Source: [Muricauda] lutisoli (nom. illeg.)
GTDB taxonomy: Bacteria > Bacteroidota > Bacteroidia > Flavobacteriales > Flavobacteriaceae
Assembly (NCBI RefSeq): GCF_017313105.1
Contig: NZ_JAFLND010000001.1
Coordinates: forward strand, 1,302,001-1,366,000
Direction: 5' to 3'
Length of the DNA: 64,000 nt
Shown here: in pieces, positions 1 to 64,000 of the stretch
Numbering within the stretch: the first letter of the stretch is position 1
Layout: the number at the start of each line of letters is the position of its first letter
Notes under the pieces: model-generated
The model's database searches: none
What the model was told of the DNA's origin: nothing
What the model saw: only the letters and a program-made list of their open reading frames with translations
Program-made: the position numbers and the translations under genes

Positions 1-748
1 CGGCCAGACCTATCCAACTACCTATCTCGATCATATCGGGCAACATGGTATGTTCGGTTCCTCCCAAGGAATCCACCCCTTCAATTTTCAATAAGTTAGA
101 TCCAATGCCGGTGATCTTTGCCCCCATGCGATTCAACATTTTGCATAATTGTTGCAAATAAGGTTCGCAGGCAGCATTGTAAATTGTGGTTGTTCCTTCC
201 GCCAGAACAGCGGCCATAACAATATTGGCAGTACCTGTAACCGAAGCTTCGTCCAACAACATGTAGGTTCCTATGAGCTTATCGGCTTCTACACCATAAA
301 AATGTTCTTCTTTGTTGTAACGGAACTGTGCTCCAAGTTTTATAAATCCTTCAAAATGGGTATCCAATCTTCGCCTTCCGATTTTATCGCCACCAGGTTT
401 CGGAATGTATCCTTTACCAAATCTTGCCAATAATGGTCCAACCAACATAATGGAACCCCTAAGTCCGCGACCATCTTCCTTAAACTTTGCGGATTGCAGG
501 TAATCCAAATTGACATCGTCTGCCTTGAAGGTATAGGAGCCCTTGCCTTTCTTTTGGATTTTAACCCCCAAATCCTCAAGAAGGGCAATCAATTTATTGA
601 CATCTACAATGTCGGGTATATTGTTTATGGTGATTTTTTCTTCTGAAAGCAATACGGCACAAAGAATCTGCAGTGCTTCGTTCTTTGCCCCTTGAGGCGT
701 AATTTCACCATGCAACTGGTGTCCGCCCTCTATTCGAAATGTACCCAT
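1..748 (-). CDS. murA: UDP-N-acetylglucosamine 1-carboxyvinyltransferase (partial)
   Basis: First committed step of peptidoglycan synthesis in the cytoplasm: transfers enolpyruvate from PEP to UDP-GlcNAc. About 249 N-terminal residues are present; the gene runs off the left edge. Seen: the GAKN substrate-binding motif with Lys22 and Asn23, and the catalytic-loop motif [12 protein letters not shown] around residue 118. In E. coli MurA the same place reads PGGC, and that Cys115 is the fosfomycin target; here the residue (codon at 386-388) is Asp121. The start ATG (746-748) lies 15 nt after the DUF4290 stop, so it is the third gene of a DUF493-DUF4290-murA operon. Family assignment is secure; insensitivity to fosfomycin is inferred from Asp-containing orthologues such as that of M. 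tuberculosis. Confidence 0.95.
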
Positions 749-763
749 TTATTCCTTTGGAAT

Positions 764-1411
764 TTAGTATCGTTTTTTGCGACTTCTTTGTCCCTTTTTA
801 CCGCGGTTACTGCTGGACTTGGACCTGCTCGGTCTGTTCTTTAGGAACTGTCCGCTTTCCGTCAAACTCTCATCGCTTTTGGCCAAATCAATCTGTCCAT
901 CGCTCAATTCCTTTAAGTGATTGAATATCACAATATCTTCAACCGTATCCTTGTTCCAGGTCAAATAACATTTTTTCATGTGGTTGGCAATGGCATATTC
1001 CAAACCAGATCTCTTATCACCTTCTTCCCACTTTACGGCCACATCGATCATTCTTTTGATGTTGTTACCATAAAAACGGTATTTCGGATGGTTTTGCGGG
1101 TAATCCAAAGGTTCTGGGCGTTGTTGCAAAACCTCTTTTGAGGTAATGGGGAAAGGGGAATCCACGTCCAATTTAAAATCGGCCATAATAAACAACTGGT
1201 CCCAGAGCTTATGTTGGAAATCTGGAACATCCCTTAAGTGGGGCTGTAAATTTCCCATTACACTGATGATGGACTTGGCCACCCTGTTTCGTTCATCACG
1301 GTCTTCTATGGTAACTGCATAGTCCACCATTTTCTGAAAATGACGGCCATATTCGGGAATAAAGAGTTTTGGACGCTCTGTATTATATTCTAGGTTGTAT
1401 ACTTCGTTCAA
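764..1411 (-). CDS. DUF4290 domain-containing protein
   Basis: A 215-residue protein of the DUF4290 family, which is conserved in Bacteroidota and has no established function. It is predicted to be soluble and mostly helical, with no signal peptide or membrane segment. The last 25 residues are an Arg/Lys/Ser-rich tail (several RSK, GKK and RKK groups) that could bind nucleic acid or another polyanion; this is inference. The gene sits 15 nt upstream of murA and 82 nt downstream of the DUF493 gene on the same strand, and the link with murA suggests shared transcription rather than a proven role in the cell wall. Confidence 0.85.
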   Translation of the reverse strand: MNEVYNLEYNTERPKLFIPEYGRHFQKMVDYAVTIEDRDERNRVAKSIISVMGNLQPHLRDVPDFQHKLWDQLFIMADFKLDVDSPFPITSKEVLQQRPEPLDYPQNHPKYRFYGNNIKRMIDVAVKWEEGDKRSGLEYAIANHMKKCYLTWNKDTVEDIVIFNHLKELSDGQIDLAKSDESLTESGQFLKNRPSRSKSSSNRGKKGQRSRKKRY

Positions 1412-1493
1412 ACTAATGTGTTTAGAAATTTGATAATTGGAAAGTCAATACGGTAACGCCTGCAAATTAATAAAATTATGGCAAACAAAGGGT

Positions 1494-1781
1494 TTACAAA
1501 GAAATAATCCCTTCTACAACGGAAACTTCCTTGTATTTCAGGATAACTTCATCAGGATTCTGTAAATGAACCGTAATGGATAAGCTGGTATAAGTACCTT
1601 TTTTAGATTTTTTGGACTCTATAACGGCTCCGGTGTTGTCAAAAATCTCATGAATTTGAGAGATTCGCTCCTCGTCGGTTGGTACAATAAATTTGTAGAG
1701 GTAGTTGGATGGCCAACTCGTACTTTCCAACAATTTTCCCTTTAGCTTCTCGTAGAATTCTTCTGTATCCTTCTTATCCAT
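1494..1781 (-). CDS. DUF493 family (YbeD-like) protein
   Basis: A 95-residue protein of the DUF493/YbeD family, a small alpha-beta fold reminiscent of ACT-type regulatory domains. Seen: an N-terminal acidic helix, the central WPSNYLYKFIVP segment, and the strand pair around YTSLSITVHL that is typical of the family. No catalytic residues are expected. It is the first gene of the leftward DUF493-DUF4290-murA set and is divergent from the NTPase gene starting at 1870. Function is unknown; a regulatory or binding role is only inferred from the fold. Confidence 0.82.
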   Translation of the reverse strand: MDKKDTEEFYEKLKGKLLESTSWPSNYLYKFIVPTDEERISQIHEIFDNTGAVIESKKSKKGTYTSLSITVHLQNPDEVILKYKEVSVVEGIISL

Positions 1782-1869
1782 ACCTCAATTTTATACAAAT
1801 ATATGGCTTACCCATCAATTTTTTTTCCTTCCGGCGATTTCATTACTTTGTAGCATTAATTCAAGGTCT

Positions 1870-2433
1870 TTGGGCAAGAGTAAAGTAGTTATTACGGGAG
1901 CGCCCGGTACAGGGAAAACATCTATAGTAAATGGATTGGAAAGCAAAGGTTTCCATTGCTTTCACGAAATTATTAGGGACATGACCTCCAAAGCAAAGGA
2001 AGTAGGACAGTCCGAGGAATATATTTCCAACCCGCTTGTTTTTGTAGATGATGCGCTGCAATTCAACAAAGATTTGTTGAAGGGCAGAACTTCCCATTTC
2101 AAGGAGTCGCTCCATATTGATGCTCCCATTAGTTTTTTTGATCGGGGCATACCCGATGTGTTGGCATATATGGACTTTTTTGGTCAGGAATACGACCACT
2201 TTTTTATTTCACATTGCGAAGACCATAGATACGATTCGGTTTTTATTGTTCCGCCTTGGAAAGAGATTTATGTTTCCGATAATGAGCGGATGGAAACCTT
2301 TGAAGAAGCAGAGAGCATTCATCATTCCTTGATGAAAGTCTATACACAATTTGGCTATAACCCCATCGAAGTGCCAAAAGATGAAGTCCTGAATCGGATT
2401 GATTTTATTTTGGAAACACTTAAAAATTTATAG
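1870..2433 (+). CDS. AAA-type NTPase (AAA_28-like)
   Basis: A 187-residue single-domain P-loop NTPase. Walker A is GAPGTGKTS at residues 10-18, and a family motif FFDRGIPDVLAY lies near residue 90, as in AAA_28/NadR-kinase-like proteins. The substrate is unknown; a small-molecule kinase-like role is possible. I use the TTG at 1870 because it places the Walker A at the usual distance from the N-terminus and no in-frame ATG lies just upstream. The stop TAG shares its G with the GTG start of recQ, so translation of the two is probably coupled. Confidence 0.8.
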   Translation: MGKSKVVITGAPGTGKTSIVNGLESKGFHCFHEIIRDMTSKAKEVGQSEEYISNPLVFVDDALQFNKDLLKGRTSHFKESLHIDAPISFFDRGIPDVLAYMDFFGQEYDHFFISHCEDHRYDSVFIVPPWKEIYVSDNERMETFEEAESIHHSLMKVYTQFGYNPIEVPKDEVLNRIDFILETLKNL

Positions 2434-4325
2434 TGCAAAAGGACATCACAAGCATTTTAAAACAATTTTGGGGGTATGATGATTTCAGAGGATCCCAAAA
2501 GCAGATCATAACCACAATTCTATCTGGGCAAGATGTTTTGGCCCTGATGCCTACAGGCGGTGGTAAATCCATTTGCTACCAATTGCCGTCACTGGCCGTG
2601 GAGGGTATCTGCATTGTGGTTTCCCCTTTGGTGGCACTCATCCAGGATCAAGTGGCCCAATTAAAAAAACGAGGTGTCAAGGCCATTGCTTTAACGGGGG
2701 GTATACCGCCAAGCGAGTTGAACGATCTTTTGGACAATTGTCTGTATGGCAACTATAAATTCTTGTACCTGTCCCCCGAACGCTTGCAACAAACCATTGT
2801 TAGGGAGCGGATTCAACAAATGAACGTTAATCTCATTGCTATTGATGAAGCCCATTGTATTTCCCAATGGGGAAACGATTTTAGACCGGCCTATTTAGAG
2901 TGTTCCATTTTAAAGGAACTCGCACCCAATACTCCAATGATTGCCTTAACGGCAACAGCCACACCAAGAGTTGTAGATGATATTGTGGAGAATCTGGAAT
3001 TGGAAAATGTCCGTGTTTTTAAGGATTCCTTCTCTCGCTCCAACATTAATTTTAGAGTAAAACGTTCCGAGGACAAACTGTACCAGCTCAATAAGTACAT
3101 GGACAAAATTCCAGGAAGCGCCATTGTATATGTCCGCTCCAGAAAAATGTCCATTTCGTTGGCCAACTTTTTAATCAAGAAAGGTATTTCAGCCTCTTTT
3201 TTTCACGGTGGTATTCCAAAATCGGATAAAGAAGAAAAACTTAACCTTTGGTTAAGCGGAAAAGTTAGGGTAATGGTTGCCACCAATGCGTTTGGCATGG
3301 GAGTGGACAAACCAGATGTTCGTTTGGTGGTACATTACCATATACCGGATAGCCTGGAAAGTTATTTTCAAGAAGCAGGAAGAGCTGGGCGTGACGGGGA
3401 ACAGTCAACCGCTATCATCATAACTTCAAAAGAAGACAAAGATAAGGCCAAACAACAATTTTTGTCCACCTTGCCCGATGTAACTTTCGTGAAACAAGTA
3501 TATTCCAAGCTCAACAATTATTTTCAGATATCGTACGGCGAACTTGTTTCCGAACCAATGGCTTTTAAATTCAATGAGTTTTGTAAGCGCTACGAGTTCA
3601 ATGCGAATATGACCTTTAATGCTCTCCGTATTCTTGACCAAAATTCAGTGCTATCGCTTGCCGAGAATTTTAAGGAAAAAACTACACTTCAATTTATGGC
3701 CTCCAAGGCCGAGATCTTCAATTATCTGGACAAAAACAGGAAAACAGCTCCGATAATCCAAACAATTTTAAGAACCTATGGGGGCATAACCGAATACGAG
3801 ACCAAGATCAATCTGTATATGCTATCCCAAAAAACAGGGACAAGTGAGGAAAGGTTAAAACAGCTGCTGCAACAACTGGCCGATGATAATATCGTGGAGT
3901 ACCAAAACATTACTTCTGACCTGGAAATCACTTTTTTGGTACCACGGGAAGATTACCATACCATTAATTTATTCGCCAAAAAAATAAAGGACTTTAATCA
4001 GGTTAAACAAAATAACATGGCGGCAATGTTGGGATATATTTCGAATAAGAAAGTATGCCGTAGCATTTACTTGCTGAATTATTTTGGAGAAAAAAATGCG
4101 GAAAAGTGCGGCACATGCGATATTTGCACCAAGAAAGAGAAAGTGACCTCTCCGTACGATTTGGAGAAAAGAATCATGGAACTCTTGGAAATCCGTCCCC
4201 ACACATCCCGGCAGCTGGAAAAAGAAATGGGGACCGATGAAAAACAACTTTTGAAAACATTGGAAAGACTACTGGAAGATGAGTTGGTCTCCCTAAACTT
4301 TAAGAATGAGTACATCAAGAAATAA
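2433..4325 (+). CDS. recQ: ATP-dependent DNA helicase RecQ
   Basis: A 3'-5' superfamily 2 helicase of 630 residues for recombination and repair. Seen: Walker A TGGGKS at 41-46, the DEAH box at 138-141 followed by the RecQ aromatic-rich loop CISQWGNDFRP, and motif VI QEAGRAGRDGE near 315. A four-Cys zinc site (C...CGTCDIC) lies at about 542-565. The zinc site is much further from the helicase core than in E. coli RecQ; roughly 170 residues, apparently winged-helix-like, come before it, and there is no HRDC domain. The GTG start overlaps the NTPase stop by 1 nt, and the 3' end overlaps fmt by 20 nt, giving a tight NTPase-recQ-fmt operon. Confidence 0.95.
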   Translation: MQKDITSILKQFWGYDDFRGSQKQIITTILSGQDVLALMPTGGGKSICYQLPSLAVEGICIVVSPLVALIQDQVAQLKKRGVKAIALTGGIPPSELNDLLDNCLYGNYKFLYLSPERLQQTIVRERIQQMNVNLIAIDEAHCISQWGNDFRPAYLECSILKELAPNTPMIALTATATPRVVDDIVENLELENVRVFKDSFSRSNINFRVKRSEDKLYQLNKYMDKIPGSAIVYVRSRKMSISLANFLIKKGISASFFHGGIPKSDKEEKLNLWLSGKVRVMVATNAFGMGVDKPDVRLVVHYHIPDSLESYFQEAGRAGRDGEQSTAIIITSKEDKDKAKQQFLSTLPDVTFVKQVYSKLNNYFQISYGELVSEPMAFKFNEFCKRYEFNANMTFNALRILDQNSVLSLAENFKEKTTLQFMASKAEIFNYLDKNRKTAPIIQTILRTYGGITEYETKINLYMLSQKTGTSEERLKQLLQQLADDNIVEYQNITSDLEITFLVPREDYHTINLFAKKIKDFNQVKQNNMAAMLGYISNKKVCRSIYLLNYFGEKNAEKCGTCDICTKKEKVTSPYDLEKRIMELLEIRPHTSRQLEKEMGTDEKQLLKTLERLLEDELVSLNFKNEYIKK

Positions 4326-5268
4326 CACATTGCGAATCGTATTTATGGGCACCCCCGATTTTGCCGTGGGTAGCCTAAGGCGGCTTTTGGAAGCTAACTT
4401 TAATGTAGTTGGCGTTATTACCGCACCAGATAGGCCTGCAGGACGTGGCCGTAAGGTTCAGGAATCGGCCGTAAAACAATTTGCGGTCAAGCATAACTTA
4501 AAGGTGTTGCAACCCACCAATTTAAAAGATGAAGCTTTTTTGGAAGAGCTCAAAAGCTTGGATGCCAACTTACAAGTGGTAGTTGCCTTTAGAATGTTGC
4601 CCAAAACGGTTTGGCAAATGCCCGAGCACGGCACCTTTAATCTTCACGCCTCCCTCCTGCCCCAATATCGCGGTGCAGCACCCATCAACTGGGCGATAAT
4701 AAATGGAGAAACTGAGACTGGCGTAACCACTTTTTTTATTGATGAAAAAATAGACACGGGCAACATTATCCTTCAAAAAACGGAAAAGATACTGCCAAAC
4801 GACAGCGCAGGCACCTTACACGATAGGTTGATGGAACTTGGCGCTCATTTGGTGGTGGAGACCTGCAAGCAAATTGAAGAAGGAACGGTCACCCGACAAA
4901 AGCAGGATGAAAACCTTGAACTTAAACCCGCTCCAAAAATCCATAAGGACACCTGTCGAATTGATTGGGATGCCGGGATTGAGGACATTTATAACCATAT
5001 AAGGGGATTAAGCCCCTACCCTGGTGCTTGGACCGAATTGGTAAATGGAGGAAAAGCCGAACCCATGAAGATTTTTAAAACTGAAATGGAACGGGCAGAC
5101 CACAACTACAACCTTGGAAAACTGGTCGCAGATAAAAAATCGTTGAAGGTAGCCGTTAAGGAAGGATATATTTCCCTTCTTGAATTACAACTGCCCGGTA
5201 AACGAAGAATGCAGGTCAACGAGGTTTTGAATGGCCTAAATCTGGAAAATGAGGCGCACCTTCGCTAA
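4306..5268 (+). CDS. fmt: Methionyl-tRNA formyltransferase
   Basis: Formylates Met-tRNAfMet with 10-formyl-THF for translation initiation. It has 320 residues, the normal length. Seen: FMGTPDFAV at the N-terminus, the catalytic block FNLHASLLPQYRGAAPI (family Asn/His/Ser-Leu-Leu-Pro region) near residues 107-123, and the conserved Asp in EKIDTG near 147. A C-terminal OB-like tRNA-binding domain follows. The ATG at 4306 lies inside the end of recQ (20-nt overlap, different frame); an internal Met at the VFMGTPDF segment would be too late because it sits in the first strand. Confidence 0.96.
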   Translation: MSTSRNNTLRIVFMGTPDFAVGSLRRLLEANFNVVGVITAPDRPAGRGRKVQESAVKQFAVKHNLKVLQPTNLKDEAFLEELKSLDANLQVVVAFRMLPKTVWQMPEHGTFNLHASLLPQYRGAAPINWAIINGETETGVTTFFIDEKIDTGNIILQKTEKILPNDSAGTLHDRLMELGAHLVVETCKQIEEGTVTRQKQDENLELKPAPKIHKDTCRIDWDAGIEDIYNHIRGLSPYPGAWTELVNGGKAEPMKIFKTEMERADHNYNLGKLVADKKSLKVAVKEGYISLLELQLPGKRRMQVNEVLNGLNLENEAHLR

Positions 5269-5370
5269 AGCCTTGCTGTGATTGGGCTGGGAAAATTTGT
5301 CGTTTTTTTCCGACTTTATCAACAAACGTTTCAAGTTATCAACAAAATCCCCGATTTCCCTTGGTTTTAC

Positions 5371-5400
5371 TTGCGTGAGTGGCAAATCCATATAAATTTG
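5371..5400 (+). promoter_or_regulatory. Bacteroidota-type promoter of the HU gene
   Basis: TTG at 5371-5373, 19 nt spacer, then TAAATTTG at 5393-5400. This fits the Bacteroidota sigma-ABfr consensus (-33 TTG, -7 TAnnTTTG). It would give a leader of about 40 nt before the HU ATG at 5445. Just upstream the sequence ATCAACAAA occurs twice (about 5320 and 5338). Confidence 0.75.
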
Positions 5401-5444
5401 TTCAGCATTAAAATTATATTAACAACAATTAATTTAATTCCATT

Positions 5445-5717
5445 ATGAACAAAACAGAATTAATCGATGCTATGGCAGCTGATGCTGGCATCACTAAAGC
5501 AGCAGCAAAAAAAGCATTGGAATCTTTCTTGGGAAATGTAGAAGGAACGCTTAAAAAAGGAGACAGAGTTTCCTTGGTAGGTTTTGGTTCTTGGTCAGTT
5601 TCTAGAAGAAGTGCTAGAGAAGGTAGAAATCCACAAACTGGGGCTACTATTAAGATTGCCGCTAAGAACGTTGTAAAGTTCAAAGCAGGTGCTGAATTGA
5701 GCAGTGCAGTAAACTAA
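5445..5717 (+). CDS. HU-family nucleoid DNA-binding protein
   Basis: A 90-residue HU/IHF-family protein that binds and bends DNA non-specifically as a dimer. Seen: the N-terminal helical dimerisation part (NKTELIDAMA), the GFGSW turn, and the DNA-binding beta arm with REGRNPQTG followed by the basic strand KIAAKNVVKFKAG. This arm motif (RxxRNPxTG) is diagnostic. The gene is monocistronic: it has its own promoter at 5371-5400 and a strong terminator at 5741-5766. Confidence 0.96.
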   Translation: MNKTELIDAMAADAGITKAAAKKALESFLGNVEGTLKKGDRVSLVGFGSWSVSRRSAREGRNPQTGATIKIAAKNVVKFKAGAELSSAVN

Positions 5718-5740
5718 TCAATTATTTATTTAATATACGA

Positions 5741-5766
5741 AAGCACTCCTTTTGGGGTGCTTTTTT
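5741..5766 (+). terminator. Rho-independent terminator after HU
   Basis: AAGCACTCC pairs with GGGGTGCTT (one G-U pair) around a TTTT loop, followed by a run of T residues. It lies 23 nt after the HU stop codon. Confidence 0.9.
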
Positions 5767-5836
5767 AGTTTAAAATGGCCTGTGTTTTTGTATATGTTGA
5801 ATAATATGTTAAATTTAAATACAAGAAATCAGGTAA

Positions 5837-6397
5837 ATGGTAAGTCAAAAGCCAAAAAAGGGGAATTTACTTGTAGCGGAACCTTCACTTACTGGAGATG
5901 TTTCTTTTAACAGGTCCGTTGTACTTATCGCCGAACACAACAATGAAGGTTCGGTAGGTTTTATTTTAAACAAGCCGTTGGACTATACCATTTGTGACCT
6001 TGTTTCGGATATTACCATTCCCTTTCAAGTATTTAATGGAGGGCCTGTAGAACAGGACAACCTCTATTTTATCCATAAAGTACCGGAACTCATTGAAAAC
6101 AGCATCGAAATTTCCGACGGGATATTTTGGGGAGGTAATTTTGAGATGACCGTTGAACTTATCAATAACGGAACCATTACCGAACAAGATATCAGGTTCT
6201 TTTTAGGGTATTCCGGTTGGGGCACAAGTCAGTTAGATCAAGAACTTTCTTCAAAATCATGGGTGGTTTTGCCCAACGAATACGAAAGCGATATTTTGGA
6301 GAAATCGGCCAATGCCTTTTGGAAAGAAAAAATGGTGGAACTTGGTGGTGATTATCTTTTATGGTCCAATGCCCCAGAAAACCCCTCGCTCAATTAA
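5837..6397 (+). CDS. YqgE/AlgH family protein
   Basis: A 186-residue member of the YqgE/AlgH (DUF179) family, whose biochemical role is unsettled. Seen: the N-terminal KGNLLVAEPSL segment, SVVLIAEHNNEGSVGFILNKPL (about residues 28-50) and the FNGGPV motif, all family hallmarks. It is cytosolic, with no signal peptide. The gene is convergent with the PLP enzyme to the right, and the two stop codons overlap by 2 nt (TAA at 6395-6397 against the minus-strand TAA at 6394-6396). Confidence 0.92.
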   Translation: MVSQKPKKGNLLVAEPSLTGDVSFNRSVVLIAEHNNEGSVGFILNKPLDYTICDLVSDITIPFQVFNGGPVEQDNLYFIHKVPELIENSIEISDGIFWGGNFEMTVELINNGTITEQDIRFFLGYSGWGTSQLDQELSSKSWVVLPNEYESDILEKSANAFWKEKMVELGGDYLLWSNAPENPSLN

Positions 6398-7239
6398 CCA
6401 ATCCTTGCCTTTGCATTCAACTTACCGATCAAGCTCTTGGCCACTTTGGTATCATATTCTTTTTTTCTGTACTTGCTGATAGGCTGTATGCCCACAATGG
6501 AATTGGTAATGAACAACTCGTCTACTTTTTGAAGTTCGAAAGGAGATATTGAATCTTCAACCAAATCGTACTCTTCGGAGCCTGCAATGATTTTCATAAG
6601 GTTTTTTCTTATGATGCCATCCAAACATCCATCGCCCAAGGGCGGAGTCTTAATTTCATTGCCCTTTACTAAAAACAGGTTTCCGTTAATCGCCTCTACC
6701 ACCTTTTTATCCGTATTTACCAATAAACAGTTGGCATAACCGTTTTCTTCAGCATAAACACTGGCTACCACATTCAAAATTTTATTGGTGGATTTTAGAT
6801 TGGAGAGCATGTCCTTGTTCACATAATAGTCCTTGAACAATTCTACTTCATAGTCATCTTCATTCAGAATAAAGAAAGGAGATTCCATTGGATTGGTCTC
6901 AATTACGTATGACACGTCGTTGGTGCTTGGAGTGTACAAGCCACCTTCGTTTCTAAATACAGTCAAACGTACACGGACCGCACCGTTTTGCTGATTGTTG
7001 GATGCAATGGTCTTCTTGATCTCCTCCTCCAAGAACTCCAAGGTAAACTCCATTGGGATTTCCATCCTCAGAATACGCATGGAAGCCATCAATCTAAAGT
7101 AGTGGTCTTCCCAAAAAAAGAGGGTTCCATTTACGTAACGAACCGTTTCAAAAAGTGCATCGCCATATTTGAAAGCCCTGTTGTTGTGGGTAAAAATCGC
7201 TTTATCCTCTGCTAAAAGTTCTCCGTTACAATTGACCAT
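6394..7239 (-). CDS. PLP-dependent class IV aminotransferase / aminodeoxychorismate lyase-like
   Basis: A 281-residue fold-type IV PLP enzyme. Seen: the NNRAFKYGDALFETVR motif at 19-34, Arg near 50, the probable Schiff-base Lys149 in NLKSTNKILN, and the NGNLFLV strand near 185 that contacts the cofactor phosphate. The family covers branched-chain aminotransferase, D-amino acid transaminase and 4-amino-4-deoxychorismate lyase (PabC). The LKSTN form and the short length favour a PabC- or DAAT-like enzyme, but the substrate cannot be fixed from sequence. The start is fixed by the conserved N-terminal motif. Oddly, a terminator hairpin and its U-run directly abut the ATG (see 7240-7265). Confidence 0.85.
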   Translation of the reverse strand: MVNCNGELLAEDKAIFTHNNRAFKYGDALFETVRYVNGTLFFWEDHYFRLMASMRILRMEIPMEFTLEFLEEEIKKTIASNNQQNGAVRVRLTVFRNEGGLYTPSTNDVSYVIETNPMESPFFILNEDDYEVELFKDYYVNKDMLSNLKSTNKILNVVASVYAEENGYANCLLVNTDKKVVEAINGNLFLVKGNEIKTPPLGDGCLDGIIRKNLMKIIAGSEEYDLVEDSISPFELQKVDELFITNSIVGIQPISKYRKKEYDTKVAKSLIGKLNAKARIG

Positions 7240-7265
7240 AAAAAAGTCCCGATTTTAATCGGGAC
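7240..7265 (-). terminator. Hairpin plus T-run between START-like gene and PLP enzyme
   Basis: Read leftward: GTCCCGAT, a 4-nt loop, ATCGGGAC, then six T residues that touch the ATG of the class IV PLP gene. It looks like the intrinsic terminator of the START-like gene, but leaves no room for an untranslated leader between the U-run and the next start codon. Confidence 0.8.
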
Positions 7266-7293
7266 CAAAGATACGGTTTACTTGAGAATAAGA

Positions 7294-7677
7294 CTAGGTC
7301 GAACCAAGAACCTGTTTAAGGTCCGAAACCTGGTTTTCCCAGAGCATCTTTGCTTCGTCCACCTCATCTTCTTCAGCAAAGTCTGTTATGAACAAGGATA
7401 CATCCTTGGTTATTTCATCAACTATAATCCGCATTTCAAAAAAGGAATCATCCTCATTTTCTTCCCATGCCAACTTCACAAATTCCTCACTCTTACGTTT
7501 AAGCATTTTTGCTCTCTCTTCTGCACCATCCCAAATAAACGTGAATATTTCCCCACGGGAATTAACGTTGTCGGCATACCATTCAGATAGTCCCGAGGGC
7601 GTGGAAATATATTGGTAAAGCAACTGAGGCGAAGCCTGGATTACGAACTCCAGTTCAAATTTAACCTTATCACTCAT
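7294..7677 (-). CDS. START-like domain protein (SRPBCC/AHSA1-type fold)
   Basis: A 127-residue protein of the START-like/SRPBCC superfamily, conserved in Bacteroidota. Seen: FELEFVIQASPQLLYQYISTPSGLSEWYADNV, the typical first strand, helix and WYAD turn, followed by antiparallel strands and a C-terminal acidic helix (FAEEDEVDEAKMLWENQ). I start at MSDKVKFELEF (ATG at 7675-7677); the frame stays open upstream to 7815 but that extension overlaps the tRNA-Met promoter and encodes a low-complexity stretch. The ligand is unknown; the hydrophobic cavity of the fold suggests a lipid or small hydrophobic molecule. Confidence 0.85.
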   Translation of the reverse strand: MSDKVKFELEFVIQASPQLLYQYISTPSGLSEWYADNVNSRGEIFTFIWDGAEERAKMLKRKSEEFVKLAWEENEDDSFFEMRIIVDEITKDVSLFITDFAEEDEVDEAKMLWENQVSDLKQVLGST

Positions 7678-7763
7678 TGTCGTGTTCTTTAAATCGTTTT
7701 TCAACTTTAGTATAGTTTGGGAAGATATAAAAATAAATATCAAATAATAAATTAATAATGAAT

Positions 7764-7795
7764 TTTGATTCAGCGAAAATTTAAACATATATTTG
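7764..7795 (+). promoter_or_regulatory. Promoter of tRNA-Met
   Basis: TTTG at 7764-7767, 20 nt spacer, then TATATTTG at 7788-7795, an excellent match to the Bacteroidota -33/-7 consensus. The predicted transcript would start about 15 nt before the mature tRNA 5' end. Confidence 0.75.
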
Positions 7796-7815
7796 CACCC
7801 GCTTAACAAAATCAC

Positions 7816-7889
7816 GGCGAGGTAGCTCAGCTGGTTAGAGCGTCGGATTCATAACCCGGAGGCCGGGGGTTCAAGTCCCCCTCTCGCTA
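7816..7889 (+). tRNA. tRNA-Met (CAT anticodon)
   Basis: A 74-nt cloverleaf. The D arm is GCTC-loop-GAGC. The anticodon loop is TTCATAA, with CAT at 7850-7852. The T arm is GGGGG-TTCAAGT-CCCCC, and the acceptor stem is GGCGAGG pairing with TCTCGCT. Position 73 is A and the CCA end is not encoded. The regular first pair position (G-U here) and the acceptor sequence suggest elongator tRNA-Met rather than the initiator; a CAT anticodon could also be tRNA-Ile with lysidine, which I consider less likely. Confidence 0.95.
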
Positions 7890-7987
7890 CGAATATCAAA
7901 GTCATTTAGCTGTTTTTCAGTTGAATGGCTTTCTTTTTTTCTCCGTATTCTTTTTTTCCTAACTTCAAGGTTTTAAACCAACCTCGA

Positions 7988-8176
7988 ATGAATTATTTTA
8001 AAAAGCTGGGAACCGGCAATTTGCTCATGTTGATCTTATGTGCGTTGATCATACTGGTGGCAGAATACCTGTTTCTTAACGGCAACCAAAAACATGGTCT
8101 CTTTGTGGGTCTTTGGGCACCTACACTTTTAGGCGTTATGATTTACCTAAAACTTGTGGACAATGACAGCAAATGA
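7988..8176 (+). CDS. Small membrane protein, unknown function
   Basis: A 62-residue protein starting at MNYFKKLGTGNLLML. Two hydrophobic helices (about residues 10-30 and 40-56) separated by a short polar turn (NGNQKH) predict a two-helix inner-membrane protein. I chose this ATG over an upstream in-frame Met at 7925 because the upstream stretch is Phe-rich low complexity with a mid-leader start. It lies 98 nt after tRNA-Met and overlaps the next tiny frame at 8163. I do not recognise a family. Confidence 0.6.
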   Translation: MNYFKKLGTGNLLMLILCALIILVAEYLFLNGNQKHGLFVGLWAPTLLGVMIYLKLVDNDSK

Positions 8177-8273
8177 TATCGTTTTATGGTTCTCTGTTGT
8201 TGTTATTGTAGTGGTCGCTATATGGGCCATATTAATGATACGCGCATACAACAAAGCCAGTAATAGGAAATAA
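8163..8273 (+). CDS. 36-residue single-helix membrane protein
   Basis: ATG at 8163 overlaps the end of the preceding gene by 14 nt in another frame. The product is MTANDIVLW followed by about 20 hydrophobic residues rich in Val/Ile and a basic tail (RAYNKASNRK). This is the classical N-out/C-in single-span layout with a positive cytoplasmic end. A terminator begins 30 nt after the stop, consistent with a real two-gene small-membrane-protein operon. The function is unknown; such miniproteins often are subunits or regulators of larger membrane complexes. Confidence 0.5.
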   Translation: MTANDIVLWFSVVVIVVVAIWAILMIRAYNKASNRK

Positions 8274-8302
8274 GTGAATTAACTCTTAACACATTCAAAG
8301 AT

Positions 8303-8328
8303 AAGGCCACATAGAAGTGGCCTTTTTT
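8303..8328 (+). terminator. Rho-independent terminator after the tiny membrane genes
   Basis: GGCCAC-atagaa-GTGGCC followed by six T residues. It ends the tRNA-Met / small membrane protein region on the plus strand. Confidence 0.9.
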
Positions 8329-8468
8329 GTTATCCTTTCTTTCCGGTATTTAAAATTTGCAGCATGTAGGTTACCTGCCCATTTCCAAATAGTAAAAGCC
8401 ATATACGGGAACATAATCCAGAAATATATTGATATATTTATAAAACACTAACAATCAATACACTATAA

Positions 8469-9395
8469 ATGGTGAGAAAATTATACCTCATATATATTCT
8501 GTTCCTATCCATTTCCTATGTATACGGTCAGGATTATAAATCACATTTTGAATATGAAAATTTGAATCCATCGGCAGCAATTGTGGAAACACAAACCATT
8601 GACTCTCTTACCCAAATGGAAAAAGTCGTGCTCAACGGGTTCGATTCCAAAATCCCCTTTTATCACTTTATAAATAAAAGAAATTCAGAAAATAGATATG
8701 CCATATTGATACATGGCCTGGGAGGCAATAAAGATTATTGGGTTAATCCTTCCATGCCCTATTTACAGTATACCAAGAACCTAACAGCAATAAAAGACTC
8801 CCTTTTGCTGCATGGGTTTAACCTGGTGATACCGGACGCTAAATTCCATGGTGAAAGGTCCTATGAATTAAACTTTAGAAACCCAGGTTCTTTGCCCCCC
8901 ATGCGTTCAAAAAATATAGAGGACGCAGAAAGCATGTACGATTTATATTCATCAAGTGCTAAGGAGATCCGATTAATAATGGATTACCTGGAACAAAGCA
9001 TTCAAGACCAAAAAATAAAATTCAATTTGATAGGCTATAGCATGGGTGGTGCTATTTCATTGATGTTGAACCATGTTGATCATAGAATCCATTGTGTAGT
9101 TGCCTGTGTACCGCCAATGTCCAGGCCATACTCGGAAATTGTTGGACTGAATTGGCCTAAAGGCATAGCCGATAAATTGAAGGCCATCAGCCCACTTTAT
9201 AGCGTAGCCGATCAAAATGCTCCCGTAGCCATGTTGATGGGAAAATCCGATTTTTTTATCCCTGAGGATGAAGCCAAAGCTTTTTACGGCAATATAAAGA
9301 TGGAAGACAAGGAACTAAAGTTTTACGATTCCGGTCATGAACTCCCCGATGCCTATGTTGATGATGTAATCCAATGGGTATTGGAGCATAATTAG
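8469..9395 (+). CDS. Exported alpha/beta hydrolase
   Basis: A 308-residue protein with a signal peptide (MVRKLYLIYILFLSISYVYGQ) and an alpha/beta-hydrolase domain. Seen: the oxyanion segment HGLGGN near residue 80, the nucleophile elbow GYSMGG with Ser near 190, an Asp in GKSDFFIP near 260 and the His in SGHELPD near 289, a complete Ser-Asp-His triad. It probably acts in the periplasm as an esterase or lipase-like enzyme; the substrate is unknown. It is monocistronic, with about 200 nt of upstream DNA and a convergent neighbour. Confidence 0.85.
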   Translation: MVRKLYLIYILFLSISYVYGQDYKSHFEYENLNPSAAIVETQTIDSLTQMEKVVLNGFDSKIPFYHFINKRNSENRYAILIHGLGGNKDYWVNPSMPYLQYTKNLTAIKDSLLLHGFNLVIPDAKFHGERSYELNFRNPGSLPPMRSKNIEDAESMYDLYSSSAKEIRLIMDYLEQSIQDQKIKFNLIGYSMGGAISLMLNHVDHRIHCVVACVPPMSRPYSEIVGLNWPKGIADKLKAISPLYSVADQNAPVAMLMGKSDFFIPEDEAKAFYGNIKMEDKELKFYDSGHELPDAYVDDVIQWVLEHN

Positions 9396-9474
9396 GATTA
9401 AACCTGCGGTTGATAACAAAGTTTAACCTTGTCTACGTATTGATTCATACGTGTTCACTGACCCAGCAAACCCC

Positions 9475-10020
9475 TTATTTGGAAGATAGGTTAAACCCAA
9501 CATTAATTTGTGCCATAATTGGAAAAAAACCTCCATTTCCCTTTGTATCAAAATAATACTGTGGGCCAATATCAAACAGAAAATGTATTTTACCATACGT
9601 TCGTTGCAGCCCCCAAGTAGGGCCTATGGCAAAATCCGTTTTATCTGTTCTGATTACATTTTCTGTTAAAGGAAAAAATCTTGTTATTCCTCGGAGGGAA
9701 ACATAATCACCTGAATTGTACGCTATGTTTTTACCTTTGGAAAGTCTCTTTTTTCTATTGTAGAACAATTTGTACTGTATGTCCACAAATGGACTCACTA
9801 TATATACGAACCCATCACCCTGAATTTCAAGTTCTCTGTAAGAACCACCATATCCAATCCCAGCTGCTCCGCTGATTACAGAATAATCTCCTGTTTTTTT
9901 TTCATATTCCAGTGCAGGGTTGATAAAATTTATTCTAAAAATGTTTTCCAAATCATCTCCACCTTGCGATAAAACATTGCCAACAATAAAAAAAGCTAAG
10001 CAAATAACGTTTAATTTCAT
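9475..10020 (-). CDS. Exported small outer-membrane beta-barrel-like protein
   Basis: A 181-residue protein with a signal peptide (MKLNVICLAFFIVGNVLSQ). The mature part alternates hydrophobic and polar residues in about eight short strands, has many Gly/Tyr/Phe residues and ends in INVGFNLSSK, all suggesting a small outer-membrane barrel. No family is recognised. It is convergent with the hydrolase to the left; about 290 nt of non-coding DNA lies on its right. Confidence 0.6.
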   Translation of the reverse strand: MKLNVICLAFFIVGNVLSQGGDDLENIFRINFINPALEYEKKTGDYSVISGAAGIGYGGSYRELEIQGDGFVYIVSPFVDIQYKLFYNRKKRLSKGKNIAYNSGDYVSLRGITRFFPLTENVIRTDKTDFAIGPTWGLQRTYGKIHFLFDIGPQYYFDTKGNGGFFPIMAQINVGFNLSSK

Positions 10021-10314
10021 GTGGACTTTGTTTATGTTTATTGATTTGATGATATATTTTAGAGTTTTACATCAAGGGAAATTTCTAATCCATTAAAATA
10101 CCATGTGCTTTAGAGCCTTGTCTTTTCTTACAATCTTTCCCTTTATTTCGCATATACTACTGGTAAAATTCTTCCATAAAGAAATGTAAATATCATCCAC
10201 TCCACTATCTATAATTGATGGATTCCCCTTATGAACCAACAAATCACAATTTTGATCTGACAGAGTTTTATCGGGATATGATATTTCCCTTCTTTGTCTT
10301 ACATTTAAAACACC
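10021..10314. other. Divergent intergenic region, 294 bp
   Basis: It separates the leftward barrel-like gene from the rightward cNMP/CBS gene and so should hold both promoters. I see no convincing TAnnTTTG box. A minus-strand reading frame (about 10093-10305) has a protein-like composition but no ATG and continues antisense into the next gene, so I do not call it. Confidence 0.5.
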
Positions 10315-12234
10315 ATGAAGAACACCATATCCGAACGTATTGCCGATTTCCTGAAAAACTACCCTCCCTTTAATTCCATGGAGGCAAAACAGCTTGAGCA
10401 TTTGTCACTTGAGGTTGTGATCATCCATAAAGAGACCAATACCATTGTTTTTTCCGAAAATGAAAATCCGCACCAGTATTTTTATGTGGTGAACAAGGGT
10501 GCCATAGCCTTGTCCAAGTCGGGCTCAAGTCAAATATTGGATATATGTGACGAGGGCGATGTTTTTGGATTAAGGCCCTTGCTCGCGCATGAGAGCTATA
10601 AATTAGAGGCCAAGGCTTACGAGGAGACCATTCTTTACGCTATTCCAATCAAAGACTTTAAGCCCTTGGCATTGGAAAATAAACGAATCGGAAACTTTTT
10701 GATAGAAAGCTTTGCTTCCAATACCGGTAACCCCTACTCCATTAAACACCGAGGAAAATTGTACGGTGTAAATACCGAGGCGGAGCAATACTCCACCAAC
10801 AAAATATTGGATCTTCAACCCATTAAGTATTCCACTGACCTTATTACATGCAAGGAGGGCACCAAAATTAAAACCATAGCCAACAAAATGACCCAGTATA
10901 ACGTAAGTTGCATTTTGGTGGAGAAAGATAATTTGCCCGTTGGGATCATAACGGACAAAGATTTGAGAAAAAAGGTTGCCACAGGACTGTTTCCCATTAC
11001 AGGAGCCGCAAAAGCAATCATGTCCTCCCCTATAATCACATACCCCAAAGAACTTACACTGGCACAAGCCCAAATGGCCATGATGAAAAGTAATATCAGT
11101 CATCTTGTGCTAACAAAAGATGGTACTACGGATACGAAAGCCGTCGGAATCCTTTCCAAGCACGACATCATGGTGGCGGTAGGAAACAACCCAGCAGTGC
11201 TTTTAAGGGCCATTAAAAGAGCTACGGATGCCAAAAGATTACGTGCGATACGACACGGTGTCATGAATCTGCTACAAGGCTATTTAGATCAAAACATTCC
11301 ATTGGGATTGGTATCCAAAATTATTTCTGAACTCAATGATGCATCCACAAAACAGGTTATTCAAATTGCATTGGCCAAAATGGAAGAGGAACCGCCAGCA
11401 ACATTTACCTGGCTCAGCATGGGTAGTCAAGGCCGTGGGGAACAATTATTGAACACAGATCAGGACAACGCCATTATTTTTGAGGATGTACCAGAGGAAA
11501 AGTTGGAAGCTACCCGAAGCTATTTTTTAAAACTTGGGGAACGTATTTCCAAAATGCTCAATACCATAGGATTTGAGTATTGCCCAGCGGATATGATGGC
11601 ATCCAACCGATCATGGTGCCATAGTTTAACGGAATGGAAAAAGGTCACTGCACATTGGATTCACAATCCGGGACCTGAGGAAATACTTCTATCCTCCATC
11701 TTTTTTGATTACAACGTAACCTATGGCGACAAATCGCTTGCCGATGAACTATCACACAGCATATTTGACCATGCCCGTAAATATCCCCAATTTTTTACGC
11801 ACTTGGCCAGTGGAGCTTTACAAAATCCTTCCCCATCAGGTTTTTTTAGAGATTTTTTGGTGGAACAGGATGGAGAGCACAAAGACTTTTTCGATTTAAA
11901 ACTACGTGTGCTCATGCCCATTATCGATGCTGCGCGGGTTTTAATTTTATCGCATTCCATCAAATCCATTAACAACACGGCAGAGCGTTATGAAAAGTTG
12001 GCCGAATTGGAACCCAACAACAAAGAACTGTACCTCGCGTGCTCATACGCCAGCAAAGCATTACTAAAATTCAGGACCAGACAAGGTTTGCTCCATAACG
12101 ATTCGGGCAGGTACATTGCTTTGGACAAATTGAACAAGGAAGAGAAAATTAAATTGAAAAGAACCTTCAAAACCGTTAAGGAAATCCAATCGTTGATCGA
12201 AGTGAGGTTCCAAGTAAAAAATATGTTGCGCTAA
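10315..12234 (+). CDS. cNMP-binding / CBS-pair / DUF294 nucleotidyltransferase-like protein
   Basis: A 639-residue cytoplasmic multidomain protein. In order: cyclic-nucleotide-binding domain (about 15-140), a CBS pair (about 170-295), a DUF294 nucleotidyltransferase-like domain and its DUF294 C-terminal helical domain (about 480-630). The NTase-like domain carries GSQGRGEQ...DQDNAI at about 368-388, resembling the GlnD/GlnE active site. The architecture suggests a signalling enzyme that senses a nucleotide; the modified target is unknown. The gene is coupled to the exonuclease by a TAATG overlap, an arrangement seen in many bacteria that carry acetyl-CoA synthetase and SSS symporter genes close by, as here. 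Confidence 0.93.
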   Translation: MKNTISERIADFLKNYPPFNSMEAKQLEHLSLEVVIIHKETNTIVFSENENPHQYFYVVNKGAIALSKSGSSQILDICDEGDVFGLRPLLAHESYKLEAKAYEETILYAIPIKDFKPLALENKRIGNFLIESFASNTGNPYSIKHRGKLYGVNTEAEQYSTNKILDLQPIKYSTDLITCKEGTKIKTIANKMTQYNVSCILVEKDNLPVGIITDKDLRKKVATGLFPITGAAKAIMSSPIITYPKELTLAQAQMAMMKSNISHLVLTKDGTTDTKAVGILSKHDIMVAVGNNPAVLLRAIKRATDAKRLRAIRHGVMNLLQGYLDQNIPLGLVSKIISELNDASTKQVIQIALAKMEEEPPATFTWLSMGSQGRGEQLLNTDQDNAIIFEDVPEEKLEATRSYFLKLGERISKMLNTIGFEYCPADMMASNRSWCHSLTEWKKVTAHWIHNPGPEEILLSSIFFDYNVTYGDKSLADELSHSIFDHARKYPQFFTHLASGALQNPSPSGFFRDFLVEQDGEHKDFFDLKLRVLMPIIDAARVLILSHSIKSINNTAERYEKLAELEPNNKELYLACSYASKALLKFRTRQGLLHNDSGRYIALDKLNKEEKIKLKRTFKTVKEIQSLIEVRFQVKNMLR

Positions 12235-12884
12235 TGTGGCCGTTCTCCCCAAAAAAACAGCTGGAACTTCCCGATTTTTGGTGGGAGTACGAAGAGTATT
12301 TCAAAGAAAAGCTTCCAGAGGGTATCCATGACAACACTTTTGTGGTATTGGATACGGAAACTACAGGTTTTAGTTTGACCAGAGACCGTATGCTTTGTAT
12401 CGGGGCGCTGAAACTACTGGACAACAATATTGTGGTCAAGGACAGCTTTGAGGTATACATTCAACAGGATCACTATGATTCGGAGAGTGCTGAAATACAT
12501 GGCATTTTAAAGAAAAGTAAAAAAGGAAGTATCTCGGAACTTGATGCTTTGAAACAGTTTTTGGTGTACGCCAAAAACCATATTTTGGTGGGGCATCATG
12601 TTATGTTCGACATTAATATGATAAATGCTGCACTAAAAAGGAACGGGCTGCCCAAATTGAAGAACAGGACCTTGGATACCGAATCCCTTTACATAAGAAC
12701 CTTATTGATATCCACCGTGGTGCAGCGCAAGGATAGGTACACGCTGGATGACCTTGCCAACAAATTCAGCATTTCCAGAAAAGACAGGCATACCGCTTTA
12801 GGTGACGCCTTTATCACCGCTATTGCCTTTTTACGAATCATTGAAAAGCTAAAACCGGAAAAAATAAAAGACCTCCTTAGATAA
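12234..12884 (+). CDS. DnaQ-like 3'-5' exonuclease
   Basis: A 216-residue DEDDh exonuclease. Seen: motif I VLDTETTGF with Asp40 and Glu42, motif II around HHVMFDINM near residue 122, and motif III RHTALGDA with the catalytic His and Asp near 186-192. It resembles the epsilon subunit of DNA polymerase III in fold but is a stand-alone protein, coupled by 1 nt to the upstream cNMP/CBS/DUF294 gene. The substrate (DNA, RNA or oligonucleotides) is not determined by sequence. It is convergent with acs; the 34-nt gap contains only a weak palindrome. Confidence 0.9.
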   Translation: MWPFSPKKQLELPDFWWEYEEYFKEKLPEGIHDNTFVVLDTETTGFSLTRDRMLCIGALKLLDNNIVVKDSFEVYIQQDHYDSESAEIHGILKKSKKGSISELDALKQFLVYAKNHILVGHHVMFDINMINAALKRNGLPKLKNRTLDTESLYIRTLLISTVVQRKDRYTLDDLANKFSISRKDRHTALGDAFITAIAFLRIIEKLKPEKIKDLLR

Positions 12885-12918
12885 AGAGGCCCTTTATAAT
12901 GTATTCAATATGGCCTAT

Positions 12919-14826
12919 TTAAAGACTTTCCTTCATAATATTCTCCACTACTTCCGGATTCAACAAAGTTGAAGTATCCCCTAAGTTACTGGTGTCTTTG
13001 GATGCAATTTTTCTAAGAATTCTCCTCATGATCTTGCCACTTCGAGTTTTTGGCAGGCCTTCGGTAAACTGGATTTTATCCAACTTGGCGATAGGCCCGA
13101 TGTGCTCTGTGATCAATTGGTTGATTTCCTTTTTCAGATTGTCGCGGTTCCGGGTTTCCCCTGTTTCCTTCAAAATAATGTATCCGTACAAGGCATTCCC
13201 TTTGATGTCGTGCGGGAAACCAACAATTGCGGATTCGGCTACGGCCGGATGCTCATTAATGGCATCTTCAATAGGAGCTGTTCCTAAATTATGACCGGAA
13301 ACAATGATCACATCATCTACCCTACCAGTAATTCGATAGTAACCAACTTCATCCCTCAAGGCTCCATCCCCAGTAAAATATTTACCTTCAAAAGCCGAGA
13401 AATAAGTGTCTTTGTAACGTTGATGGTTACCCCAAATAGTTCTGGCGATTGATGGCCATGGATATTTGATGCACAACCTTCCATCCACTTGGTTTCCTTT
13501 AATTTCCTTGCCATCTTCATCCATAAGTGCCGGTTGAATACCTGGCATGGGCAAGGTAGCATAGGTTGGTTTTGTTGGTGTGGAAAATGGAATTGGCGAA
13601 ATAAGTATCCCTCCTGTTTCCGTTTGCCACCAAGTATCCACAATGGGGCATTTCTTTTCTCCTACGTGGTCGTTGTACCAGTGCCAAGCCTCCTCGTTGA
13701 TGGGCTCACCTACCGTACCCAGCACTTTTAAGCTGGAAAGGTCATATTCCGTGACGAAATCCAAGTTTTCCTTGGCAAGCGCCCTAATGGCTGTTGGAGC
13801 GGTGTAAAACTGGTTTACCTTATGCTTTTGCACCACATCCCAGAACCTACCAAAGTCTGGATAAGAAGGTACTCCCTCGAACATTACGGTTGTGGCACCA
13901 TTGGCCAATGGTCCGTAGACAATGTATGAGTGTCCCGTGATCCAACCAATATCGGCAGTACACCAATACACATCTTCCTCGCGGTACTGGAATACATTTT
14001 TAAATGTATATGCCGTATACACCATATAACCTCCCGTTGTATGTACCATTCCCTTTGGACGCCCGGTAGATCCCGAAGTGTACAGAATAAACAGTGGATC
14101 TTCCGCATCCATGATTTCCGGTACACAATCGGAATACGCTTTGTCCAAAAGCGGTTGAATCCAAACATCGCGGCCTTCTTTCATGATCACCTTACCTCCG
14201 GTACGCTTGGTCACCAATACCGTATCAACATCCGGACAACTTTCCAAAGCTTCATCTACAATTCCTTTGAGGTCGATAACCTTCTTTCCTCGATAAGAAC
14301 CGTCAGAGGTCAAAACCATTTTAGCACCACAATCGTTTATTCTCGTTGCCAATGCTGTTGAAGAAAAACCTGCAAAAACAACGGAATGAATTGCACCAAT
14401 GCGTGCGCATGCCAATAATGCTATGGCCAAATCTGGAATCATGGGAAGGTAGATCACAACCCTGTCTCCTTTTTTCACACCCTTCTCCTTAAGTACATTG
14501 GCATATTTACAAACACGTTCATGAAGTTGATTGTAGGTGATGTGTTCTGCTTCTTCATTTGGATCGTTGGGTTCAAAAAGAATTGCAGTTTTATCCCCTC
14601 TAATGCGAAGGTGACGGTCAATACAGTTTTCGGTAATGTTCAGCTTAGCTCCCTTGAACCAACTAATCTCTGGCTTGGTAAAATCCCACTCCAATACAGA
14701 ATCCCATTTTTTACGCCAGTGAAAGTGCTCTTCTGCAACTTCCTCCCAAAATCCTTCGGGGTTTCTAACGGATTTTCGATACACCTGAAAATACTCCTCC
14801 AAGTGCTTGATATGATAATTACTCAT
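12919..14826 (-). CDS. acs: Acetyl-CoA synthetase (AMP-forming)
   Basis: Converts acetate, ATP and CoA to acetyl-CoA through acetyl-AMP. It has 635 residues, the usual length. Seen: the N-terminal ACS domain (YFQVYRKSVRNPEGFWEEVAEEHFHW), the P-loop-like YTSGSTGRPKG near 255-265, WWQTETGG near 400, TGD...GRVDDVI near 490-505, and the C-terminal acetylation site PKTRSGKIMRRILRK near 595-610. It is the last gene of the leftward acetate cluster, 58 nt after the receiver-domain gene, which strongly supports acetate as the substrate. No clear terminator separates it from the receiver gene. Confidence 0.97.
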   Translation of the reverse strand: MSNYHIKHLEEYFQVYRKSVRNPEGFWEEVAEEHFHWRKKWDSVLEWDFTKPEISWFKGAKLNITENCIDRHLRIRGDKTAILFEPNDPNEEAEHITYNQLHERVCKYANVLKEKGVKKGDRVVIYLPMIPDLAIALLACARIGAIHSVVFAGFSSTALATRINDCGAKMVLTSDGSYRGKKVIDLKGIVDEALESCPDVDTVLVTKRTGGKVIMKEGRDVWIQPLLDKAYSDCVPEIMDAEDPLFILYTSGSTGRPKGMVHTTGGYMVYTAYTFKNVFQYREEDVYWCTADIGWITGHSYIVYGPLANGATTVMFEGVPSYPDFGRFWDVVQKHKVNQFYTAPTAIRALAKENLDFVTEYDLSSLKVLGTVGEPINEEAWHWYNDHVGEKKCPIVDTWWQTETGGILISPIPFSTPTKPTYATLPMPGIQPALMDEDGKEIKGNQVDGRLCIKYPWPSIARTIWGNHQRYKDTYFSAFEGKYFTGDGALRDEVGYYRITGRVDDVIIVSGHNLGTAPIEDAINEHPAVAESAIVGFPHDIKGNALYGYIILKETGETRNRDNLKKEINQLITEHIGPIAKLDKIQFTEGLPKTRSGKIMRRILRKIASKDTSNLGDTSTLLNPEVVENIMKESL

Positions 14827-14884
14827 GTAACGCTACGTTTAGTTAATATGTAAATTATTTTCAGTTTCATTTTTTTATGGGTCT

Positions 14885-15253
14885 TTAGCCCAAAAGATCT
14901 TCAATATCGGAAATGACCTTTTTTATGGAAAACGGTTTGGTCATGTAACTGTCCGCCCCCATCTTTAACCCTTTTTCTACATCTTTCTCCTTACTCTTTG
15001 CAGATAGAAACACCACTTTGGTATGTGAAAGGTCTTTATTGTCCCTTACTCGTTTCAAGGTTTCATACCCATCCATTTCTGGCATCATAATGTCCAAAAG
15101 TATAAGGTCTGGTCTCTCCCTGTCCGATATTTCCAGGGCCTCGGTACCATCACGGGCAATAAATACTTCAAAATCCTTCTTTTTAAAGGCATATTCCAAC
15201 GACATCACAATGTTGGGCTCATCATCCACTATCAGTATTTTTTTCTGCTTCAT
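14885..15253 (-). CDS. Single-domain response regulator (CheY-like)
   Basis: A 122-residue receiver domain with no output domain. Seen: acidic pair Asp10/Asp11, phospho-acceptor Asp54 in LILLDIMMPEMDG, Ser/Thr position in VVFLSAKSK and Lys106 in TKPFS. Its start overlaps the stop of the SSS-histidine kinase gene by 4 nt (ATGA), so it is its likely partner. In the Vibrio/Pseudomonas acetate switch the partner CrbR has a LuxR-type DNA-binding domain; none is present here, so control of transcription must go through another protein or act at the protein level. Confidence 0.93.
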   Translation of the reverse strand: MKQKKILIVDDEPNIVMSLEYAFKKKDFEVFIARDGTEALEISDRERPDLILLDIMMPEMDGYETLKRVRDNKDLSHTKVVFLSAKSKEKDVEKGLKMGADSYMTKPFSIKKVISDIEDLLG

Positions 15254-17937
15254 TGCTGTCTTGGTATTGAAAATATCATACGGGTCCCCTTCTTATATTC
15301 TTTATCCACAGCTATGGTCCCTTTATGGCTTTCCACTATTTTTTTACAAATGGCCAAACCAAGTCCACTACCCTGCGGCTTCTTTACATTTTGATTTTTT
15401 GATTGATAGAATTTGTCAAAGATGTAATCCTTGTCCTCATCGGGTATTCCCCTGCCATTATCTTTAATGGTAACCAAAACCTCGTTATCGAGGTCCTCCA
15501 ACAGAATTTTGATTTTTCCGCTATGTGGTTCCGTAAATTTAAGGGAATTCGAGAGCAAATTCGTCAATACTTGCAAAATTCGGTCCTCATCATAGGCTGC
15601 AAACACCTTTACTTTTTTGGGAAATTTAATGTTCACATCTTTTTTTAACGCAATCGGCTCCACGCCTTTTATGGCTTTCTGAATGGTCTTGGACATATCG
15701 TGGTCGTCAATGTCCAATTCCGACCTGTTCCCCGATAGTTTCTCCAGATCCAGGATGTTGTGTATCAAGGTGTCCAACCGATCACTGTCCCTATTGATAT
15801 TTTCGAGAAATCTATATCTAAGTTCGGGCGCCATACCTTCATCCTCTAAAACTTCCGAAGCGGCTTTTATAGAAGTTACTGGAGTTTTGAGCTCATGCGC
15901 CACCGTATCCAAAAACTCGTCCTTAAGCTTATCCTGAATACGGAGTTCTTCGTTTGCAGCTTTTAATTGCTGGGCCATGGCAGCAAGCTCTTCGGACTTC
16001 TCCCTAAGCAATTTATTGCTTGCTTTGGTCTCCTTGCTCTCTTCTAGAATATTGAGTACCTCCACTAAACTTATTGGTGTTTCCTTGGAAACTGAGGCCA
16101 GTAATATTTTTGCAGAAGCACTTCCGATACTTCCCGTCAGCAGCTTTTCCGAAAAGTTGATCAATCTGGCATCAGCTCGCTCTTCGGTTTCAGAGATGTT
16201 ATATTTTTTATTGAAAAGACGCAAGGCCCTGTTGGTCCGTTGCTCTCCCAAAAATCTGTTCAATAATCGTTTGATATCGGCTACATAGGCCTCTCCCTTC
16301 CAAATAAACCCTCCCTCTTGGAGATTACCATAGTTTTCGTGATTTACGAACATCTCAGCATAATTACGCTCCCGGTAATTACCTTTGGTGCGGAGTGAAA
16401 ACCCTACAAAAGTTAGAGTGTTGAAAGACATGCTCCATAAAAAGGCATTGCTTTCAGGTGTTAAGTAATCCAACCCGAACAGATGAGTTGGGCTCAACCA
16501 AGAATAACGAAACAGGCCATCTTCAACAAAATTTGCATTGGGCACGGCCTCTTGACTTATTATTGGTAAAAACAATGTGTAAAAAACAACTGCTAAACCA
16601 ACCAGAATGCCGATTTCAGCGCCTCTAGCCGTTCCCCGTCGCCAAGTCAGCCCCAAAAAGAACGATGGTGCCAGCTGGGCAATGATCACAAAGGAAATCA
16701 ACCCAATGGAATACAATGAGAGTTGGACAGAAAACCGAATGTAAAAGAAATAAGCGATGATTATTAAGAGGAAAATTGCAGCCCTTCTTATGTTTTTGAT
16801 ACGCTTGGTATTCTCTTCGGGATTTCCCTCTACCAAGGTTTTGATGAATCCGTAGGGAATTACAATGTTGTTACTTACCATAGTGGACAATGCCAAAGTA
16901 GATACAACTATCATGGAAATCACCGTGGTAAATCCACCTATAAAAACCAAAAGTGCCAATCCGTAATTGCTGTCCTGCAAGGGAAGCAAAAGCGTGTAAT
17001 AATCGTGGTTTACGGTATCTGGCAAACTTATATTACCCGCCCAAGCGATAAAAATCACAAAAACGTTGAACAACAATAGGTATAATGGAAACAACCAAAT
17101 GGCCTTACGTAGATCATTTTCATTATCATTTTCCACTACAGCCACATGAAATTGCCTGGGCAACAAGAAAATGGCAAAAAAGGAAAGACAAATGGTAAAA
17201 AGCCAATTGAACCCATTTTCCAACCCGCCAAAGGAAGTCAACTGTTTAAAGTTTTCTTGTAGACTGGCTTGGTTGTATAGATCCGTGGTTCCATCGAACA
17301 AATAAAATGTGATGTAAATTCCTATGGCCAAGAAAAAGGACAACTTTATAATGGATTCCACGGCCACTGTGGCAATAATACCTTTTTTATGTTTTGAAGT
17401 GTCTGTGGACAGTGTTCCATAAAAGGCAACAAATACGGCAATGAGCAAGGCAATGTAAAAGGTGGAATCATCAAAAAATCCTGTGGACTCATAACTTCCG
17501 TTGGATGAAATCAAGGAGAACGTCTCCGATACGGCCTTTAACTGCAAGGATATGTAAGGAATAATGGCGAACAAACAGGTCAAAGTTACCAACGCTCCCA
17601 ATAGCCTATTGTTCCCATATCGCATCGATATAAAATCGGCAATACTGGAAATTTTATGCTGTTTGGAGATACGGATAACCTTCCGCATTACAACAATCCA
17701 AAGTGGCAAAGCAATTACTGGGCCCAAATAAACGGCCAAAAAACTTATTCCCGAACTGGATGCGATTCCTACACTTCCATAATAAGTCCATGCAGTACAA
17801 TATACAGCCAAAGACAATGTGTAAACATAGGGATTGTTGACCCATTTGCTACGTTGGTTTTTTTCGGCAAAATAGGCTAATACAAAAAGTACGGCCAAAT
17901 AGCATACAATCACCAATCCTACAGCAAAATTACTCAT
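15250..17937 (-). CDS. SSS-transporter / histidine kinase fusion (CrbS/CbrA type)
   Basis: An 895-residue inner-membrane protein. Residues about 1-500 form a sodium:solute-symporter (SLC5-like) unit with some 13 membrane helices. A probable STAC linker follows (FSEKLLTGSIGSASAKILL, about 590-620), then a coiled coil, HisKA with the phospho-acceptor His in VAHELKTPVTS near residue 680, and a HATPase_c domain with DNGRGIPDED and GSGLGLAICKKI at the end. No PAS or receiver domain is seen. In Vibrio cholerae and Pseudomonas, CrbS of this design senses acetate-related cues and activates acs. The 5' end overlaps the tiny upstream gene by 8 nt and the 3' end overlaps the receiver gene by 4 nt. Confidence 0.93.
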   Translation of the reverse strand: MSNFAVGLVIVCYLAVLFVLAYFAEKNQRSKWVNNPYVYTLSLAVYCTAWTYYGSVGIASSSGISFLAVYLGPVIALPLWIVVMRKVIRISKQHKISSIADFISMRYGNNRLLGALVTLTCLFAIIPYISLQLKAVSETFSLISSNGSYESTGFFDDSTFYIALLIAVFVAFYGTLSTDTSKHKKGIIATVAVESIIKLSFFLAIGIYITFYLFDGTTDLYNQASLQENFKQLTSFGGLENGFNWLFTICLSFFAIFLLPRQFHVAVVENDNENDLRKAIWLFPLYLLLFNVFVIFIAWAGNISLPDTVNHDYYTLLLPLQDSNYGLALLVFIGGFTTVISMIVVSTLALSTMVSNNIVIPYGFIKTLVEGNPEENTKRIKNIRRAAIFLLIIIAYFFYIRFSVQLSLYSIGLISFVIIAQLAPSFFLGLTWRRGTARGAEIGILVGLAVVFYTLFLPIISQEAVPNANFVEDGLFRYSWLSPTHLFGLDYLTPESNAFLWSMSFNTLTFVGFSLRTKGNYRERNYAEMFVNHENYGNLQEGGFIWKGEAYVADIKRLLNRFLGEQRTNRALRLFNKKYNISETEERADARLINFSEKLLTGSIGSASAKILLASVSKETPISLVEVLNILEESKETKASNKLLREKSEELAAMAQQLKAANEELRIQDKLKDEFLDTVAHELKTPVTSIKAASEVLEDEGMAPELRYRFLENINRDSDRLDTLIHNILDLEKLSGNRSELDIDDHDMSKTIQKAIKGVEPIALKKDVNIKFPKKVKVFAAYDEDRILQVLTNLLSNSLKFTEPHSGKIKILLEDLDNEVLVTIKDNGRGIPDEDKDYIFDKFYQSKNQNVKKPQGSGLGLAICKKIVESHKGTIAVDKEYKKGTRMIFSIPRQQ

Positions 17938-18124
17938 GGAACCGCTTTAAAATAATGTAGGCCAAAACAATGGAGAATAACCAACTGGAAAAAATAAAAA
18001 CATAGAAGACGGGAAAGCCTAAAATTTCTGCATCACCATCAAAAATGGTAACAAATGGCACATTCCATAAAAAAAACAGAACTACGGAAATAAGTATCAA
18101 TTTCTGTTGATGCCTTTTCTTCAT
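17930..18124 (-). CDS. Small two-helix membrane protein (DUF3311-like)
   Basis: A 64-residue protein starting MKKRHQQKLILI. It has two predicted helices around FLWNVPF and GFPVFYVFIFSSWLFSIVLAYIIL. The pattern WNxPF...GxPxFY...W resembles the DUF3311 subunits that accompany SSS symporters. A longer frame begins at 18187, but that start would lie inside the terminator hairpin at 18158-18195, so the ATG at 18122-18124 is preferred. The gene overlaps the SSS-kinase gene by 8 nt and may be a subunit of its transporter half; that is inference. Confidence 0.65.
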   Translation of the reverse strand: MKKRHQQKLILISVVLFFLWNVPFVTIFDGDAEILGFPVFYVFIFSSWLFSIVLAYIILKRFHE

Positions 18125-18157
18125 TTTTATTTGCATGGTCGCTAAACTTAAAATTAC

Positions 18158-18195
18158 AAAAAACGGTGCGGTAAAACCATACCACACCGCTTTTT
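18158..18195. terminator. Bidirectional terminator after the SSS symporter gene
   Basis: CGGTGCGGTA (18164-18173) pairs with TACCACACCG (18180-18189), with one G-U/A-C position and a 7-nt loop. It is flanked by A6 on the left and CTTTTTC on the right, so it has a T-run in both directions. Read leftward it ends the porin-DUF4212-SSS unit and separates it from the kinase-receiver-acs unit. Confidence 0.8.
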
Positions 18196-18208
18196 CACAA
18201 CCAACTAA

Positions 18209-19924
18209 TTAATGTGACGATGCTTCACCCGCACCGCTGGGTATTCTTATATGCTCCACAATTTCCTGTACTTCTTCGGGCGGTTCGGGAGTAAACATAT
18301 TTACCACTATTGCCACAATAAAGTTGACGATCATGGCTATGGTACCGAAGCCTTCGGGCGAAACGCCGAACCACCAACTTGCTTGAAGACCAGCAACTGC
18401 TTCTTTTCCTCCATCAAAAATTCCAAATTTGAATTTCAACATATAGAAGAGCATCAAACAGAGACCTACGATCATTCCGGAGATGGCCCCCTTACTATTC
18501 ATCTTTTTATAGAAAATACCTAGGATGATGGCCGGAAAGAAGGATGCTGCAGCGAGACCAAAGGCCAAAGCAACCACCGCCGCCACAAATCCGGGCGGAT
18601 TGATTCCGAAGTATCCTGCGATAACAACAGCTACGGCAGCTGAAAGACGTGCAGCCCAAAGCTCTGCTTTTTCGGAAAGGTCCGGTTTAAGTACATTTTT
18701 AATCAAATCATGTGAAACCGAAGAGGAGATTACCAGTAACAATCCAGCTGCGGTAGATAAAGCTGCAGCAAGTCCACCAGCGGCTATCAAGCCAATTACC
18801 CATGCCGGTAAATCTGCGACCTCGGGATTGGCCAATACCATAATGTCCCTATCAACGGTCAATTCATTCACTTCTGGAGAGGCGACATATTGAATTTTAC
18901 CGTCCCCATTTTTGTCCTCATGTGCAATTAATCCAGTAGTTTCCCAACGACTGAACCATTCGGGCATTTTATCATATTCCTTACCGCTTACGGTTTCGAT
19001 CAGATTGGTTCTTGCAAACACAGCCACCGCCGGTGCAGTAGTATACAAAATCGCGATAAACAGCAATGCCAACCCAGCAGATTTTCTTGCATCACGCACC
19101 CGTTTTACTGTAAAAAAACGAACGATCACATGAGGTAATCCTGCTGTACCGACCATTAAGGCAAGTGTAATGGCAAATACATCCACCAAACTTTTGGAGC
19201 CATCCGTATATTCAGCAAAACCAAGTTCAGTGGAAAGACCATCCAATTTATCCAAAAGATACGTTCCGGAACCATCGGATAAGGTACTTCCGAAACCAAG
19301 CTGCGGAACTGGGTTACCGGTCATTTGAATGGAAATAAAAATGGCAGGGACCATAAATGCGAAAATCAATACGCAATATTGTGCCACTTGGGTATAGGTG
19401 ATTCCTTTCATTCCGCCCAGAACGGCATAAAACAGAACGATTACCATACCGATGACAACCCCGGTATTGATATCAACTTCCAAATATCTCGAAAATACAA
19501 TACCCACGCCGCGCATTTGACCTGCTACATAGGTAAACGAAACAATCAGAGCACAGATAACGGCCACTATTCTCGCTGTTTTGGAGTAGTATCGTTCTCC
19601 AATGAAATCTGGGACTGTGAATTTCCCGAATTTTCTCAAGTAAGGAGCCAAAAGCAGCGCCAAAAGCACGTAACCCCCTGTCCATCCCATTAAATATACG
19701 GCACCATCGTACCCTGCAAAAGATATAATTCCGGCCATGGAAATAAAAGAGGCAGCCGACATCCAATCCGCTGCTGTGGCCATTCCATTGGCAAGGGGTG
19801 AAACTCCTCCTCCAGCAACATAATATTCTTTGGTTGAACCCGCTCGGGACCAAATTGCAATTCCTATATACAGACCAAATGATAATGCCACCAAGACATA
19901 AGTCCAAATTTGTACATCACTCAT
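18209..19924 (-). CDS. Sodium:solute symporter family protein (putative acetate permease)
   Basis: A 571-residue SSS-family transporter with about 13 membrane helices. Seen: GGVSPLANGMATAADWMSAASFISMAG near residue 40-65, the SSS signature region, and YVLLALLLAPYLRKFGKFTVPDFIGERY. It carries a large hydrophilic insert at about 310-370 (with an EF-hand-like DKNGDGKI loop near residue 337). Pairing with a DUF4212 protein 22 nt upstream is typical of the VC_2705 subfamily, linked to acetate/short-chain carboxylate uptake. The neighbouring acs and CrbS-like kinase support acetate. Confidence 0.9.
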   Translation of the reverse strand: MSDVQIWTYVLVALSFGLYIGIAIWSRAGSTKEYYVAGGGVSPLANGMATAADWMSAASFISMAGIISFAGYDGAVYLMGWTGGYVLLALLLAPYLRKFGKFTVPDFIGERYYSKTARIVAVICALIVSFTYVAGQMRGVGIVFSRYLEVDINTGVVIGMVIVLFYAVLGGMKGITYTQVAQYCVLIFAFMVPAIFISIQMTGNPVPQLGFGSTLSDGSGTYLLDKLDGLSTELGFAEYTDGSKSLVDVFAITLALMVGTAGLPHVIVRFFTVKRVRDARKSAGLALLFIAILYTTAPAVAVFARTNLIETVSGKEYDKMPEWFSRWETTGLIAHEDKNGDGKIQYVASPEVNELTVDRDIMVLANPEVADLPAWVIGLIAAGGLAAALSTAAGLLLVISSSVSHDLIKNVLKPDLSEKAELWAARLSAAVAVVIAGYFGINPPGFVAAVVALAFGLAAASFFPAIILGIFYKKMNSKGAISGMIVGLCLMLFYMLKFKFGIFDGGKEAVAGLQASWWFGVSPEGFGTIAMIVNFIVAIVVNMFTPEPPEEVQEIVEHIRIPSGAGEASSH

Positions 19925-19946
19925 AATTTAATTTTTTGTGGGTTAA

Positions 19947-20210
19947 TTAATCTTCGTCGTAGCCGTATTTTTTGTCCAATTTGTTCATAAGGCGTACGTA
20001 TACAAAAATGAGAATGACAAATACATAGATAGATCCTTGTTGTGCGAACCAAAAGCCTAATTTGAATCCTCCAATACGAATATTGTTCAGGGCATCTTTA
20101 AAGATGATGCCCGCTCCATAGGAGACCAAAAACCATATGGCCAATAAAATGACCAGATATTTCAGGTTTTCTTTCCAATAGGCCGTGGCCTTTTTTTGTT
20201 TTTCTGACAT
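19947..20210 (-). CDS. DUF4212 small membrane subunit
   Basis: An 87-residue protein with two membrane helices (around YLVILLAIWFLVSYGAGIIF and QGSIYVFVILIFVYVRLM). The motif KAxAYWKENLKYL...LIWF and the short GGFKLGFWFAQQGSI loop are the DUF4212 hallmarks. It lies 22 nt before the SSS symporter and 19 nt after the porin stop. Probably the small subunit of the symporter, assisting assembly or activity in the inner membrane. Confidence 0.88.
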   Translation of the reverse strand: MSEKQKKATAYWKENLKYLVILLAIWFLVSYGAGIIFKDALNNIRIGGFKLGFWFAQQGSIYVFVILIFVYVRLMNKLDKKYGYDED

Positions 20211-20229
20211 AATTTGTTGGTTTGATTAG

Positions 20230-21456
20230 TTATAAATAAATCTGTGCTTGCAAAGTCACAACACCATTAGGGTCTCCAGTTCCAACTTTGGAATTGGCAT
20301 ATTCCAATGTTAATTTGGAATGATGGCCCGTCATAAACAGGTTGATTCCCAATCCAAATCTTGTAGCGTTGTCATCTATTGCGTCTATTGTTCTAGTTTG
20401 GTAAGATAAGTAAGGTTGCACCCTTGACTTATCCGAAGCGTCCGGAATCAGGTATCCCACGTGTCCATATACCATGTTTCCCGTACCATAAGGCCCAAGG
20501 TTGAAGTTACGACCATAATCGTTATTTTGAAATACCGCATAAGCAGTTATTGCGGAACCGTCCTCACCGAGGGGTGCATCATAAAAGGCATCGACAGCAA
20601 AAATGTTGACATTTTCACCTTCCAGGTTACCGGTTCCATCCATTGTCACGGCTCCATTACGATGTGTTAGGAAACCTGCCCCAACATTGAATACTCTTTT
20701 ACTTCCGAGATAGGTTCCAACTTTGTAAGGAAGAAAATTGGATTCCTCATCCAAGAACTGATAATCGAAATAGCCCTGAATCACTTTACCCGCTTCTGCA
20801 GAACCCAGTAATTCTCTTCCCCGGTAAACGGCCCTGCCATTTGGTGTGGGGGCGTTATCGGCATCCAAGGTATTCGTAATGGCCTCGTTAAAGGAAACTC
20901 GGTACTGCAAACGCCCTACCCTTCCCTTTACATACACTCCCAAATGACGTGCAAATTGATCACTAAGTCCGAGTACCGCCCAAGACTGACGGTTATTGTC
21001 CAAAGTCATAAAATTGAGAGTGCTACTATTGTTCAATCGGGATATACCGTTCCAGTAATGAAGCCCGGTACCTACATAAAAATTCTCTGCAACTCTCCAT
21101 TCACCCCAAAAAGCATGGTAAAACAGCTGTGAGGACTCTCCTTTTCCCGTTGGACTAAGGTTGTTACCGTTCAAACTATTTAAGCCAAAATGGGAAAGTA
21201 TTAAGAATTTTTTATTCAACTGGGTAAAGCTCAACAATCTTGCCCGTCTTACGCTAAAGTTTGTAGTACTGACATCCTCAAGAACATTATCATTGTATTG
21301 GAACCAAAACTGCCCCCATGCGATCATACGAAGATATTTGGACCCGTCTTCGTTAAAATTAATTTTGAAACCTCCTGTATACTCAGTGTTTCCTTGTGAA
21401 AATGATTTTGGAATGAAAAACAGACAGCATGCTATTCCAAGTATTATCTTTTTCAT
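20230..21456 (-). CDS. Outer-membrane porin
   Basis: A 408-residue protein with a signal peptide (MKKIILGIACCLFFIPKSFSQ). The mature part is rich in alternating strands, with an RRARLLSF motif near 65 like those of the phosphate-selective porin O/P family, and ends in a C-terminal aromatic/hydrophobic strand (VTLQAQIYL). As first gene of the unit before DUF4212 and the SSS symporter, it is the likely outer-membrane gate for acetate or other small carboxylates; the substrate assignment is inference from context. Confidence 0.82.
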   Translation of the reverse strand: MKKIILGIACCLFFIPKSFSQGNTEYTGGFKINFNEDGSKYLRMIAWGQFWFQYNDNVLEDVSTTNFSVRRARLLSFTQLNKKFLILSHFGLNSLNGNNLSPTGKGESSQLFYHAFWGEWRVAENFYVGTGLHYWNGISRLNNSSTLNFMTLDNNRQSWAVLGLSDQFARHLGVYVKGRVGRLQYRVSFNEAITNTLDADNAPTPNGRAVYRGRELLGSAEAGKVIQGYFDYQFLDEESNFLPYKVGTYLGSKRVFNVGAGFLTHRNGAVTMDGTGNLEGENVNIFAVDAFYDAPLGEDGSAITAYAVFQNNDYGRNFNLGPYGTGNMVYGHVGYLIPDASDKSRVQPYLSYQTRTIDAIDDNATRFGLGINLFMTGHHSKLTLEYANSKVGTGDPNGVVTLQAQIYL

Positions 21457-21552
21457 TTCAGTTTGGATGTTAGAGCGTTATGTGCCGTACGAACATCCTA
21501 AAAATTTGATCTGAAATAAAAATCAGTATATATATGTGTTAATTTATTATAG

Positions 21553-21966
21553 TTAATCTTTGAATCTATCCCATTTAATCAACATAAACTTATCGCCCAA
21601 CTCTGTTACCAACTGCCCCGCACCTTTAAGGTTTTCAGGATTTTGGAAGTATTTTTGAAGCTCTGTAAGGTTCAATATTTTATAGGTGGGATGGTATTTG
21701 GAATTGTAAGGCCGTTTAATGTTATATTTTCGAACCCAGTTCATAACGGAAACATGCGACACCCCTAAAATACGCTCGATTTCACGATAGGTCAATCCTT
21801 CTAAATACAGCTGCAGCGCCTTGTTCACGAAGTAATCATCAATCTGCTTGCCTAGTTTTGGCACCGTAAAGTAATAACTGCAAGACTTGCATTTGTAGCG
21901 TTGCCGCTCTTTGATTATTCCTGCTTTGGTAAACGCTGTGGATGAGCAATTTGGACAACTTTCCAT
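21553..21966 (-). CDS. Stand-alone zinc-ribbon/HTH protein (InsA-like, IS1/IS1595 N-terminal type)
   Basis: A 137-residue protein. A zinc ribbon with Cys4, Cys7, Cys26 and Cys29 is followed by a helix-turn-helix at about 57-81 (GLTYREIERILGVSHVSVMNWV). This is the DNA-binding half of an IS1-type transposase (InsA). No InsB/DDE catalytic frame lies on either side, and no flanking terminal repeats were found, so it is either an IS remnant or a domesticated regulator. The intact 56-residue C-terminal extension, the good codon use and the inverted repeat at its start codon (21968-22000) favour domestication. It lies next to the acetate cluster and is read in the same direction. Confidence 0.75.
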   Translation of the reverse strand: MESCPNCSSTAFTKAGIIKERQRYKCKSCSYYFTVPKLGKQIDDYFVNKALQLYLEGLTYREIERILGVSHVSVMNWVRKYNIKRPYNSKYHPTYKILNLTELQKYFQNPENLKGAGQLVTELGDKFMLIKWDRFKD

Positions 21967-21967
21967 G

Positions 21968-22000
21968 ATTGATATACTTAATTAGCATAAATATATCAAT
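21968..22000. promoter_or_regulatory. 9-bp perfect inverted repeat upstream of the InsA-like gene
   Basis: ATTGATATA (21968-21976) and TATATCAAT (21992-22000), separated by 15 bp, giving 24 bp (just over two helical turns) between half-site starts. It begins 2 bp before the start codon of the zinc-ribbon/HTH gene. Candidate operator for autoregulation by a dimer; no binding has been shown. Confidence 0.45.
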
Positions 22001-22033
22001 TTAGCTCTAAATATTTGTTATTCTTCTAGCAAC

Positions 22034-22062
22034 AAAAAAAGGGAATTGCTAAAATTCCCTTT
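22034..22062 (-). terminator. Terminator after purC
   Basis: Read leftward: AAGGGAATT, a 5-nt loop, AATTCCCTT and a T-run. It lies about 32 nt after the purC stop and ends the PhoH-purC unit. Confidence 0.9.
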
Positions 22063-22093
22063 ATCTTATTGGTTAAATCACAATATTTGTTGT

Positions 22094-23047
22094 TTATTTT
22101 TCCAAATATGCTGTAACGTTTTCCAAAATACGATGTTGGAGGTTGGAAATATCACTTTTTACGAATTGCTCTCCCGTGATGTTTTCATAAAGCTCAATGT
22201 AACGGTTGGAAACCGACTCAATATATTCATCGGACATTTCTGGAACCGATTGTCCTTCCAATCCTTGGAAACCGTTGGAAATAAGCCATTGCCTTACAAA
22301 TTCTTTGGACAATTGCTTTTGGGCTTCACCTTTTTCTTGACGCTCTTCGTAACCTTCCGCATAAAAGTAACGTGAGGAATCCGGCGTGTGGATTTCGTCG
22401 ATAAGTACGATCTCGCCATCTTTGGTTTTACCGAATTCGTATTTGGTATCCACCAAAATAAGACCTCTTTTGGCTGCTATTTCGGTTCCTCTTTGAAAAA
22501 GGGCCCTCGTATACTTTTCCAAAACTTCATAATCTTCTTTGGAAACAATGCCTCGCTTTAAAATATCTTCTTTGGAAATATCCTCGTCGTGGTCTCCTTT
22601 TTCCGCCTTTGTTGCCGGTGTAATAATAGGTTCTGGGAATTTGTCGTTCTCCTTCATCCCTTCGGGCATGGGTACTCCGCAAAGCAACCTTTTACCGGAT
22701 TTGTATTCGCGTGCCGCGTGGCCAGACATATAGCCCCTGATCACCATTTCTACTTTAAAAGGCTCACAGGCCTTGCCCACGGCAACATTAGGGTCAGGCG
22801 TGGCCATCAACCAATTGGGAACAATATCTTCGGTATCCTTCATCATCTTGGTTGCAATTTGATTCAGGATTTGGCCTTTATAGGGGATTCCCTTCGGCAT
22901 CACCACATCAAAAGCGGAGAGGCGGTCCGTTGCAACCATAACTAAAACATCATTTTCCAGCGTGTAGACCTCTCTTACTTTTCCTTTATAAACAGATTTT
23001 TGCCCAGGGAAATTAAAATCCGTGGACATCAGTGTATTCATTCCCAT
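22094..23047 (-). CDS. purC: Phosphoribosylaminoimidazole-succinocarboxamide synthase
   Basis: SAICAR synthetase of de novo purine synthesis: CAIR + Asp + ATP gives SAICAR. It has 317 residues, the long form found in Bacteroidota. Seen: [11 protein letters not shown] near residue 19, [11 protein letters not shown] near 40, [17 protein letters not shown] near 110 and [30 protein letters not shown] near 200-230, all SAICAR synthetase signatures. The first few residues are uncertain (Met1, Met3 and Met7 are all in frame). It lies 6 nt after the PhoH gene and ends at a good terminator. Confidence 0.96.
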
Positions 23048-23053
23048 AATTTT

Positions 23054-24013
23054 CTAGAATTGATTTTGGTGCTCTATGTTCTGATAGGCATCAATCACCT
23101 TTTTCACCAATTTGTGACGGATGACATCCTTGTCATCCAAATAAATAATGCTGATACCATCCACATTTTTCAAAATAAGCAAGGCTTCCTTTAAACCTGA
23201 AATCACCCTGCGCGGCAAATCAATCTGGCCCGGGTCGCCCGTTAATAAAAACTTGGCGTTCTTTCCCATACGGGTCAAGAACATTTTCATTTGGGCATGG
23301 GTGGTGTTCTGGGCCTCATCTAAAATCACAAAGGCGTTGTCCAAGGTACGGCCACGCATAAATGCCATAGGAGCTATTTGAATGGTACCGTCCTCAATAT
23401 ATTTTTCCAATTTTTCAGATGGAATCATATCACGAAGGGCATCGTACAAAGGTTGCATGTAAGGATCAAGCTTTTCCTTTAGGTCACCTGGAAGAAAACC
23501 AAGGTTTTCTCCTGCTTCCACAGCTGGACGCGTAAGAATAATACGCCTCACTTGTTTTTCCTTCAAGGCTTTTACCGCCAAAGCAACACCGGTGTAAGTT
23601 TTACCTGTACCTGCTGGACCTATGGCAAAAACCATATCGTCCTTTTTACAAGCATCCACCATACGCCTTTGATTTGCCGTCTGGGCTTTGATCAACCTGC
23701 CGCTAACACCGTGGACCAAGACATCTCCACTACTGGACGATGAAGTGTACTCCTCCTTGCTTGTACTGGTAAGCACCCGCTCGATCATATTCTCATCGAG
23801 CTTATTGTATTTGGCAAACTGCCCTGTAAGTTCATCAAAGCGTTTATCGAACTCTTCCAAAAGCTCTTCATCGCCAAACACCTTGATCTTGTTGCCCCTA
23901 GCTACAATCTTAAGTTTTGGGAAGTATTTCTTAAGCAGCTCAATGTTGGCATTTTGTTGCCCAAAAAATTCCTGGGGGCTGATTTCCGTAAGTTCAATTA
24001 TCAGTTCGTTCAA
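23054..24013 (-). CDS. PhoH family ATPase
   Basis: A 319-residue cytoplasmic P-loop ATPase. An N-terminal KH-like segment (about 10-90) is followed by the PhoH domain, with Walker A GPAGTGKT near 131-138, Walker B-like FVILDEAQNTT near 230, and the LTGDPGQIDLP motif near 260. Family members are linked to RNA metabolism and ribosome-associated nucleases; the precise role here is unknown. It forms a two-gene unit with purC and diverges from the SAM hydrolase gene. Confidence 0.93.
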   Translation of the reverse strand: MNELIIELTEISPQEFFGQQNANIELLKKYFPKLKIVARGNKIKVFGDEELLEEFDKRFDELTGQFAKYNKLDENMIERVLTSTSKEEYTSSSSSGDVLVHGVSGRLIKAQTANQRRMVDACKKDDMVFAIGPAGTGKTYTGVALAVKALKEKQVRRIILTRPAVEAGENLGFLPGDLKEKLDPYMQPLYDALRDMIPSEKLEKYIEDGTIQIAPMAFMRGRTLDNAFVILDEAQNTTHAQMKMFLTRMGKNAKFLLTGDPGQIDLPRRVISGLKEALLILKNVDGISIIYLDDKDVIRHKLVKKVIDAYQNIEHQNQF

Positions 24014-24080
24014 AAATAGTGAGGTGTTACAGTTGTTTTTTGAAGAATTTTATTCTTTCTTTTTTGACTAATTTTACAAA

Positions 24081-24088
24081 CAAACTTA
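24081..24088 (-). promoter_or_regulatory. Candidate -7 box of the PhoH-purC unit
   Basis: Read leftward TAAGTTTG, an exact TAnnTTTG match 68 nt before the PhoH start. No TTG at the proper spacing upstream, so only the -7 element is supported. Confidence 0.4.
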
Positions 24089-24133
24089 ATTAAAAATCAA
24101 TTTGAACGCGGAAAAACATATCAACAGTATTGT

Positions 24134-24964
24134 ATGCCAATTATAACTTTAACTACTGATTTTGGATACAAGGACCACTTTGTGGGTGCTGTTAAAGGGG
24201 CAATACTGAGCAACCTCCCCGATATTAGCGTTGTTGATATTTCGCACGCCATTAGCCCTTTCAACATTCAGGAATGTGCCTACATCCTAAGGAACGCCTA
24301 CCGTTCGTTCCCAAAGGGAACGGTTCATATTGTTGGGGTTGATTCTGAAATTTCTCCCGAAAACGAGCATATTGTCGTTCAGGTGGATGGGCACTATTTC
24401 GTGAGTGCCAACAGCGGGGTCATTTCCTTGATAACTTCTGAGGTACAACCCGAAAAAGTCGTGCAAATCAATCTGCCCAATGTAGAAGCCAGTGCCTTTC
24501 CCGTGCTCCATATTTTTGTTCAAGTGGCCTGCCATATTGCACGTGGTGGTAAATTGGAAGTCATTGGCAGACCATTGCAGAGTTTAAGGGAACTACGTGA
24601 TTTTGAACCACGGATCACCAACGAGGGCAAAACCATTACCGGCAATGTAATTTATATAGATAATTACGGTAATGTGGTCACCAATATCCAAAAAAGCCTG
24701 TTCGAAGCCTACAGGAGCGGGCGGGATTTTGAAATTATTGCACGGACCACCAAAATACGCCAAGTGCACCAGAGCTATAACGGCATCATCAACTATAACT
24801 TGGAACGCAATCAGCGTAAAGGTCCTGGGGACGCTCTGGCCCTATTCAATTCTGCAGGCTATATAGAACTTGCCATTTATAAAAGTGACCTCAATTCCGT
24901 TGGGGGAGCATCTTCGCTTCTTGGACTGAACTACAGGGACACGGTAACCATAAATTTCCTTTAA
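24134..24964 (+). CDS. SAM hydrolase / SAM-dependent halogenase-family protein (DUF62)
   Basis: A 276-residue member of the SAM hydroxide adenosyltransferase family, related to fluorinase and chlorinase. Seen: ITLTTDFGYKDHFVGAVKGAI at the N-terminus with the SAM-binding Asp, DISHAISPFNI near 35-45, and VIYIDNYGNVVTNI near 170-183. Most stand-alone members hydrolyse S-adenosylmethionine to adenosine and methionine; halogenase activity would need specific residues I cannot verify. It is the first gene of the SAM hydrolase-ABM-gldF-gldG run, joined head to tail. Confidence 0.92.
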   Translation: MPIITLTTDFGYKDHFVGAVKGAILSNLPDISVVDISHAISPFNIQECAYILRNAYRSFPKGTVHIVGVDSEISPENEHIVVQVDGHYFVSANSGVISLITSEVQPEKVVQINLPNVEASAFPVLHIFVQVACHIARGGKLEVIGRPLQSLRELRDFEPRITNEGKTITGNVIYIDNYGNVVTNIQKSLFEAYRSGRDFEIIARTTKIRQVHQSYNGIINYNLERNQRKGPGDALALFNSAGYIELAIYKSDLNSVGGASSLLGLNYRDTVTINFL

Positions 24965-25267
24965 ATGTTGATACGCATTGTAAAACTGACTTTTAAACCC
25001 GAAAATATTGCTAGTTTTGAGCGAATCTTTGAAGAAAGTAAAAATGTCATTTTGGCTTTTGAAGGCTGTAATATGGTAGAATTGTATCAAGACATCAATA
25101 ATTCCAACATATTTTTTACCTATAGTTTTTGGGATACGGAATTTAACCTGAACCAGTACAGGAATTCCGATTTCTTTAAAGAGGTTTGGGGCAACACCAA
25201 AAAATTGTTTGCCGAAAAGCCCGAAGCTTGGAGTGTTCATAAAATTCAATCAACAAACCCATCTTAA
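24965..25267 (+). CDS. Antibiotic biosynthesis monooxygenase (ABM)-domain protein
   Basis: A 100-residue dimeric alpha+beta barrel (ABM/YgiN-like) protein. Seen: the first strand LIRIVKLTFKP, the helix around FERIFEESKNVILAFEGCNMVELYQD and the strand NIFFTYSFWD, with HKI near the end. The fold supports oxidation of quinol-like compounds or a structural/regulatory role; no substrate is known. The ATG directly follows the stop of the SAM hydrolase gene (0 nt), and its stop overlaps the gldF start by 1 nt. Confidence 0.85.
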   Translation: MLIRIVKLTFKPENIASFERIFEESKNVILAFEGCNMVELYQDINNSNIFFTYSFWDTEFNLNQYRNSDFFKEVWGNTKKLFAEKPEAWSVHKIQSTNPS

Positions 25268-25998
25268 TGTTCGCAATTTTTAAGAGAGAGGTACGGTCCT
25301 TTTTTACATCGCCCATCGGTTATTTGATCGTGGGTTCGTTTTTACTGCTCAACGGACTTTTTCTTTGGGTCTTCAAGGGTGAATACAACATTTTTGATTA
25401 CGGCTTTGCCGATTTGAGCAACTTTTTTTTACTGGCTCCTTGGATTTTTATCTTTTTGGTGCCCGCCATCACAATGAAAAGCTTTTCCGAAGAACGAAAA
25501 ATGGGAACGCTAGAATTATTGTTGATCAAACCTATCTCCGTTTGGAAGTTGGTCCTTGGCAAATTTTGGGGAGCATTCTTGTTGTGCGTCGTCGCTGTGA
25601 TTCCAACAATCGTTTATGTTTTCGCCATATCGGGATTGGGCATGGTACCCGGCAATTATGACCTAGGGGTAGTGCTGGGGTCTTACTTTGGATTGTTGTT
25701 TTTGATCGCCTGTTATACTTCCATCGGGATATTTGCTTCTACCCTTTCAGATAATCAGATCATAGCATTTTTGGTGGGGATTTTAGTCTGTTTTCTGATT
25801 TTTAACGGGTTTGATGCCCTATCGTCTTTATTTTCCAATGGAGATACGCAACAAACCATACAATCGTTAGGAGCAAAGGCACATTTCGATAGTATTGCGA
25901 GAGGTGTGATAGATACCAGGGATTTGGTCTACTTTATCTCGTTGACCCTATTTTTTCTATATCTTACTTTTCAACGTTTAAAACAATTGCCAAAGTAA
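25267..25998 (+). CDS. gldF: Gliding motility ABC transporter permease GldF
   Basis: A 243-residue ABC-2-type permease with six predicted membrane helices. Seen: an N-terminal cytoplasmic start (FAIFKREVRSFFTSPIGYL), the SEERKMGTLELLLIKP motif near residue 74-89 that is shared by this family, and a C-terminal helix ending in basic residues. With GldG and the ATPase GldA (encoded elsewhere in flavobacteria) it forms a transporter required for gliding in Flavobacterium johnsoniae, although not in every species. It overlaps gldG by TAATG. Confidence 0.93.
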   Translation: MFAIFKREVRSFFTSPIGYLIVGSFLLLNGLFLWVFKGEYNIFDYGFADLSNFFLLAPWIFIFLVPAITMKSFSEERKMGTLELLLIKPISVWKLVLGKFWGAFLLCVVAVIPTIVYVFAISGLGMVPGNYDLGVVLGSYFGLLFLIACYTSIGIFASTLSDNQIIAFLVGILVCFLIFNGFDALSSLFSNGDTQQTIQSLGAKAHFDSIARGVIDTRDLVYFISLTLFFLYLTFQRLKQLPK

Positions 25999-27662
25999 TG
26001 GGAAAGTTTTTTGCATCCATATTAAAAGTAATTGTAGCCGTTGTGGCCATCAACCTATTGGCGAGTTTTGTGTACACCCGTTTTGACCTTACGGAAGATA
26101 AAAGATATACACTATCCCAGCCTGCCATAGCGGTAGCACAAAAATTTGAAACACCCGTGATAGTGGATGTGCTGTTGGATGGAAACATTCCTGCAGAGTT
26201 TGCCAAACTCAAAACGGAAACCGTTCAATTGTTGGAATCCTTTGGGTCCAAGAACAGCAACATCAAATATAATTTGGTGGACCCCATGGAGGACAGCGAA
26301 AACCCACAGGAAACCGTTGCCCAATTACAAAGTTTGGGATTACAGCCTGCTAATGTTACCGTTGAGGAAAACGGAAAGGTATCCAACGAGCTGGTCTTTC
26401 CTTGGGCAATGGTCAATTACAACGACCAGACGGTTAGGGTTCCGCTATTAAAAAACAAACAAGGTTCAACAGCGGAGGAGCGCATCAACAACTCGGTACA
26501 GCAATTGGAGTACGCATTTTCCGATGCTTTCACAAAGTTGAGCATTGAAGAAAAAAAGAGTATTGCCGTTATTAAAGGAAATGGCGAACTGGAAGATATT
26601 TACATTGCCGATTATCTCACCACCATTCGGGATTATTACAACATTGGCGCTATAACCTTGGATTCCGTAGCTTCCAATCCCCAACATGTTTTGGACCAAT
26701 TAAAAAACTTTGACCTTGCCCTTATCGCCAAACCCACCGAGGCGTTTACCGACCAAGAAAAATATGTGATGGACCAATATATGGTGCAAGGGGGTAAATC
26801 CATTTGGATGATGGACCAGATAAACATGGAAATGGATAGCATCTATGCTGGTGGCGGAGAGGCCATTGCTGTTCCCAGAGACCTTAATCTGAAGGATTTG
26901 TTCTTTAAATATGGGATACGGATCAATCCTGTTTTGGTCAATGATCTTTACTTTACCCAAATTGTTTTAGCTACTGGAGAAGGAAACGATTCGCAGTACA
27001 ATCCCCTGCCCTGGTTTTATTACCCAATGGTTTTTTCACAGAACAATCATCCCATCAACACCAACATTGAAGCGGTGCGTTTTCAGTTCACCAGTCCAAT
27101 GGAGGTATTGGAAAACGATTACCAGAAGACCATCCTATTGAAGAGTTCTCCGCTTTCCAAAACAGACGGGGTTCCACGAGTGGTTAGTTTGGATATGATC
27201 AACCAACAACCTGACCAAGCAACATACAACAACGGCAATTTGCCTTTGGCCGTGTTGATCGAGGGGAATTTTACATCCATGTACAAGAATAGGGTAAAAC
27301 CTTTAAAGCTTCAAAATACCATGGAGGAAGGTCCTGAAAATAAGATGATCGTTATCTCGGACGGGGACGTCATCAAAAACCAACTCCGCAACGGCAGACC
27401 CTTGGAATTGGGTTACGATAAATGGACCAGTAACTTCTATGGCAACAAGGAATTTTTGGTGAACAGTACAAATTACCTTTTGGACAATACGGGGCTTATT
27501 AACATTCGAAACAAGAAAGTGGCCATCCCCTTATTGGATGTCAAAAAAATTACAGAACAAAAAACCAAGTGGCAACTTGTAAACATTGGATTACCAGTAG
27601 TTTTAACCTTAATTTTCGGTCTGTTTTTCGGGTATTACAGAAAACGAAAATTTACCACTTAG
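25998..27662 (+). CDS. gldG: Gliding motility ABC transporter auxiliary protein GldG
   Basis: A 554-residue protein: one N-terminal membrane helix, a large periplasmic ABC_transp_aux (GldG-like) domain, and a second membrane helix near 525-545 with a basic cytoplasmic tail. Seen: FDLTEDKRYTLSQPA near 31 and the long extracytoplasmic region with VIKGNGELEDIYIADYL near 192. It partners GldF in the ABC transporter needed for gliding. The start overlaps the gldF stop by 1 nt. Confidence 0.94.
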   Translation: MGKFFASILKVIVAVVAINLLASFVYTRFDLTEDKRYTLSQPAIAVAQKFETPVIVDVLLDGNIPAEFAKLKTETVQLLESFGSKNSNIKYNLVDPMEDSENPQETVAQLQSLGLQPANVTVEENGKVSNELVFPWAMVNYNDQTVRVPLLKNKQGSTAEERINNSVQQLEYAFSDAFTKLSIEEKKSIAVIKGNGELEDIYIADYLTTIRDYYNIGAITLDSVASNPQHVLDQLKNFDLALIAKPTEAFTDQEKYVMDQYMVQGGKSIWMMDQINMEMDSIYAGGGEAIAVPRDLNLKDLFFKYGIRINPVLVNDLYFTQIVLATGEGNDSQYNPLPWFYYPMVFSQNNHPINTNIEAVRFQFTSPMEVLENDYQKTILLKSSPLSKTDGVPRVVSLDMINQQPDQATYNNGNLPLAVLIEGNFTSMYKNRVKPLKLQNTMEEGPENKMIVISDGDVIKNQLRNGRPLELGYDKWTSNFYGNKEFLVNSTNYLLDNTGLINIRNKKVAIPLLDVKKITEQKTKWQLVNIGLPVVLTLIFGLFFGYYRKRKFTT

Positions 27663-27701
27663 CTGTTAATAAATTTGTTTCTCTGCTAAATCCATTTGGG
27701 A

Positions 27702-27709
27702 TATATTTG
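27702..27709 (+). promoter_or_regulatory. Candidate -7 box of dnaN
   Basis: TATATTTG, an exact TAnnTTTG match 73 nt before the dnaN ATG. The nearest upstream TTG (27675-27677) is 24 nt away, slightly too far, so the -33 element is uncertain. Confidence 0.45.
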
Positions 27710-27782
27710 TTTTTATTGATTTTATAGGCCCTTTAAGAGGGTTAAATTGCCAAAAAGGCAGCTATACTAAAGTATTTCGTTG

Positions 27783-28901
27783 ATGAAGTTTATCGTATCC
27801 AGTACATATTTATTGAAACAGCTTCAGGTTTTGGGGGGAGTTATCAACAATAGCAACACCTTGCCCATCCTGGACAATTTTTTGTTCGACCTTAAAGAAA
27901 GTAAGCTAACGGTCTCTGCGTCCGATTTGGAAACCACCATGAGTACGGTTTTGGAAGTGGATTCCGATTCCGAAGGAACCATTGCAGTTCCCGCACGTTT
28001 GCTTCTGGATACCTTAAAAACATTCCCTGAGCAACCTTTGACTTTTGTTGTTGAGGACAACAATACGGTGGAAATCAGCTCCAACCATGGTAAATATGCC
28101 TTGGCATATGCGGATGGAGCAGAATTCCCGAAAGCGGTGGAAGTCTCAAACCCGAGTTCCACTACCCTATTGGGGGATATTTTGGCAACGGCCATCAACA
28201 AAACCATATTTGCCGCTGGTAATGATGACCTTCGTCCGGTAATGAGCGGTGTGTTTTTCCAATTCTCCCCAGAGAATTTGACCTTTGTGGCCACTGATGC
28301 ACACAAGTTGGTAAAATATCAGCGCCAGGATGTAACAGCTTCCGAAGTGGCGGAATTCATCATGCCCAAAAAACCTTTGACATTGTTAAAGGGTATACTG
28401 GCAGGTTCCGAATCTGAAGTGACCATTGAGTACAACGACAGTAACGCAAAATTCTATTTTGACAATACAGAATTGGTATGTCGATTGATTGACGGTAAAT
28501 ACCCGAACTACGAAGCGGTGATCCCAAAAGAAAACCCAAACAAATTAACGATTGCCAGAAACCAGTTCCAGAGTTCTGTGCGCAGGGTTTCCATTTTCTC
28601 CAATAAGACCACGCATCAAATCCGTTTGAAGATTGCGGGTGCAGAACTCAATATTTCTGCAGAAGATGTGGATTACAGTAACAAAGCCGAAGAAAGGTTA
28701 TCCTGTGCCTACCAAGGTGATGATATGCAAATTGGTTTCAACTCCAGATTCCTATTGGAAATGTTGAACAATTTGTCTTCCGATGAAGTTTCCTTGGAAA
28801 TGAGCTTACCGAACAGAGCGGGAATCCTTACCCCTATTGATGGTTTGGATGAAGGAGAGCATGTGACCATGCTGGTGATGCCCGTGATGCTGAATAGTTA
28901 G
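27783..28901 (+). CDS. dnaN: DNA polymerase III subunit beta (sliding clamp)
   Basis: A 372-residue ring-forming processivity clamp. Three beta-clamp domains are recognisable, each about 120 residues: N-terminal MKFIVSSTYLLKQLQVLGGVINNSNTLPILDNFLF, middle NDDLRPVMSGVFFQFSPENLTFVATDAHKL, and C-terminal with the ending HVTMLVMPVMLNS, close to the MPMRL-type end of the family. ATG at 27783 is preferred over the overlapping TTG three bases earlier. In flavobacteria dnaN often lies apart from dnaA, as here, next to gldG. Confidence 0.97.
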   Translation: MKFIVSSTYLLKQLQVLGGVINNSNTLPILDNFLFDLKESKLTVSASDLETTMSTVLEVDSDSEGTIAVPARLLLDTLKTFPEQPLTFVVEDNNTVEISSNHGKYALAYADGAEFPKAVEVSNPSSTTLLGDILATAINKTIFAAGNDDLRPVMSGVFFQFSPENLTFVATDAHKLVKYQRQDVTASEVAEFIMPKKPLTLLKGILAGSESEVTIEYNDSNAKFYFDNTELVCRLIDGKYPNYEAVIPKENPNKLTIARNQFQSSVRRVSIFSNKTTHQIRLKIAGAELNISAEDVDYSNKAEERLSCAYQGDDMQIGFNSRFLLEMLNNLSSDEVSLEMSLPNRAGILTPIDGLDEGEHVTMLVMPVMLNS

Positions 28902-29053
28902 CCAAATTCTTACACAAAGTACTGATTGCCAGAAAATAATTGATGTTTTTGCAATTAGTCGATGAATCAATTCTTTCATCGCCTAAATTGTTTAAGGAAA
29001 CTTGTTTTGCATAATTTTAACAGAATAAGATTTTAAACCTTAAACTATTGAAA

Positions 29054-30133
29054 ATGAAAAAATTAACACTAGCCGTACTTGCACTGTTTGCATTTACCTT
29101 TTTTGCCTGTGAAGTGGAACCTGCAGGTGAAAGCTTGGAAGCAGTTGCAGGTAAGGGGCAAATTAAAGCCAAAAAGAATGATAACTCCATTGAGTTTGAT
29201 TTTTCTGAAGAATGTCTGAAATCCGAATCCATTCTTTATGCAGGACAAAACATAGAGGTCGGAAAAGTAACAGTTTCCGAATCCGGTGGAAATTATGTAA
29301 TTACCTATGAAATAACCAATGATGATTGGTGTATTACCGAAACCCACCTATCTGTTGTCAACTCACCAGAAGAGTTTCCAATTACTAATTCTGGAAACCC
29401 AAAAAATGGTGATTTCGAATACTCTGATGAATTTGACTGTGAAAAAACCGTAACATACGAAGTTCCTGCTGAAAAAGGACCTTATATAGCTGCACATGCT
29501 GTAGTGGAGTGTGCTACAAGTTCACCCGAGACTATTGCGGCTAATCTTCCCGAAACTGTGGAGTTTTGTACAGTTGACCAAGGACCAGATGCTTATTTAA
29601 ACATTACCATAGCCGAAGGTTCACTGGCCGGTTCATACGGCTCTTGGTGTATTGACAACGATTCTCCCATTAATCTGGACAACTGTTACACAGCGGATGT
29701 TTATTCTTTAGATGATGAGCTACCGGAAGATGCTTTCGAATATCCTGAGAACTTTGACTTGGTGAATTGGTTGTTGAACCAAAACATAGTTGGTGAGCTA
29801 AGTCCTTCCAGTGGAGAGGCTTATACCTATGGAGACCTTCAATTTGCCATTTGGAAATTATTGGATGACATTGAAGATGAAGACTGTGAAGCATGTGCAC
29901 TTGGAGATTTTACACCAGAACACGTAACCGAATTGGTTGAACTAGCTCAAGAGTATGGAGAAGGATTTACTCCGGAATGTGGTGATGTAACTGGTGTTAT
30001 TTTGATTTCGGAAGGTGTACAGCCATTAATAATCCCAATACCATTGGAATGTAGTCCTTGCGAGGAAACAGCTTGGGCAGACGGTTGTGATTTCCCTGGA
30101 AACAATTGGGCCACTTACTTTCAGTTTGACTAA
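29054..30133 (+). CDS. Cys-rich lipoprotein with thioester-domain-like motifs
   Basis: A 359-residue lipoprotein: the lipobox ends FTFFAC with Cys19. An N-terminal module (about 65-155) with WCITETHLSVV, GNPKNGDFEYS and YIAAHAVVEC is a recurrent beta domain of secreted proteins. A second module carries GSWCIDND near 197-203, FDLVNWLLNQN near 234-244 and YGDLQFAIWKLL near 259-270. WCID plus LQFAIW resembles the thioester-domain signature. Many cysteines (about 15) may form disulfides. The ATG at 29054 is preferred over an upstream TTG at 29048. Terminator at 30167-30206. Confidence 0.7.
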   Translation: MKKLTLAVLALFAFTFFACEVEPAGESLEAVAGKGQIKAKKNDNSIEFDFSEECLKSESILYAGQNIEVGKVTVSESGGNYVITYEITNDDWCITETHLSVVNSPEEFPITNSGNPKNGDFEYSDEFDCEKTVTYEVPAEKGPYIAAHAVVECATSSPETIAANLPETVEFCTVDQGPDAYLNITIAEGSLAGSYGSWCIDNDSPINLDNCYTADVYSLDDELPEDAFEYPENFDLVNWLLNQNIVGELSPSSGEAYTYGDLQFAIWKLLDDIEDEDCEACALGDFTPEHVTELVELAQEYGEGFTPECGDVTGVILISEGVQPLIIPIPLECSPCEETAWADGCDFPGNNWATYFQFD

Positions 30134-30166
30134 TGCAGAAAGTTCCTTTATTTAATAATTAACGAT

Positions 30167-30206
30167 AAGGGGCAAAATAATTGATTTTGCCCCTTTTTGT
30201 TTTTTT
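30167..30206 (+). terminator. Rho-independent terminator after the Cys-rich lipoprotein
   Basis: GGGGCAAAAT (30169-30178) pairs with ATTTTGCCCC (30184-30193), loop AATTG, followed by T5-G-T7. It is one of the strongest terminators of the window. Confidence 0.93.
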
Positions 30207-30235
30207 AGTCTTTATCATATTAGTTTTAAATACAA

Positions 30236-31213
30236 ATGAAGTTACTAGGTATAAAATCCCATAACTTTTCTTTTGATTTCTTTGAGAAGAATACAGTACC
30301 TCCTTTTTACAAAGGAATTGAAGATGTTCCGAACGCTTATTTTGAAAATAACATCATAAAAGACAACAATGTTCACATTGTTAATTGTATAATGCCTTAT
30401 ATAGGAAAAAGGGAAAGTACTTTAAACGATGATTATGGTCATTATTCCAAATCCTATCGTTTAGGTTATGCCATGGACTTTTCAAATTCATCTTCCGCAA
30501 CGGACTATTTAAAGAATGTTTTAGGTAAAAAAACATACAAAAGCATGCGTCAGGATAGGCAACGGTTGTACAGAGATCATAATATCCGGTTAAAAGTGTA
30601 TCATGGCGAAATGGATAAGGACCACTATACCTATTTGTTCAAAACACTTAAAGGATATATTCTAAAAAGATTTGAAGGAAGGACCCATACACATACCGCT
30701 TTGTCCAAATGGGATTTCTATGTTCCAACTTGTTACGATATGATCCTATCCAAAAATGCCGCTATGTTCGTTCTGTATGATAATGATCTACCTATTGCAA
30801 TTTCTCTAAGCTTTCGGCATAAAAACATACTTACTGCGGCAATCACTTCCTTTAATGAAAACTATTATAAATACAGCTTAGGTAAGTTAATGTTCGTAAA
30901 CCAAATAGAATGGTGTTTTTTGAATAATTGCACATTATTGGATACTGGTTGGGGGAACATACCCTACAAAATCAAATTTTCAAACGCCGCATTTTATTAT
31001 GATACAAAAGTCTTCTATCCAAAGAAAAAGTTAGCTAAAAAGATGTTGGCATTCTTTATCAGTTGGGTCTTGATGTTAAAGTATTATTGTATCGTAGTCT
31101 TCAAAGAAAAAAGATTTAATAGACCAGAGATAACATTTAAAAACAGATGGCTGAATTTAAGAAGCACAAATATGCACTCTCAACACGTTAGCTTAAAAAC
31201 CGAATCGTCATAA
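30236..31213 (+). CDS. GNAT-family acyltransferase (FemAB/CelD-like)
   Basis: A 325-residue predicted cytoplasmic or peripheral membrane acyltransferase. The layout fits the Acetyltransf_6 (BioF2-like) group: a variable N-terminal half with MRQDRQRLYRDHNIRLKVY near 101-119, and a C-terminal GNAT-like core with AMFVLYDNDLPIAISLSFRH near 180-200 and YYKYSLGKLMFVNQIEWCFLNNCTLLDTGWG near 212-242. A hydrophobic stretch near 265-287 may attach it to the membrane. Such proteins modify cell-wall or polysaccharide precursors. The last 26 bases overlap the convergent DUF4870 gene. Confidence 0.7.
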   Translation: MKLLGIKSHNFSFDFFEKNTVPPFYKGIEDVPNAYFENNIIKDNNVHIVNCIMPYIGKRESTLNDDYGHYSKSYRLGYAMDFSNSSSATDYLKNVLGKKTYKSMRQDRQRLYRDHNIRLKVYHGEMDKDHYTYLFKTLKGYILKRFEGRTHTHTALSKWDFYVPTCYDMILSKNAAMFVLYDNDLPIAISLSFRHKNILTAAITSFNENYYKYSLGKLMFVNQIEWCFLNNCTLLDTGWGNIPYKIKFSNAAFYYDTKVFYPKKKLAKKMLAFFISWVLMLKYYCIVVFKEKRFNRPEITFKNRWLNLRSTNMHSQHVSLKTESS

Positions 31214-31550
31214 AGTAAGACGGGGACTCACCATTGGATGCCTTGACAGCATTTACGATAGGCAGGATAAACCCAAGGAGTCCCGTTGCTATCAATCCCA
31301 GAATTCCCAATCCTAATAGCAATATGGCGGGAATACTGATAATGATATACAGTATAAGACTGATTTGAAAATTGATGATAGCCTTTCCATGCTCGTCCAT
31401 CCCCTCTACCCTATCTTTGGATGACAACCAAATGATCAAAGGAACGATAAGGCTTCCGAAGCCTATGGCATACCCCAATAATTGGGTCAGATGTGTTACG
31501 GCCAACAACGTATTGTCCGTTCTAACTGCTTTTTGATTAATGACTTCCAT
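31188..31550 (-). CDS. DUF4870 domain membrane protein
   Basis: A 120-residue protein of the DUF4870/Tic20-like family, with three to four membrane helices. Seen: LAVTHLTQLLGYAIGFGSLIVPLIIWL near residue 16-42, then DEHGKAIINFQISLILYIII near 52-71, the family hallmark, and a C-terminal ILPIVNAVKASNGE segment. The function is unknown. Its 3' end overlaps the GNAT gene in antisense by 26 bp, and it is divergent from mnmE with 85 bp between the starts. Confidence 0.88.
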   Translation of the reverse strand: MEVINQKAVRTDNTLLAVTHLTQLLGYAIGFGSLIVPLIIWLSSKDRVEGMDEHGKAIINFQISLILYIIISIPAILLLGLGILGLIATGLLGFILPIVNAVKASNGESPSYFMTIRFLS

Positions 31551-31622
31551 TTTGATTGATTTTGATGATTCACTTTATTAGTATACAAATCACCGAAAAT
31601 GTTACAAACAACAGCTAATTCG

Positions 31623-31630
31623 TACTTTTG
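31623..31630 (+). promoter_or_regulatory. Candidate -7 box of mnmE
   Basis: TACTTTTG, an exact TAnnTTTG match that ends only 5 nt before the mnmE ATG at 31636. If used, the message would have almost no leader. No proper -33 TTG is visible. Confidence 0.45.
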
Positions 31631-31635
31631 TACCC

Positions 31636-33006
31636 ATGTCGTATACAGATAACATTGTAGCCTTGGCGACCCCCTCTGGAACAGGTGCCATTGCAGTGAT
31701 TCGAGTTTCAGGACCGGATGCCATTAACCTAGTGGACAAACTGTTCAAATCCATCAAAGGAAAAAAATTGACGCAACAGAAAAGCCACACCATACATTTG
31801 GGAAATATTGTAGATGGTAAGAAGGTTCTCGACGAGGCCTTGGTATCCATTTTTAAAGGGCCACATTCCTATACAGGTGAAAATGTAGTGGAAATCTCAT
31901 GCCATGGCTCACCTTTTATTCAGCAACAGATAATCCAACTATTGTTACGCAGTGGTTGTCGTTCAGCATCGGCAGGTGAGTTTACCCTTAGGGCGTTTCT
32001 AAATGGCAAAATGGACCTCAGCCAAGCCGAAGCCGTGGCCGACCTTATTGCCAGCGATAGTGAAGCTGCACACGACATAGCCATGCAACAAATGCGAGGA
32101 GGATTCAGCAACGAGATCCAAGAATTGCGACAAGAACTCTTGAACTTCGCATCCTTGATCGAACTGGAATTGGATTTTTCCCAAGAAGATGTAGAGTTTG
32201 CCGATAGAACCCAATTCAACGAGCTCCTAAACCGTATAAGCGAGGTTCTGAAAAAGTTGATCGATTCCTTTGCACTGGGGAATGTGATCAAACACGGGAT
32301 TCCCGTTGCCATTGTGGGTCAACCCAACGTTGGTAAATCTACCCTGTTGAATGTTCTGCTCAACGAGGAAAGGGCCATTGTAAGCGAAATTGCAGGTACT
32401 ACAAGAGATACGGTTGAAGATCATATTAGTTTAAACGGTATCAATTTTAGGTTTATCGATACCGCGGGAATTAGAGAAACGGAAGATGTTGTAGAAAGAA
32501 TAGGTATTGAACGCACATTTGAAAAAATCGACAAAGCACGACTCATTATTTATTTGTTCGATGGTCTGAATTTTGACAAAGAAGAGCTAGGTCAGGTTAA
32601 AAAACGTTACCCCAATAAACAGTTATTGCCTATTTGTAACAAAATGGACCTCCTGAACGAGGATCAAATAAACAAAGTCAAGAAAGAAATTCCCAATGTG
32701 CTTTTCCTTTCTGCGAAATTCAAAACTGGAATTTCTGAACTTGAGGAAAAACTTTTATCACTTGTGGATTCTGGAGCATTGAGCGGCGATAGTACCATTG
32801 TGACCAATAGCAGACATTATGATGCTCTTTTAAAAGCATTGGAAGAAATCCAAAAAGTAAAAGAAGGATTGGATATGGAGCTTTCCAGCGATTTGATGGC
32901 AATAGATATCCGACAAGCCCTTTATCATTTGGGAGAAATTACCGGCAGTGTTACCACCGATGACCTTTTGGGCAATATTTTTTCCAATTTCTGCATCGGA
33001 AAGTAA
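31636..33006 (+). CDS. mnmE: tRNA modification GTPase MnmE
   Basis: With MnmG it installs the 5-carboxymethylaminomethyl group on U34 of certain tRNAs. 456 residues, full length. Domain order: N-terminal folate-binding domain (IVALATPSGTGAIAVIRVSG), helical domain, inserted G domain, C-terminal helix. G motifs: G1 GQPNVGKST near 227-235, G3 DTAGIRET near 274, G4 NKMD near 334. The C-terminal CIGK carries the conserved Cys of the family. It is divergent from DUF4870. Confidence 0.97.
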   Translation: MSYTDNIVALATPSGTGAIAVIRVSGPDAINLVDKLFKSIKGKKLTQQKSHTIHLGNIVDGKKVLDEALVSIFKGPHSYTGENVVEISCHGSPFIQQQIIQLLLRSGCRSASAGEFTLRAFLNGKMDLSQAEAVADLIASDSEAAHDIAMQQMRGGFSNEIQELRQELLNFASLIELELDFSQEDVEFADRTQFNELLNRISEVLKKLIDSFALGNVIKHGIPVAIVGQPNVGKSTLLNVLLNEERAIVSEIAGTTRDTVEDHISLNGINFRFIDTAGIRETEDVVERIGIERTFEKIDKARLIIYLFDGLNFDKEELGQVKKRYPNKQLLPICNKMDLLNEDQINKVKKEIPNVLFLSAKFKTGISELEEKLLSLVDSGALSGDSTIVTNSRHYDALLKALEEIQKVKEGLDMELSSDLMAIDIRQALYHLGEITGSVTTDDLLGNIFSNFCIGK

Positions 33007-33060
33007 ATTTGATTTTCCCTGTGTATTAGCAGATAATACGAGTTTAATGTAAAATAAATA

Positions 33061-33699
33061 TTAGTATTTACGAAGTGTAAAATTCCAAGTGTACCTTTTA
33101 AAAAGTACGACGCACAAATAAAGAGAGAGATGCTTGGAATTCAATTTATTTTTAAACTTAATCGATGATTTATTAAAATAGTTTGTGATGCTATACTTCA
33201 AGTTTATTCCTTTTTCACGTAGCAATTGATAGGCTTGATAGCGTAAATATGGAGCCAAGTTCTTACCTCGGTACTCATGGAAGGTCCACATGTTCAATAG
33301 GTAAGCTTCATTAGGTCCCAATTTGAACTTTCTCCCTTTAAAATCAAAATCATTAAGTTCCACAAAAGTATAAGCTGCGATCTTGTTACTGGTTTCGAGA
33401 CCTATGATCAATTGTCCTTTTTCAACACCTTCCATCATCCTATCATAGTCTTCACCTGGTTCTAGATGACAAACTTTCCTAAGCTCATCCTGGTTTAAAT
33501 ATCTTACTGTATAAGTAGCATCGTCTTTAATAATAGGCTCCGCACAAGGTTCTGTTTCTTCCTGAACCCAATAATATGGAGCAACATCAATACCCAATTT
33601 TGCAAGCCGATTACGAAGCCCTAAAAGAAACAGACCGTTACGGACAATTCCCCAGTACCTATCAAAACCGGAAACTTTTTTGTTTTTCTCGATCTTCAT
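33061..33699 (-). CDS. GNAT-family N-acetyltransferase
   Basis: A 212-residue protein with a GNAT-like core: QLIIGLETSNKIAAYTFVELNDF near residues 95-117, then the acyl-CoA-binding helix region NMWTFHEYRGKNLAPYLRYQAYQLLREKG near 140-168, where EYRGKNLA is the R/Q-x-x-G-x-G/A-type loop. The N-terminal 60 residues are variable. The start follows the BKACE stop by 3 nt, so the two are co-transcribed. It may acylate the product or the cell-surface substrate of the same pathway, but the substrate is unknown. Confidence 0.72.
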   Translation of the reverse strand: MKIEKNKKVSGFDRYWGIVRNGLFLLGLRNRLAKLGIDVAPYYWVQEETEPCAEPIIKDDATYTVRYLNQDELRKVCHLEPGEDYDRMMEGVEKGQLIIGLETSNKIAAYTFVELNDFDFKGRKFKLGPNEAYLLNMWTFHEYRGKNLAPYLRYQAYQLLREKGINLKYSITNYFNKSSIKFKNKLNSKHLSLYLCVVLFKRYTWNFTLRKY

Positions 33700-33702
33700 A
33701 TG

Positions 33703-34578
33703 TCAATTGCTTTGAAAAGCCCTACCATATTCACCAAACCCCTTGGCAAGGTTCATTTTGACCCGAAAATCCTTGGGAGACATCAATGTTCTTTCATTGG
33801 CATCGGCTATTAGATGAATCCGTTTTAGCAACTCTGAATTTTTAGCCAGAACCGTCCTCTTGGTATCATACCAAATATTGTCTTCGATTCCTACTCTTAC
33901 CCCACCCCCAAATGCCAAGGATAACGAATTCATTTTCAACTGTTCGTTCCCGATTCCCGCCAAACTCCACAGTGAATCTTGAGGAAGGTCGTTGATCATA
34001 ACACCGGAATGTAATAAGTTGGCTTGGGAACAAGCGATATTTCCAAACAAAAGATTGAAATAGTATGGCGGTTCTATCAATTTTTTCTTTTCTAGATACT
34101 TAGCATAATTTATCATACCTATGTCGAAAGCCTCCAGCTCGGGAATAATACCTTTTTCCTTCATAATGCTGGCCAAGGCCATAACAGTATCGGGAGAATT
34201 AACGCTGGCTGTTTTATTGAAATTCAATGAACTCAAGGTCAAGCTCCCCATATCAGGTTTTAAATCACCTTCCAATAGCAATGGATCGCTCCGGAATTCA
34301 ATTTCACTAAAATTCCTGCCGCTCAGGGACAGACAAATAACCAATTGAGGAGCATACTTACGGATACCTTCCACAATTTGGGCATAAATCTCTTTTTTAT
34401 ATGTTGGAACACCCGTAGTCTCATCTCTTGCATGCAGGTGCACCATGGTTATACCAATTTCCGAGGCCTGGAGAACATCTTCAACAATTTCCGATACCGA
34501 AATAGGAACATAAGGCGTCATATCCTTAGTCGGAATCATACCTGTGGGGGTGAAATTCAATATAAATTCGTTGCTCAT
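33703..34578 (-). CDS. BKACE-family beta-keto acid cleavage enzyme (DUF849)
   Basis: A 291-residue TIM-barrel protein of the 3-keto-5-aminohexanoate cleavage enzyme (Kce/BKACE) family. It condenses a beta-keto acid with acetyl-CoA and splits it into acetoacetate and a CoA ester. Seen: NFTPTGMIPT at the N-terminus and the zinc-binding HLHARDETTG near residue 47-56, with Gly-rich AFGGGVRVGIEDN near 227-239. The lysine-fermentation partners (kamA, kdd, kal) are absent, so the substrate may be another beta-keto acid. First gene of a two-gene unit with a GNAT. Confidence 0.88.
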   Translation of the reverse strand: MSNEFILNFTPTGMIPTKDMTPYVPISVSEIVEDVLQASEIGITMVHLHARDETTGVPTYKKEIYAQIVEGIRKYAPQLVICLSLSGRNFSEIEFRSDPLLLEGDLKPDMGSLTLSSLNFNKTASVNSPDTVMALASIMKEKGIIPELEAFDIGMINYAKYLEKKKLIEPPYYFNLLFGNIACSQANLLHSGVMINDLPQDSLWSLAGIGNEQLKMNSLSLAFGGGVRVGIEDNIWYDTKRTVLAKNSELLKRIHLIADANERTLMSPKDFRVKMNLAKGFGEYGRAFQSN

Positions 34579-34786
34579 AAATCTCAGATTGGTACCACCT
34601 ACCCCATGCGAAACATAGCATTTGGCAAAATGGATGATTCGTATATCCCTTCAATTTGATAATTAAGTAGGGCCTCTCTAAAAAAAGTCGATTAAAAGAC
34701 AATTAAAAAGTCATGCAACAGGAAAGATGCGTTGATACCCCGAAAGTTAGCAAGTAAAAGCGTTTGCTCATCTTAAAAAATGTGCG

Positions 34787-34806
34787 ACTGTGACATTTGT
34801 CACAGT
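34787..34806. promoter_or_regulatory. CRP/FNR-type operator (TGTGA-N6-TCACA)
   Basis: ACTGTGACA-TT-TGTCACAGT: two perfect 9-bp arms around a 2-bp centre. The core TGTGA (34789-34793), six bases, TCACA (34800-34804) is an exact match to the consensus for CRP. Its centre (34796.5) lies about 41.5 bp before the transcription start predicted from the -7 box at 34826-34833, the geometry of a class II activator site. Confidence 0.7.
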
Positions 34807-34825
34807 TTTCATCTGTCCTTCATCG

Positions 34826-34833
34826 TAAATTTG
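34826..34833 (+). promoter_or_regulatory. -7 box of the thioredoxin-permease-decarboxylase operon
   Basis: TAAATTTG, an exact TAnnTTTG match 36 nt before the thioredoxin ATG. No TTG at the -33 position, in keeping with a promoter that depends on an activator at the operator just upstream. Confidence 0.6.
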
Positions 34834-34868
34834 CGATTAAATCACATTGAAATATCGCGAACCAAAAA

Positions 34869-35114
34869 ATGAAAACGATGAATCATGTCATACAAATCTT
34901 GGGGACAGGCTGCCCCAAGTGTCAAAATCTAACCAGTATTGTAAAAGACGTTGTTGAAGAAAATCAAATAGATGCCTCCATAGAGAAAGTCGAGGATATC
35001 GAGGACATCATGAAATTTAATGTTATGATGACCCCTGCTTTGGTTGTTGACGGAAATGTGGTAATAAAGGGACGTGTTCCATCGAAGGAAGAGGTACTTT
35101 CTACTTTGCAATAA
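34869..35114 (+). CDS. Small CXXC thioredoxin-like protein
   Basis: An 81-residue single-domain thioredoxin-like protein of the "redox-active disulfide protein 2" type. Seen: VIQILGTGCPKCQNL with CXXC (CPKC) near residue 15-18, and the cis-Pro loop MMTPALVVDGNVV near 56-68 followed by GRVPSKEEV. It is cytosolic. Proteins of this kind usually stand before UPF0718/ArsP-like permease genes, exactly as here (permease starts 17 nt downstream), and may deliver electrons to the cysteines of that permease; this is inference. An ATG at 34878 is the alternative start. Confidence 0.9.
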   Translation: MKTMNHVIQILGTGCPKCQNLTSIVKDVVEENQIDASIEKVEDIEDIMKFNVMMTPALVVDGNVVIKGRVPSKEEVLSTLQ

Positions 35115-35131
35115 ACTCGAAAACATCTTAA

Positions 35132-36109
35132 ATGTTTGATTGGCTAGAACATATGGCCCAATGGTTGGTCTACAATGTTTTTGGGATGAGCCCCGAAAAT
35201 CAATTGGCCAAAGCCATAGACTTCTTTATCTATGACAGTATCAAAATAGTATTGCTACTCTTTACAGTGGTGTTTATAATGGGAATCATCAATAGCTATT
35301 TTCCGATAGACCGAGTAAAAAATTATCTTTCCAGAAATAAACTATATGGTGCCGAGTATCTCATGGCTAGCCTTTTTGGCGTGGTTACTCCTTTTTGTTC
35401 CTGTTCGTCCGTACCCTTGTTCATTGGTTTTGTTAGAGGAGGAATCCCCTTGGGGGTCACTTTTGCTTTTTTAGTCACATCACCTTTGGTGAATGAAGTG
35501 GCCATTGGACTTTTTGTAGGACTTTTTGGGGTACAAACAACCATTTTATATGTTTTGAGCGGTGTGTTCTTAGGTACGGTATCAGGTGCGATACTTCAAA
35601 AGTTGAAGCTGGAAAGGTTTCTTACACCATGGGTAAAAGAAGTACTTGCCAATGCACAAAGAGATCAAGAACGATTTGAAGAAGAAAAACAACCATTTCA
35701 AAAAAGATTGCCCGTTATTTGGGCCGAAGCCTTAAAAATATTGAAAGGAGTCCTCCCCTACGTTATAATCGGAATAGCCATAGGAGGCTTAATGCATGGT
35801 TATGTTCCTGAGGGGTTTTTTGAAAAATATATGGCTAAAGACAACCTTTTTGCAGTTCCCGTGGCCACCATATTAGCTGTACCTATGTATTCCAATGCAT
35901 CTGGAATACTGCCCGTTGTTCAGGTTTTAGTAGATAAGGGGATTCCCTTAGGTACGGCAATTGCATTTATGATGGGCGTTGTGGGTCTATCACTTCCAGA
36001 GGCCATGCTCCTTAAAAAAGTGATGACGATTAAATTAATTGGGGTATTCTTTGGAGTAGTAATGCTTTGTATCATAGTTTCAGGCTATCTTTTCAACATA
36101 ATTCTTTAA
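35132..36109 (+). CDS. UPF0718/ArsP-like permease
   Basis: A 325-residue inner-membrane permease (DUF318/UPF0718) with eight or more helices. Seen: FGVVTPFCSCSSVPLFIGFVRGGIPLGVTFAFLVTSPLVNE near residues 86-126, whose CSC motif and TSPLVNE are family hallmarks, and the second-half counterpart VATILAVPMYSNASGILPVVQ near 247-267. ArsP relatives export trivalent organoarsenicals; other members have unknown thiol-reactive substrates. No ArsR or arsenite genes are nearby, so the substrate stays open. It is the middle gene of the operon. Confidence 0.88.
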   Translation: MFDWLEHMAQWLVYNVFGMSPENQLAKAIDFFIYDSIKIVLLLFTVVFIMGIINSYFPIDRVKNYLSRNKLYGAEYLMASLFGVVTPFCSCSSVPLFIGFVRGGIPLGVTFAFLVTSPLVNEVAIGLFVGLFGVQTTILYVLSGVFLGTVSGAILQKLKLERFLTPWVKEVLANAQRDQERFEEEKQPFQKRLPVIWAEALKILKGVLPYVIIGIAIGGLMHGYVPEGFFEKYMAKDNLFAVPVATILAVPMYSNASGILPVVQVLVDKGIPLGTAIAFMMGVVGLSLPEAMLLKKVMTIKLIGVFFGVVMLCIIVSGYLFNIIL

Positions 36110-36120
36110 CCATTAATGTA

Positions 36121-36831
36121 ATGAACATCAAAAATTCCTATCTGACTATTGCAGTCATTTTGCTTTCAATTCAGTTAAAAGCCCAAATGCCAGAAGTAAG
36201 TGTTATAGGAGCAATGAAAGACATGGGAACCACCTATGACCTTAACATTTGGTTGGACACCATCTCCAACAAACCCCATCTCTATGGCATGGGTCCCTAT
36301 GATAAAATGAAAGGTGAAATCACGGTCGTAAACGGCAAACCATACGTTGCCTCAGCTTTTACTGATGGAGCATTTGAAGTAGGAAAAGATTGGAACATCC
36401 GCTCCCCATTTTTTGTGTATTCCAACATATCCAAATGGAATATTTTTAAAATTGAGGGGAATTTGAACAGTGTTCATGACATTCAGGAAAAAGTAGCTAC
36501 CATAGCCAAGGAAAATGGGTATAACCTGGACCAACCTTTCGCATTTAAAATAAAAGGTGAATTTGATGCTGTTACAGCACATATTGTAACCCCTCGTTCA
36601 CCTGAAGTTGAAGGCTACAGGGAAGGTGTGAAATCGCAAAAATTTTCATTTGAGAATGCCAAAGGAGAATTCATTGGATTTTATTCGGAACATCACCAAG
36701 GAGTTTTTACACATATGGACGGTTTTGTACATGTTCATTTTTTAATGAAAGACAAAACTTTTATGGGCCATTTGGATAAAATTAGCACAAAGGGCAAAAC
36801 CATTACCTTATATTTACCCAAAAACCAATAG
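36121..36831 (+). CDS. Exported acetolactate decarboxylase-family protein (BudA-like)
   Basis: A 236-residue protein starting MNIKNSYLTIAVILL, with a signal peptide ending LKAQ. The body matches alpha-acetolactate decarboxylase, which makes acetoin from acetolactate. Seen: VIGAMKDMGTTYDL near 28-41, EGNLNSVHDIQEKV near 110 and the zinc-site region FYSEHHQGVFTHMDGFVHVHFL near 180-201 with several His. Most BudA enzymes are cytosolic; a periplasmic version needs a periplasmic or extracellular substrate. It lies 11 nt after the permease stop; the longer frame from 36067 overlaps that gene. Confidence 0.85.
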   Translation: MNIKNSYLTIAVILLSIQLKAQMPEVSVIGAMKDMGTTYDLNIWLDTISNKPHLYGMGPYDKMKGEITVVNGKPYVASAFTDGAFEVGKDWNIRSPFFVYSNISKWNIFKIEGNLNSVHDIQEKVATIAKENGYNLDQPFAFKIKGEFDAVTAHIVTPRSPEVEGYREGVKSQKFSFENAKGEFIGFYSEHHQGVFTHMDGFVHVHFLMKDKTFMGHLDKISTKGKTITLYLPKNQ

Positions 36832-36836
36832 AATCC

Positions 36837-37748
36837 TTAATTCTTCTTGTTGGTTTTGAACCAGTAGCTCAAACCTACCGACCAGTAAAACACACTATCA
36901 AGGTCCTCTTCAAATGTACCCGTGTCGGTAGTAAGGGTTGCCGAAGTCTGGGGAAACGCCCAAGTAGGTGTAAAAGACAAAATAAATTGGTCCAAATGAT
37001 ATTGGAAAGGAAAACTCAATTCCATATTCAGTACATTAAACTCGGATGCCTCGGCAATTTGGACCGCGGTAACCTCGGTTCCTGAATCCATGGACCCTCC
37101 CGGGCCACTACCCTGTCCACTGCTACTACTTTTCCTGTTACCCAACCGGCTGGTTGTATAGTATTCTTCATAAAAGTATTGGGATCCCGCATACACCGAA
37201 AATCTCGGGGCAAACAACATTTGGTCATCAAATGCTCTAAAGGTATGATCTGCTATAAATCCTAAAAATATATCGGGTGAACTGTTCTTATTAAAATAGG
37301 AACTGGCATAAACCGATAGTTCCAGCAACTTAAAATCATAACTGACCAATCCTGTAATATCCGCGACCACTTCCGATTGTACATTGTAACTCTCTTCATT
37401 ATAAAAATAAGCCGTTCCGGAAACACCACCGCTCCAATTATTGGAATCGAACAAATATCCACCGGTCAAATAAAAAAGATCTACACGTTGCTCAGCCGAA
37501 CTTGTAAGATAAGATACCGTGGCATCAGCAAACAATCCAGATTTATCATAATATCCAATGGAAGGCAATAGGTACGGAGCAGTTATGGAATCTCGTCTAC
37601 CCATAAAAACCGCATCGTTCATATAGCTTACATCCATTAAAATATAGGAATCTTCGCTATCGGACTTTTCCTTATCGGTCTTTTGAGCAAATACAACATT
37701 TATGGCGTTTAAAAACAAAATAACGCTTATGAGTACATACCGTTTCAT
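36837..37748 (-). CDS. Exported outer-membrane barrel-like protein
   Basis: A 303-residue protein with a signal peptide (MKRYVLISVILFLNAINVVFAQ). The mature part alternates strand-forming residues, has Tyr/Phe-rich turns and ends in YWSVGLSYWFKTNKKN, typical of an outer-membrane barrel. A Ser/Gly-rich linker (KSSSSGQGSGPGGS) interrupts it near residue 210, probably an external loop. No family is recognised. It is convergent with the acetolactate decarboxylase gene (5 nt between them). Confidence 0.65.
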   Translation of the reverse strand: MKRYVLISVILFLNAINVVFAQKTDKEKSDSEDSYILMDVSYMNDAVFMGRRDSITAPYLLPSIGYYDKSGLFADATVSYLTSSAEQRVDLFYLTGGYLFDSNNWSGGVSGTAYFYNEESYNVQSEVVADITGLVSYDFKLLELSVYASSYFNKNSSPDIFLGFIADHTFRAFDDQMLFAPRFSVYAGSQYFYEEYYTTSRLGNRKSSSSGQGSGPGGSMDSGTEVTAVQIAEASEFNVLNMELSFPFQYHLDQFILSFTPTWAFPQTSATLTTDTGTFEEDLDSVFYWSVGLSYWFKTNKKN

Positions 37749-37774
37749 GATAATTCAATTACAATTAAAAGGGT

Positions 37775-37808
37775 AAGGGCCTGACCGCTAATAGTGGTCA
37801 AGCCCTTT
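37775..37808. terminator. Hairpin between DUF6799 gene and barrel gene
   Basis: AAGGGCCTGACC (37775-37786) pairs with GGTCAAGCCCTT (37796-37807) with one mismatch and a 9-nt loop. The T-run is short on both sides, so it is a moderate terminator or an mRNA-stabilising hairpin of the DUF6799 message. Confidence 0.5.
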
Positions 37809-37819
37809 ATCCTATGCAA

Positions 37820-38500
37820 TTACATAACATTTCCCTTTTTGTTAAGGGCTGACTTGTTCATGGCTTTTTTGGACTTCATGTTTTTCATGGACTTCATGTT
37901 CTTTTGCATGATCATTTTACGATGCTTGTACATATTGGTGAATTTTTCACCGGCCAAATTCAAGCATTCTCCATCCTGAAGCCTCAACTGCTGACGATCT
38001 TGGTTCATGTACGTACCATCTGGGTTAATGGACATTCCATTGGCAAGTTCAAGTCGCTGTTGTAATCTATTTTGTGATTGTGTTCTAATTTGATAGACAT
38101 CTCCGTCAATAAGCATCAATTGGTATCTGTTTTGGTTACGCTGCTGAATCTGAGCATCGGTCAGTCCTTTATCAGATTGCATCACTTTGTAACGATACTG
38201 GTACTCATTACGGTACTTAATTCCATCATTATCCAAACATTCACCATCTTTTAACCTAAGTCTATCGCGATCTCGGGTAAAATAGGTTCCGTTAGGATTA
38301 ACAACCGTTCCATCGTTTAGCGTAATGGGGTCCTGCAAACGAATCTGGTCTCGATCGCGAATTTGAAGAACATCGCCATCGACCAACATTAAACGGTCTC
38401 GGTCTTGATCGGGATCTTGGACTCTGTCCCTATCCCTGTCCTGTGCCATTAGTGTCACTGTTCCAAGAACAACAAACACCAACAATAAAATCTTTTTCAT
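37820..38500 (-). CDS. Exported protein with two DUF6799 repeats and Asp-Arg/Met-Lys-rich ends
   Basis: A 226-residue protein starting MKKILLLVFVVLG, with a signal peptide ending LMAQ. The first mature residues are almost all Asp, Arg and Gln (DRDRDRVQDPDQDRDRL). Two copies of a roughly 75-residue repeat follow, each with LMLVDGDV-type start, NPxGTY, LRLxDGECL and YxYR/HRKMI elements. The last 35 residues are Met/Lys-rich (seven Met), which suggests soft-metal binding, for example Cu(I); this is inference. A Met 11 codons upstream is the alternative start. The family is Bacteroidota-specific and unassigned. Confidence 0.72.
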   Translation of the reverse strand: MKKILLLVFVVLGTVTLMAQDRDRDRVQDPDQDRDRLMLVDGDVLQIRDRDQIRLQDPITLNDGTVVNPNGTYFTRDRDRLRLKDGECLDNDGIKYRNEYQYRYKVMQSDKGLTDAQIQQRNQNRYQLMLIDGDVYQIRTQSQNRLQQRLELANGMSINPDGTYMNQDRQQLRLQDGECLNLAGEKFTNMYKHRKMIMQKNMKSMKNMKSKKAMNKSALNKKGNVM

Positions 38501-38648
38501 GGTACTCGCATTTATAAAATTTATGGGAACCAAGGTATACTCACAACTTTAGGAATCCAATGACATTCGTCATCAAATCACTGACAAACAGCTATTTATA
38601 CTGATTTTACGGTAACAAAAGTTACATAAGAGGAACGGAAAAAATGCT

Positions 38649-41204
38649 TTATTGCTGATTTACAAAGCGATACAAATTATCTGTTGATTGGAGTAGTTTT
38701 CCCTTTAAGGAAGAATTAACATTCGGATGCTCTTTTAAGTATTTTTCAACAAGTTCCAAAGCTTCTTTGGACTGATATTGACCCACAGTTGAAGAAAGCC
38801 ATCGTTTTGGAAAGAAAATATCACCTGTTTTTTGTGTTTCTTCCAGTAAATCCAATGCCAAGGGCACATGCTTAATTGCTGACTTTTGATGCAAAGGATG
38901 GTGTATAAATCCACATGCAGTGACCACCCACGATTCTTTTTCGCGGTTTTTAGCTTCTTTGAAAGATTCGAAGAAAACATCCCTAGTCATAACATCTGAA
39001 GACAAGGCTGGCATTAAAAACTCAAAACGCTTCACCTTATCGGGATTTTTTAATTGCTCTTTGGCTTTTTCCAATATGGTTTCAGATTGGTCGTGTTCAT
39101 ACAATGCCAAGGACATGGCCATGTTGGTATAATCGTCCTGATTCAACTTTAGGTTAGGGATTTCGAGGCTTTTGTTCCAAATACGATAAAGCCTTTCTTT
39201 GGCAGTATCAGAGTATGCCAATCCTTTCCAAAGTCCGAAAATATTTTTTTTGATATTGGGCTTGTGCGCATCATCCAGAAGCTCCTTCCAAAGCGTACTC
39301 TCTATCAAAGCATGTTTTTCCTCGCGCTGGCTCTCATTTAAGAAACTCCAAAATATATTACTGGCACGCCCACAGATCATCCCATGAACCAACTCGTTCT
39401 TCTCATGAAGAACGCCCTCCATATAAAGGTCAAGAGCTTTAGATGGGAGAATATTGCCCGTCAATACATTCTCGTAGGTGTTGAGATAGGCATAACCTCT
39501 TGCAACTTCATCTTTTAATGATGGTATAATTTGTAAGTCCGGTTCTTTTAACGGAAAGACGCCATACCCAAAAGCATTGGAGTTGTAGATAATAGCTTCT
39601 GGTTTGGGTAATCCCAAAGCTAAATCAAGATTTATATTTTTTTCTAAAATAGTTACCGGAATAGTTCGGGTACTATCTGGATATACCAATGTTATCTCAA
39701 AAGATTGCGGCCATAGTTTATCGCTTCCATCTTCGGCATGCTGGGCAATAGTGAAGTTTGTGATTTTTCCATCAGAATAATCAATGTTTTGCTCTAAAAT
39801 GGGTCTTCCAGATTGGTTCACCCATACATTGCTCCATGTTTTTAAATCCTTGGGGGTTCGCTTATCCAAAATATTGACCAAATCGGTCCAGGTTGCATTT
39901 CCATAGGCGTACGTAGAAATATATTCCCTTATCCCGTCCCGAAATGCCTTATCCCCTATGGCCGCTTCCAATTGGCGCATCATAATAGGTGCTTTATTAT
40001 AAATAATGCCACCGTACAGGCTTCCTGCATTCTTCAAATTATCCAGGCTTTGCCGAATAGGGTTGGTGCCCCTGGTCCTATCCTCTCCATAAGCCCCTCC
40101 ATAATGGGAAATCATAAACTGTAATCTATGGTTGATGTCCGGAAAAGTGGGGTTTATGATTTTATCGGCCATAAAATTTGCAAATACCTCCTTCATCCAT
40201 ACATCGTTGAACCAGTCCATAGTAACCATATCGCCAAACCACATATGGGAAGTTTCATGGGCTATGAGCTTAGCGCTTCCCATGCGACGGCGTTCGGTAG
40301 CACTTTCATCCAAAAAAATAGAGGATTGACGGTATTGTATGGCCCCTACATGCTCCATTCCACCATATTGAAAACCTGGAATGGCTGCATAGTCCAGCTT
40401 TTGAAAAGGAAAATCATATTGGGTATAATCCTTCAAAAAATCAATGGAGCGCTGGTGCAAATCAAAAATCTTGGGAATGCTATAATCTATTTTGGCCGAA
40501 TCCGTTTCACGATACAGCAATGTCATATCAAATATTCCCGGGTTCTCCGTAACAGCTTCAAACGTACCGGCAACCATCGAGAACAAATAAGTGCTCATCA
40601 AATCACTTTGATCAAATATATGTTGGACCTTCCCTTCTTTTTTTCTGCTTTCCTTTAAAGGTGCTCCGCACAACACCTTCCAATTTTCGGGAACGGTTAC
40701 TTCTAAATTATAACGTGCTTTGATGTTGGGTTGGTCAAAACAGGGAAAAAGGGTGCTGGCCCTGTCAGGAACCAAAAGGGTGTATAAATAATCTTCATTG
40801 CGGTTAAGGGACAGTTCCCCTGCATCAAAAGTTATTTCGATGGTGTTAGGGCCCCTTTGAAGGTTATCTGAAATGATGATGTGCTCCTTTTGATGATTGA
40901 TAGGTTGTTCTTCGCCATTTACTCGAATAGTTTTAAGTAAGGAAGCATCAGCATTAAAATCGAGGTATAATGGTTGGGAAAGGTCCTTAATTTCCAAATC
41001 AAGTTGTAATTGAGTCGGAATGGGTATCTCTTTTTGGGCAGGAATATCAAAAGACAATGAATAGACTACATCGGAAACCTGTCCTTTCCTAAATTCCGCC
41101 ATTCGTAACGGAATACCCTCGTCCAATAAATCTGCCTTGGGGCCAGAAGTACAGGCTGCGGCTAAAATCAGTAACAACAGGTAGAACGGAATGTTCTTTT
41201 TCAT
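38649..41204 (-). CDS. M1-family metallo-aminopeptidase lipoprotein
   Basis: An 851-residue lipoprotein (lipobox LAAAC with Cys18) with the M1 aminopeptidase fold: N-terminal saddle, thermolysin-like domain, C-terminal helical domain. Seen: zinc-site HETSHMW near residue 314 with a downstream Glu in KEVFANFMAD, and GGMEHVGAIQYR near 282. The family exopeptidase motif is usually GxMEN; here it is GGMEH, a form I believe is common in Bacteroidota. It probably trims peptides in the periplasm or at the surface. It is monocistronic. Confidence 0.93.
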   Translation of the reverse strand: MKKNIPFYLLLLILAAACTSGPKADLLDEGIPLRMAEFRKGQVSDVVYSLSFDIPAQKEIPIPTQLQLDLEIKDLSQPLYLDFNADASLLKTIRVNGEEQPINHQKEHIIISDNLQRGPNTIEITFDAGELSLNRNEDYLYTLLVPDRASTLFPCFDQPNIKARYNLEVTVPENWKVLCGAPLKESRKKEGKVQHIFDQSDLMSTYLFSMVAGTFEAVTENPGIFDMTLLYRETDSAKIDYSIPKIFDLHQRSIDFLKDYTQYDFPFQKLDYAAIPGFQYGGMEHVGAIQYRQSSIFLDESATERRRMGSAKLIAHETSHMWFGDMVTMDWFNDVWMKEVFANFMADKIINPTFPDINHRLQFMISHYGGAYGEDRTRGTNPIRQSLDNLKNAGSLYGGIIYNKAPIMMRQLEAAIGDKAFRDGIREYISTYAYGNATWTDLVNILDKRTPKDLKTWSNVWVNQSGRPILEQNIDYSDGKITNFTIAQHAEDGSDKLWPQSFEITLVYPDSTRTIPVTILEKNINLDLALGLPKPEAIIYNSNAFGYGVFPLKEPDLQIIPSLKDEVARGYAYLNTYENVLTGNILPSKALDLYMEGVLHEKNELVHGMICGRASNIFWSFLNESQREEKHALIESTLWKELLDDAHKPNIKKNIFGLWKGLAYSDTAKERLYRIWNKSLEIPNLKLNQDDYTNMAMSLALYEHDQSETILEKAKEQLKNPDKVKRFEFLMPALSSDVMTRDVFFESFKEAKNREKESWVVTACGFIHHPLHQKSAIKHVPLALDLLEETQKTGDIFFPKRWLSSTVGQYQSKEALELVEKYLKEHPNVNSSLKGKLLQSTDNLYRFVNQQ

Positions 41205-41293
41205 AACAAGCTAGTTGGGTTTGGAACGCATAAGGTACCAATTTTCACCCACCAAATCAATCAAAAAATTAATGGTTATGTCGAAGAAAAAAC

Positions 41294-42058
41294 CTACTCT
41301 CTGATCACATAATTGATTTTCTCAACGCCTGTGTTTCCAGTTTTGGAATTAAATGCATATACCGTAATCTGATAATAGCCGGCTTCTTCAATTTCCAAAT
41401 TACCCTTAAAAGTATTTTGTTCAGGATTGTTCAAGGTCACTTCCTTAAATGCCTCACCATCTTTCTTCACCATGGCCTTTACTTCCATAAGGTTGGAGTC
41501 CCAAAGACCATCTTTTTGGATGGGGCAACCACACATCATCACTATATTGGCTTCAATCAACAAGCCCGAATCTGGTACAGCATCCAGTGGAATATATTGA
41601 TGCGTATTGGGTTTTAGAATATCTATTACGAAGCCAGGTATTTCGACCACTACACCATCTCCCAGGATATCCTTTCCGGGGATAAGCCATATTTGGGTAC
41701 TTGCATGTATTTGTGCGTTTTTTTTGTTAATGGGAGATACCACTTCTATTTGTACAAAAGTCGGTTCATCAATATCCACAATCGCAAGAAAACCAGCTGT
41801 TTTCTCATCCGATAGTTGGGTGTAACGCTCATGAGGGCTTCTCATAATAAGGTCGGTATTTCCTGTACTACCTGTTGTTTCGCCCTCTGCCAGGATTTGT
41901 CCGTTCAACGTGTTTCTTACAATGACGTGCGCCCCTCCAATGGAACCACCTACGAACTTGGCATCTTTTGCTTTTGCCCGTACCATAAGTTTGGTTTCCG
42001 TAGCAAATGCATTGATACAAATTGATAGTAGGGCTAGAAGAAGGATTGATTTTTTCAT
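41294..42058 (-). CDS. Exported protein of unknown function
   Basis: A 254-residue protein with a signal peptide (MKKSILLLALLSICINAFA). The mature part looks like several beta-sandwich segments: an N-terminal half with GGSIGGAHVIVRNTLNGQILAEGETTG (resembling a carboxypeptidase-regulatory-like domain), then a MMCGCPIQKDGLWDS motif near residue 183-197 and a C-terminal EAGYYQITVYAFNSKTGNTGV domain. The CGC motif may bind metal. I do not recognise a family. Separate gene between the M1 peptidase and a small basic protein. Confidence 0.65.
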   Translation of the reverse strand: MKKSILLLALLSICINAFATETKLMVRAKAKDAKFVGGSIGGAHVIVRNTLNGQILAEGETTGSTGNTDLIMRSPHERYTQLSDEKTAGFLAIVDIDEPTFVQIEVVSPINKKNAQIHASTQIWLIPGKDILGDGVVVEIPGFVIDILKPNTHQYIPLDAVPDSGLLIEANIVMMCGCPIQKDGLWDSNLMEVKAMVKKDGEAFKEVTLNNPEQNTFKGNLEIEEAGYYQITVYAFNSKTGNTGVEKINYVIRE

Positions 42059-42150
42059 TGTGAGTATTTTTCTGATCTAAACTTACTATTTTTTCAAACG
42101 TTTTCTCAGATAGAAATCATTTTTTCTAAGCTTACTAAGTAAATGGACTT

Positions 42151-42393
42151 CTAAGAAACTCTTTTGGCATTCAAGATTTGAAGTTCTTTATGTGCCGCAT
42201 CTATTAAGCACTTGAAACGATTGGAATCTTTTTTAGGGCAGGATTGCTGCAATTGGTACTCCGTTCTTTCAATAAGTCTTTTACAATATGAAATTTGTTC
42301 TTGCAATGGGCATTTGCATATGGTATGGCCATATAAATGATCCAATTCGTGCAACGAAGTTTGTGGAGAGCTATTTTTAAAAAACTTGAACAT
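42151..42393 (-). CDS. Small hypothetical protein
   Basis: An 80-residue protein starting MFKFFKNSSPQTSLHELDHLYGHTICKCPL. It is helical and basic, with cysteines in ICKCPLQEQISYC near 25-40 and CPKK and CLIDAAHKE later. A TTG at 42441 could extend the N-terminus by 16 residues. It lies between the CGC protein and the response regulator, on their strand. Coding is plausible from length and composition, but no family is recognised. Confidence 0.45.
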   Translation of the reverse strand: MFKFFKNSSPQTSLHELDHLYGHTICKCPLQEQISYCKRLIERTEYQLQQSCPKKDSNRFKCLIDAAHKELQILNAKRVS

Positions 42394-42458
42394 ATCAACT
42401 AATGGAGTAACCTTATTTCTTAGGAATACTACAAAAATCAAGCCACAACTCAGATTCT

Positions 42459-43157
42459 TTAATCTTCTTCCCGAAGCATAAAACCACGGCGACTTACGTT
42501 AACAATGCTTAGTTTAGGATCCTGCCCAAGATGTTTCCGTAAGTGTGAGATAAATACATTGAGGCTTTTTTTATTGAAATAATCATTTTTATCCCAAACA
42601 GTGGTCAGTATTTCTTTATGGGTGCACAGTTGGTTTTTGTTTTTGGCCAATAAGGCCAAAAGGTCAAACTCCTTACCTGTCAGTTTTATGGGTTGTCCTT
42701 TAAAGCTAAGTTCAAAATTATCCATATTCAATACATACTCCCCTATTTCGTATTGGGAGACATGGGCTTCTTGTTCCTGGTCCGCAACCAGTCTGGACAA
42801 GAGCGCATTGATGCGCACCACAAGTTCTTCCTCATCAATTGGTTTTTTTAGATAATCCACCGCACCTAGGGAAAACCCTTTTAAAACATCAATTTTAAGC
42901 GATCGGGCGGTTAAAAATATAAAGGGGAGCTCTGGATTCAAACTCTTGATTTTTTGGGAAAGCTCAAATCCGTCCATATCAGGAAGCATCACATCCAAAA
43001 TAGCCAGGTCGAATACGTTGGTCTTTGTTTTTACCTGGGCCTCTGCAGCATCCTTGGCCCACGTAATGGAAAAACCTTTCATTCCCAAATATTCCGAGAG
43101 CAAGTACCCTAGAGCATTATCATCCTCTACCAAAAGCAATTTGTATGTTTTATCCAT
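42459..43157 (-). CDS. OmpR-family response regulator
   Basis: A 232-residue DNA-binding response regulator. Receiver domain: Asp11/Asp12 acidic pair, phospho-acceptor Asp55 in LAILDVMLPDMDG, and Lys near 104 in YLKKPID. The C-terminal winged helix of OmpR/PhoB type has KEFDLLALLAKNKNQLCTHKEILTTVW near 163-189 and NVFISHLRKHL near 202. Its start overlaps the histidine kinase stop by 8 nt. The hexamer array at 44467-44512 in front of the kinase gene is a candidate binding site. Confidence 0.95.
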   Translation of the reverse strand: MDKTYKLLLVEDDNALGYLLSEYLGMKGFSITWAKDAAEAQVKTKTNVFDLAILDVMLPDMDGFELSQKIKSLNPELPFIFLTARSLKIDVLKGFSLGAVDYLKKPIDEEELVVRINALLSRLVADQEQEAHVSQYEIGEYVLNMDNFELSFKGQPIKLTGKEFDLLALLAKNKNQLCTHKEILTTVWDKNDYFNKKSLNVFISHLRKHLGQDPKLSIVNVSRRGFMLREED

Positions 43158-44424
43158 TTTTGGTCAATTTTAGGGATAAGATAAATGTTGTTCCTTTTCC
43201 CAGTTCGCTTTCCACCGAAATTTTTCCACGGTGCATTTTTATTATCTTTTGGACATAGTATAATCCTAAGCCATATCCTTTTACCTTGTGCAAATCACCA
43301 TTTTTAACTCTGTAATACTTACTGAATATTTTTTTGATGTCATCCTTGGCAATACCAGGACCATTGTCCATGATTTTTATATTAAGCCATCCTTTATGCT
43401 TGTTGGCTGTTAATTTAACCTTTGGGTCATCCGAATATTTTCGTGCGTTTTCCAAAAGGTTGCCTATCACGTTTTCCAAATGAAACTTCTCTGCACGGAT
43501 GTAATATGGCCCTTCTTCCAATTCATAATCAAAATCAATGGCATTGTGCTCAGAAAGAATAGCGAAACTCTCGCATATATTCTTTAGATCGGTACTAAAG
43601 TCGATTTCTTGGAACTGCAACAATTTTTTGCCCGACTCCATACTCGCCAATTCCAAAACCTTGTCGATATGTGTTTTTAACCTATCCGACTCTTTACGTA
43701 TGAGGTCCACAACGGCCTTTTTGTTTTCAGGAACATCTTCTTCCAAAATCTTACTTGCCAACCCTATTGAAAAAACAGGGGTTTTGAGTTCGTGGGTGAG
43801 GTTATTGATAAAATCATTGGTTGTTGTAATCATGCTACGTTGCAAGTAAAATGATTTAAGTACCCAAATCACCACAATAATGATCAGTAATAGAAACAAC
43901 AGACCAGGAATGATCAATCCTCTTAATTGGCCTAAAAAATATTTGTTCAAGTCCTCAAAACCGATTTCCAGGATAATTTCCTTTTGCAGCAACTCTGGCA
44001 GGTATCCTTCTATTTTCATTGGATACGTTAAATTGTCCTGTGCTTTGAGGTGAGGGCGGACCGAACTTAAATAGGTTATGGAATCGCGCGAATAGAGGGT
44101 GTAGGAAAAAGGTGCATCTATTCCTGAAACATTTAATTGATAAGAAATGTAATCGTTTAAGTAATATTGGGATGCCTTTTCAAGACTGTCCAACCCGATT
44201 TTTACCTCGGATGTATCTTTTCTAATTGCGTTTCCCAAAGTATAGGTCAATGAGTTCACCTCCGATAATTCACTGTTGATGTTTTCCCTGGCCTTATCAA
44301 TCTTATCGGAAAATTGGGCCTTTGCCAAACCCAAACCAACCCTTAAATATTGGTACTGTACCACCAAAAGGCCAATTACGGCAATCACAAAAACAACAAC
44401 ATAAAGGTTTCTCCTGGTCAGCAT
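43150..44424 (-). CDS. Sensor histidine kinase
   Basis: A 424-residue inner-membrane kinase: membrane helices near 7-27 and 168-192, with a periplasmic sensor of about 140 residues between them. HisKA follows with the phospho-acceptor His in NLTHELKTPVFS near 212, then HATPase_c with an N box (ENVIGNLLENARKY), DNGPGIAKDDIKK and GYGLGLYYVQKI. The periplasmic domain is of unknown type. It starts the kinase-regulator operon, downstream of a hexamer array. Confidence 0.95.
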   Translation of the reverse strand: MLTRRNLYVVVFVIAVIGLLVVQYQYLRVGLGLAKAQFSDKIDKARENINSELSEVNSLTYTLGNAIRKDTSEVKIGLDSLEKASQYYLNDYISYQLNVSGIDAPFSYTLYSRDSITYLSSVRPHLKAQDNLTYPMKIEGYLPELLQKEIILEIGFEDLNKYFLGQLRGLIIPGLLFLLLIIIVVIWVLKSFYLQRSMITTTNDFINNLTHELKTPVFSIGLASKILEEDVPENKKAVVDLIRKESDRLKTHIDKVLELASMESGKKLLQFQEIDFSTDLKNICESFAILSEHNAIDFDYELEEGPYYIRAEKFHLENVIGNLLENARKYSDDPKVKLTANKHKGWLNIKIMDNGPGIAKDDIKKIFSKYYRVKNGDLHKVKGYGLGLYYVQKIIKMHRGKISVESELGKGTTFILSLKLTKNG

Positions 44425-44466
44425 ACCGCTAAATAAACAAAAAATTACCAGCTATTTACCCCTTGG

Positions 44467-44512
44467 TTAATCCTATTAATCTTTCATTAACCTTTTTGAT
44501 CTTTTGTTAATC
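44467..44512. promoter_or_regulatory. Five phased TTRAYC hexamers
   Basis: TTAATC at 44467, TTAATC at 44476, TTAACC at 44487, TTGATC at 44496 and TTAATC at 44507: steps 9, 11, 9 and 11 bp. This matches the direct-repeat geometry of OmpR/PhoB-type sites. It lies 43-88 bp before the histidine kinase start, so autoregulation is likely; the opposite-strand CpsB gene could also be a target. Confidence 0.55.
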
Positions 44513-44586
44513 CCAATCGATTAAATTAAGGCTTATCTTAGTTGGGAGTTTAGTTATAAAATACATTAAGTAGTGAATCTATCGAG

Positions 44587-44613
44587 CCGGCCTTAAAAAA
44601 GGCCGGTTTTTTT
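44587..44613 (+). terminator. Orphan terminator upstream of the CpsB-type gene
   Basis: CCGGCCTT (44587-44594), AAAA, AAGGCCGG (44599-44606), then seven T residues. No plus-strand gene precedes it (the kinase gene left of it is on the minus strand). It may close a short untranslated RNA starting near 44530 (weak TATCTTAG box at 44534) or silence antisense transcription. Confidence 0.85.
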
Positions 44614-44677
44614 GTTTTAATGCCTAACAAACATTTTTATTTGAGTTTTATCATATTAAATGCCCCTCTAGATCCAT

Positions 44678-44685
44678 TATCTTTG
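44678..44685 (+). promoter_or_regulatory. Candidate -7 box of the CpsB-type gene
   Basis: TATCTTTG, an exact TAnnTTTG match 17 nt before the ATG at 44703. It is downstream of the orphan terminator, so the terminator is probably not an attenuator for this promoter. Confidence 0.5.
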
Positions 44686-44702
44686 CAGTCCAAATTTTAT
44701 GC

Positions 44703-45446
44703 ATGTTCAGTTTTTTTGAAAGAAAGATTTATTTGGCCGATTATTTACATGGGCTGGTAGATATACACAATCATCTACTCCCTGGTATTGATGATGGAGC
44801 AAAAACGGTAGACGAATCCATAGCGCTATTGGATGGCTTTGCAGCGTTTGGTGCGACCAATTTTATCTGCACCCCCCATATTATGCACAACCATTATGAC
44901 AATTCCCCCAAAACCATTGGAGATGCATACAACGAACTCACTTTTGAACTGAAAAGAAAAGGGCTATTGGACTTTAAGATTGATTGTGCAGCAGAGCACA
45001 TGATCGATGACAACTTTGAAAATATTTTGGAGAATCAAAAGGTGATGCCTTTAAAAGACGAGTATCTACTTATTGAAATGTCCTATCTTCAGCCTTCTTT
45101 TAATTTTGACACCGCTGTTGAACAAATCGCAAAACACCGATTTTTTCCAATTTTAGCGCATCCAGAAAGATACATGTACTACCATGGGAAATATGGTAAG
45201 TATCCTTCGATGAAATCAAATGGTATCTTATTCCAACTCAATTTGCTTTCCCTAAGTTCAGAATCTTATGGTCTAGAGGTACATAAAATGGCCGAAAAAT
45301 TATTGAAAGACGGTTTAATTGATTTTGTGGGAACCGATGTTCATAACCTAAGGCAGCTTGGATTATTAAAAGAAATTAAGCTGTCTAAAAAAATCTTAAA
45401 TCTGTTACTTCCCAATATTGAAAATACGATTCAAGCTTTCTATTGA
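44703..45446 (+). CDS. PHP-family tyrosine phosphatase (CpsB/YwqE-like)
   Basis: A 247-residue metal-dependent phosphatase of the PHP superfamily. In capsule loci it dephosphorylates the tyrosine autokinase. Seen: DIHNHLLPGIDDGA near 20-33 (metal-binding HxH), CTPHIMHN near 59, AEHMIDD near 101, LAHPERY near 154 and GTDVHN near 215, a complete set of metal ligands. It lies tail to tail with the Wzc-type kinase: the stop codons (TGA 45444-45446 and minus-strand TGA 45447-45449) are directly adjacent. Confidence 0.93.
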   Translation: MFSFFERKIYLADYLHGLVDIHNHLLPGIDDGAKTVDESIALLDGFAAFGATNFICTPHIMHNHYDNSPKTIGDAYNELTFELKRKGLLDFKIDCAAEHMIDDNFENILENQKVMPLKDEYLLIEMSYLQPSFNFDTAVEQIAKHRFFPILAHPERYMYYHGKYGKYPSMKSNGILFQLNLLSLSSESYGLEVHKMAEKLLKDGLIDFVGTDVHNLRQLGLLKEIKLSKKILNLLLPNIENTIQAFY

Positions 45447-47813
45447 TCAAGCGAATTTCCACCATTTTTTCGTGGATTTCCCATAGCCGTAACCATATTT
45501 TCCACCGTAGCCTAAATTGTTTTGCTTTACGTTGTTTACAACGAAAGACAAACCTTTAAGTTTTCCTTCCGCTTTAAGTTTAACCGGGAAGTCAAGTACC
45601 TTCTTCTCTGTACTGTTTGCCTTAACCACATAAAGAATTTGACTGGCATACTCACTAATCAATAGTGTATCGGTCACAACCATCAACGGTGCCGTATCCA
45701 CGATCACATAATCATAAAGTTCGGATGCTCTTTCAAATAGGTCACCCATTCTATCCTTCATTAATAACTCTGATGGGTTGGGTGGAATTTTCCCTGAAAA
45801 GATAATATCAATCGAATTTTCATTGACTTGAGCAGGATTTGTTATATCATGAATGGTCAATTTAGAATTGACAAGGTATTCGGTCAAACCATCCTTGGTG
45901 CTTCTTCTTGGCTTCATTTTATCAGTTTTAACCATGTCATCAGTAGTAAAGAAGTCATATAACTTAGGGTTTCTGATATCAGCACCGATAAGCAAAACTT
46001 TTTTGCCCGTATTGGCATAAATAGCAGCTAGGTTAGAAGAAAGCAAGGTTTTGCCCTCTCCCGGCACACTGGATGTAATGAATATGATGTTATTGAAGGT
46101 GGATTTATGAGACTTCTGAATGTAGTTCAGATTGGTCCGTAATATCCTCAAGGATTCCGCTAAAACAGATCTATCTTCTTTTTTGACCAACCTTGTATCC
46201 TTTTTTCCCAATTTGGGAATCTCTACAATTACAGGAATGTCTCCGGCAATATGCTCCAAATCCAATTTGTTATGGACCTTATTGTCCAACTGGTCTTTGA
46301 CATAAATTACTGAAAATGGAACTATCAATCCAAGAATAAGCGCCGCTAGATAGGTTATCATCCGTTTGGGTTCCACAGGCAATGGATTAGCCAAATAAGC
46401 ATTGTCAACAATTCTTGCTTTGGGTGAAGCAGAGGCAAAAGCGATTTGTGCCTCTTCACGTTTTTGCAACAAGTAAATATAGAGTCCCTCGGTAGTTTGC
46501 TGTTCTCTAGAAATATTCCTCAATGCCCGTTCGGCGCCTGGGGTGGCGTAGATTCTAGAGTTGATCTGGGATAATTGTTTGCTCAAACTATTGACCCTCA
46601 AATTCAAGTTGTTGGTAACATTGTTTAAACTTGACTGCATTCCACGTTTCAAACTTTCCAATTGTTGATCTAATTCCACAATCACAGGGTTTCTTTCATT
46701 GGAACTTTCCAACAACCGGTTTCTTCTTGCAACCAATTCATTATAACGTGTAGCAATATTGTCTATACTAGGATCCGTAAGGCCAGCATTTGGTATAATC
46801 TCATAACCTTCCTGTTCACTCAACATATTTTGCATGGAAGAAGCAATATTCAGCTGAATATTTGCATTTTGCAGTTCGGCTTCACTAGCCGCACTTTGTT
46901 GAAAATTCACACTGGATTGCGATGCCAAATCGGCAATTCCCCTGCTTTCTTTAAAGGTTTCAGCCGTTTCCTCAACAGAGGAAAGATCGGAATAAATATC
47001 TGCAATACGATCATTTATGAATTGACTGGTTCTATCAGCAATAGTTTTTTTATCCTTAACCTCATTCTCATTATTTTGCTGTATCAAGGAGTTAAGGACG
47101 TCAATCCCACGTTGAGGGATAGCATCTTGCAGAGAAATATTCATTATTCTAGAAAATTCATCCACCGTAGACACCTCTACATTGGTTCTGTAAATTTGGG
47201 CAACAAAAGGAACAGGCCTGATCGTTACCAGAATATTCTGGTTTAAAAATCTGTTTAAATACTCAATATTAGGTGTAATTATTATGTCTCCAATAACATT
47301 CGTTTTGATGTTGGACCCAAAAGGTATTCTTTTCTCGGCTGCATCTTCTTCAACCGCATATGTAAATTCATTTTCATTTAATATTTTAATGTAAAATGAA
47401 AATTCACTTTTGTTTTGAATAGAATCTTCTGCCAAAAAATTAATAGCAACTGGATAATTTGGATAAATTCCTGTATTTCTCAAGTTGCCCAATAATTGGT
47501 ATGAGACGTTTAATTTTAATTTCTGAACAACCTTAATAAAATTATCTCGAGATTTTAAAAGTTCTATTTCATCCGACATTTCCGTGCTTCCCTTACCACT
47601 AAAAACATTCAAATCTTTTAAAACACTGAGTTCTGAAACCGAATTATTTTCTTCAACCACCTGAATTTTAGCATTTAACTGATACTTTGGTGTTGTATAT
47701 CTTAACTTAAGAAAAGCAAGAACCAAGGCAATTACAACTGCAATTGCAAACCAATGCCAATTTTTCAAATACTTATTTAAAAGGGCTTTCAAATCAAAAT
47801 CAGAATTGTTCAT
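45447..47813 (-). CDS. Wzc-type polysaccharide copolymerase / tyrosine autokinase
   Basis: A 788-residue inner-membrane protein. N-terminal Wzz domain with a membrane helix near 20-38, a long periplasmic coiled coil (about 250-450) and a second membrane helix near 510. The cytoplasmic BY-kinase domain has Walker A SSVPGEGKTLLSSNLA near 584-599, Walker A' LLIGADIRNPKL near 610 and Walker B-like DYVIVDTAPLMVV near 705. The C-terminus is a Tyr/Gly cluster (GYGGKYGYGYGK), the autophosphorylation tail. It controls polymer length and export together with the Wza-like lipoprotein 50 nt upstream. Confidence 0.95.
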   Translation of the reverse strand: MNNSDFDLKALLNKYLKNWHWFAIAVVIALVLAFLKLRYTTPKYQLNAKIQVVEENNSVSELSVLKDLNVFSGKGSTEMSDEIELLKSRDNFIKVVQKLKLNVSYQLLGNLRNTGIYPNYPVAINFLAEDSIQNKSEFSFYIKILNENEFTYAVEEDAAEKRIPFGSNIKTNVIGDIIITPNIEYLNRFLNQNILVTIRPVPFVAQIYRTNVEVSTVDEFSRIMNISLQDAIPQRGIDVLNSLIQQNNENEVKDKKTIADRTSQFINDRIADIYSDLSSVEETAETFKESRGIADLASQSSVNFQQSAASEAELQNANIQLNIASSMQNMLSEQEGYEIIPNAGLTDPSIDNIATRYNELVARRNRLLESSNERNPVIVELDQQLESLKRGMQSSLNNVTNNLNLRVNSLSKQLSQINSRIYATPGAERALRNISREQQTTEGLYIYLLQKREEAQIAFASASPKARIVDNAYLANPLPVEPKRMITYLAALILGLIVPFSVIYVKDQLDNKVHNKLDLEHIAGDIPVIVEIPKLGKKDTRLVKKEDRSVLAESLRILRTNLNYIQKSHKSTFNNIIFITSSVPGEGKTLLSSNLAAIYANTGKKVLLIGADIRNPKLYDFFTTDDMVKTDKMKPRRSTKDGLTEYLVNSKLTIHDITNPAQVNENSIDIIFSGKIPPNPSELLMKDRMGDLFERASELYDYVIVDTAPLMVVTDTLLISEYASQILYVVKANSTEKKVLDFPVKLKAEGKLKGLSFVVNNVKQNNLGYGGKYGYGYGKSTKKWWKFA

Positions 47814-47863
47814 ATAAATTGGAGCGTATTAATTTAACCTGTTGAAATAAGGTGTTTGAAATA

Positions 47864-48631
47864 TTAATTTCTAGTTAACAGGATTATGGTTGAAGTGATC
47901 AACAATGAGGCAATAGAAAAGGTTATGTTTGCTCTTTGATCCAAATTAGATTGTACTTTACCTGATTTGTTGGGCTCTATGTATACCACGTCGTTTTGCG
48001 TTAAATAGTATACTGGTGATTTTAGAGCATCCTTGCTATTGAGATTTATTCTATTATAGACCTTGGTTCCGTCAAAATCCCTGATTACCATCACATTGTC
48101 GCGTCTACCTTTAATATTGATATCCCCAGCATACCCTAAAGCCTCCATAATCGTAATTTGTTCACCATTGATAGGGTAAGTCCCAGGACGGTTAACAGCA
48201 CCCAAAATGGTCACTGTAAAATTTCGAATCCTAATATTGATTATAGGATCCTTTAAGTAATCTGACAATTTTTCCCTCAATAATGCTTTAGTTTCACTTG
48301 GAGATAGACCTTCAATCTTTATTTTTCCGATTACAGGAAAGTCAATTTCACCATTTTCATCCACCAAATAGTTAACTTGTTCCGGACGCATTGACAACCC
48401 ACCTTCTTCTGCTCCTCTAAATAGATTAAAAGGTGCGCTTGCCTCAGGGTCCAATGTTGAAACATGGATACTGACCAGATCATCTACTTTAAACTTGGAA
48501 GTAAATGTATTATCATCAACCAATGTTTCAAATTGGGTAGCGTCTTGAAAATAAACTACATCTTGTGTGGAGCCACAAGAATACATCAGGCATACCAATA
48601 TTACATATGCCAATTTTAATTTTAGGTTCAT
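47864..48631 (-). CDS. Polysaccharide export lipoprotein (Wza-like)
   Basis: A 255-residue outer-membrane lipoprotein (lipobox LMYSC with Cys19). Poly_export domain near 45-130 (KFKVDDLVSIHVSTLDPEASAPF) and an SLBB domain near 140-225 (TVTILGAVNRPGTYPING). The C-terminal 20 residues (ITFSIASLLITSTIILLT) form a hydrophobic helix that may span the outer membrane as in Wza or sit in the inner membrane. Part of the DegT-dehydratase-Wza-Wzc operon; 12 nt after the dehydratase stop. Confidence 0.93.
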   Translation of the reverse strand: MNLKLKLAYVILVCLMYSCGSTQDVVYFQDATQFETLVDDNTFTSKFKVDDLVSIHVSTLDPEASAPFNLFRGAEEGGLSMRPEQVNYLVDENGEIDFPVIGKIKIEGLSPSETKALLREKLSDYLKDPIINIRIRNFTVTILGAVNRPGTYPINGEQITIMEALGYAGDINIKGRRDNVMVIRDFDGTKVYNRINLNSKDALKSPVYYLTQNDVVYIEPNKSGKVQSNLDQRANITFSIASLLITSTIILLTRN

Positions 48632-48643
48632 GGTACTTAAAAT

Positions 48644-50590
48644 TTAGCTGTTTAGTTGGGGAAAATTTACTTTGGATTCCTTTATGGTTTCTGGATTTGA
48701 TTTCTTTTCGTCCAATTTACAAAAATCTGAATTGTTGGAAATATATTCCGGAACAATGTTTTTCATCAATTGAACTACATTATCCTTAAAGAAAAGATTG
48801 GAGATACAAAGCTCGTCTATTAAGGTACGAACTTTGGGGTAATTGATTTCTCTTACCTTACTGATCATAATTTTATCATGATACGTAGGAAGGGTATTTT
48901 CACCATTGGCCAAAAGCTCTTCATATAACTTTTCCCCCGGCCTCAAACCGGTAATCTTAATATCAATATCATCGGGGTATTGCAGTCCTGAAAGCCTAAT
49001 CATATTCTTGGCCAAATCCATGATTTTTACAGATTCCCCCATGTCGAAGATAAAGATCTCCCCACCTTTTCCCATGGCACCAGCTTCCAATACCAACTGG
49101 GATGCTTCTGGAATGGTCATGAAATACCGTGTAATATCTTTATGGGTCACTGTTAATGGTCCTCCTTTTTCTATTTGTTTTCTGAACAATGGTATTACCG
49201 ACCCATTGGACCCTAGCACATTTCCAAATCGGGTAGTGATAAATTTGGTTTTGCCTTCCTGCTGTCTGCAACTAATATACATCTCTGCAATACGTTTGGT
49301 AGCTCCCATAATGTTGGTTGGGTTCACCGCTTTGTCCGTAGAAACAAAAACAAACTTTTCCACTTCGTATTCAGATGCAAGGTCAACAATGGTCTTGGTC
49401 CCTGCTACATTTATTTTCACCGCTTCATAAGGATTCTGTTCCATGAGCGGGACATGTTTATATGCCGCAGCATGAAATATCCTATCGGGCTGGTATTGCT
49501 CAAACAGCACACGCATTTTGTTTTTATCCCTTATATCGCTGACGATGGGAACAAAGTTGAAAAAACCAACCTGTTTTAATTCTTGTTGCAGGTCATATAG
49601 TGCAGATTCTGCCTGATCTATAATAATCAAAGAACGATAATTGTACTTACAGATCTGTCTCACCAATTCACTTCCAATAGACCCTGCTCCTCCAGTAACC
49701 ATAATAACTTTGTCATCAAAATCCTTCATCACCTTACTGTTCTTGATTTCAATTGGAGGTCGATCCAATAAATCCTCAATCTGGACTCGCTTGATCTGAG
49801 ATACTTTCAATTCTCCATTGATCCAATCTTCTACTGGTGGAACTATTTTTACATTTACGGGCAAATCAACAATTTCATTAACCAAGGTCCTCAACCGTTT
49901 CGGGTTAATCGTCTGAATGGAGAAAATAACTTCTGAAACATTATTGAACTTGATAAAGTCTTCTGTCAGTATGGATTTATCATATACTTTGACCCCATTT
50001 ATCTGTTTACCGACTTTTTGCAGGTTGTTGTCAACAAAACCAATTACTTTCACTCCCATTTTCGAGTGATTCGTCAATGTATTGTATGTAATGATGCCCG
50101 ACTCCCCAGCGCCATAAATTATAAGGTTCTTTGATGGTGCCTGACCACTTTTCATTATACTTTCAAAAGCTATTTTGAAAACAAATCTGGACGCTGCAAG
50201 TCCCAAAAATGCCAATAAGCTATTAATGATAATAATGGACAATGGAATTGTAAATCTATCTACCAACTCCAAATATCTATTTGCCAAAACAACCGCAATG
50301 GCACCGATACTGGCCAAACATACCGCATTAAAAATGGCATATACGTCTTTAATCCCAGTATGCCTTACCACCCCCTTGTAGCTCCCGGAAATCAAGAAAG
50401 CAGCCAAAAACAGTAATACTATGACCGGAAGCTGGGCCCACAACCGCTGTACATCGAAATTGAAACTTAGGTTGAACCTAATAAAGTACGCCAAAATGAA
50501 CGAAAAGGAAATAATGCAAAGGTCTATGAAAAGTACCGTCCATTTGGAAGCATATCGCCTACCACCCCTAAAAAAGAATTCCTTAATCAT
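48644..50590 (-). CDS. UDP-sugar 4,6-dehydratase (PglF/WbpM/CapD-like)
   Basis: A 648-residue membrane-anchored nucleotide-sugar dehydratase. N-terminal four-helix membrane domain (about 15-130), a CoA-binding-like Rossmann domain with GAGESGIITYNTL near 158, then the short-chain dehydrogenase core with NAD-binding VTGGAGSIGSELVRQ near 300, VSTDKAVNPTNIMGATKR near 425 (catalytic Thr/Asp/Lys and Met/Lys) and FGNVLGSNGSVIPLF. It turns a UDP-HexNAc into a 4-keto-6-deoxy sugar, the substrate for the DegT aminotransferase whose gene overlaps its start by 4 nt. Confidence 0.93.
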   Translation of the reverse strand: MIKEFFFRGGRRYASKWTVLFIDLCIISFSFILAYFIRFNLSFNFDVQRLWAQLPVIVLLFLAAFLISGSYKGVVRHTGIKDVYAIFNAVCLASIGAIAVVLANRYLELVDRFTIPLSIIIINSLLAFLGLAASRFVFKIAFESIMKSGQAPSKNLIIYGAGESGIITYNTLTNHSKMGVKVIGFVDNNLQKVGKQINGVKVYDKSILTEDFIKFNNVSEVIFSIQTINPKRLRTLVNEIVDLPVNVKIVPPVEDWINGELKVSQIKRVQIEDLLDRPPIEIKNSKVMKDFDDKVIMVTGGAGSIGSELVRQICKYNYRSLIIIDQAESALYDLQQELKQVGFFNFVPIVSDIRDKNKMRVLFEQYQPDRIFHAAAYKHVPLMEQNPYEAVKINVAGTKTIVDLASEYEVEKFVFVSTDKAVNPTNIMGATKRIAEMYISCRQQEGKTKFITTRFGNVLGSNGSVIPLFRKQIEKGGPLTVTHKDITRYFMTIPEASQLVLEAGAMGKGGEIFIFDMGESVKIMDLAKNMIRLSGLQYPDDIDIKITGLRPGEKLYEELLANGENTLPTYHDKIMISKVREINYPKVRTLIDELCISNLFFKDNVVQLMKNIVPEYISNNSDFCKLDEKKSNPETIKESKVNFPQLNS

Positions 50591-51720
50591 TTGAGTTCGT
50601 TTTTAATGATTTCACAAATTCGCTCCAAATCATCTATTTCGAGACTGCTGCCGCTAGGCAAGCATAACCCTCTTTCAAATAGATCTTCACTAACTCCATT
50701 AACGAACGAAGCATTCTTTTCGAATACCGGTTGCAAATGCATGGGCTTCCATAAAGGTCTAGACTCTATGTTCTCTTTCTCTAGGGCTGTTCTTAAGTTT
50801 TCCCTTACTTTAAAAGATGGGGTCAAAATACAGGTGAGCCACCTATTGGAATAACTTCCTTCTGGTTCATTGATAAATGTGATATCAGTCAAGTTTGAAA
50901 GGTGCTCTTTATAATATTGAAAATTATGTCTTCGAGCCGCCACTCTATCTTTCAGAACTTCCATTTGACCTCGACCAATTCCGGCCAGTACATTGCTCAT
51001 CCTATAATTGTAACCAATATGGGAATGCTGATAATGTGGAGCATCATCCCTGGCCTGAGTAGCCAAAAAAACTGCCTTTTCCTTGGTCTTTTGGTCTTTG
51101 CACAACAAGGCTCCACCACCAGAAGTGGTTATAATTTTGTTTCCATTAAAGGATAAAATCCCAACATCGCCAAAACTTCCGCAATTAAAACCTCTGTAAG
51201 AGCTGCCCAAAGCCTCTGCGCTATCTTCGATAACAGGAATATCATAATTCCGTGCTACCTCATGAACCTCATCCACTTTATAGGGCATTCCATATAAATG
51301 TACCGCTACAATGGCCTTTGGTTTTTTTCCATGGGCCATTCTATCCTTAATTGCTTCTTCCAAAAGTATAGGTGAGATATTCCAGGTATCCTCTTCACTG
51401 TCTACGAATATGGGAGATGCTCCCAAATAAGTGATAGGGTTTGCCGAAGCCGAAAAGGTAAAACTTTGACAGATTACTTCGTCTCCTTCACTTACTCCCA
51501 AAAGCTCCAGCCCTAAATGTATAGCTGAGGTTCCCGAGCTTAAGCATGCGGCGTGGGTATTATTTCCTACAAAATCTTCAATTGATTTTTCAAATTGTTG
51601 GACGTTAGGGCCCAAAGGGGCTATCCAATTGGTATCAAAGGCCTCCTTTACATAGGCTTCTTCATTTCCTCCCATATGAGGAGGTGACAACCAAATTTTC
51701 TTTAACACTGTGGTTTCCAT
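50587..51720 (-). CDS. DegT/DnrJ/EryC1/StrS sugar aminotransferase
   Basis: A 377-residue PLP aminotransferase that puts an amino group on a keto-sugar nucleotide. Seen: IWLSPPHMGGNEEAYVKEAFDTNWIAPLGPNV at the N-terminus, SSGTSAIHLGLELLGV near 60, EDSAEALGSSY near 160, and the PLP-lysine motif FNGNKIITTSGGGAL near 185-199. Start at METTVLKKIW (51720); an upstream TTG gives a less likely 30-residue extension. Together with the downstream dehydratase it predicts a 4-amino-4,6-dideoxy sugar. It overlaps the dehydratase start by 4 nt. Confidence 0.93.
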   Translation of the reverse strand: METTVLKKIWLSPPHMGGNEEAYVKEAFDTNWIAPLGPNVQQFEKSIEDFVGNNTHAACLSSGTSAIHLGLELLGVSEGDEVICQSFTFSASANPITYLGASPIFVDSEEDTWNISPILLEEAIKDRMAHGKKPKAIVAVHLYGMPYKVDEVHEVARNYDIPVIEDSAEALGSSYRGFNCGSFGDVGILSFNGNKIITTSGGGALLCKDQKTKEKAVFLATQARDDAPHYQHSHIGYNYRMSNVLAGIGRGQMEVLKDRVAARRHNFQYYKEHLSNLTDITFINEPEGSYSNRWLTCILTPSFKVRENLRTALEKENIESRPLWKPMHLQPVFEKNASFVNGVSEDLFERGLCLPSGSSLEIDDLERICEIIKNELK

Positions 51721-52062
51721 TTCAGTTTTGGGTTGATATAAGTAGGTGAGAATCAAATTCTCGATTATAAAAGTAAGAGTAATTTTCACCCATAAAATGA
51801 TTTCAGTCACCTATTCGGTCAAGATGTGAAATAATCGATTAAGTGTTTATAATTGGTAAAAAACCTTCAGTAAATATGAGCAATCGGTCACATTTCTCTC
51901 AGAGTGATTTAATAAACTTAATTATGATGTACAATCACAAACAAACCATTAATGCCTATTTTTTTTGAAGTAAATAATCAATGAGCGAATTGGTTAAATA
52001 TTTTTGCTTGCATCGCAATAATTTTTTAATCATTTACTTTACATATAAACTCATAAACTAAA
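51721..52062. other. Divergent intergenic region of the polysaccharide locus, 342 bp
   Basis: It separates the leftward DegT operon and the rightward hydrolase gene. Seen: a short palindrome GAGAAT-caa-ATTCTC at 51748-51762 in the leader of the DegT transcript, and a -7 type box at 51999-52006. Otherwise AT-rich with no gene. Confidence 0.6.
51999..52006 (+). promoter_or_regulatory. Candidate -7 box of the exported hydrolase gene
   Basis: TATTTTTG, an exact TAnnTTTG match 56 nt before the TTG start at 52063. No -33 TTG at the proper distance. Confidence 0.35.
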
Positions 52063-53061
52063 TTGAAGACAAAGTCAATATATATCATTGTAATCGGTGT
52101 TTTAATATCTCTGTTAGTATTCTATGACTTTAATCAAGCCAAATATGCCAAGAAAGCAGTTCTTATAACTACTCGACTAGTTGACCCACCAAATAAATGG
52201 AATAGGGGTTTTAAAAAAGTTAAGATAAAGAGTAGGTTCACAAAGCATAAACAATATGCCTATTTCCATAAAACACTGGACAAAGAAGCCAGACCTCTTG
52301 TTGTAAGTCTTCACACATGGGGCGGTGACTATGCGCAACCAGACCCTTTGTCCCAGTTGTGTCTTGAAAATAATCTGAATTATATTCACCCCAACTTTAA
52401 TGGTCCAAACAACAATCCCAACTCCTGCTGCAGTAATCTTGTTATTGGCCAAATAGATGAAGCTATCAATTTTGCAATACAAAATTCCAATGTCGATATA
52501 TCAAACATTCATGTTATCGGTTTAAGTGGGGGTGGTTATACAGCAATGTGTCACTACCTATTATCTGGATACCAAGTAGCAAGCTACCAATCTTGGGTCG
52601 GCATATCGGATTTGGAGTCTTGGTATTATCAAAGTATCAGTAAAGAAAGTCCGTCTTGGAAAGATATACTGGCCTGTACAGAATCCAAAGACAGCTTGAA
52701 CATTACTGAAGCCCAAAGAAGGTCCCCCTTACACATGCCAATATCAGAGGAAAAATTAATGGCGACAGAATTTAATTTATATACTGGCATTCACGATGGT
52801 AACCAGGGAAATGTTCCCATCACACAATCAATTAATTTTTACAATAAAATTGTTAGCAAACTGTATAAAGATAAACCATCCAAAATGGTTACTATTGAAG
52901 AAACACTATACTTACTCGAAAATAGAAGAGCATTGGATAAATACGATTCCATCAGTGATAGGGCTGTTTTTTTTGCGAAAAAGAACCCAAACGTAAATCT
53001 GTTCATTTTTGAAGGAGAACATGAGATATTACCAGAACATGCAATCTTGAGTATCTTATAA
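52063..53061 (+). CDS. Membrane-anchored or exported prolyl-oligopeptidase-type hydrolase
   Basis: A 332-residue protein with an N-terminal hydrophobic segment (IYIIVIGVLISLLVFYDF) that acts as signal anchor. The alpha/beta-hydrolase domain has VVSLHTWGGDY near 80, the nucleophile elbow GLSGGGY with Ser near 154, GIHDGNQGNVPI with Asp near 245, and EGEHEIL with His near 319: a complete POP-type triad. It starts with TTG at 52063; no better start was found. In this setting it may remove acyl groups from the polysaccharide; this is inference from context. Confidence 0.72.
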   Translation: MKTKSIYIIVIGVLISLLVFYDFNQAKYAKKAVLITTRLVDPPNKWNRGFKKVKIKSRFTKHKQYAYFHKTLDKEARPLVVSLHTWGGDYAQPDPLSQLCLENNLNYIHPNFNGPNNNPNSCCSNLVIGQIDEAINFAIQNSNVDISNIHVIGLSGGGYTAMCHYLLSGYQVASYQSWVGISDLESWYYQSISKESPSWKDILACTESKDSLNITEAQRRSPLHMPISEEKLMATEFNLYTGIHDGNQGNVPITQSINFYNKIVSKLYKDKPSKMVTIEETLYLLENRRALDKYDSISDRAVFFAKKNPNVNLFIFEGEHEILPEHAILSIL

Positions 53062-53171
53062 AGTAAACAAAGATTGAATTTAATCGAAGTTTTAGGTAGA
53101 TAGTCATCATATTTACACCCCTCCATTTCATTTTTCACATCTTTGTGTCCATAGTTTAATCACAATATATT

Positions 53172-54272
53172 GTGTTAAGAAAAAGATTATACCACATTGA
53201 CCTACTGCGCTTCCTTGCAGCACTCTATGTATTGTTTTATCACTACTGCTTTAGAGGATATTCAAAGGATAATTTGTCTTTAGTTCGGTTTGAGCCTTTT
53301 GAAGAGCTTTCTAAATATGGTTACCTCGGTGTAGATTTGTTTTTCATAATCAGCGGGTTCGTAATACTCATGACAGCCTTAAATTCGAATCTCACCAAAT
53401 TTATGATTTCCCGTTTTAGTAGACTTTACCCGGCATATTGGATTTGCCTTTTGATTACTTTGATAGTTCTATTTTTTTGGGGGGCACCAGAGCGCTTATT
53501 ATCAACAAAAGAAATTTTGCTGAACCTCACTATGTTTCATGGTTTTTTTGGAATACCCCATGTTGATGGAGTTTATTGGTCCTTAATAATTGAACTCAAA
53601 TTTTATATTTTAATTGGGGTTATTTTATTCTTCAATTTGATTAAATATATAAGGGTTTTTGCTATAGCTCTTTTGGGCATTGCTGCCCTACAATTGGTCG
53701 TTCCCTTTGGAAAGGCTTACTTTCCATTAAAGTTGCTATATTTTATCACCTTTCCACAATGGAGTTCGTACTTTGTCGCGGGAATGTTCTTCTTTCTCAT
53801 TTATAAAGAAGGCTTTAAATGGAAATATTTTGTTTTCTTAATCTGTTGCTACTTGATTTCTTTACAATATGCTTTTGTGAAGGTTGATCATCTTAATGAA
53901 GCCTATGTTCATCATTTTTCCTACTTAACAGTTTCATTCTTTATCACAACATTTTACATTCTATTTTATCTGATTAGTGTTGAAAAGTTAAACTTTTTAA
54001 ATAAAAAATATTTTTTGACCTTAGGAGCTATAACCTACCCGCTTTATCTGATTCATCAAAATATTGGCTATACTATATTGAACCAATTTTCACCCTACCT
54101 AAACAAATGGATATTACTTGTTTCTTTGATTTCACTAATGATAGTTTTATCCCTTTTTATACACAAGGTTTTCGAAAAACCTTTGGGCAGTTACTTCCGT
54201 AACAAACTAAAAGAAAGTAGATTTGTACTCCATTTTCAATCAAAATTAAACACTATTTACACCAAAGCTTAA
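53172..54272 (+). CDS. Membrane acyltransferase (acyltransferase 3 / OafA-like)
   Basis: A 366-residue inner-membrane acyltransferase with about ten helices, acetylating or acylating surface sugars. Seen: the Acyltransferase 3 N-terminus with HIDLLRFLAALYVLFYHY near 8-25 (catalytic His/Asp region), GYLGVDLFFIISGFVI near 51-66, and SRLYPAYWICLLI near 84-96. It starts with GTG at 53172. The epimerase follows 1 nt after its stop, so it belongs to the rightward polysaccharide operon. Confidence 0.92.
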   Translation: MLRKRLYHIDLLRFLAALYVLFYHYCFRGYSKDNLSLVRFEPFEELSKYGYLGVDLFFIISGFVILMTALNSNLTKFMISRFSRLYPAYWICLLITLIVLFFWGAPERLLSTKEILLNLTMFHGFFGIPHVDGVYWSLIIELKFYILIGVILFFNLIKYIRVFAIALLGIAALQLVVPFGKAYFPLKLLYFITFPQWSSYFVAGMFFFLIYKEGFKWKYFVFLICCYLISLQYAFVKVDHLNEAYVHHFSYLTVSFFITTFYILFYLISVEKLNFLNKKYFLTLGAITYPLYLIHQNIGYTILNQFSPYLNKWILLVSLISLMIVLSLFIHKVFEKPLGSYFRNKLKESRFVLHFQSKLNTIYTKA

Positions 54273-54273
54273 T

Positions 54274-55314
54274 ATGAAAATTCTAGTTACCGGTGCCGCC
54301 GGTTTTATTGGGTTCCATGTATCTTGTAAATTGACAGACCTAGGACATGAGGTAATCGGCCTTGATAATATCAATGATTATTATGATGTAAACCTCAAGT
54401 ATGCCAGACTGGGAGTGCTGGGTATTGACAAAGAAGATGCCTCAAAAGAAGGTATGCTGACCACAAGCACCAAAAAGACCAAATTTAGTTTTGTTAAAAT
54501 GGATCTGTCGGACCGCGACAAGTTATCCGAACTATTTAAACAGGAAAAATTTGACGTAGTGTGCAACCTTGCGGCACAGGCTGGTGTGCGATATAGTCTT
54601 GAAAATCCCGAGGCCTATGTGGACAGTAATATAGTAGGGTTTTTAAATATTCTAGAAGGTTGTCGACACAATAAGGTAAAGCACTTGGTATATGCAAGTA
54701 GTTCAAGTGTTTATGGCCTAAACAAAAAAATACCGTTTGAGACTACGGATGCTGTAGATCATCCTGTGAGTTTGTATGCCGCTTCCAAAAAAAGCAACGA
54801 ATTAATGGCACACACCTACAGCCATCTTTATGGCTTCGCAACTACCGGTCTTCGTTTTTTCACCGTTTACGGTCCATGGGGCAGGCCGGACATGGCAATG
54901 TTTCTATTCACCAAAGCAATTTTAAATGGTGATTCGATCAAGGTTTTCAACCATGGTAAACTGGAGAGGGATTTCACCTACATTGATGATATTACAGAAG
55001 GTGTAGTGCGAATTATTGAAGCCGATGTTTCAGAAAGAAAAAACAAGAATCAACTTTATAAACTTTATAATATCGGCAATAATAGTTCCGTAAAATTATT
55101 GGACTTTATTGAAGAAATTGAAAAAAGCCTTGGTATAAAGGCCAAAAGGAACAATTTACCAATGCAGCCTGGGGATGTAGAGAAAACATGGGCCAACGTT
55201 GATGATTTGATCAAGGATTACGATTACAGACCCAATACTCCAATTAGAGAAGGTGTCAAAAAATTTATTGATTGGTACAAACAATTTTACCATCCGGAAA
55301 AAGCAATATCATAA
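54274..55314 (+). CDS. UDP-glucuronate 4-epimerase-like protein
   Basis: A 346-residue NAD-dependent SDR epimerase that converts UDP-GlcA to UDP-GalA. Seen: KILVTGAAGFIGFHVSCKL at the N-terminus, DNINDYYDVNLKYARL near 30 (typical of UDP-GlcA epimerases/CapI), SSSSVYGLNKKIPF near 143, SLYAASKKSNE near 166-176 with catalytic Tyr and Lys, and TVYGPWGRPDMAMF near 197-210. The ugd-like gene 76 nt downstream supplies UDP-GlcA, which supports the assignment. The GlcA/GalA make an acidic polymer. Confidence 0.93.
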   Translation: MKILVTGAAGFIGFHVSCKLTDLGHEVIGLDNINDYYDVNLKYARLGVLGIDKEDASKEGMLTTSTKKTKFSFVKMDLSDRDKLSELFKQEKFDVVCNLAAQAGVRYSLENPEAYVDSNIVGFLNILEGCRHNKVKHLVYASSSSVYGLNKKIPFETTDAVDHPVSLYAASKKSNELMAHTYSHLYGFATTGLRFFTVYGPWGRPDMAMFLFTKAILNGDSIKVFNHGKLERDFTYIDDITEGVVRIIEADVSERKNKNQLYKLYNIGNNSSVKLLDFIEEIEKSLGIKAKRNNLPMQPGDVEKTWANVDDLIKDYDYRPNTPIREGVKKFIDWYKQFYHPEKAIS

Positions 55315-55390
55315 TTTCGCTGTTATTGCGTTTAGACTTAAATACTTGTCCATATCGATTATTAATAAAACGTATTAAATAAAATCAAAC

Positions 55391-56722
55391 ATGAATTTAA
55401 CAGTAATTGGCACTGGATATGTAGGCCTAGTGAGTGGAACCTGCTTTGCCGAAATGGGAAACACGGTAACCTGCATAGATGTTGATGAAAACAAAATAGA
55501 AGGACTGAAAAAAGGAGTTATACCAATTTACGAACCAGGTTTGGAACCCATGGTAAATCGAAATATTGATAATAACACCCTGCTTTTCAGTACTAGTTTA
55601 AAAGATAATCTGGAAAATTGTGACGTTGCTTTTATCGCCGTTGGAACTCCTATGGGAGAAGATGGTTCGGCTGATCTCAAGTATGTCCTACAGGTTGCCA
55701 AAGAAATTGGCGAACATATGTCCACTCCGCTTATTGTGGTCGATAAATCAACTGTTCCAGTCGGTACAGCGGATAAGGTCAAAAAAACGATATCGGACGA
55801 ATTGAAAAAAAGAAACGTGGAAATTGAATTCCATGTGGTTTCCAACCCTGAGTTTTTAAAGGAAGGGGATGCTATTAATGATTTCTTGAAACCTGACCGT
55901 GTGGTTGTTGGCTCCGACGATGAAGCTGCGACCAAAAAAATGCGTTCCCTATATTCACCCTTCTTCAGAAGTAGTATGGATCGCCTGATTACTATGGATG
56001 TTAGATCTGCTGAAATGACAAAATATGTGGCCAATGCCATGTTGGCAACCAAAATCTCTTTTATGAATGAGATTTCAAATATATGTGAATTGGTGGATGC
56101 CGATGTAAATAAGGTTCGTATTGGAATTGGCTCGGACAGCCGAATTGGCTATAGTTTCATTTACCCAGGAAGTGGTTATGGAGGATCTTGTTTTCCAAAA
56201 GATGTCAAAGCACTAAAGCGGACTGCGGAAGAGCACGGATATACCCCAGAACTTATAAAGGCTGTGGAAGATGTCAATGATCGCCAAAAATTTGTCATCG
56301 CCAAAAAGGTAGTCGATAAATATGGTGAAGATCTCAAAGGAAAAACATTTGCCGTTTGGGGTCTTGCATTCAAACCAGGTACTGATGATATGCGTGAGGC
56401 ACCTGCCATATACATTATAAAAGAATTGGTCAAAAGGGGAGCTGTAATCAATGCCTATGACCCAAAGGCCATGGAGGAAGCAAAACATTTTTACCTTAAA
56501 GACACCCCCAATATAAATTACTTCACGGCAAAATACGCAGCCTTGGAAGGAGCAGATGCGATGATATTGCTAACAGAATGGAAAGAGTTCAGGGCACCTG
56601 ATTTTGGTGAATTACAAAAACTGTTAAAGTCACCAGTTATTTTTGATGGTAGAAACCAGTACGATGATGAAAAATTAGACTCCATGGGATTCGAATATTT
56701 CCAGATTGGAAAGAAAGCATAG
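55391..56722 (+). CDS. ugd: UDP-glucose 6-dehydrogenase
   Basis: A 443-residue enzyme that oxidises UDP-glucose to UDP-glucuronate with two NAD+. Seen: VIGTGYVGLVSGTCFAEMG near 5-23, the GTPMGEDGSADL motif near 85, KSTVPVGTADKV near 118, and the catalytic Cys in GSGYGGSCFPKDV near 260-270. The C-terminal UDP-binding domain has FAVWGLAFKPGTDDMREAPA near 320. It provides the precursor for the epimerase upstream. A strong terminator follows 20 nt after the stop. Confidence 0.96.
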   Translation: MNLTVIGTGYVGLVSGTCFAEMGNTVTCIDVDENKIEGLKKGVIPIYEPGLEPMVNRNIDNNTLLFSTSLKDNLENCDVAFIAVGTPMGEDGSADLKYVLQVAKEIGEHMSTPLIVVDKSTVPVGTADKVKKTISDELKKRNVEIEFHVVSNPEFLKEGDAINDFLKPDRVVVGSDDEAATKKMRSLYSPFFRSSMDRLITMDVRSAEMTKYVANAMLATKISFMNEISNICELVDADVNKVRIGIGSDSRIGYSFIYPGSGYGGSCFPKDVKALKRTAEEHGYTPELIKAVEDVNDRQKFVIAKKVVDKYGEDLKGKTFAVWGLAFKPGTDDMREAPAIYIIKELVKRGAVINAYDPKAMEEAKHFYLKDTPNINYFTAKYAALEGADAMILLTEWKEFRAPDFGELQKLLKSPVIFDGRNQYDDEKLDSMGFEYFQIGKKA

Positions 56723-56742
56723 GACATAAAAAGAACAATATA

Positions 56743-56778
56743 AAGTTTGGTTTGGATAAATCCAAGCCAAACTTTTTT
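56743..56778 (+). terminator. Rho-independent terminator after ugd
   Basis: A 14-bp stem: AAGTTTGGTTTGGA (56743-56756) pairs with TCCAAGCCAAACTT (56761-56774) with one G-U pair, loop TAAA, then T-run. It splits the polysaccharide locus into two rightward units. Confidence 0.93.
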
Positions 56779-56999
56779 GTCTTTAAAACCCGATTTAAAT
56801 AGAAAATGACTTTGGAAATCTATTTTTACCACTTTTCAAGTCTACTACTATTTTGATGCCTTTTTAAAGAAGATTCCAAAGCCAGAACAAAAATTTCGGG
56901 ATGTTACAACGATAAAAAATGACCTTTTACAATATTTTTTAGACTTTAAAATGTCTTTTACCCATCTTGCATGGACAAAATTGTTGAATCCCCAAAACA

Positions 57000-58109
57000 A
57001 TGAATAAAGCCAAGATTGCTTTTGTTATACCATCTTTAAGATCTGGAGGTGCTGAAAGAGTAGTATCCACATTATCAAATACACTTTCTAATGAATATGA
57101 AGTGCATATCATTTGCTTGGTAAGGACCATACCTTTTTATAAAATTCATAAAGGCGTCACTATACATTATTGCTTAGAAGAAAATAATAATAGTACTGGG
57201 ATTGTTTCAGCAGTTGCAAATAATTTAAAACTGGTAAGAAAATTAATTACAATCATCAAACAGAACGGCATTCAGATACTGTTAGGATTTATCACTTCTG
57301 CCAATATACTTTCAATTATATCGGGAAAACTATGTGGCATACCTGTCATAATAAGTGAAAGAAACAATCCTAAGAATGACAGGATACCTAGCATGTGGAA
57401 AAAGCTTAGGGACTGGTTCTATCCTTATGCCAATTGGCTTGTTGTTCAAACGGAGGACACAAAAAAGTTTTATCAAGAAAAATTGAACATTAAAAGGCAG
57501 ACGGTTATATCGAATCCAATTTCAACTGATTTTAAAGTTGAATTGGTTACTGCTTTAAAACAACCCTCAAAAGAAAACATCATCCTCAATGTTGGTAGGT
57601 TGCACCCTCAAAAAGCCCAGGATGTACTGATAGAAGCATTTTCAAAAACCAACAATAACAATTGGCAACTTCATTTGGTGGGAGAAGGTGAAAGAAGAAA
57701 AGAATTAGAGAGCCTTATTTCCAATTTAAACCTTCAAAAAAAAGTTCATCTTGTTGGTAGGGTTGAAGAAATTCAGAAGGTATATGACCGTGCTAAAATT
57801 TTTGCTTTCAGTTCAATTTATGAAGGCTTCCCGAATGCATTGATAGAAGCCATGTATTTTGGTTTGGCATGTGTATCCACAAATTGTCCCACAGGCCCTT
57901 CCGAATTAATCGAAAATGGTGAAAATGGGTATTTAATAAATGTAAATGATACTTCGGCTTTAACCAAGAAACTCAATGTTTTAATGGAAAGCGAAGAAAT
58001 TAGAATTTCTTTTGGACAAAAAGCACAAGAAAAAGTTTCTAAATTCAATGCAGAAAATATTGCACAGGAATGGTCCCATATAATTAATCATTGTTTAAAT
58101 ATCCAATAA
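57000..58109 (+). CDS. Glycosyltransferase family 4
   Basis: A 369-residue GT-B glycosyltransferase. N-terminal FVIPSLRSGGAERVVSTLSN near 8-27 is the acceptor-side motif typical of PglA/PglJ-like GT4 enzymes. C-terminal donor-side NVGRLHPQKAQDVLIEAF near 197-214, and the E-x7-E-like motif SSIYEGFPNALIEAMYFGLA near 273-292 that holds the NDP-sugar. It probably adds a sugar to a lipid-linked repeat unit in the cytoplasm. It stands 4 nt before the MurJ-like gene, in a region of higher AT content than the earlier part of the locus. Confidence 0.92.
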   Translation: MNKAKIAFVIPSLRSGGAERVVSTLSNTLSNEYEVHIICLVRTIPFYKIHKGVTIHYCLEENNNSTGIVSAVANNLKLVRKLITIIKQNGIQILLGFITSANILSIISGKLCGIPVIISERNNPKNDRIPSMWKKLRDWFYPYANWLVVQTEDTKKFYQEKLNIKRQTVISNPISTDFKVELVTALKQPSKENIILNVGRLHPQKAQDVLIEAFSKTNNNNWQLHLVGEGERRKELESLISNLNLQKKVHLVGRVEEIQKVYDRAKIFAFSSIYEGFPNALIEAMYFGLACVSTNCPTGPSELIENGENGYLINVNDTSALTKKLNVLMESEEIRISFGQKAQEKVSKFNAENIAQEWSHIINHCLNIQ

Positions 58110-58113
58110 GGTT

Positions 58114-59460
58114 GTGCTTTCTACGCTAGTAAATAAAATTCAGGGACTCTTAAAAAACAAGGTAATTGGCAACATATTGATTGTTGGTTCCGTTACTTTG
58201 TTCATTAAGGGATTGGGGTTTTATAAGGAAACATTGGTAGCTTCAAATTTTGGGCTTTCAATGATTCTCGATACATTTTTTATCGCCTTTTTGATTCCGG
58301 GGTTTATCCAAAATGTTTTCTTACAATCTTTCAACACAGTTTTCATCCCAAACTATATATCTGAAACGAAATCAGAAAACAACAATATTGGTTCTTTTCA
58401 AGCAATGGGGTTTGTTACTTCCATATTAGCGGCCACCCTGTTCTCTCTTGTTGCCATACTAGGCACTGATATTTATCTTGAAGCCTTTTTCCCAGGAAAA
58501 GAGGATTTTTATTACGATTTGGTTAAGAGCCAATTTTACATTATTCTTCCCAGTTTATACTTCTGGGGATTATCTTCAATTCTTGCCTCCCTTTTAAATA
58601 TAAATAATGAATTTGCATATTCTTCTTTTCGTGGGGTTTTTATAGCGATTACGACTATTGTGGCCTTGCTTTTTTTTAGAGAAACTTTAGGGGATATGTT
58701 GTTGGCTATAAGTACACTAATTGGTTCCTTTTTTGGTTTTATATATCTATTGATCATATGTTTGCGCAAAAATATTATTAAACTATCCTCCCCAGATTTT
58801 AGAAGCCGAAACGCAATTATCATGTTTAAACAAATCCCCGCAAAAATAACATCAAGTACTTTTGCTGGTTTGCATGGGGTTGTCGATCAATTTTTTGCTG
58901 CACAATTAGCAATAGGATCCATTGCTGCTTTAAATTATGCTCTAAAAATTCCAGCTTTTGCTATTGGGATCCTCGTAATAGCCATGAACAATGTATTACT
59001 GCCATACTTTTCCAAATCGGTATTGGAAAATCGTGAAAAGGCATTCGAACAACTATTTAAAATTCTTAAAATAATCTTTGCAATAAGTACGGTAATTGCT
59101 GTTGCGGGAATCCTTACTTCAGATTTTTTTGTGTCCCTCTTTTTTGAAAGAAACGAATTCACTTCTGAAGATTCCATTTTAGTATCTGGATTACAAAAAA
59201 TCATATTGATTTACATTCCTTTTAAGATATCAGGAATGCTGTTGGTTAATTTTTTAACTAGTATCAATAAAAATTCCTACATGGCAATAGTTTCGTTTGT
59301 TAGTATTGTCCTGAATGTTATATTGAATTTTATTTTAGTGAAACCATATGGAGTGTTCGGAATAGCAATAGCAACTACTGTTGTGGTAATCTTGAGAAAT
59401 CTAATTCTTTTTTACTTTACCAAGGTACAGAAAAACAAGGCTTATAATATTGAATCATAA
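58114..59460 (+). CDS. MurJ-like lipid-linked oligosaccharide flippase
   Basis: A 448-residue multi-spanning membrane protein of the MVF/MurJ (MOP superfamily) group with about 13 helices. Seen: GLGFYKETLVASNFGLSMILDTFFIAFLIPGFIQNVFLQSFNTVFIPNY near 30-80, the MurJ-type first bundle, and an IPAKITSS segment near 235. Here it most likely replaces the usual Wzx in flipping the repeat unit across the inner membrane, because it stands between a GT4 and a Wzy. A housekeeping MurJ would be encoded elsewhere. It starts with GTG at 58114. Confidence 0.85.
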   Translation: MLSTLVNKIQGLLKNKVIGNILIVGSVTLFIKGLGFYKETLVASNFGLSMILDTFFIAFLIPGFIQNVFLQSFNTVFIPNYISETKSENNNIGSFQAMGFVTSILAATLFSLVAILGTDIYLEAFFPGKEDFYYDLVKSQFYIILPSLYFWGLSSILASLLNINNEFAYSSFRGVFIAITTIVALLFFRETLGDMLLAISTLIGSFFGFIYLLIICLRKNIIKLSSPDFRSRNAIIMFKQIPAKITSSTFAGLHGVVDQFFAAQLAIGSIAALNYALKIPAFAIGILVIAMNNVLLPYFSKSVLENREKAFEQLFKILKIIFAISTVIAVAGILTSDFFVSLFFERNEFTSEDSILVSGLQKIILIYIPFKISGMLLVNFLTSINKNSYMAIVSFVSIVLNVILNFILVKPYGVFGIAIATTVVVILRNLILFYFTKVQKNKAYNIES

Positions 59461-59846
59461 AATCTTAGCTTTGCCCAAATTCTCTAATACCAAAAAACCT
59501 GTTTAATCTAAGTGAAATTTTCAAACTCAACTGTCCACCTCTCATCAATTTGATGATTTTAGAAAGGTTGTTCAATTACTTATAATGTATCATTGAAAAA
59601 CACGTATAAATCGAACGAATAAATGTATTTCAAGAAGAATGCATTGTTCCCAAAGTTATTTCCATAATGGTTTTTTAATAATTGAATTGAATCTCTTATC
59701 AATTTTTTATTACCATTTAACTCTTTTAATTCTTTAATTTTTCTTATCAACTTAGTTTTGTGTAATATATATCTAGACTGTGTCAATAAAAAAAACAGTA
59801 AACACCATTATTTTTGAATATTAATTAGTTACTTCATAATGTAACT
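59461..59846. other. AT-rich intergenic region, 386 bp
   Basis: Between the flippase and the polymerase gene. It is very AT-rich; the only longer frame (minus strand 59580-59786) looks accidental. No clear promoter or terminator. It may be the scar of a lost gene. Confidence 0.5.
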
Positions 59847-61046
59847 ATGTTAATATTCGAAAAGTACTGCTTGGAAATTATGTTATTGAAGATTATAAAA
59901 TTGCTTGCCTTATTCTTGTTGTTATGCAACATACCGAGTTACATGTTGGAATATTTTGGGCCAAAATTTGGCTCGATCAGTAGTTATCTTACATCTTTAC
60001 TTTTAATAATCTTCTTTTTTTTCACAAAAAAGAGCAAACCTTTATATCCTTTTATATACCTAGGTCTACTATATTTCGCCTTCGCATCTTTTAATTATAC
60101 AGATCCCGATATAAACAATTTTTTTTTAAAAGAATTGATCAGGTTTATGGTAGTTGTCATATGTGGAGCGGAATTAGCTAGAAGTTCAAAGTATAAAGAA
60201 CTATATTTTATTCTTTTAATAGGTGCAATTAGTATTATTGTGAATGCCCTAATTTTTCCAACTGCGCAAGCAGGACATTTTCAGGAAAACTACGGGAGAT
60301 TCAGTGGTTTTTATTTAAATCCAAATACAGCTGGCAGTATTTGCTTAGTTGGTTTCGCAATATCTTTTTCCATAGCTAATCGAAATTTAAAATTAATAGG
60401 TCAATTTTTATTGACCCTGGCCGGTATACTTACTTTTTCCAGAACATTCATTTTGATTTGGGTGATTATTAATTTGTTTGCTATACTCCAAAGTAAAAAA
60501 AACCTATTACTTCCTTTGGTTGGGACAATAGTGCTAATATTGATTTTTACATTTTCAAACAAACTCACCCTGAACGCAGAACGTTTTACTGCATTGAAAA
60601 GCATCTTTGGAAGCGAACAAGTTGACTCCAAAACAATTAATGAAGACTCGAGAACCCACACTTGGTCTTTATATTATGACAAGATTATGGACCGTCCTTT
60701 TTTTGGCAACGGATGGCGAAAATTTTCAGGAAGACCAGGTGGCTTGCCCGGTGTTCACAATACTTATTTATTAGTAATAGGAGAAGCTGGTTTTATACCC
60801 TTTTTTATTCTACTGGGCATTTATATATTTTTATTAGTTAAAAGTTTAAGAGGATTTAAGATTAGACCCGAATTATTTTATATAAGTTTAGTAATTTCTC
60901 TCACTTTAATGGCTTCTCATACGTACTTTTCCAATTTTTATTTAATTTTTCTTTCGATGTTCGTTTTTGCAGAATTGATCAAATCCCCCCACAATTCTTT
61001 GGTTTCAAATACGAATGATGATACCATTTCAATTAGCACTATATAA
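59847..61046 (+). CDS. O-antigen polymerase/ligase-like membrane protein (Wzy-like)
   Basis: A 399-residue protein with about 11 membrane helices and one large hydrophilic loop (about 245-315). In that loop lie EDSRTHTWSLYYDKIMDRPFFGNGWRKFSG and PGVHNTYLLVIGEAGFIPF, matching the Wzy_C/O-antigen ligase pattern with HNTYL near 308. Earlier NYGRFSGFYLNPNTAGSICLVGFA near 148-171 is another hallmark. It polymerises repeat units in the periplasm. A later Met (residue 12, at 59880) is an alternative start. Length and helix count are normal. Confidence 0.88.
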   Translation: MLIFEKYCLEIMLLKIIKLLALFLLLCNIPSYMLEYFGPKFGSISSYLTSLLLIIFFFFTKKSKPLYPFIYLGLLYFAFASFNYTDPDINNFFLKELIRFMVVVICGAELARSSKYKELYFILLIGAISIIVNALIFPTAQAGHFQENYGRFSGFYLNPNTAGSICLVGFAISFSIANRNLKLIGQFLLTLAGILTFSRTFILIWVIINLFAILQSKKNLLLPLVGTIVLILIFTFSNKLTLNAERFTALKSIFGSEQVDSKTINEDSRTHTWSLYYDKIMDRPFFGNGWRKFSGRPGGLPGVHNTYLLVIGEAGFIPFFILLGIYIFLLVKSLRGFKIRPELFYISLVISLTLMASHTYFSNFYLIFLSMFVFAELIKSPHNSLVSNTNDDTISISTI

Positions 61047-61199
61047 CCATACTGAAAAGCATAATAAACAATTAAATATCATGGCAGATATTCCAAATTC
61101 TATTTTAGTTTGCTCTAAAATCTCCCGGAATTAAACATGAAGTTGATACTAAATTTAAAAAATACAAGTTAGTTAAGATATATTTTTTCGTCCTCAACT

Positions 61200-62132
61200 A
61201 TGAAAAACTTTTATAAAAAATTTATTCGAAATACATATTTGGCCAAGTTTATCCGTAACATCTATTATTGGCTGAAACAAAGGCTAGTTCCTGAAAAAAT
61301 ATACACTATACACAGGCATAAAAAAAGAATGGGGAAATCACCGGATCTAAATGACCCAAAGACATTGAATGAAAAAATAGTCTGGTTAAAGCTTAATGAC
61401 CGCACCCCTTTGCATACAAAATGTGCTGATAAATATGCAGTTCGTGAATATGTTAGCGAAAAAATTAGCGATGATTATTTGGTTCCGCTCTATTACCATA
61501 CCGTAAATGTCAAAGATATAGTACCTAAAAATTTACCTGCACCACCATATATTATTAAAACCAACCATGATAGCGGAGGAGGTATTTTTGTTTATGATAC
61601 ATTACAAATTGATTGGGACCAAGTTCAAAAAAGTTTAAAAAAGCGCTTAAAACATAATTATTATTGGGAATCCAAAGAATGGCAATATAAGAACATAAAG
61701 CCTAGAGTAATCGTTGAAAAATTGTTGCTTACTGAAGCAGGAAAAATACCTTTTGATTATAAGCTCCATTGCTTTAATGGTAAAGTTATCACCATACAGG
61801 TTGATATGAACAGGGGTACGGAGAATCATTTTCGAAATTGGTACGACATTAACTGGAATAGGGAACCTTTCAAATGGACCGCGATAAAAGACGGCAAAAA
61901 AACAGATCCTAGCGATTATGATATAGAAAGACCATCTACATTGGAGGAGATGATTAGACTGTCCGAGTTATTGGCAGCACCTTTTTGCTATGTTCGTGTA
62001 GATTGGTACGATGTTGATGGCCAATTATACTTTGGTGAACTTACCTTTCATCATGATGGAGGTAATAGCCCCATAGAACCAAGTGAATGGGATTTAAAAT
62101 TGGGTGAAAAACTTAATTTAATCAAGCATTAA
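61200..62132 (+). CDS. TupA-like ATP-grasp protein
   Basis: A 310-residue protein of the TupA-like ATP-grasp family, found in polysaccharide loci and related to the teichuronopeptide enzyme TupA. Seen: LNDPKTLNEKIVWLKLNDRTPLHTKCADKYAVREYV near residue 50-86, IIKTNHDSGGGIFV near 118-131, VIVEKLL near 173, FDYKLHCFNGKV near 185-196 and VRVDWYDVDGQLYFGELTFHHDGG near 265-288, the last being the metal/ATP site. It probably links an amino acid to a sugar or modifies it; the substrate is unknown. Confidence 0.87.
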   Translation: MKNFYKKFIRNTYLAKFIRNIYYWLKQRLVPEKIYTIHRHKKRMGKSPDLNDPKTLNEKIVWLKLNDRTPLHTKCADKYAVREYVSEKISDDYLVPLYYHTVNVKDIVPKNLPAPPYIIKTNHDSGGGIFVYDTLQIDWDQVQKSLKKRLKHNYYWESKEWQYKNIKPRVIVEKLLLTEAGKIPFDYKLHCFNGKVITIQVDMNRGTENHFRNWYDINWNREPFKWTAIKDGKKTDPSDYDIERPSTLEEMIRLSELLAAPFCYVRVDWYDVDGQLYFGELTFHHDGGNSPIEPSEWDLKLGEKLNLIKH

Positions 62133-62745
62133 CCATTCAGGCAATCTAATTTTCTTTCTTAAACTTGATTAATTAAAGTGTATTTTGGCTTCCCAAGTTA
62201 ATACAGTTTATTCAAGAGGATATAAGTTATAAAATTGAATGCTAATTGATTTAGGTCAATTTACAAAACCATCATGATTCATTAAATGAGATACATTTAT
62301 TTATTATATCGAATATCCGTAACGCTTTAATAAAACGAAAGAATAATTTACCCTATCTCAAATTAGCCATTCCCTATCAAGATTTAAATACTTCTCTGAT
62401 ATCATTGGGGGAATGAATTAAATTCAGTTACTCTACAGGATAACTAAATTTTTCTTCAAAATGGGTTCAAATACCGACAATTCTTTCAACCCACTTATAC
62501 CTTAATCATTTGATCAGTTTTATTTAACTTGATCTTAACTACTTTGTTTGAAAATGTTAAAGAAATATGTATTTCATCGAATAAAAAATTCATTAACATC
62601 CACAATTCAATCTTCGGCGTAAGTACCTTCATTAAAAAAGATGTATTTCATCGAAAAAAAATAGTGTTTTACCGATTTTATGAAGAAGAGTAGTATTTTA
62701 GTTTCCCAAATCAATTTTATTATTAACCCCTTGACCTCTTGTTTG
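62133..62745. other. AT-rich intergenic region, 613 bp
   Basis: It precedes the lyase-like lipoprotein gene. It holds a 14-nt direct repeat ATGTATTTCATCGA (62567-62580 and 62641-62654) followed by A-rich stretches. No gene, terminator or clear promoter could be supported. Confidence 0.5.
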
Positions 62746-64000
62746 ATGGCGCCCCACAAAACCATTCTGCACAAGCTTATGTTTTTATTATGTTCAATCC
62801 TGATTCTTTCATGTAGCAAGGACAGTGATTTGTTTTCTGATACTATAGAAGAGCAAATCGTTAATGAAAAAAATAACACTGGGGTAAACTCTAATGAATT
62901 TAAACCTGTAGATGATGAGTATACCATCAATGCCATAAACACGGCCTTTCTTTTAGCAGTATTAAATAACGACAGTATTCCCGAAAATGTAGTGGTAAAA
63001 ATTGTACAAACAACAGCACCACAGGATGGCGAGTTGATAATCAATGAGGATAATGTGCTGTCTTACACTCCAATTTTAGATGACAACAAAGGGAGCGGAG
63101 ATGTTGTGTCCGACGAGTTTACCTATACAGTTGAAATTTCCGATGGAGATATGACGCAACAGAAGCAAGCTTCTGTAATCGTAAGAACACAATACTCTGA
63201 TTCTGACAAAGACATGGGGGCTTTAAAGGCATTCCCTTCCGCTTTTGGCCCTGGTTCAATAGCAACTGGTGGTAGGGGAAAGGCTCTGGCAATCGTAAAC
63301 ACTCTGGATCCGTACGCAACGTTGACCCATCATGCCAGTAATGGCAGCAATGACGAGTATTATACAGGTGGTTTTTTCACTGCCCTGCAAGAAGCTAATG
63401 TCGGTTATATTGTTTTTGACGTTTCTGGAGATATACATTTGGGAGATATTGGCCGAGGATGGTACGATGGTTATAAAGGTGTGAACAACAAAACTGTATT
63501 TGGCCAATCTGCGCCTAAAGGAGGAATAACCATTACCGATAGAAGTCTACGATTTGATGGAAGTACAGGAGACAATAAAAATTTAATATTCAGATATTTA
63601 AGAAGTAGACCCATTTATGACAGGAACGGTGTTGTCACTTCCGAGGACGACGCCTTTACATGGGGATTATTGTTTTACGGCGGTGAAGATATCATTGTAG
63701 ACCATTGTTCTTTGTCTTTTGCACAGGATAAAGCAATAGGCGCCTACATTACTGAAAAACATGCCGCCAACGGAACAGGTTTAAGAAACCTTACTTTTCA
63801 ACATAACTTTATACAGGATTCCAACACAGGGGCATATGTAGAGATTAACCCAAATAGGGAAGGTGATCCGGAAAACTTTGTTGATGCGATAAGTTGGCAC
63901 AGCAACGTTTTTTCCTCCGTTAATAGAACGCCCAATCTGGCATTTAACGGAAGGGCAGAAAAAATAAACAATATTATTCACAATAGCCCATCTAAAAATA
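62746..64000 (+). CDS. Parallel beta-helix (pectate-lyase-like) lipoprotein, partial
   Basis: The open frame runs to the right edge (at least 418 residues). Start MAPHKTILHKLMFLLCSILILSC: a lipobox Cys near residue 23, followed by SKDSD, so it is exported and lipid-anchored. An ATG at 62680 gives a longer N-terminus. Next comes an Ig/cadherin-like domain with LLAVLNNDS (about 60-150). The C-terminal part matches pectate-lyase-like beta-helices: NVGYIVFDVSGDI, KTVFGQSAPKGGITI, NLIFRYLRSRP, DIIVDHCSLSFAQDKAI. It may cleave the polysaccharide made by this locus or a foreign uronic-acid polymer. The catalytic half may lie beyond the edge. Confidence 0.8.
   Translation, partial: MAPHKTILHKLMFLLCSILILSCSKDSDLFSDTIEEQIVNEKNNTGVNSNEFKPVDDEYTINAINTAFLLAVLNNDSIPENVVVKIVQTTAPQDGELIINEDNVLSYTPILDDNKGSGDVVSDEFTYTVEISDGDMTQQKQASVIVRTQYSDSDKDMGALKAFPSAFGPGSIATGGRGKALAIVNTLDPYATLTHHASNGSNDEYYTGGFFTALQEANVGYIVFDVSGDIHLGDIGRGWYDGYKGVNNKTVFGQSAPKGGITITDRSLRFDGSTGDNKNLIFRYLRSRPIYDRNGVVTSEDDAFTWGLLFYGGEDIIVDHCSLSFAQDKAIGAYITEKHAANGTGLRNLTFQHNFIQDSNTGAYVEINPNREGDPENFVDAISWHSNVFSSVNRTPNLAFNGRAEKINNIIHNSPSKN

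Follow-up and report, generated by a model that had tools for sequence, protein, structure and literature searches.

A putative composite promoter, with a hybrid Crp/Fnr-type operator at the class II position and a probable ArsR-type operator over its -7 box, before a thioredoxin-permease-decarboxylase operon of a flavobacterium

In the class II promoters of Escherichia coli, the CRP or FNR dimer binds a site centred at -41.5 and the upstream core element is absent. Promoters that depend on an activator are, to our knowledge, little mapped in Bacteroidota. Which half-site a regulator of this family reads can be related to two of its residues: by the code of PMC1274295, which concerns nitrogen-oxide genes, the positions at which TGTGA, TTGAC and GTAAC are unlike one another correspond to residues 180 and 181. 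There, R180 (in CRP and Desulfovibrio HcpR) and the R180+E181 pair go with TGTGA, R180 without E181 goes with GTAAC (HcpR2, which has P181), and E181 without R180 goes with TTGAC. A comparable case within the phylum is CrpPg of Porphyromonas gingivalis, described in PMC12040651 as a cAMP-independent Crp homologue with trxA among the affected genes; it resembles the case presented here in being a Bacteroidota Crp homologue with a potential E. coli-like box, and differs from it in organism and in targets.

The promoter under study lies in a window of 64,000 nucleotides (the whole stretch of DNA that was analysed). Its operator, ACTGTGACA-TT-TGTCACAGT (34787-34806, no strand assigned), is a 20-bp inverted repeat centred on 34796.5 and contains, as the original prediction had it, an exact TGTGA-N6-TCACA (34789-34804). 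The -7 box TAAATTTG, of the form TAnnTTTG (34826-34833, + strand), follows 21 nt after the 16-bp core of the operator. Since TAnnTTTG corresponds to -12 to -5 in flavobacteria (PMC9723704), transcription is predicted to start at about 34838 (+ strand), which puts the operator centre at -41.5, again as claimed. No TTG is found 18-20 nt upstream of the box, so that the lack of a -33 element is also borne out; the sole TTG within 14-26 nt, with a spacer of 26, is inside the operator. The locus is thus like the E. coli class II promoters in having its site at -41.5 (with the start taken from the box) and no -33/-35 element, and unlike them in its TAnnTTTG box, in a second palindrome lying over that box, and in that the regulators read here are without the CRP residue pair. 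Taken alone, the CRP consensus carries no significance, because about four copies of TGTGA-N6-TCACA are expected by composition in this 3.42-Mb genome, where exactly one was found (0 for the reversed-pattern control). Per 64 kb, the expectation is 0.07 for this motif and 0.38 for a perfect 9-2-9 repeat, and with up to two mismatches the motif occurs 17 times in the window versus a shuffle mean of 30.6. The rarity of the motif was accordingly dropped as evidence: the operator is considered real because it is conserved at a fixed offset.

The operon had been described as encoding a thioredoxin, a permease and a decarboxylase, and the three families were recovered. The thioredoxin-fold protein (34869-35114, +; 81 aa) passes the NCBIfam cut-off for the MTH895/ArsE family (TIGR00412, 114 bits, cut-off 62). 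It is followed by a permease of the ArsP_1 family (35132-36109, +; 325 aa; PF03773, 231 bits), which stays below the NCBIfam cut-offs for the SO_0444 Cu/Zn efflux type (89 bits versus 300) and for the SaoE type (124 bits versus 325). The last gene encodes an alpha-acetolactate-decarboxylase-like protein (36121-36831, +; 236 aa from this start; PF03306, 73 bits, cut-off 25), which is below the TIGR01252 cut-off and whose N-terminus looks hydrophobic by eye. A BKACE-family gene (34578-33703) is divergent to the operon. Among the matches listed, the nearest named relative is Allomuricauda profundi, with a permease identity of 98%. A comparison is provided by arsEFG-type loci of relatives: these have the same ArsE-like thioredoxin and the same permease together with ArsR-, ArsF- and ArsG-family proteins (family names from NCBIfam), whereas in the window neither arsR nor arsF nor arsG adjoins the operon, which carries the acetolactate-decarboxylase-like gene. 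Maribacter sp. PR1 (L062) has a longer acetolactate-decarboxylase-like gene (440 aa) after an arsR-type permease cluster, an arrangement that ties together the decarboxylase-type and arsR-type operons. Elsewhere in the window, a second class II composite at 38530-38572 (- strand), i.e. TGACGAATGTCA, 23 nt and TACCTTGG (one mismatch), precedes the ATG at 38500 of a DR-repeat protein gene (ORF 37820-38533, -).

An activator of the Crp/Fnr family had been predicted for the operon, and four proteins of the genome are above the Pfam Crp HTH cut-off, two of them being REC-Crp (response-regulator/Crp) fusions. Two sub-threshold Crp-HTH matches were discarded, as by reading they are other proteins (DtxR-like and ParB-like); the cNMP domain is matched 15 times, 14 of them above cut-off. 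The FNR-like protein (C3:271706-272392), with T180/E181/R185 and Fnr as its best NCBIfam match, below cut-off, adjoins genes read as cbb3-oxidase. The other protein of interest (C3:89847-90494), with R180/V181/R185, heads a sulfide-oxidation cluster in which we read a SulP transporter, a metallo-beta-lactamase/rhodanese protein, rhodaneses and an SQR-like oxidoreductase. Motifs were sought by de novo dyad counts around orthologue loci, compared with shuffles. TGTAAC-N4-GTTACA stands at 18 of the 33 loci of the sulfide-locus protein, against a mean of 0.04 in shuffles; for the FNR-like protein, TGAT-N4-ATCA and TGAC-N4-GTCA are present at 17 and 14 of 29 loci (shuffled 1.8 and 0.4), A or T runs being equally frequent or more so among 4-base words. 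The refined matrices read TGT[A, some G]AC and [A/C]TGA[C/T] (hereafter ATGAY), respectively. The REC-Crp fusions were rejected as a source of a GTGA motif, since their loci show ATGAY (TGAT dyads at 21/22, TGAC dyads at 13/22). Several other features were seen in passing: a dyad ACGAT-N6-ATCGT outside ORFs at 17 of 29 loci around the FNR-like gene (L211-L230, L243-L250, L044); in the sulfide region (L041, G000:C3:80000-99999), TGTAAC-type sites before the metallo-beta-lactamase/rhodanese gene, a rhodanese gene and the SQR-like gene, each 21 nt by manual count before a box or box-like sequence; and, at G000:C3:80129-80611, a Crp/Fnr-type gene split into several frames, apparently a pseudogene. 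One match to TGTNAC-N4-GTNACA, G000:C3:95018-95033, was set aside because codons for the CxxCH haem motif (TGTTACGTTTGTCAC) of a cytochrome gene mimic it, a pitfall for motif scans.

When set against the residue code of PMC1274295, the sulfide-locus protein fits the R180/GTAAC rule and the FNR-like protein the E181/TTGAC rule; what does not fit is the TGTGAC of the window, in a genome where the R180+E181 pair is absent from the Crp/Fnr proteins read (the short cNMP proteins being aligned by eye). The designation of the site as a CRP-type operator thus has to be divided: the Crp/Fnr family membership stands, but, judged by the residue code, the operator appears not to be a cAMP-CRP site, because none of the Crp/Fnr proteins read has R180 and E181, let alone R180/E181/R185. 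Nor does a change of recognition helix account for the change of sites, an explanation that was rejected as the helices are nearly constant: R180, V181 and R185 are invariant in 37 aligned sulfide-locus orthologues, E181 and R185 in 33 FNR-like orthologues, where position 180 is T, or in a few I, V or L.

Conservation was followed in the promoters of the best 80 permease relatives from the genome collection plus that of the window, 81 in all, of which 62 were anchored on the box and the other 19, with no anchored promoter, were dropped. Anchoring was through the palindrome over the box, with at most two mismatches, in 59 cases and by hand on TACCTTTG in three (L052, L056 and L057), after their sites had been seen. 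Both matrices came from a training set of other loci that do not overlap the tested promoters, and were used with a cut-off of 9 bits; the fixed spacing had been noticed by eye before this matrix test. In 38 of the 62 promoters a match above 9 bits falls at exactly the offset found in the window (35 of 59 if the hand-anchored ones are removed); the remaining matches, in 14,686 windows scanned, are 3 at +1 and 4 elsewhere, and 21 of the 62 promoters have no site. As the promoter rows are kin to each other, they do not count as independent events. The 11 Allomuricauda/Flagellimonas-type promoters of this set, which we call window-type, all keep GTGA in both halves of the site amid diverged flanks. 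A difference threshold of 8 bits sorts 12 of the 41 sites into the TGTAAC type (among them L050, L051, L056 and L085, whose sequence is TGTGAC) and 11 into the ATGAY type, which leaves 18 hybrids. When promoters were labelled as one of the two site types, as hybrid or as none and placed on a permease tree whose bootstrap had not converged, 27 label changes were required against a shuffled mean of 33. Labels for TGTAAC type and ATGAY type show no more clustering than shuffled ones for this set, so that no direction of change can be read.

A further argument comes from what replaces the site. Among the 41 rows with a site, one has a TTG 18-20 nt upstream of the box; among the 22 without, ten do (Fisher p 4e-5, uncorrected for kinship, on 63 rows, L117 being counted twice). 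The 18-20 nt range was picked after the spacers were seen; with seven other ranges, p lies between 2e-5 (19-21) and 0.03 (16-23). For 16-23 nt, the TTG counts are 10/41 with a site versus 12/22 without, and 12 of the 22 site-less rows have neither a site nor a TTG at 18-20 nt. Promoters without the operator thus often bear a -33-like element instead, which matches what is expected of a class II activator. Taken together, the exact offset in 38 of 62 promoters and the exchange with TTG support the class II layout of the original prediction, and a Crp/Fnr-family activator site of class II type upstream of the operon is strongly supported by these sequence comparisons. The occurrence of regulators was compared in 50 related genomes, some of them incomplete MAGs, made up of the genome of the window and 49 picked from the best 80 loci by site class: 40 with the site and 10 with the -33 TTG instead. 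An FNR-like orthologue (>200 bits) is found in 34 of the 40 versus 1 of the 10, and the sulfide-locus protein is matched (E up to 1e-20) in 40 of the 40 versus 7 of the 10, the weakest of these matches being 37-39% identical and perhaps paralogues. The genomes of L065 and L068 have no FNR-like match >200 bits, yet the promoters have FNR-type or hybrid sites.

The -7 box is itself embedded in a near-palindrome, ATCGTAAATTTGCGAT (34822-34837, no strand assigned), an element absent from the original prediction, with its centre 33 bp after that of the Crp/Fnr operator. In all five relatives examined, an ArsR-like gene of 101-105 aa stands before the thioredoxin gene, and in four of these five an element of ATCGTAAATTTGCGAT type is in front of the ArsR-like gene; membership of the ArsR family was confirmed for one of these proteins. 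For another type of arsR, ATCGTAATATTGCAAT is found upstream in 19 of the 21 loci examined and a close form in the other 2, all 21 elements being at most two mismatches from ATCGTANNTTTGCGAT. Because ATCGTAAATTTGCGAT precedes arsR in relatives and resembles ATCGTAATATTGCAAT, it is probably an ArsR-type operator; as a palindrome over the promoter that also stands before arsR in relatives, it has what would be expected of an ArsR/SmtB operator, perhaps one served in trans. No close match to the ArsR of the relatives was found in the 11 window-type genomes (G000-G010), where the best is 44-49% identical. The only close ArsR in the genome of the window (C1:832583-832849) is 47% identical to the partner type and heads a cluster read as an arsenic cluster. 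In 3 of the 11 window-type promoters (L052, L056 and L057), the palindrome over the box is lost and the Crp/Fnr site kept. A second ArsR-type palindrome, in some copies weak (up to 4 mismatches), occurs about 380 bp after the first at L129, where it is just beyond the arsR end, and at L346-L350, L353, L354, L356, L359, L361, L362, L364 and L365.

The layout had been called striking in a Bacteroidota, but it is not rare in this genome: TGAY-N4-RTCA at the same spacing from TAnnTTTG is found 66 times versus 5 for the reversed pattern (up to one mismatch, counted on both strands, with some sites shared by two divergent boxes), and 18 of the 66 composites are exact. Downstream genes among 30 composite loci fetched include the FNR-like gene itself, a hemN-like gene, a hydrogenase small-subunit gene and a Dps-like gene, a set fitting a low-oxygen regulon as judged from the gene families. 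GTGAY-N4-RTCAC is found 12 times versus 6 for the control, which is weak by number, and TGTNAC-N4-GTNACA, at 6 versus 6 in the genome, is not significant by number. Eight of the 12 GTGAY-N4-RTCAC sites are in ORFs; the other four are before the window operon, a thioredoxin gene, a Dps-like ferritin gene and a divergent gene pair, each followed at 21 nt by a box or box-like sequence. At the divergent pair (G000:C2:336210-336283), a single GTGAC site has a box 21 nt away on either side and thus forms a divergent promoter pair; this hybrid-like site scores 0.0 on the FNR-like matrix, and the pieces searched gave no Pfam match.

The question is then which protein reads TGTGAC. Compared with TGTAAC-N4-GTTACA, the window operator has one difference per half, and its score on that matrix, 20.2, is at the median. 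On the ATGAY matrix it scores 14.2, low for the class (about the 11th percentile): the core TGAY-N4-RTCA of the FNR-like regulon is there without mismatch, but both halves have G (2% in the matrix) where A or C precedes TGA. Few of the sites simulated from one matrix reach comparable scores on the other (P 0.0023 at 9 bits, 0.00005 at 14 bits), and all 11 window-type promoters score at least 14.6 (TGTAAC) and at least 9.2 (ATGAY). That the two motifs do meet is illustrated by an SQR-like gene (C1:217492-217568), where the class II position, with box TACTTTTA, is occupied by an ATGAY-type site, and a TGTAAC-type one lies 32 bp farther upstream. TGTGAC looks like a hybrid that two resident regulators, the FNR-like and the sulfide-locus proteins, could both read, although it might instead be what a single regulator, or some third protein, binds best.

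We consider it fairly probable that the promoter is composite, i.e. that a Crp/Fnr class II operator, read by one or two resident regulators, is combined with an ArsR-type repressor over the box. A Crp/Fnr dimer at -41.5 would recruit RNA polymerase and replace the absent -33 contact, and an ArsR/SmtB repressor over the box would block the promoter until its inducer, probably an arsenical to judge from the company of the operon in relatives, is present; the ATCGTAAATTTGCGAT binder may be the ArsR of C1:832583-832849, acting in trans. Expression of the operon would then respond to low oxygen, to sulfide-type cues or to both. Our more specific proposal, that the operator has two readers, is a tentative one, to which we would give slightly less than even chances: the first G would suit the TGTAAC reader (C3:89847-90494) and the second G the ATGAY-reading FNR-like protein (C3:271706-272392), and one site would integrate sulfide-type and low-oxygen signals, with an ArsR-type gate placed over the -7 box. 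On this proposal the promoter would slide among pure types, hybrid and -33 TTG across Flavobacteriaceae and relatives with helices practically fixed. A literature search among open-licence papers found nothing on this promoter, on the ArsR composite or on the hybrid reading.

If only the sulfide-locus protein (R180/V181) activates, TGTGAC would be a tolerated variant of TGTAAC. The median score of 20.2 relative to simulated sites, the 13% of G at the fourth half-site position of the TGTAAC matrix, the match to this protein in 40 of 40 searched genomes with the site (down to 39% identity) and the TGTAAC-type sites at several related promoters are all consistent with this; however, G occupies that position in 22 of 22 half-sites of the 11 window-type promoters although the matrix has 85% A, and 11 related promoters carry ATGAY-type sites, most of them near or below zero on the TGTAAC matrix. 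We hold this reading to be unlikely, if well worth keeping in mind. The converse, activation only by proteins of the ATGAY class (the FNR-like one or the two response-regulator/Crp fusions), seems to us distinctly unlikely. It would explain the exact TGAC-N4-GTCA core in the operator, agrees with the 18 exact composites in the genome, including those before the FNR-like and hemN-like genes, with the motif shared by the REC-Crp fusion loci (TGAT 21/22, TGAC 13/22), and with the distribution of the FNR-like orthologue (34/40 versus 1/10), but leaves aside that a G before TGA, at 2% in the motif, is kept in both halves by 11 of 11 window-type promoters, and that TGTAAC-type sites are present at related promoters.

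A third regulator with true TGTGA specificity could be sought among the 15 cNMP-domain matches, which comprise several short proteins (about 195 aa) without known motif; the hybrid-like sites before the thioredoxin gene, the Dps-like gene and the divergent pair would suit it, as would the potential E. coli-like box and the similar sequences at trxA reported for CrpPg in PMC12040651. As the Crp/Fnr proteins read lack R180+E181 (the short ones as aligned by eye), and related sites drift to TGTAAC or ATGAY, a drift that a dedicated TGTGA reader would not favour, we regard such a regulator as improbable. Finally, the palindrome might be a chance repeat, about four such motifs being expected per genome by composition, or a repressor site without activating role. 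This is barely credible in view of the sharp offset peak in the 62 promoters (best 80 permease relatives and the window), the conservation of the site amid diverged flanks and its exchange with TTG near -33.

What the composite promoter offers is, in one place, an evolutionary series: the same promoter has one type of activator site, another, a hybrid, or a -33 TTG without site, and would thus be a case of regulatory site turnover while the regulators stay practically unchanged. It also defines two testable regulons, and a fixed class II geometry, with 33 bp between the operator and box centres, that is searchable in other genomes. If the two-reader proposal is true, a single site would join sulfide-type and low-oxygen signals beneath an ArsR-type gate.
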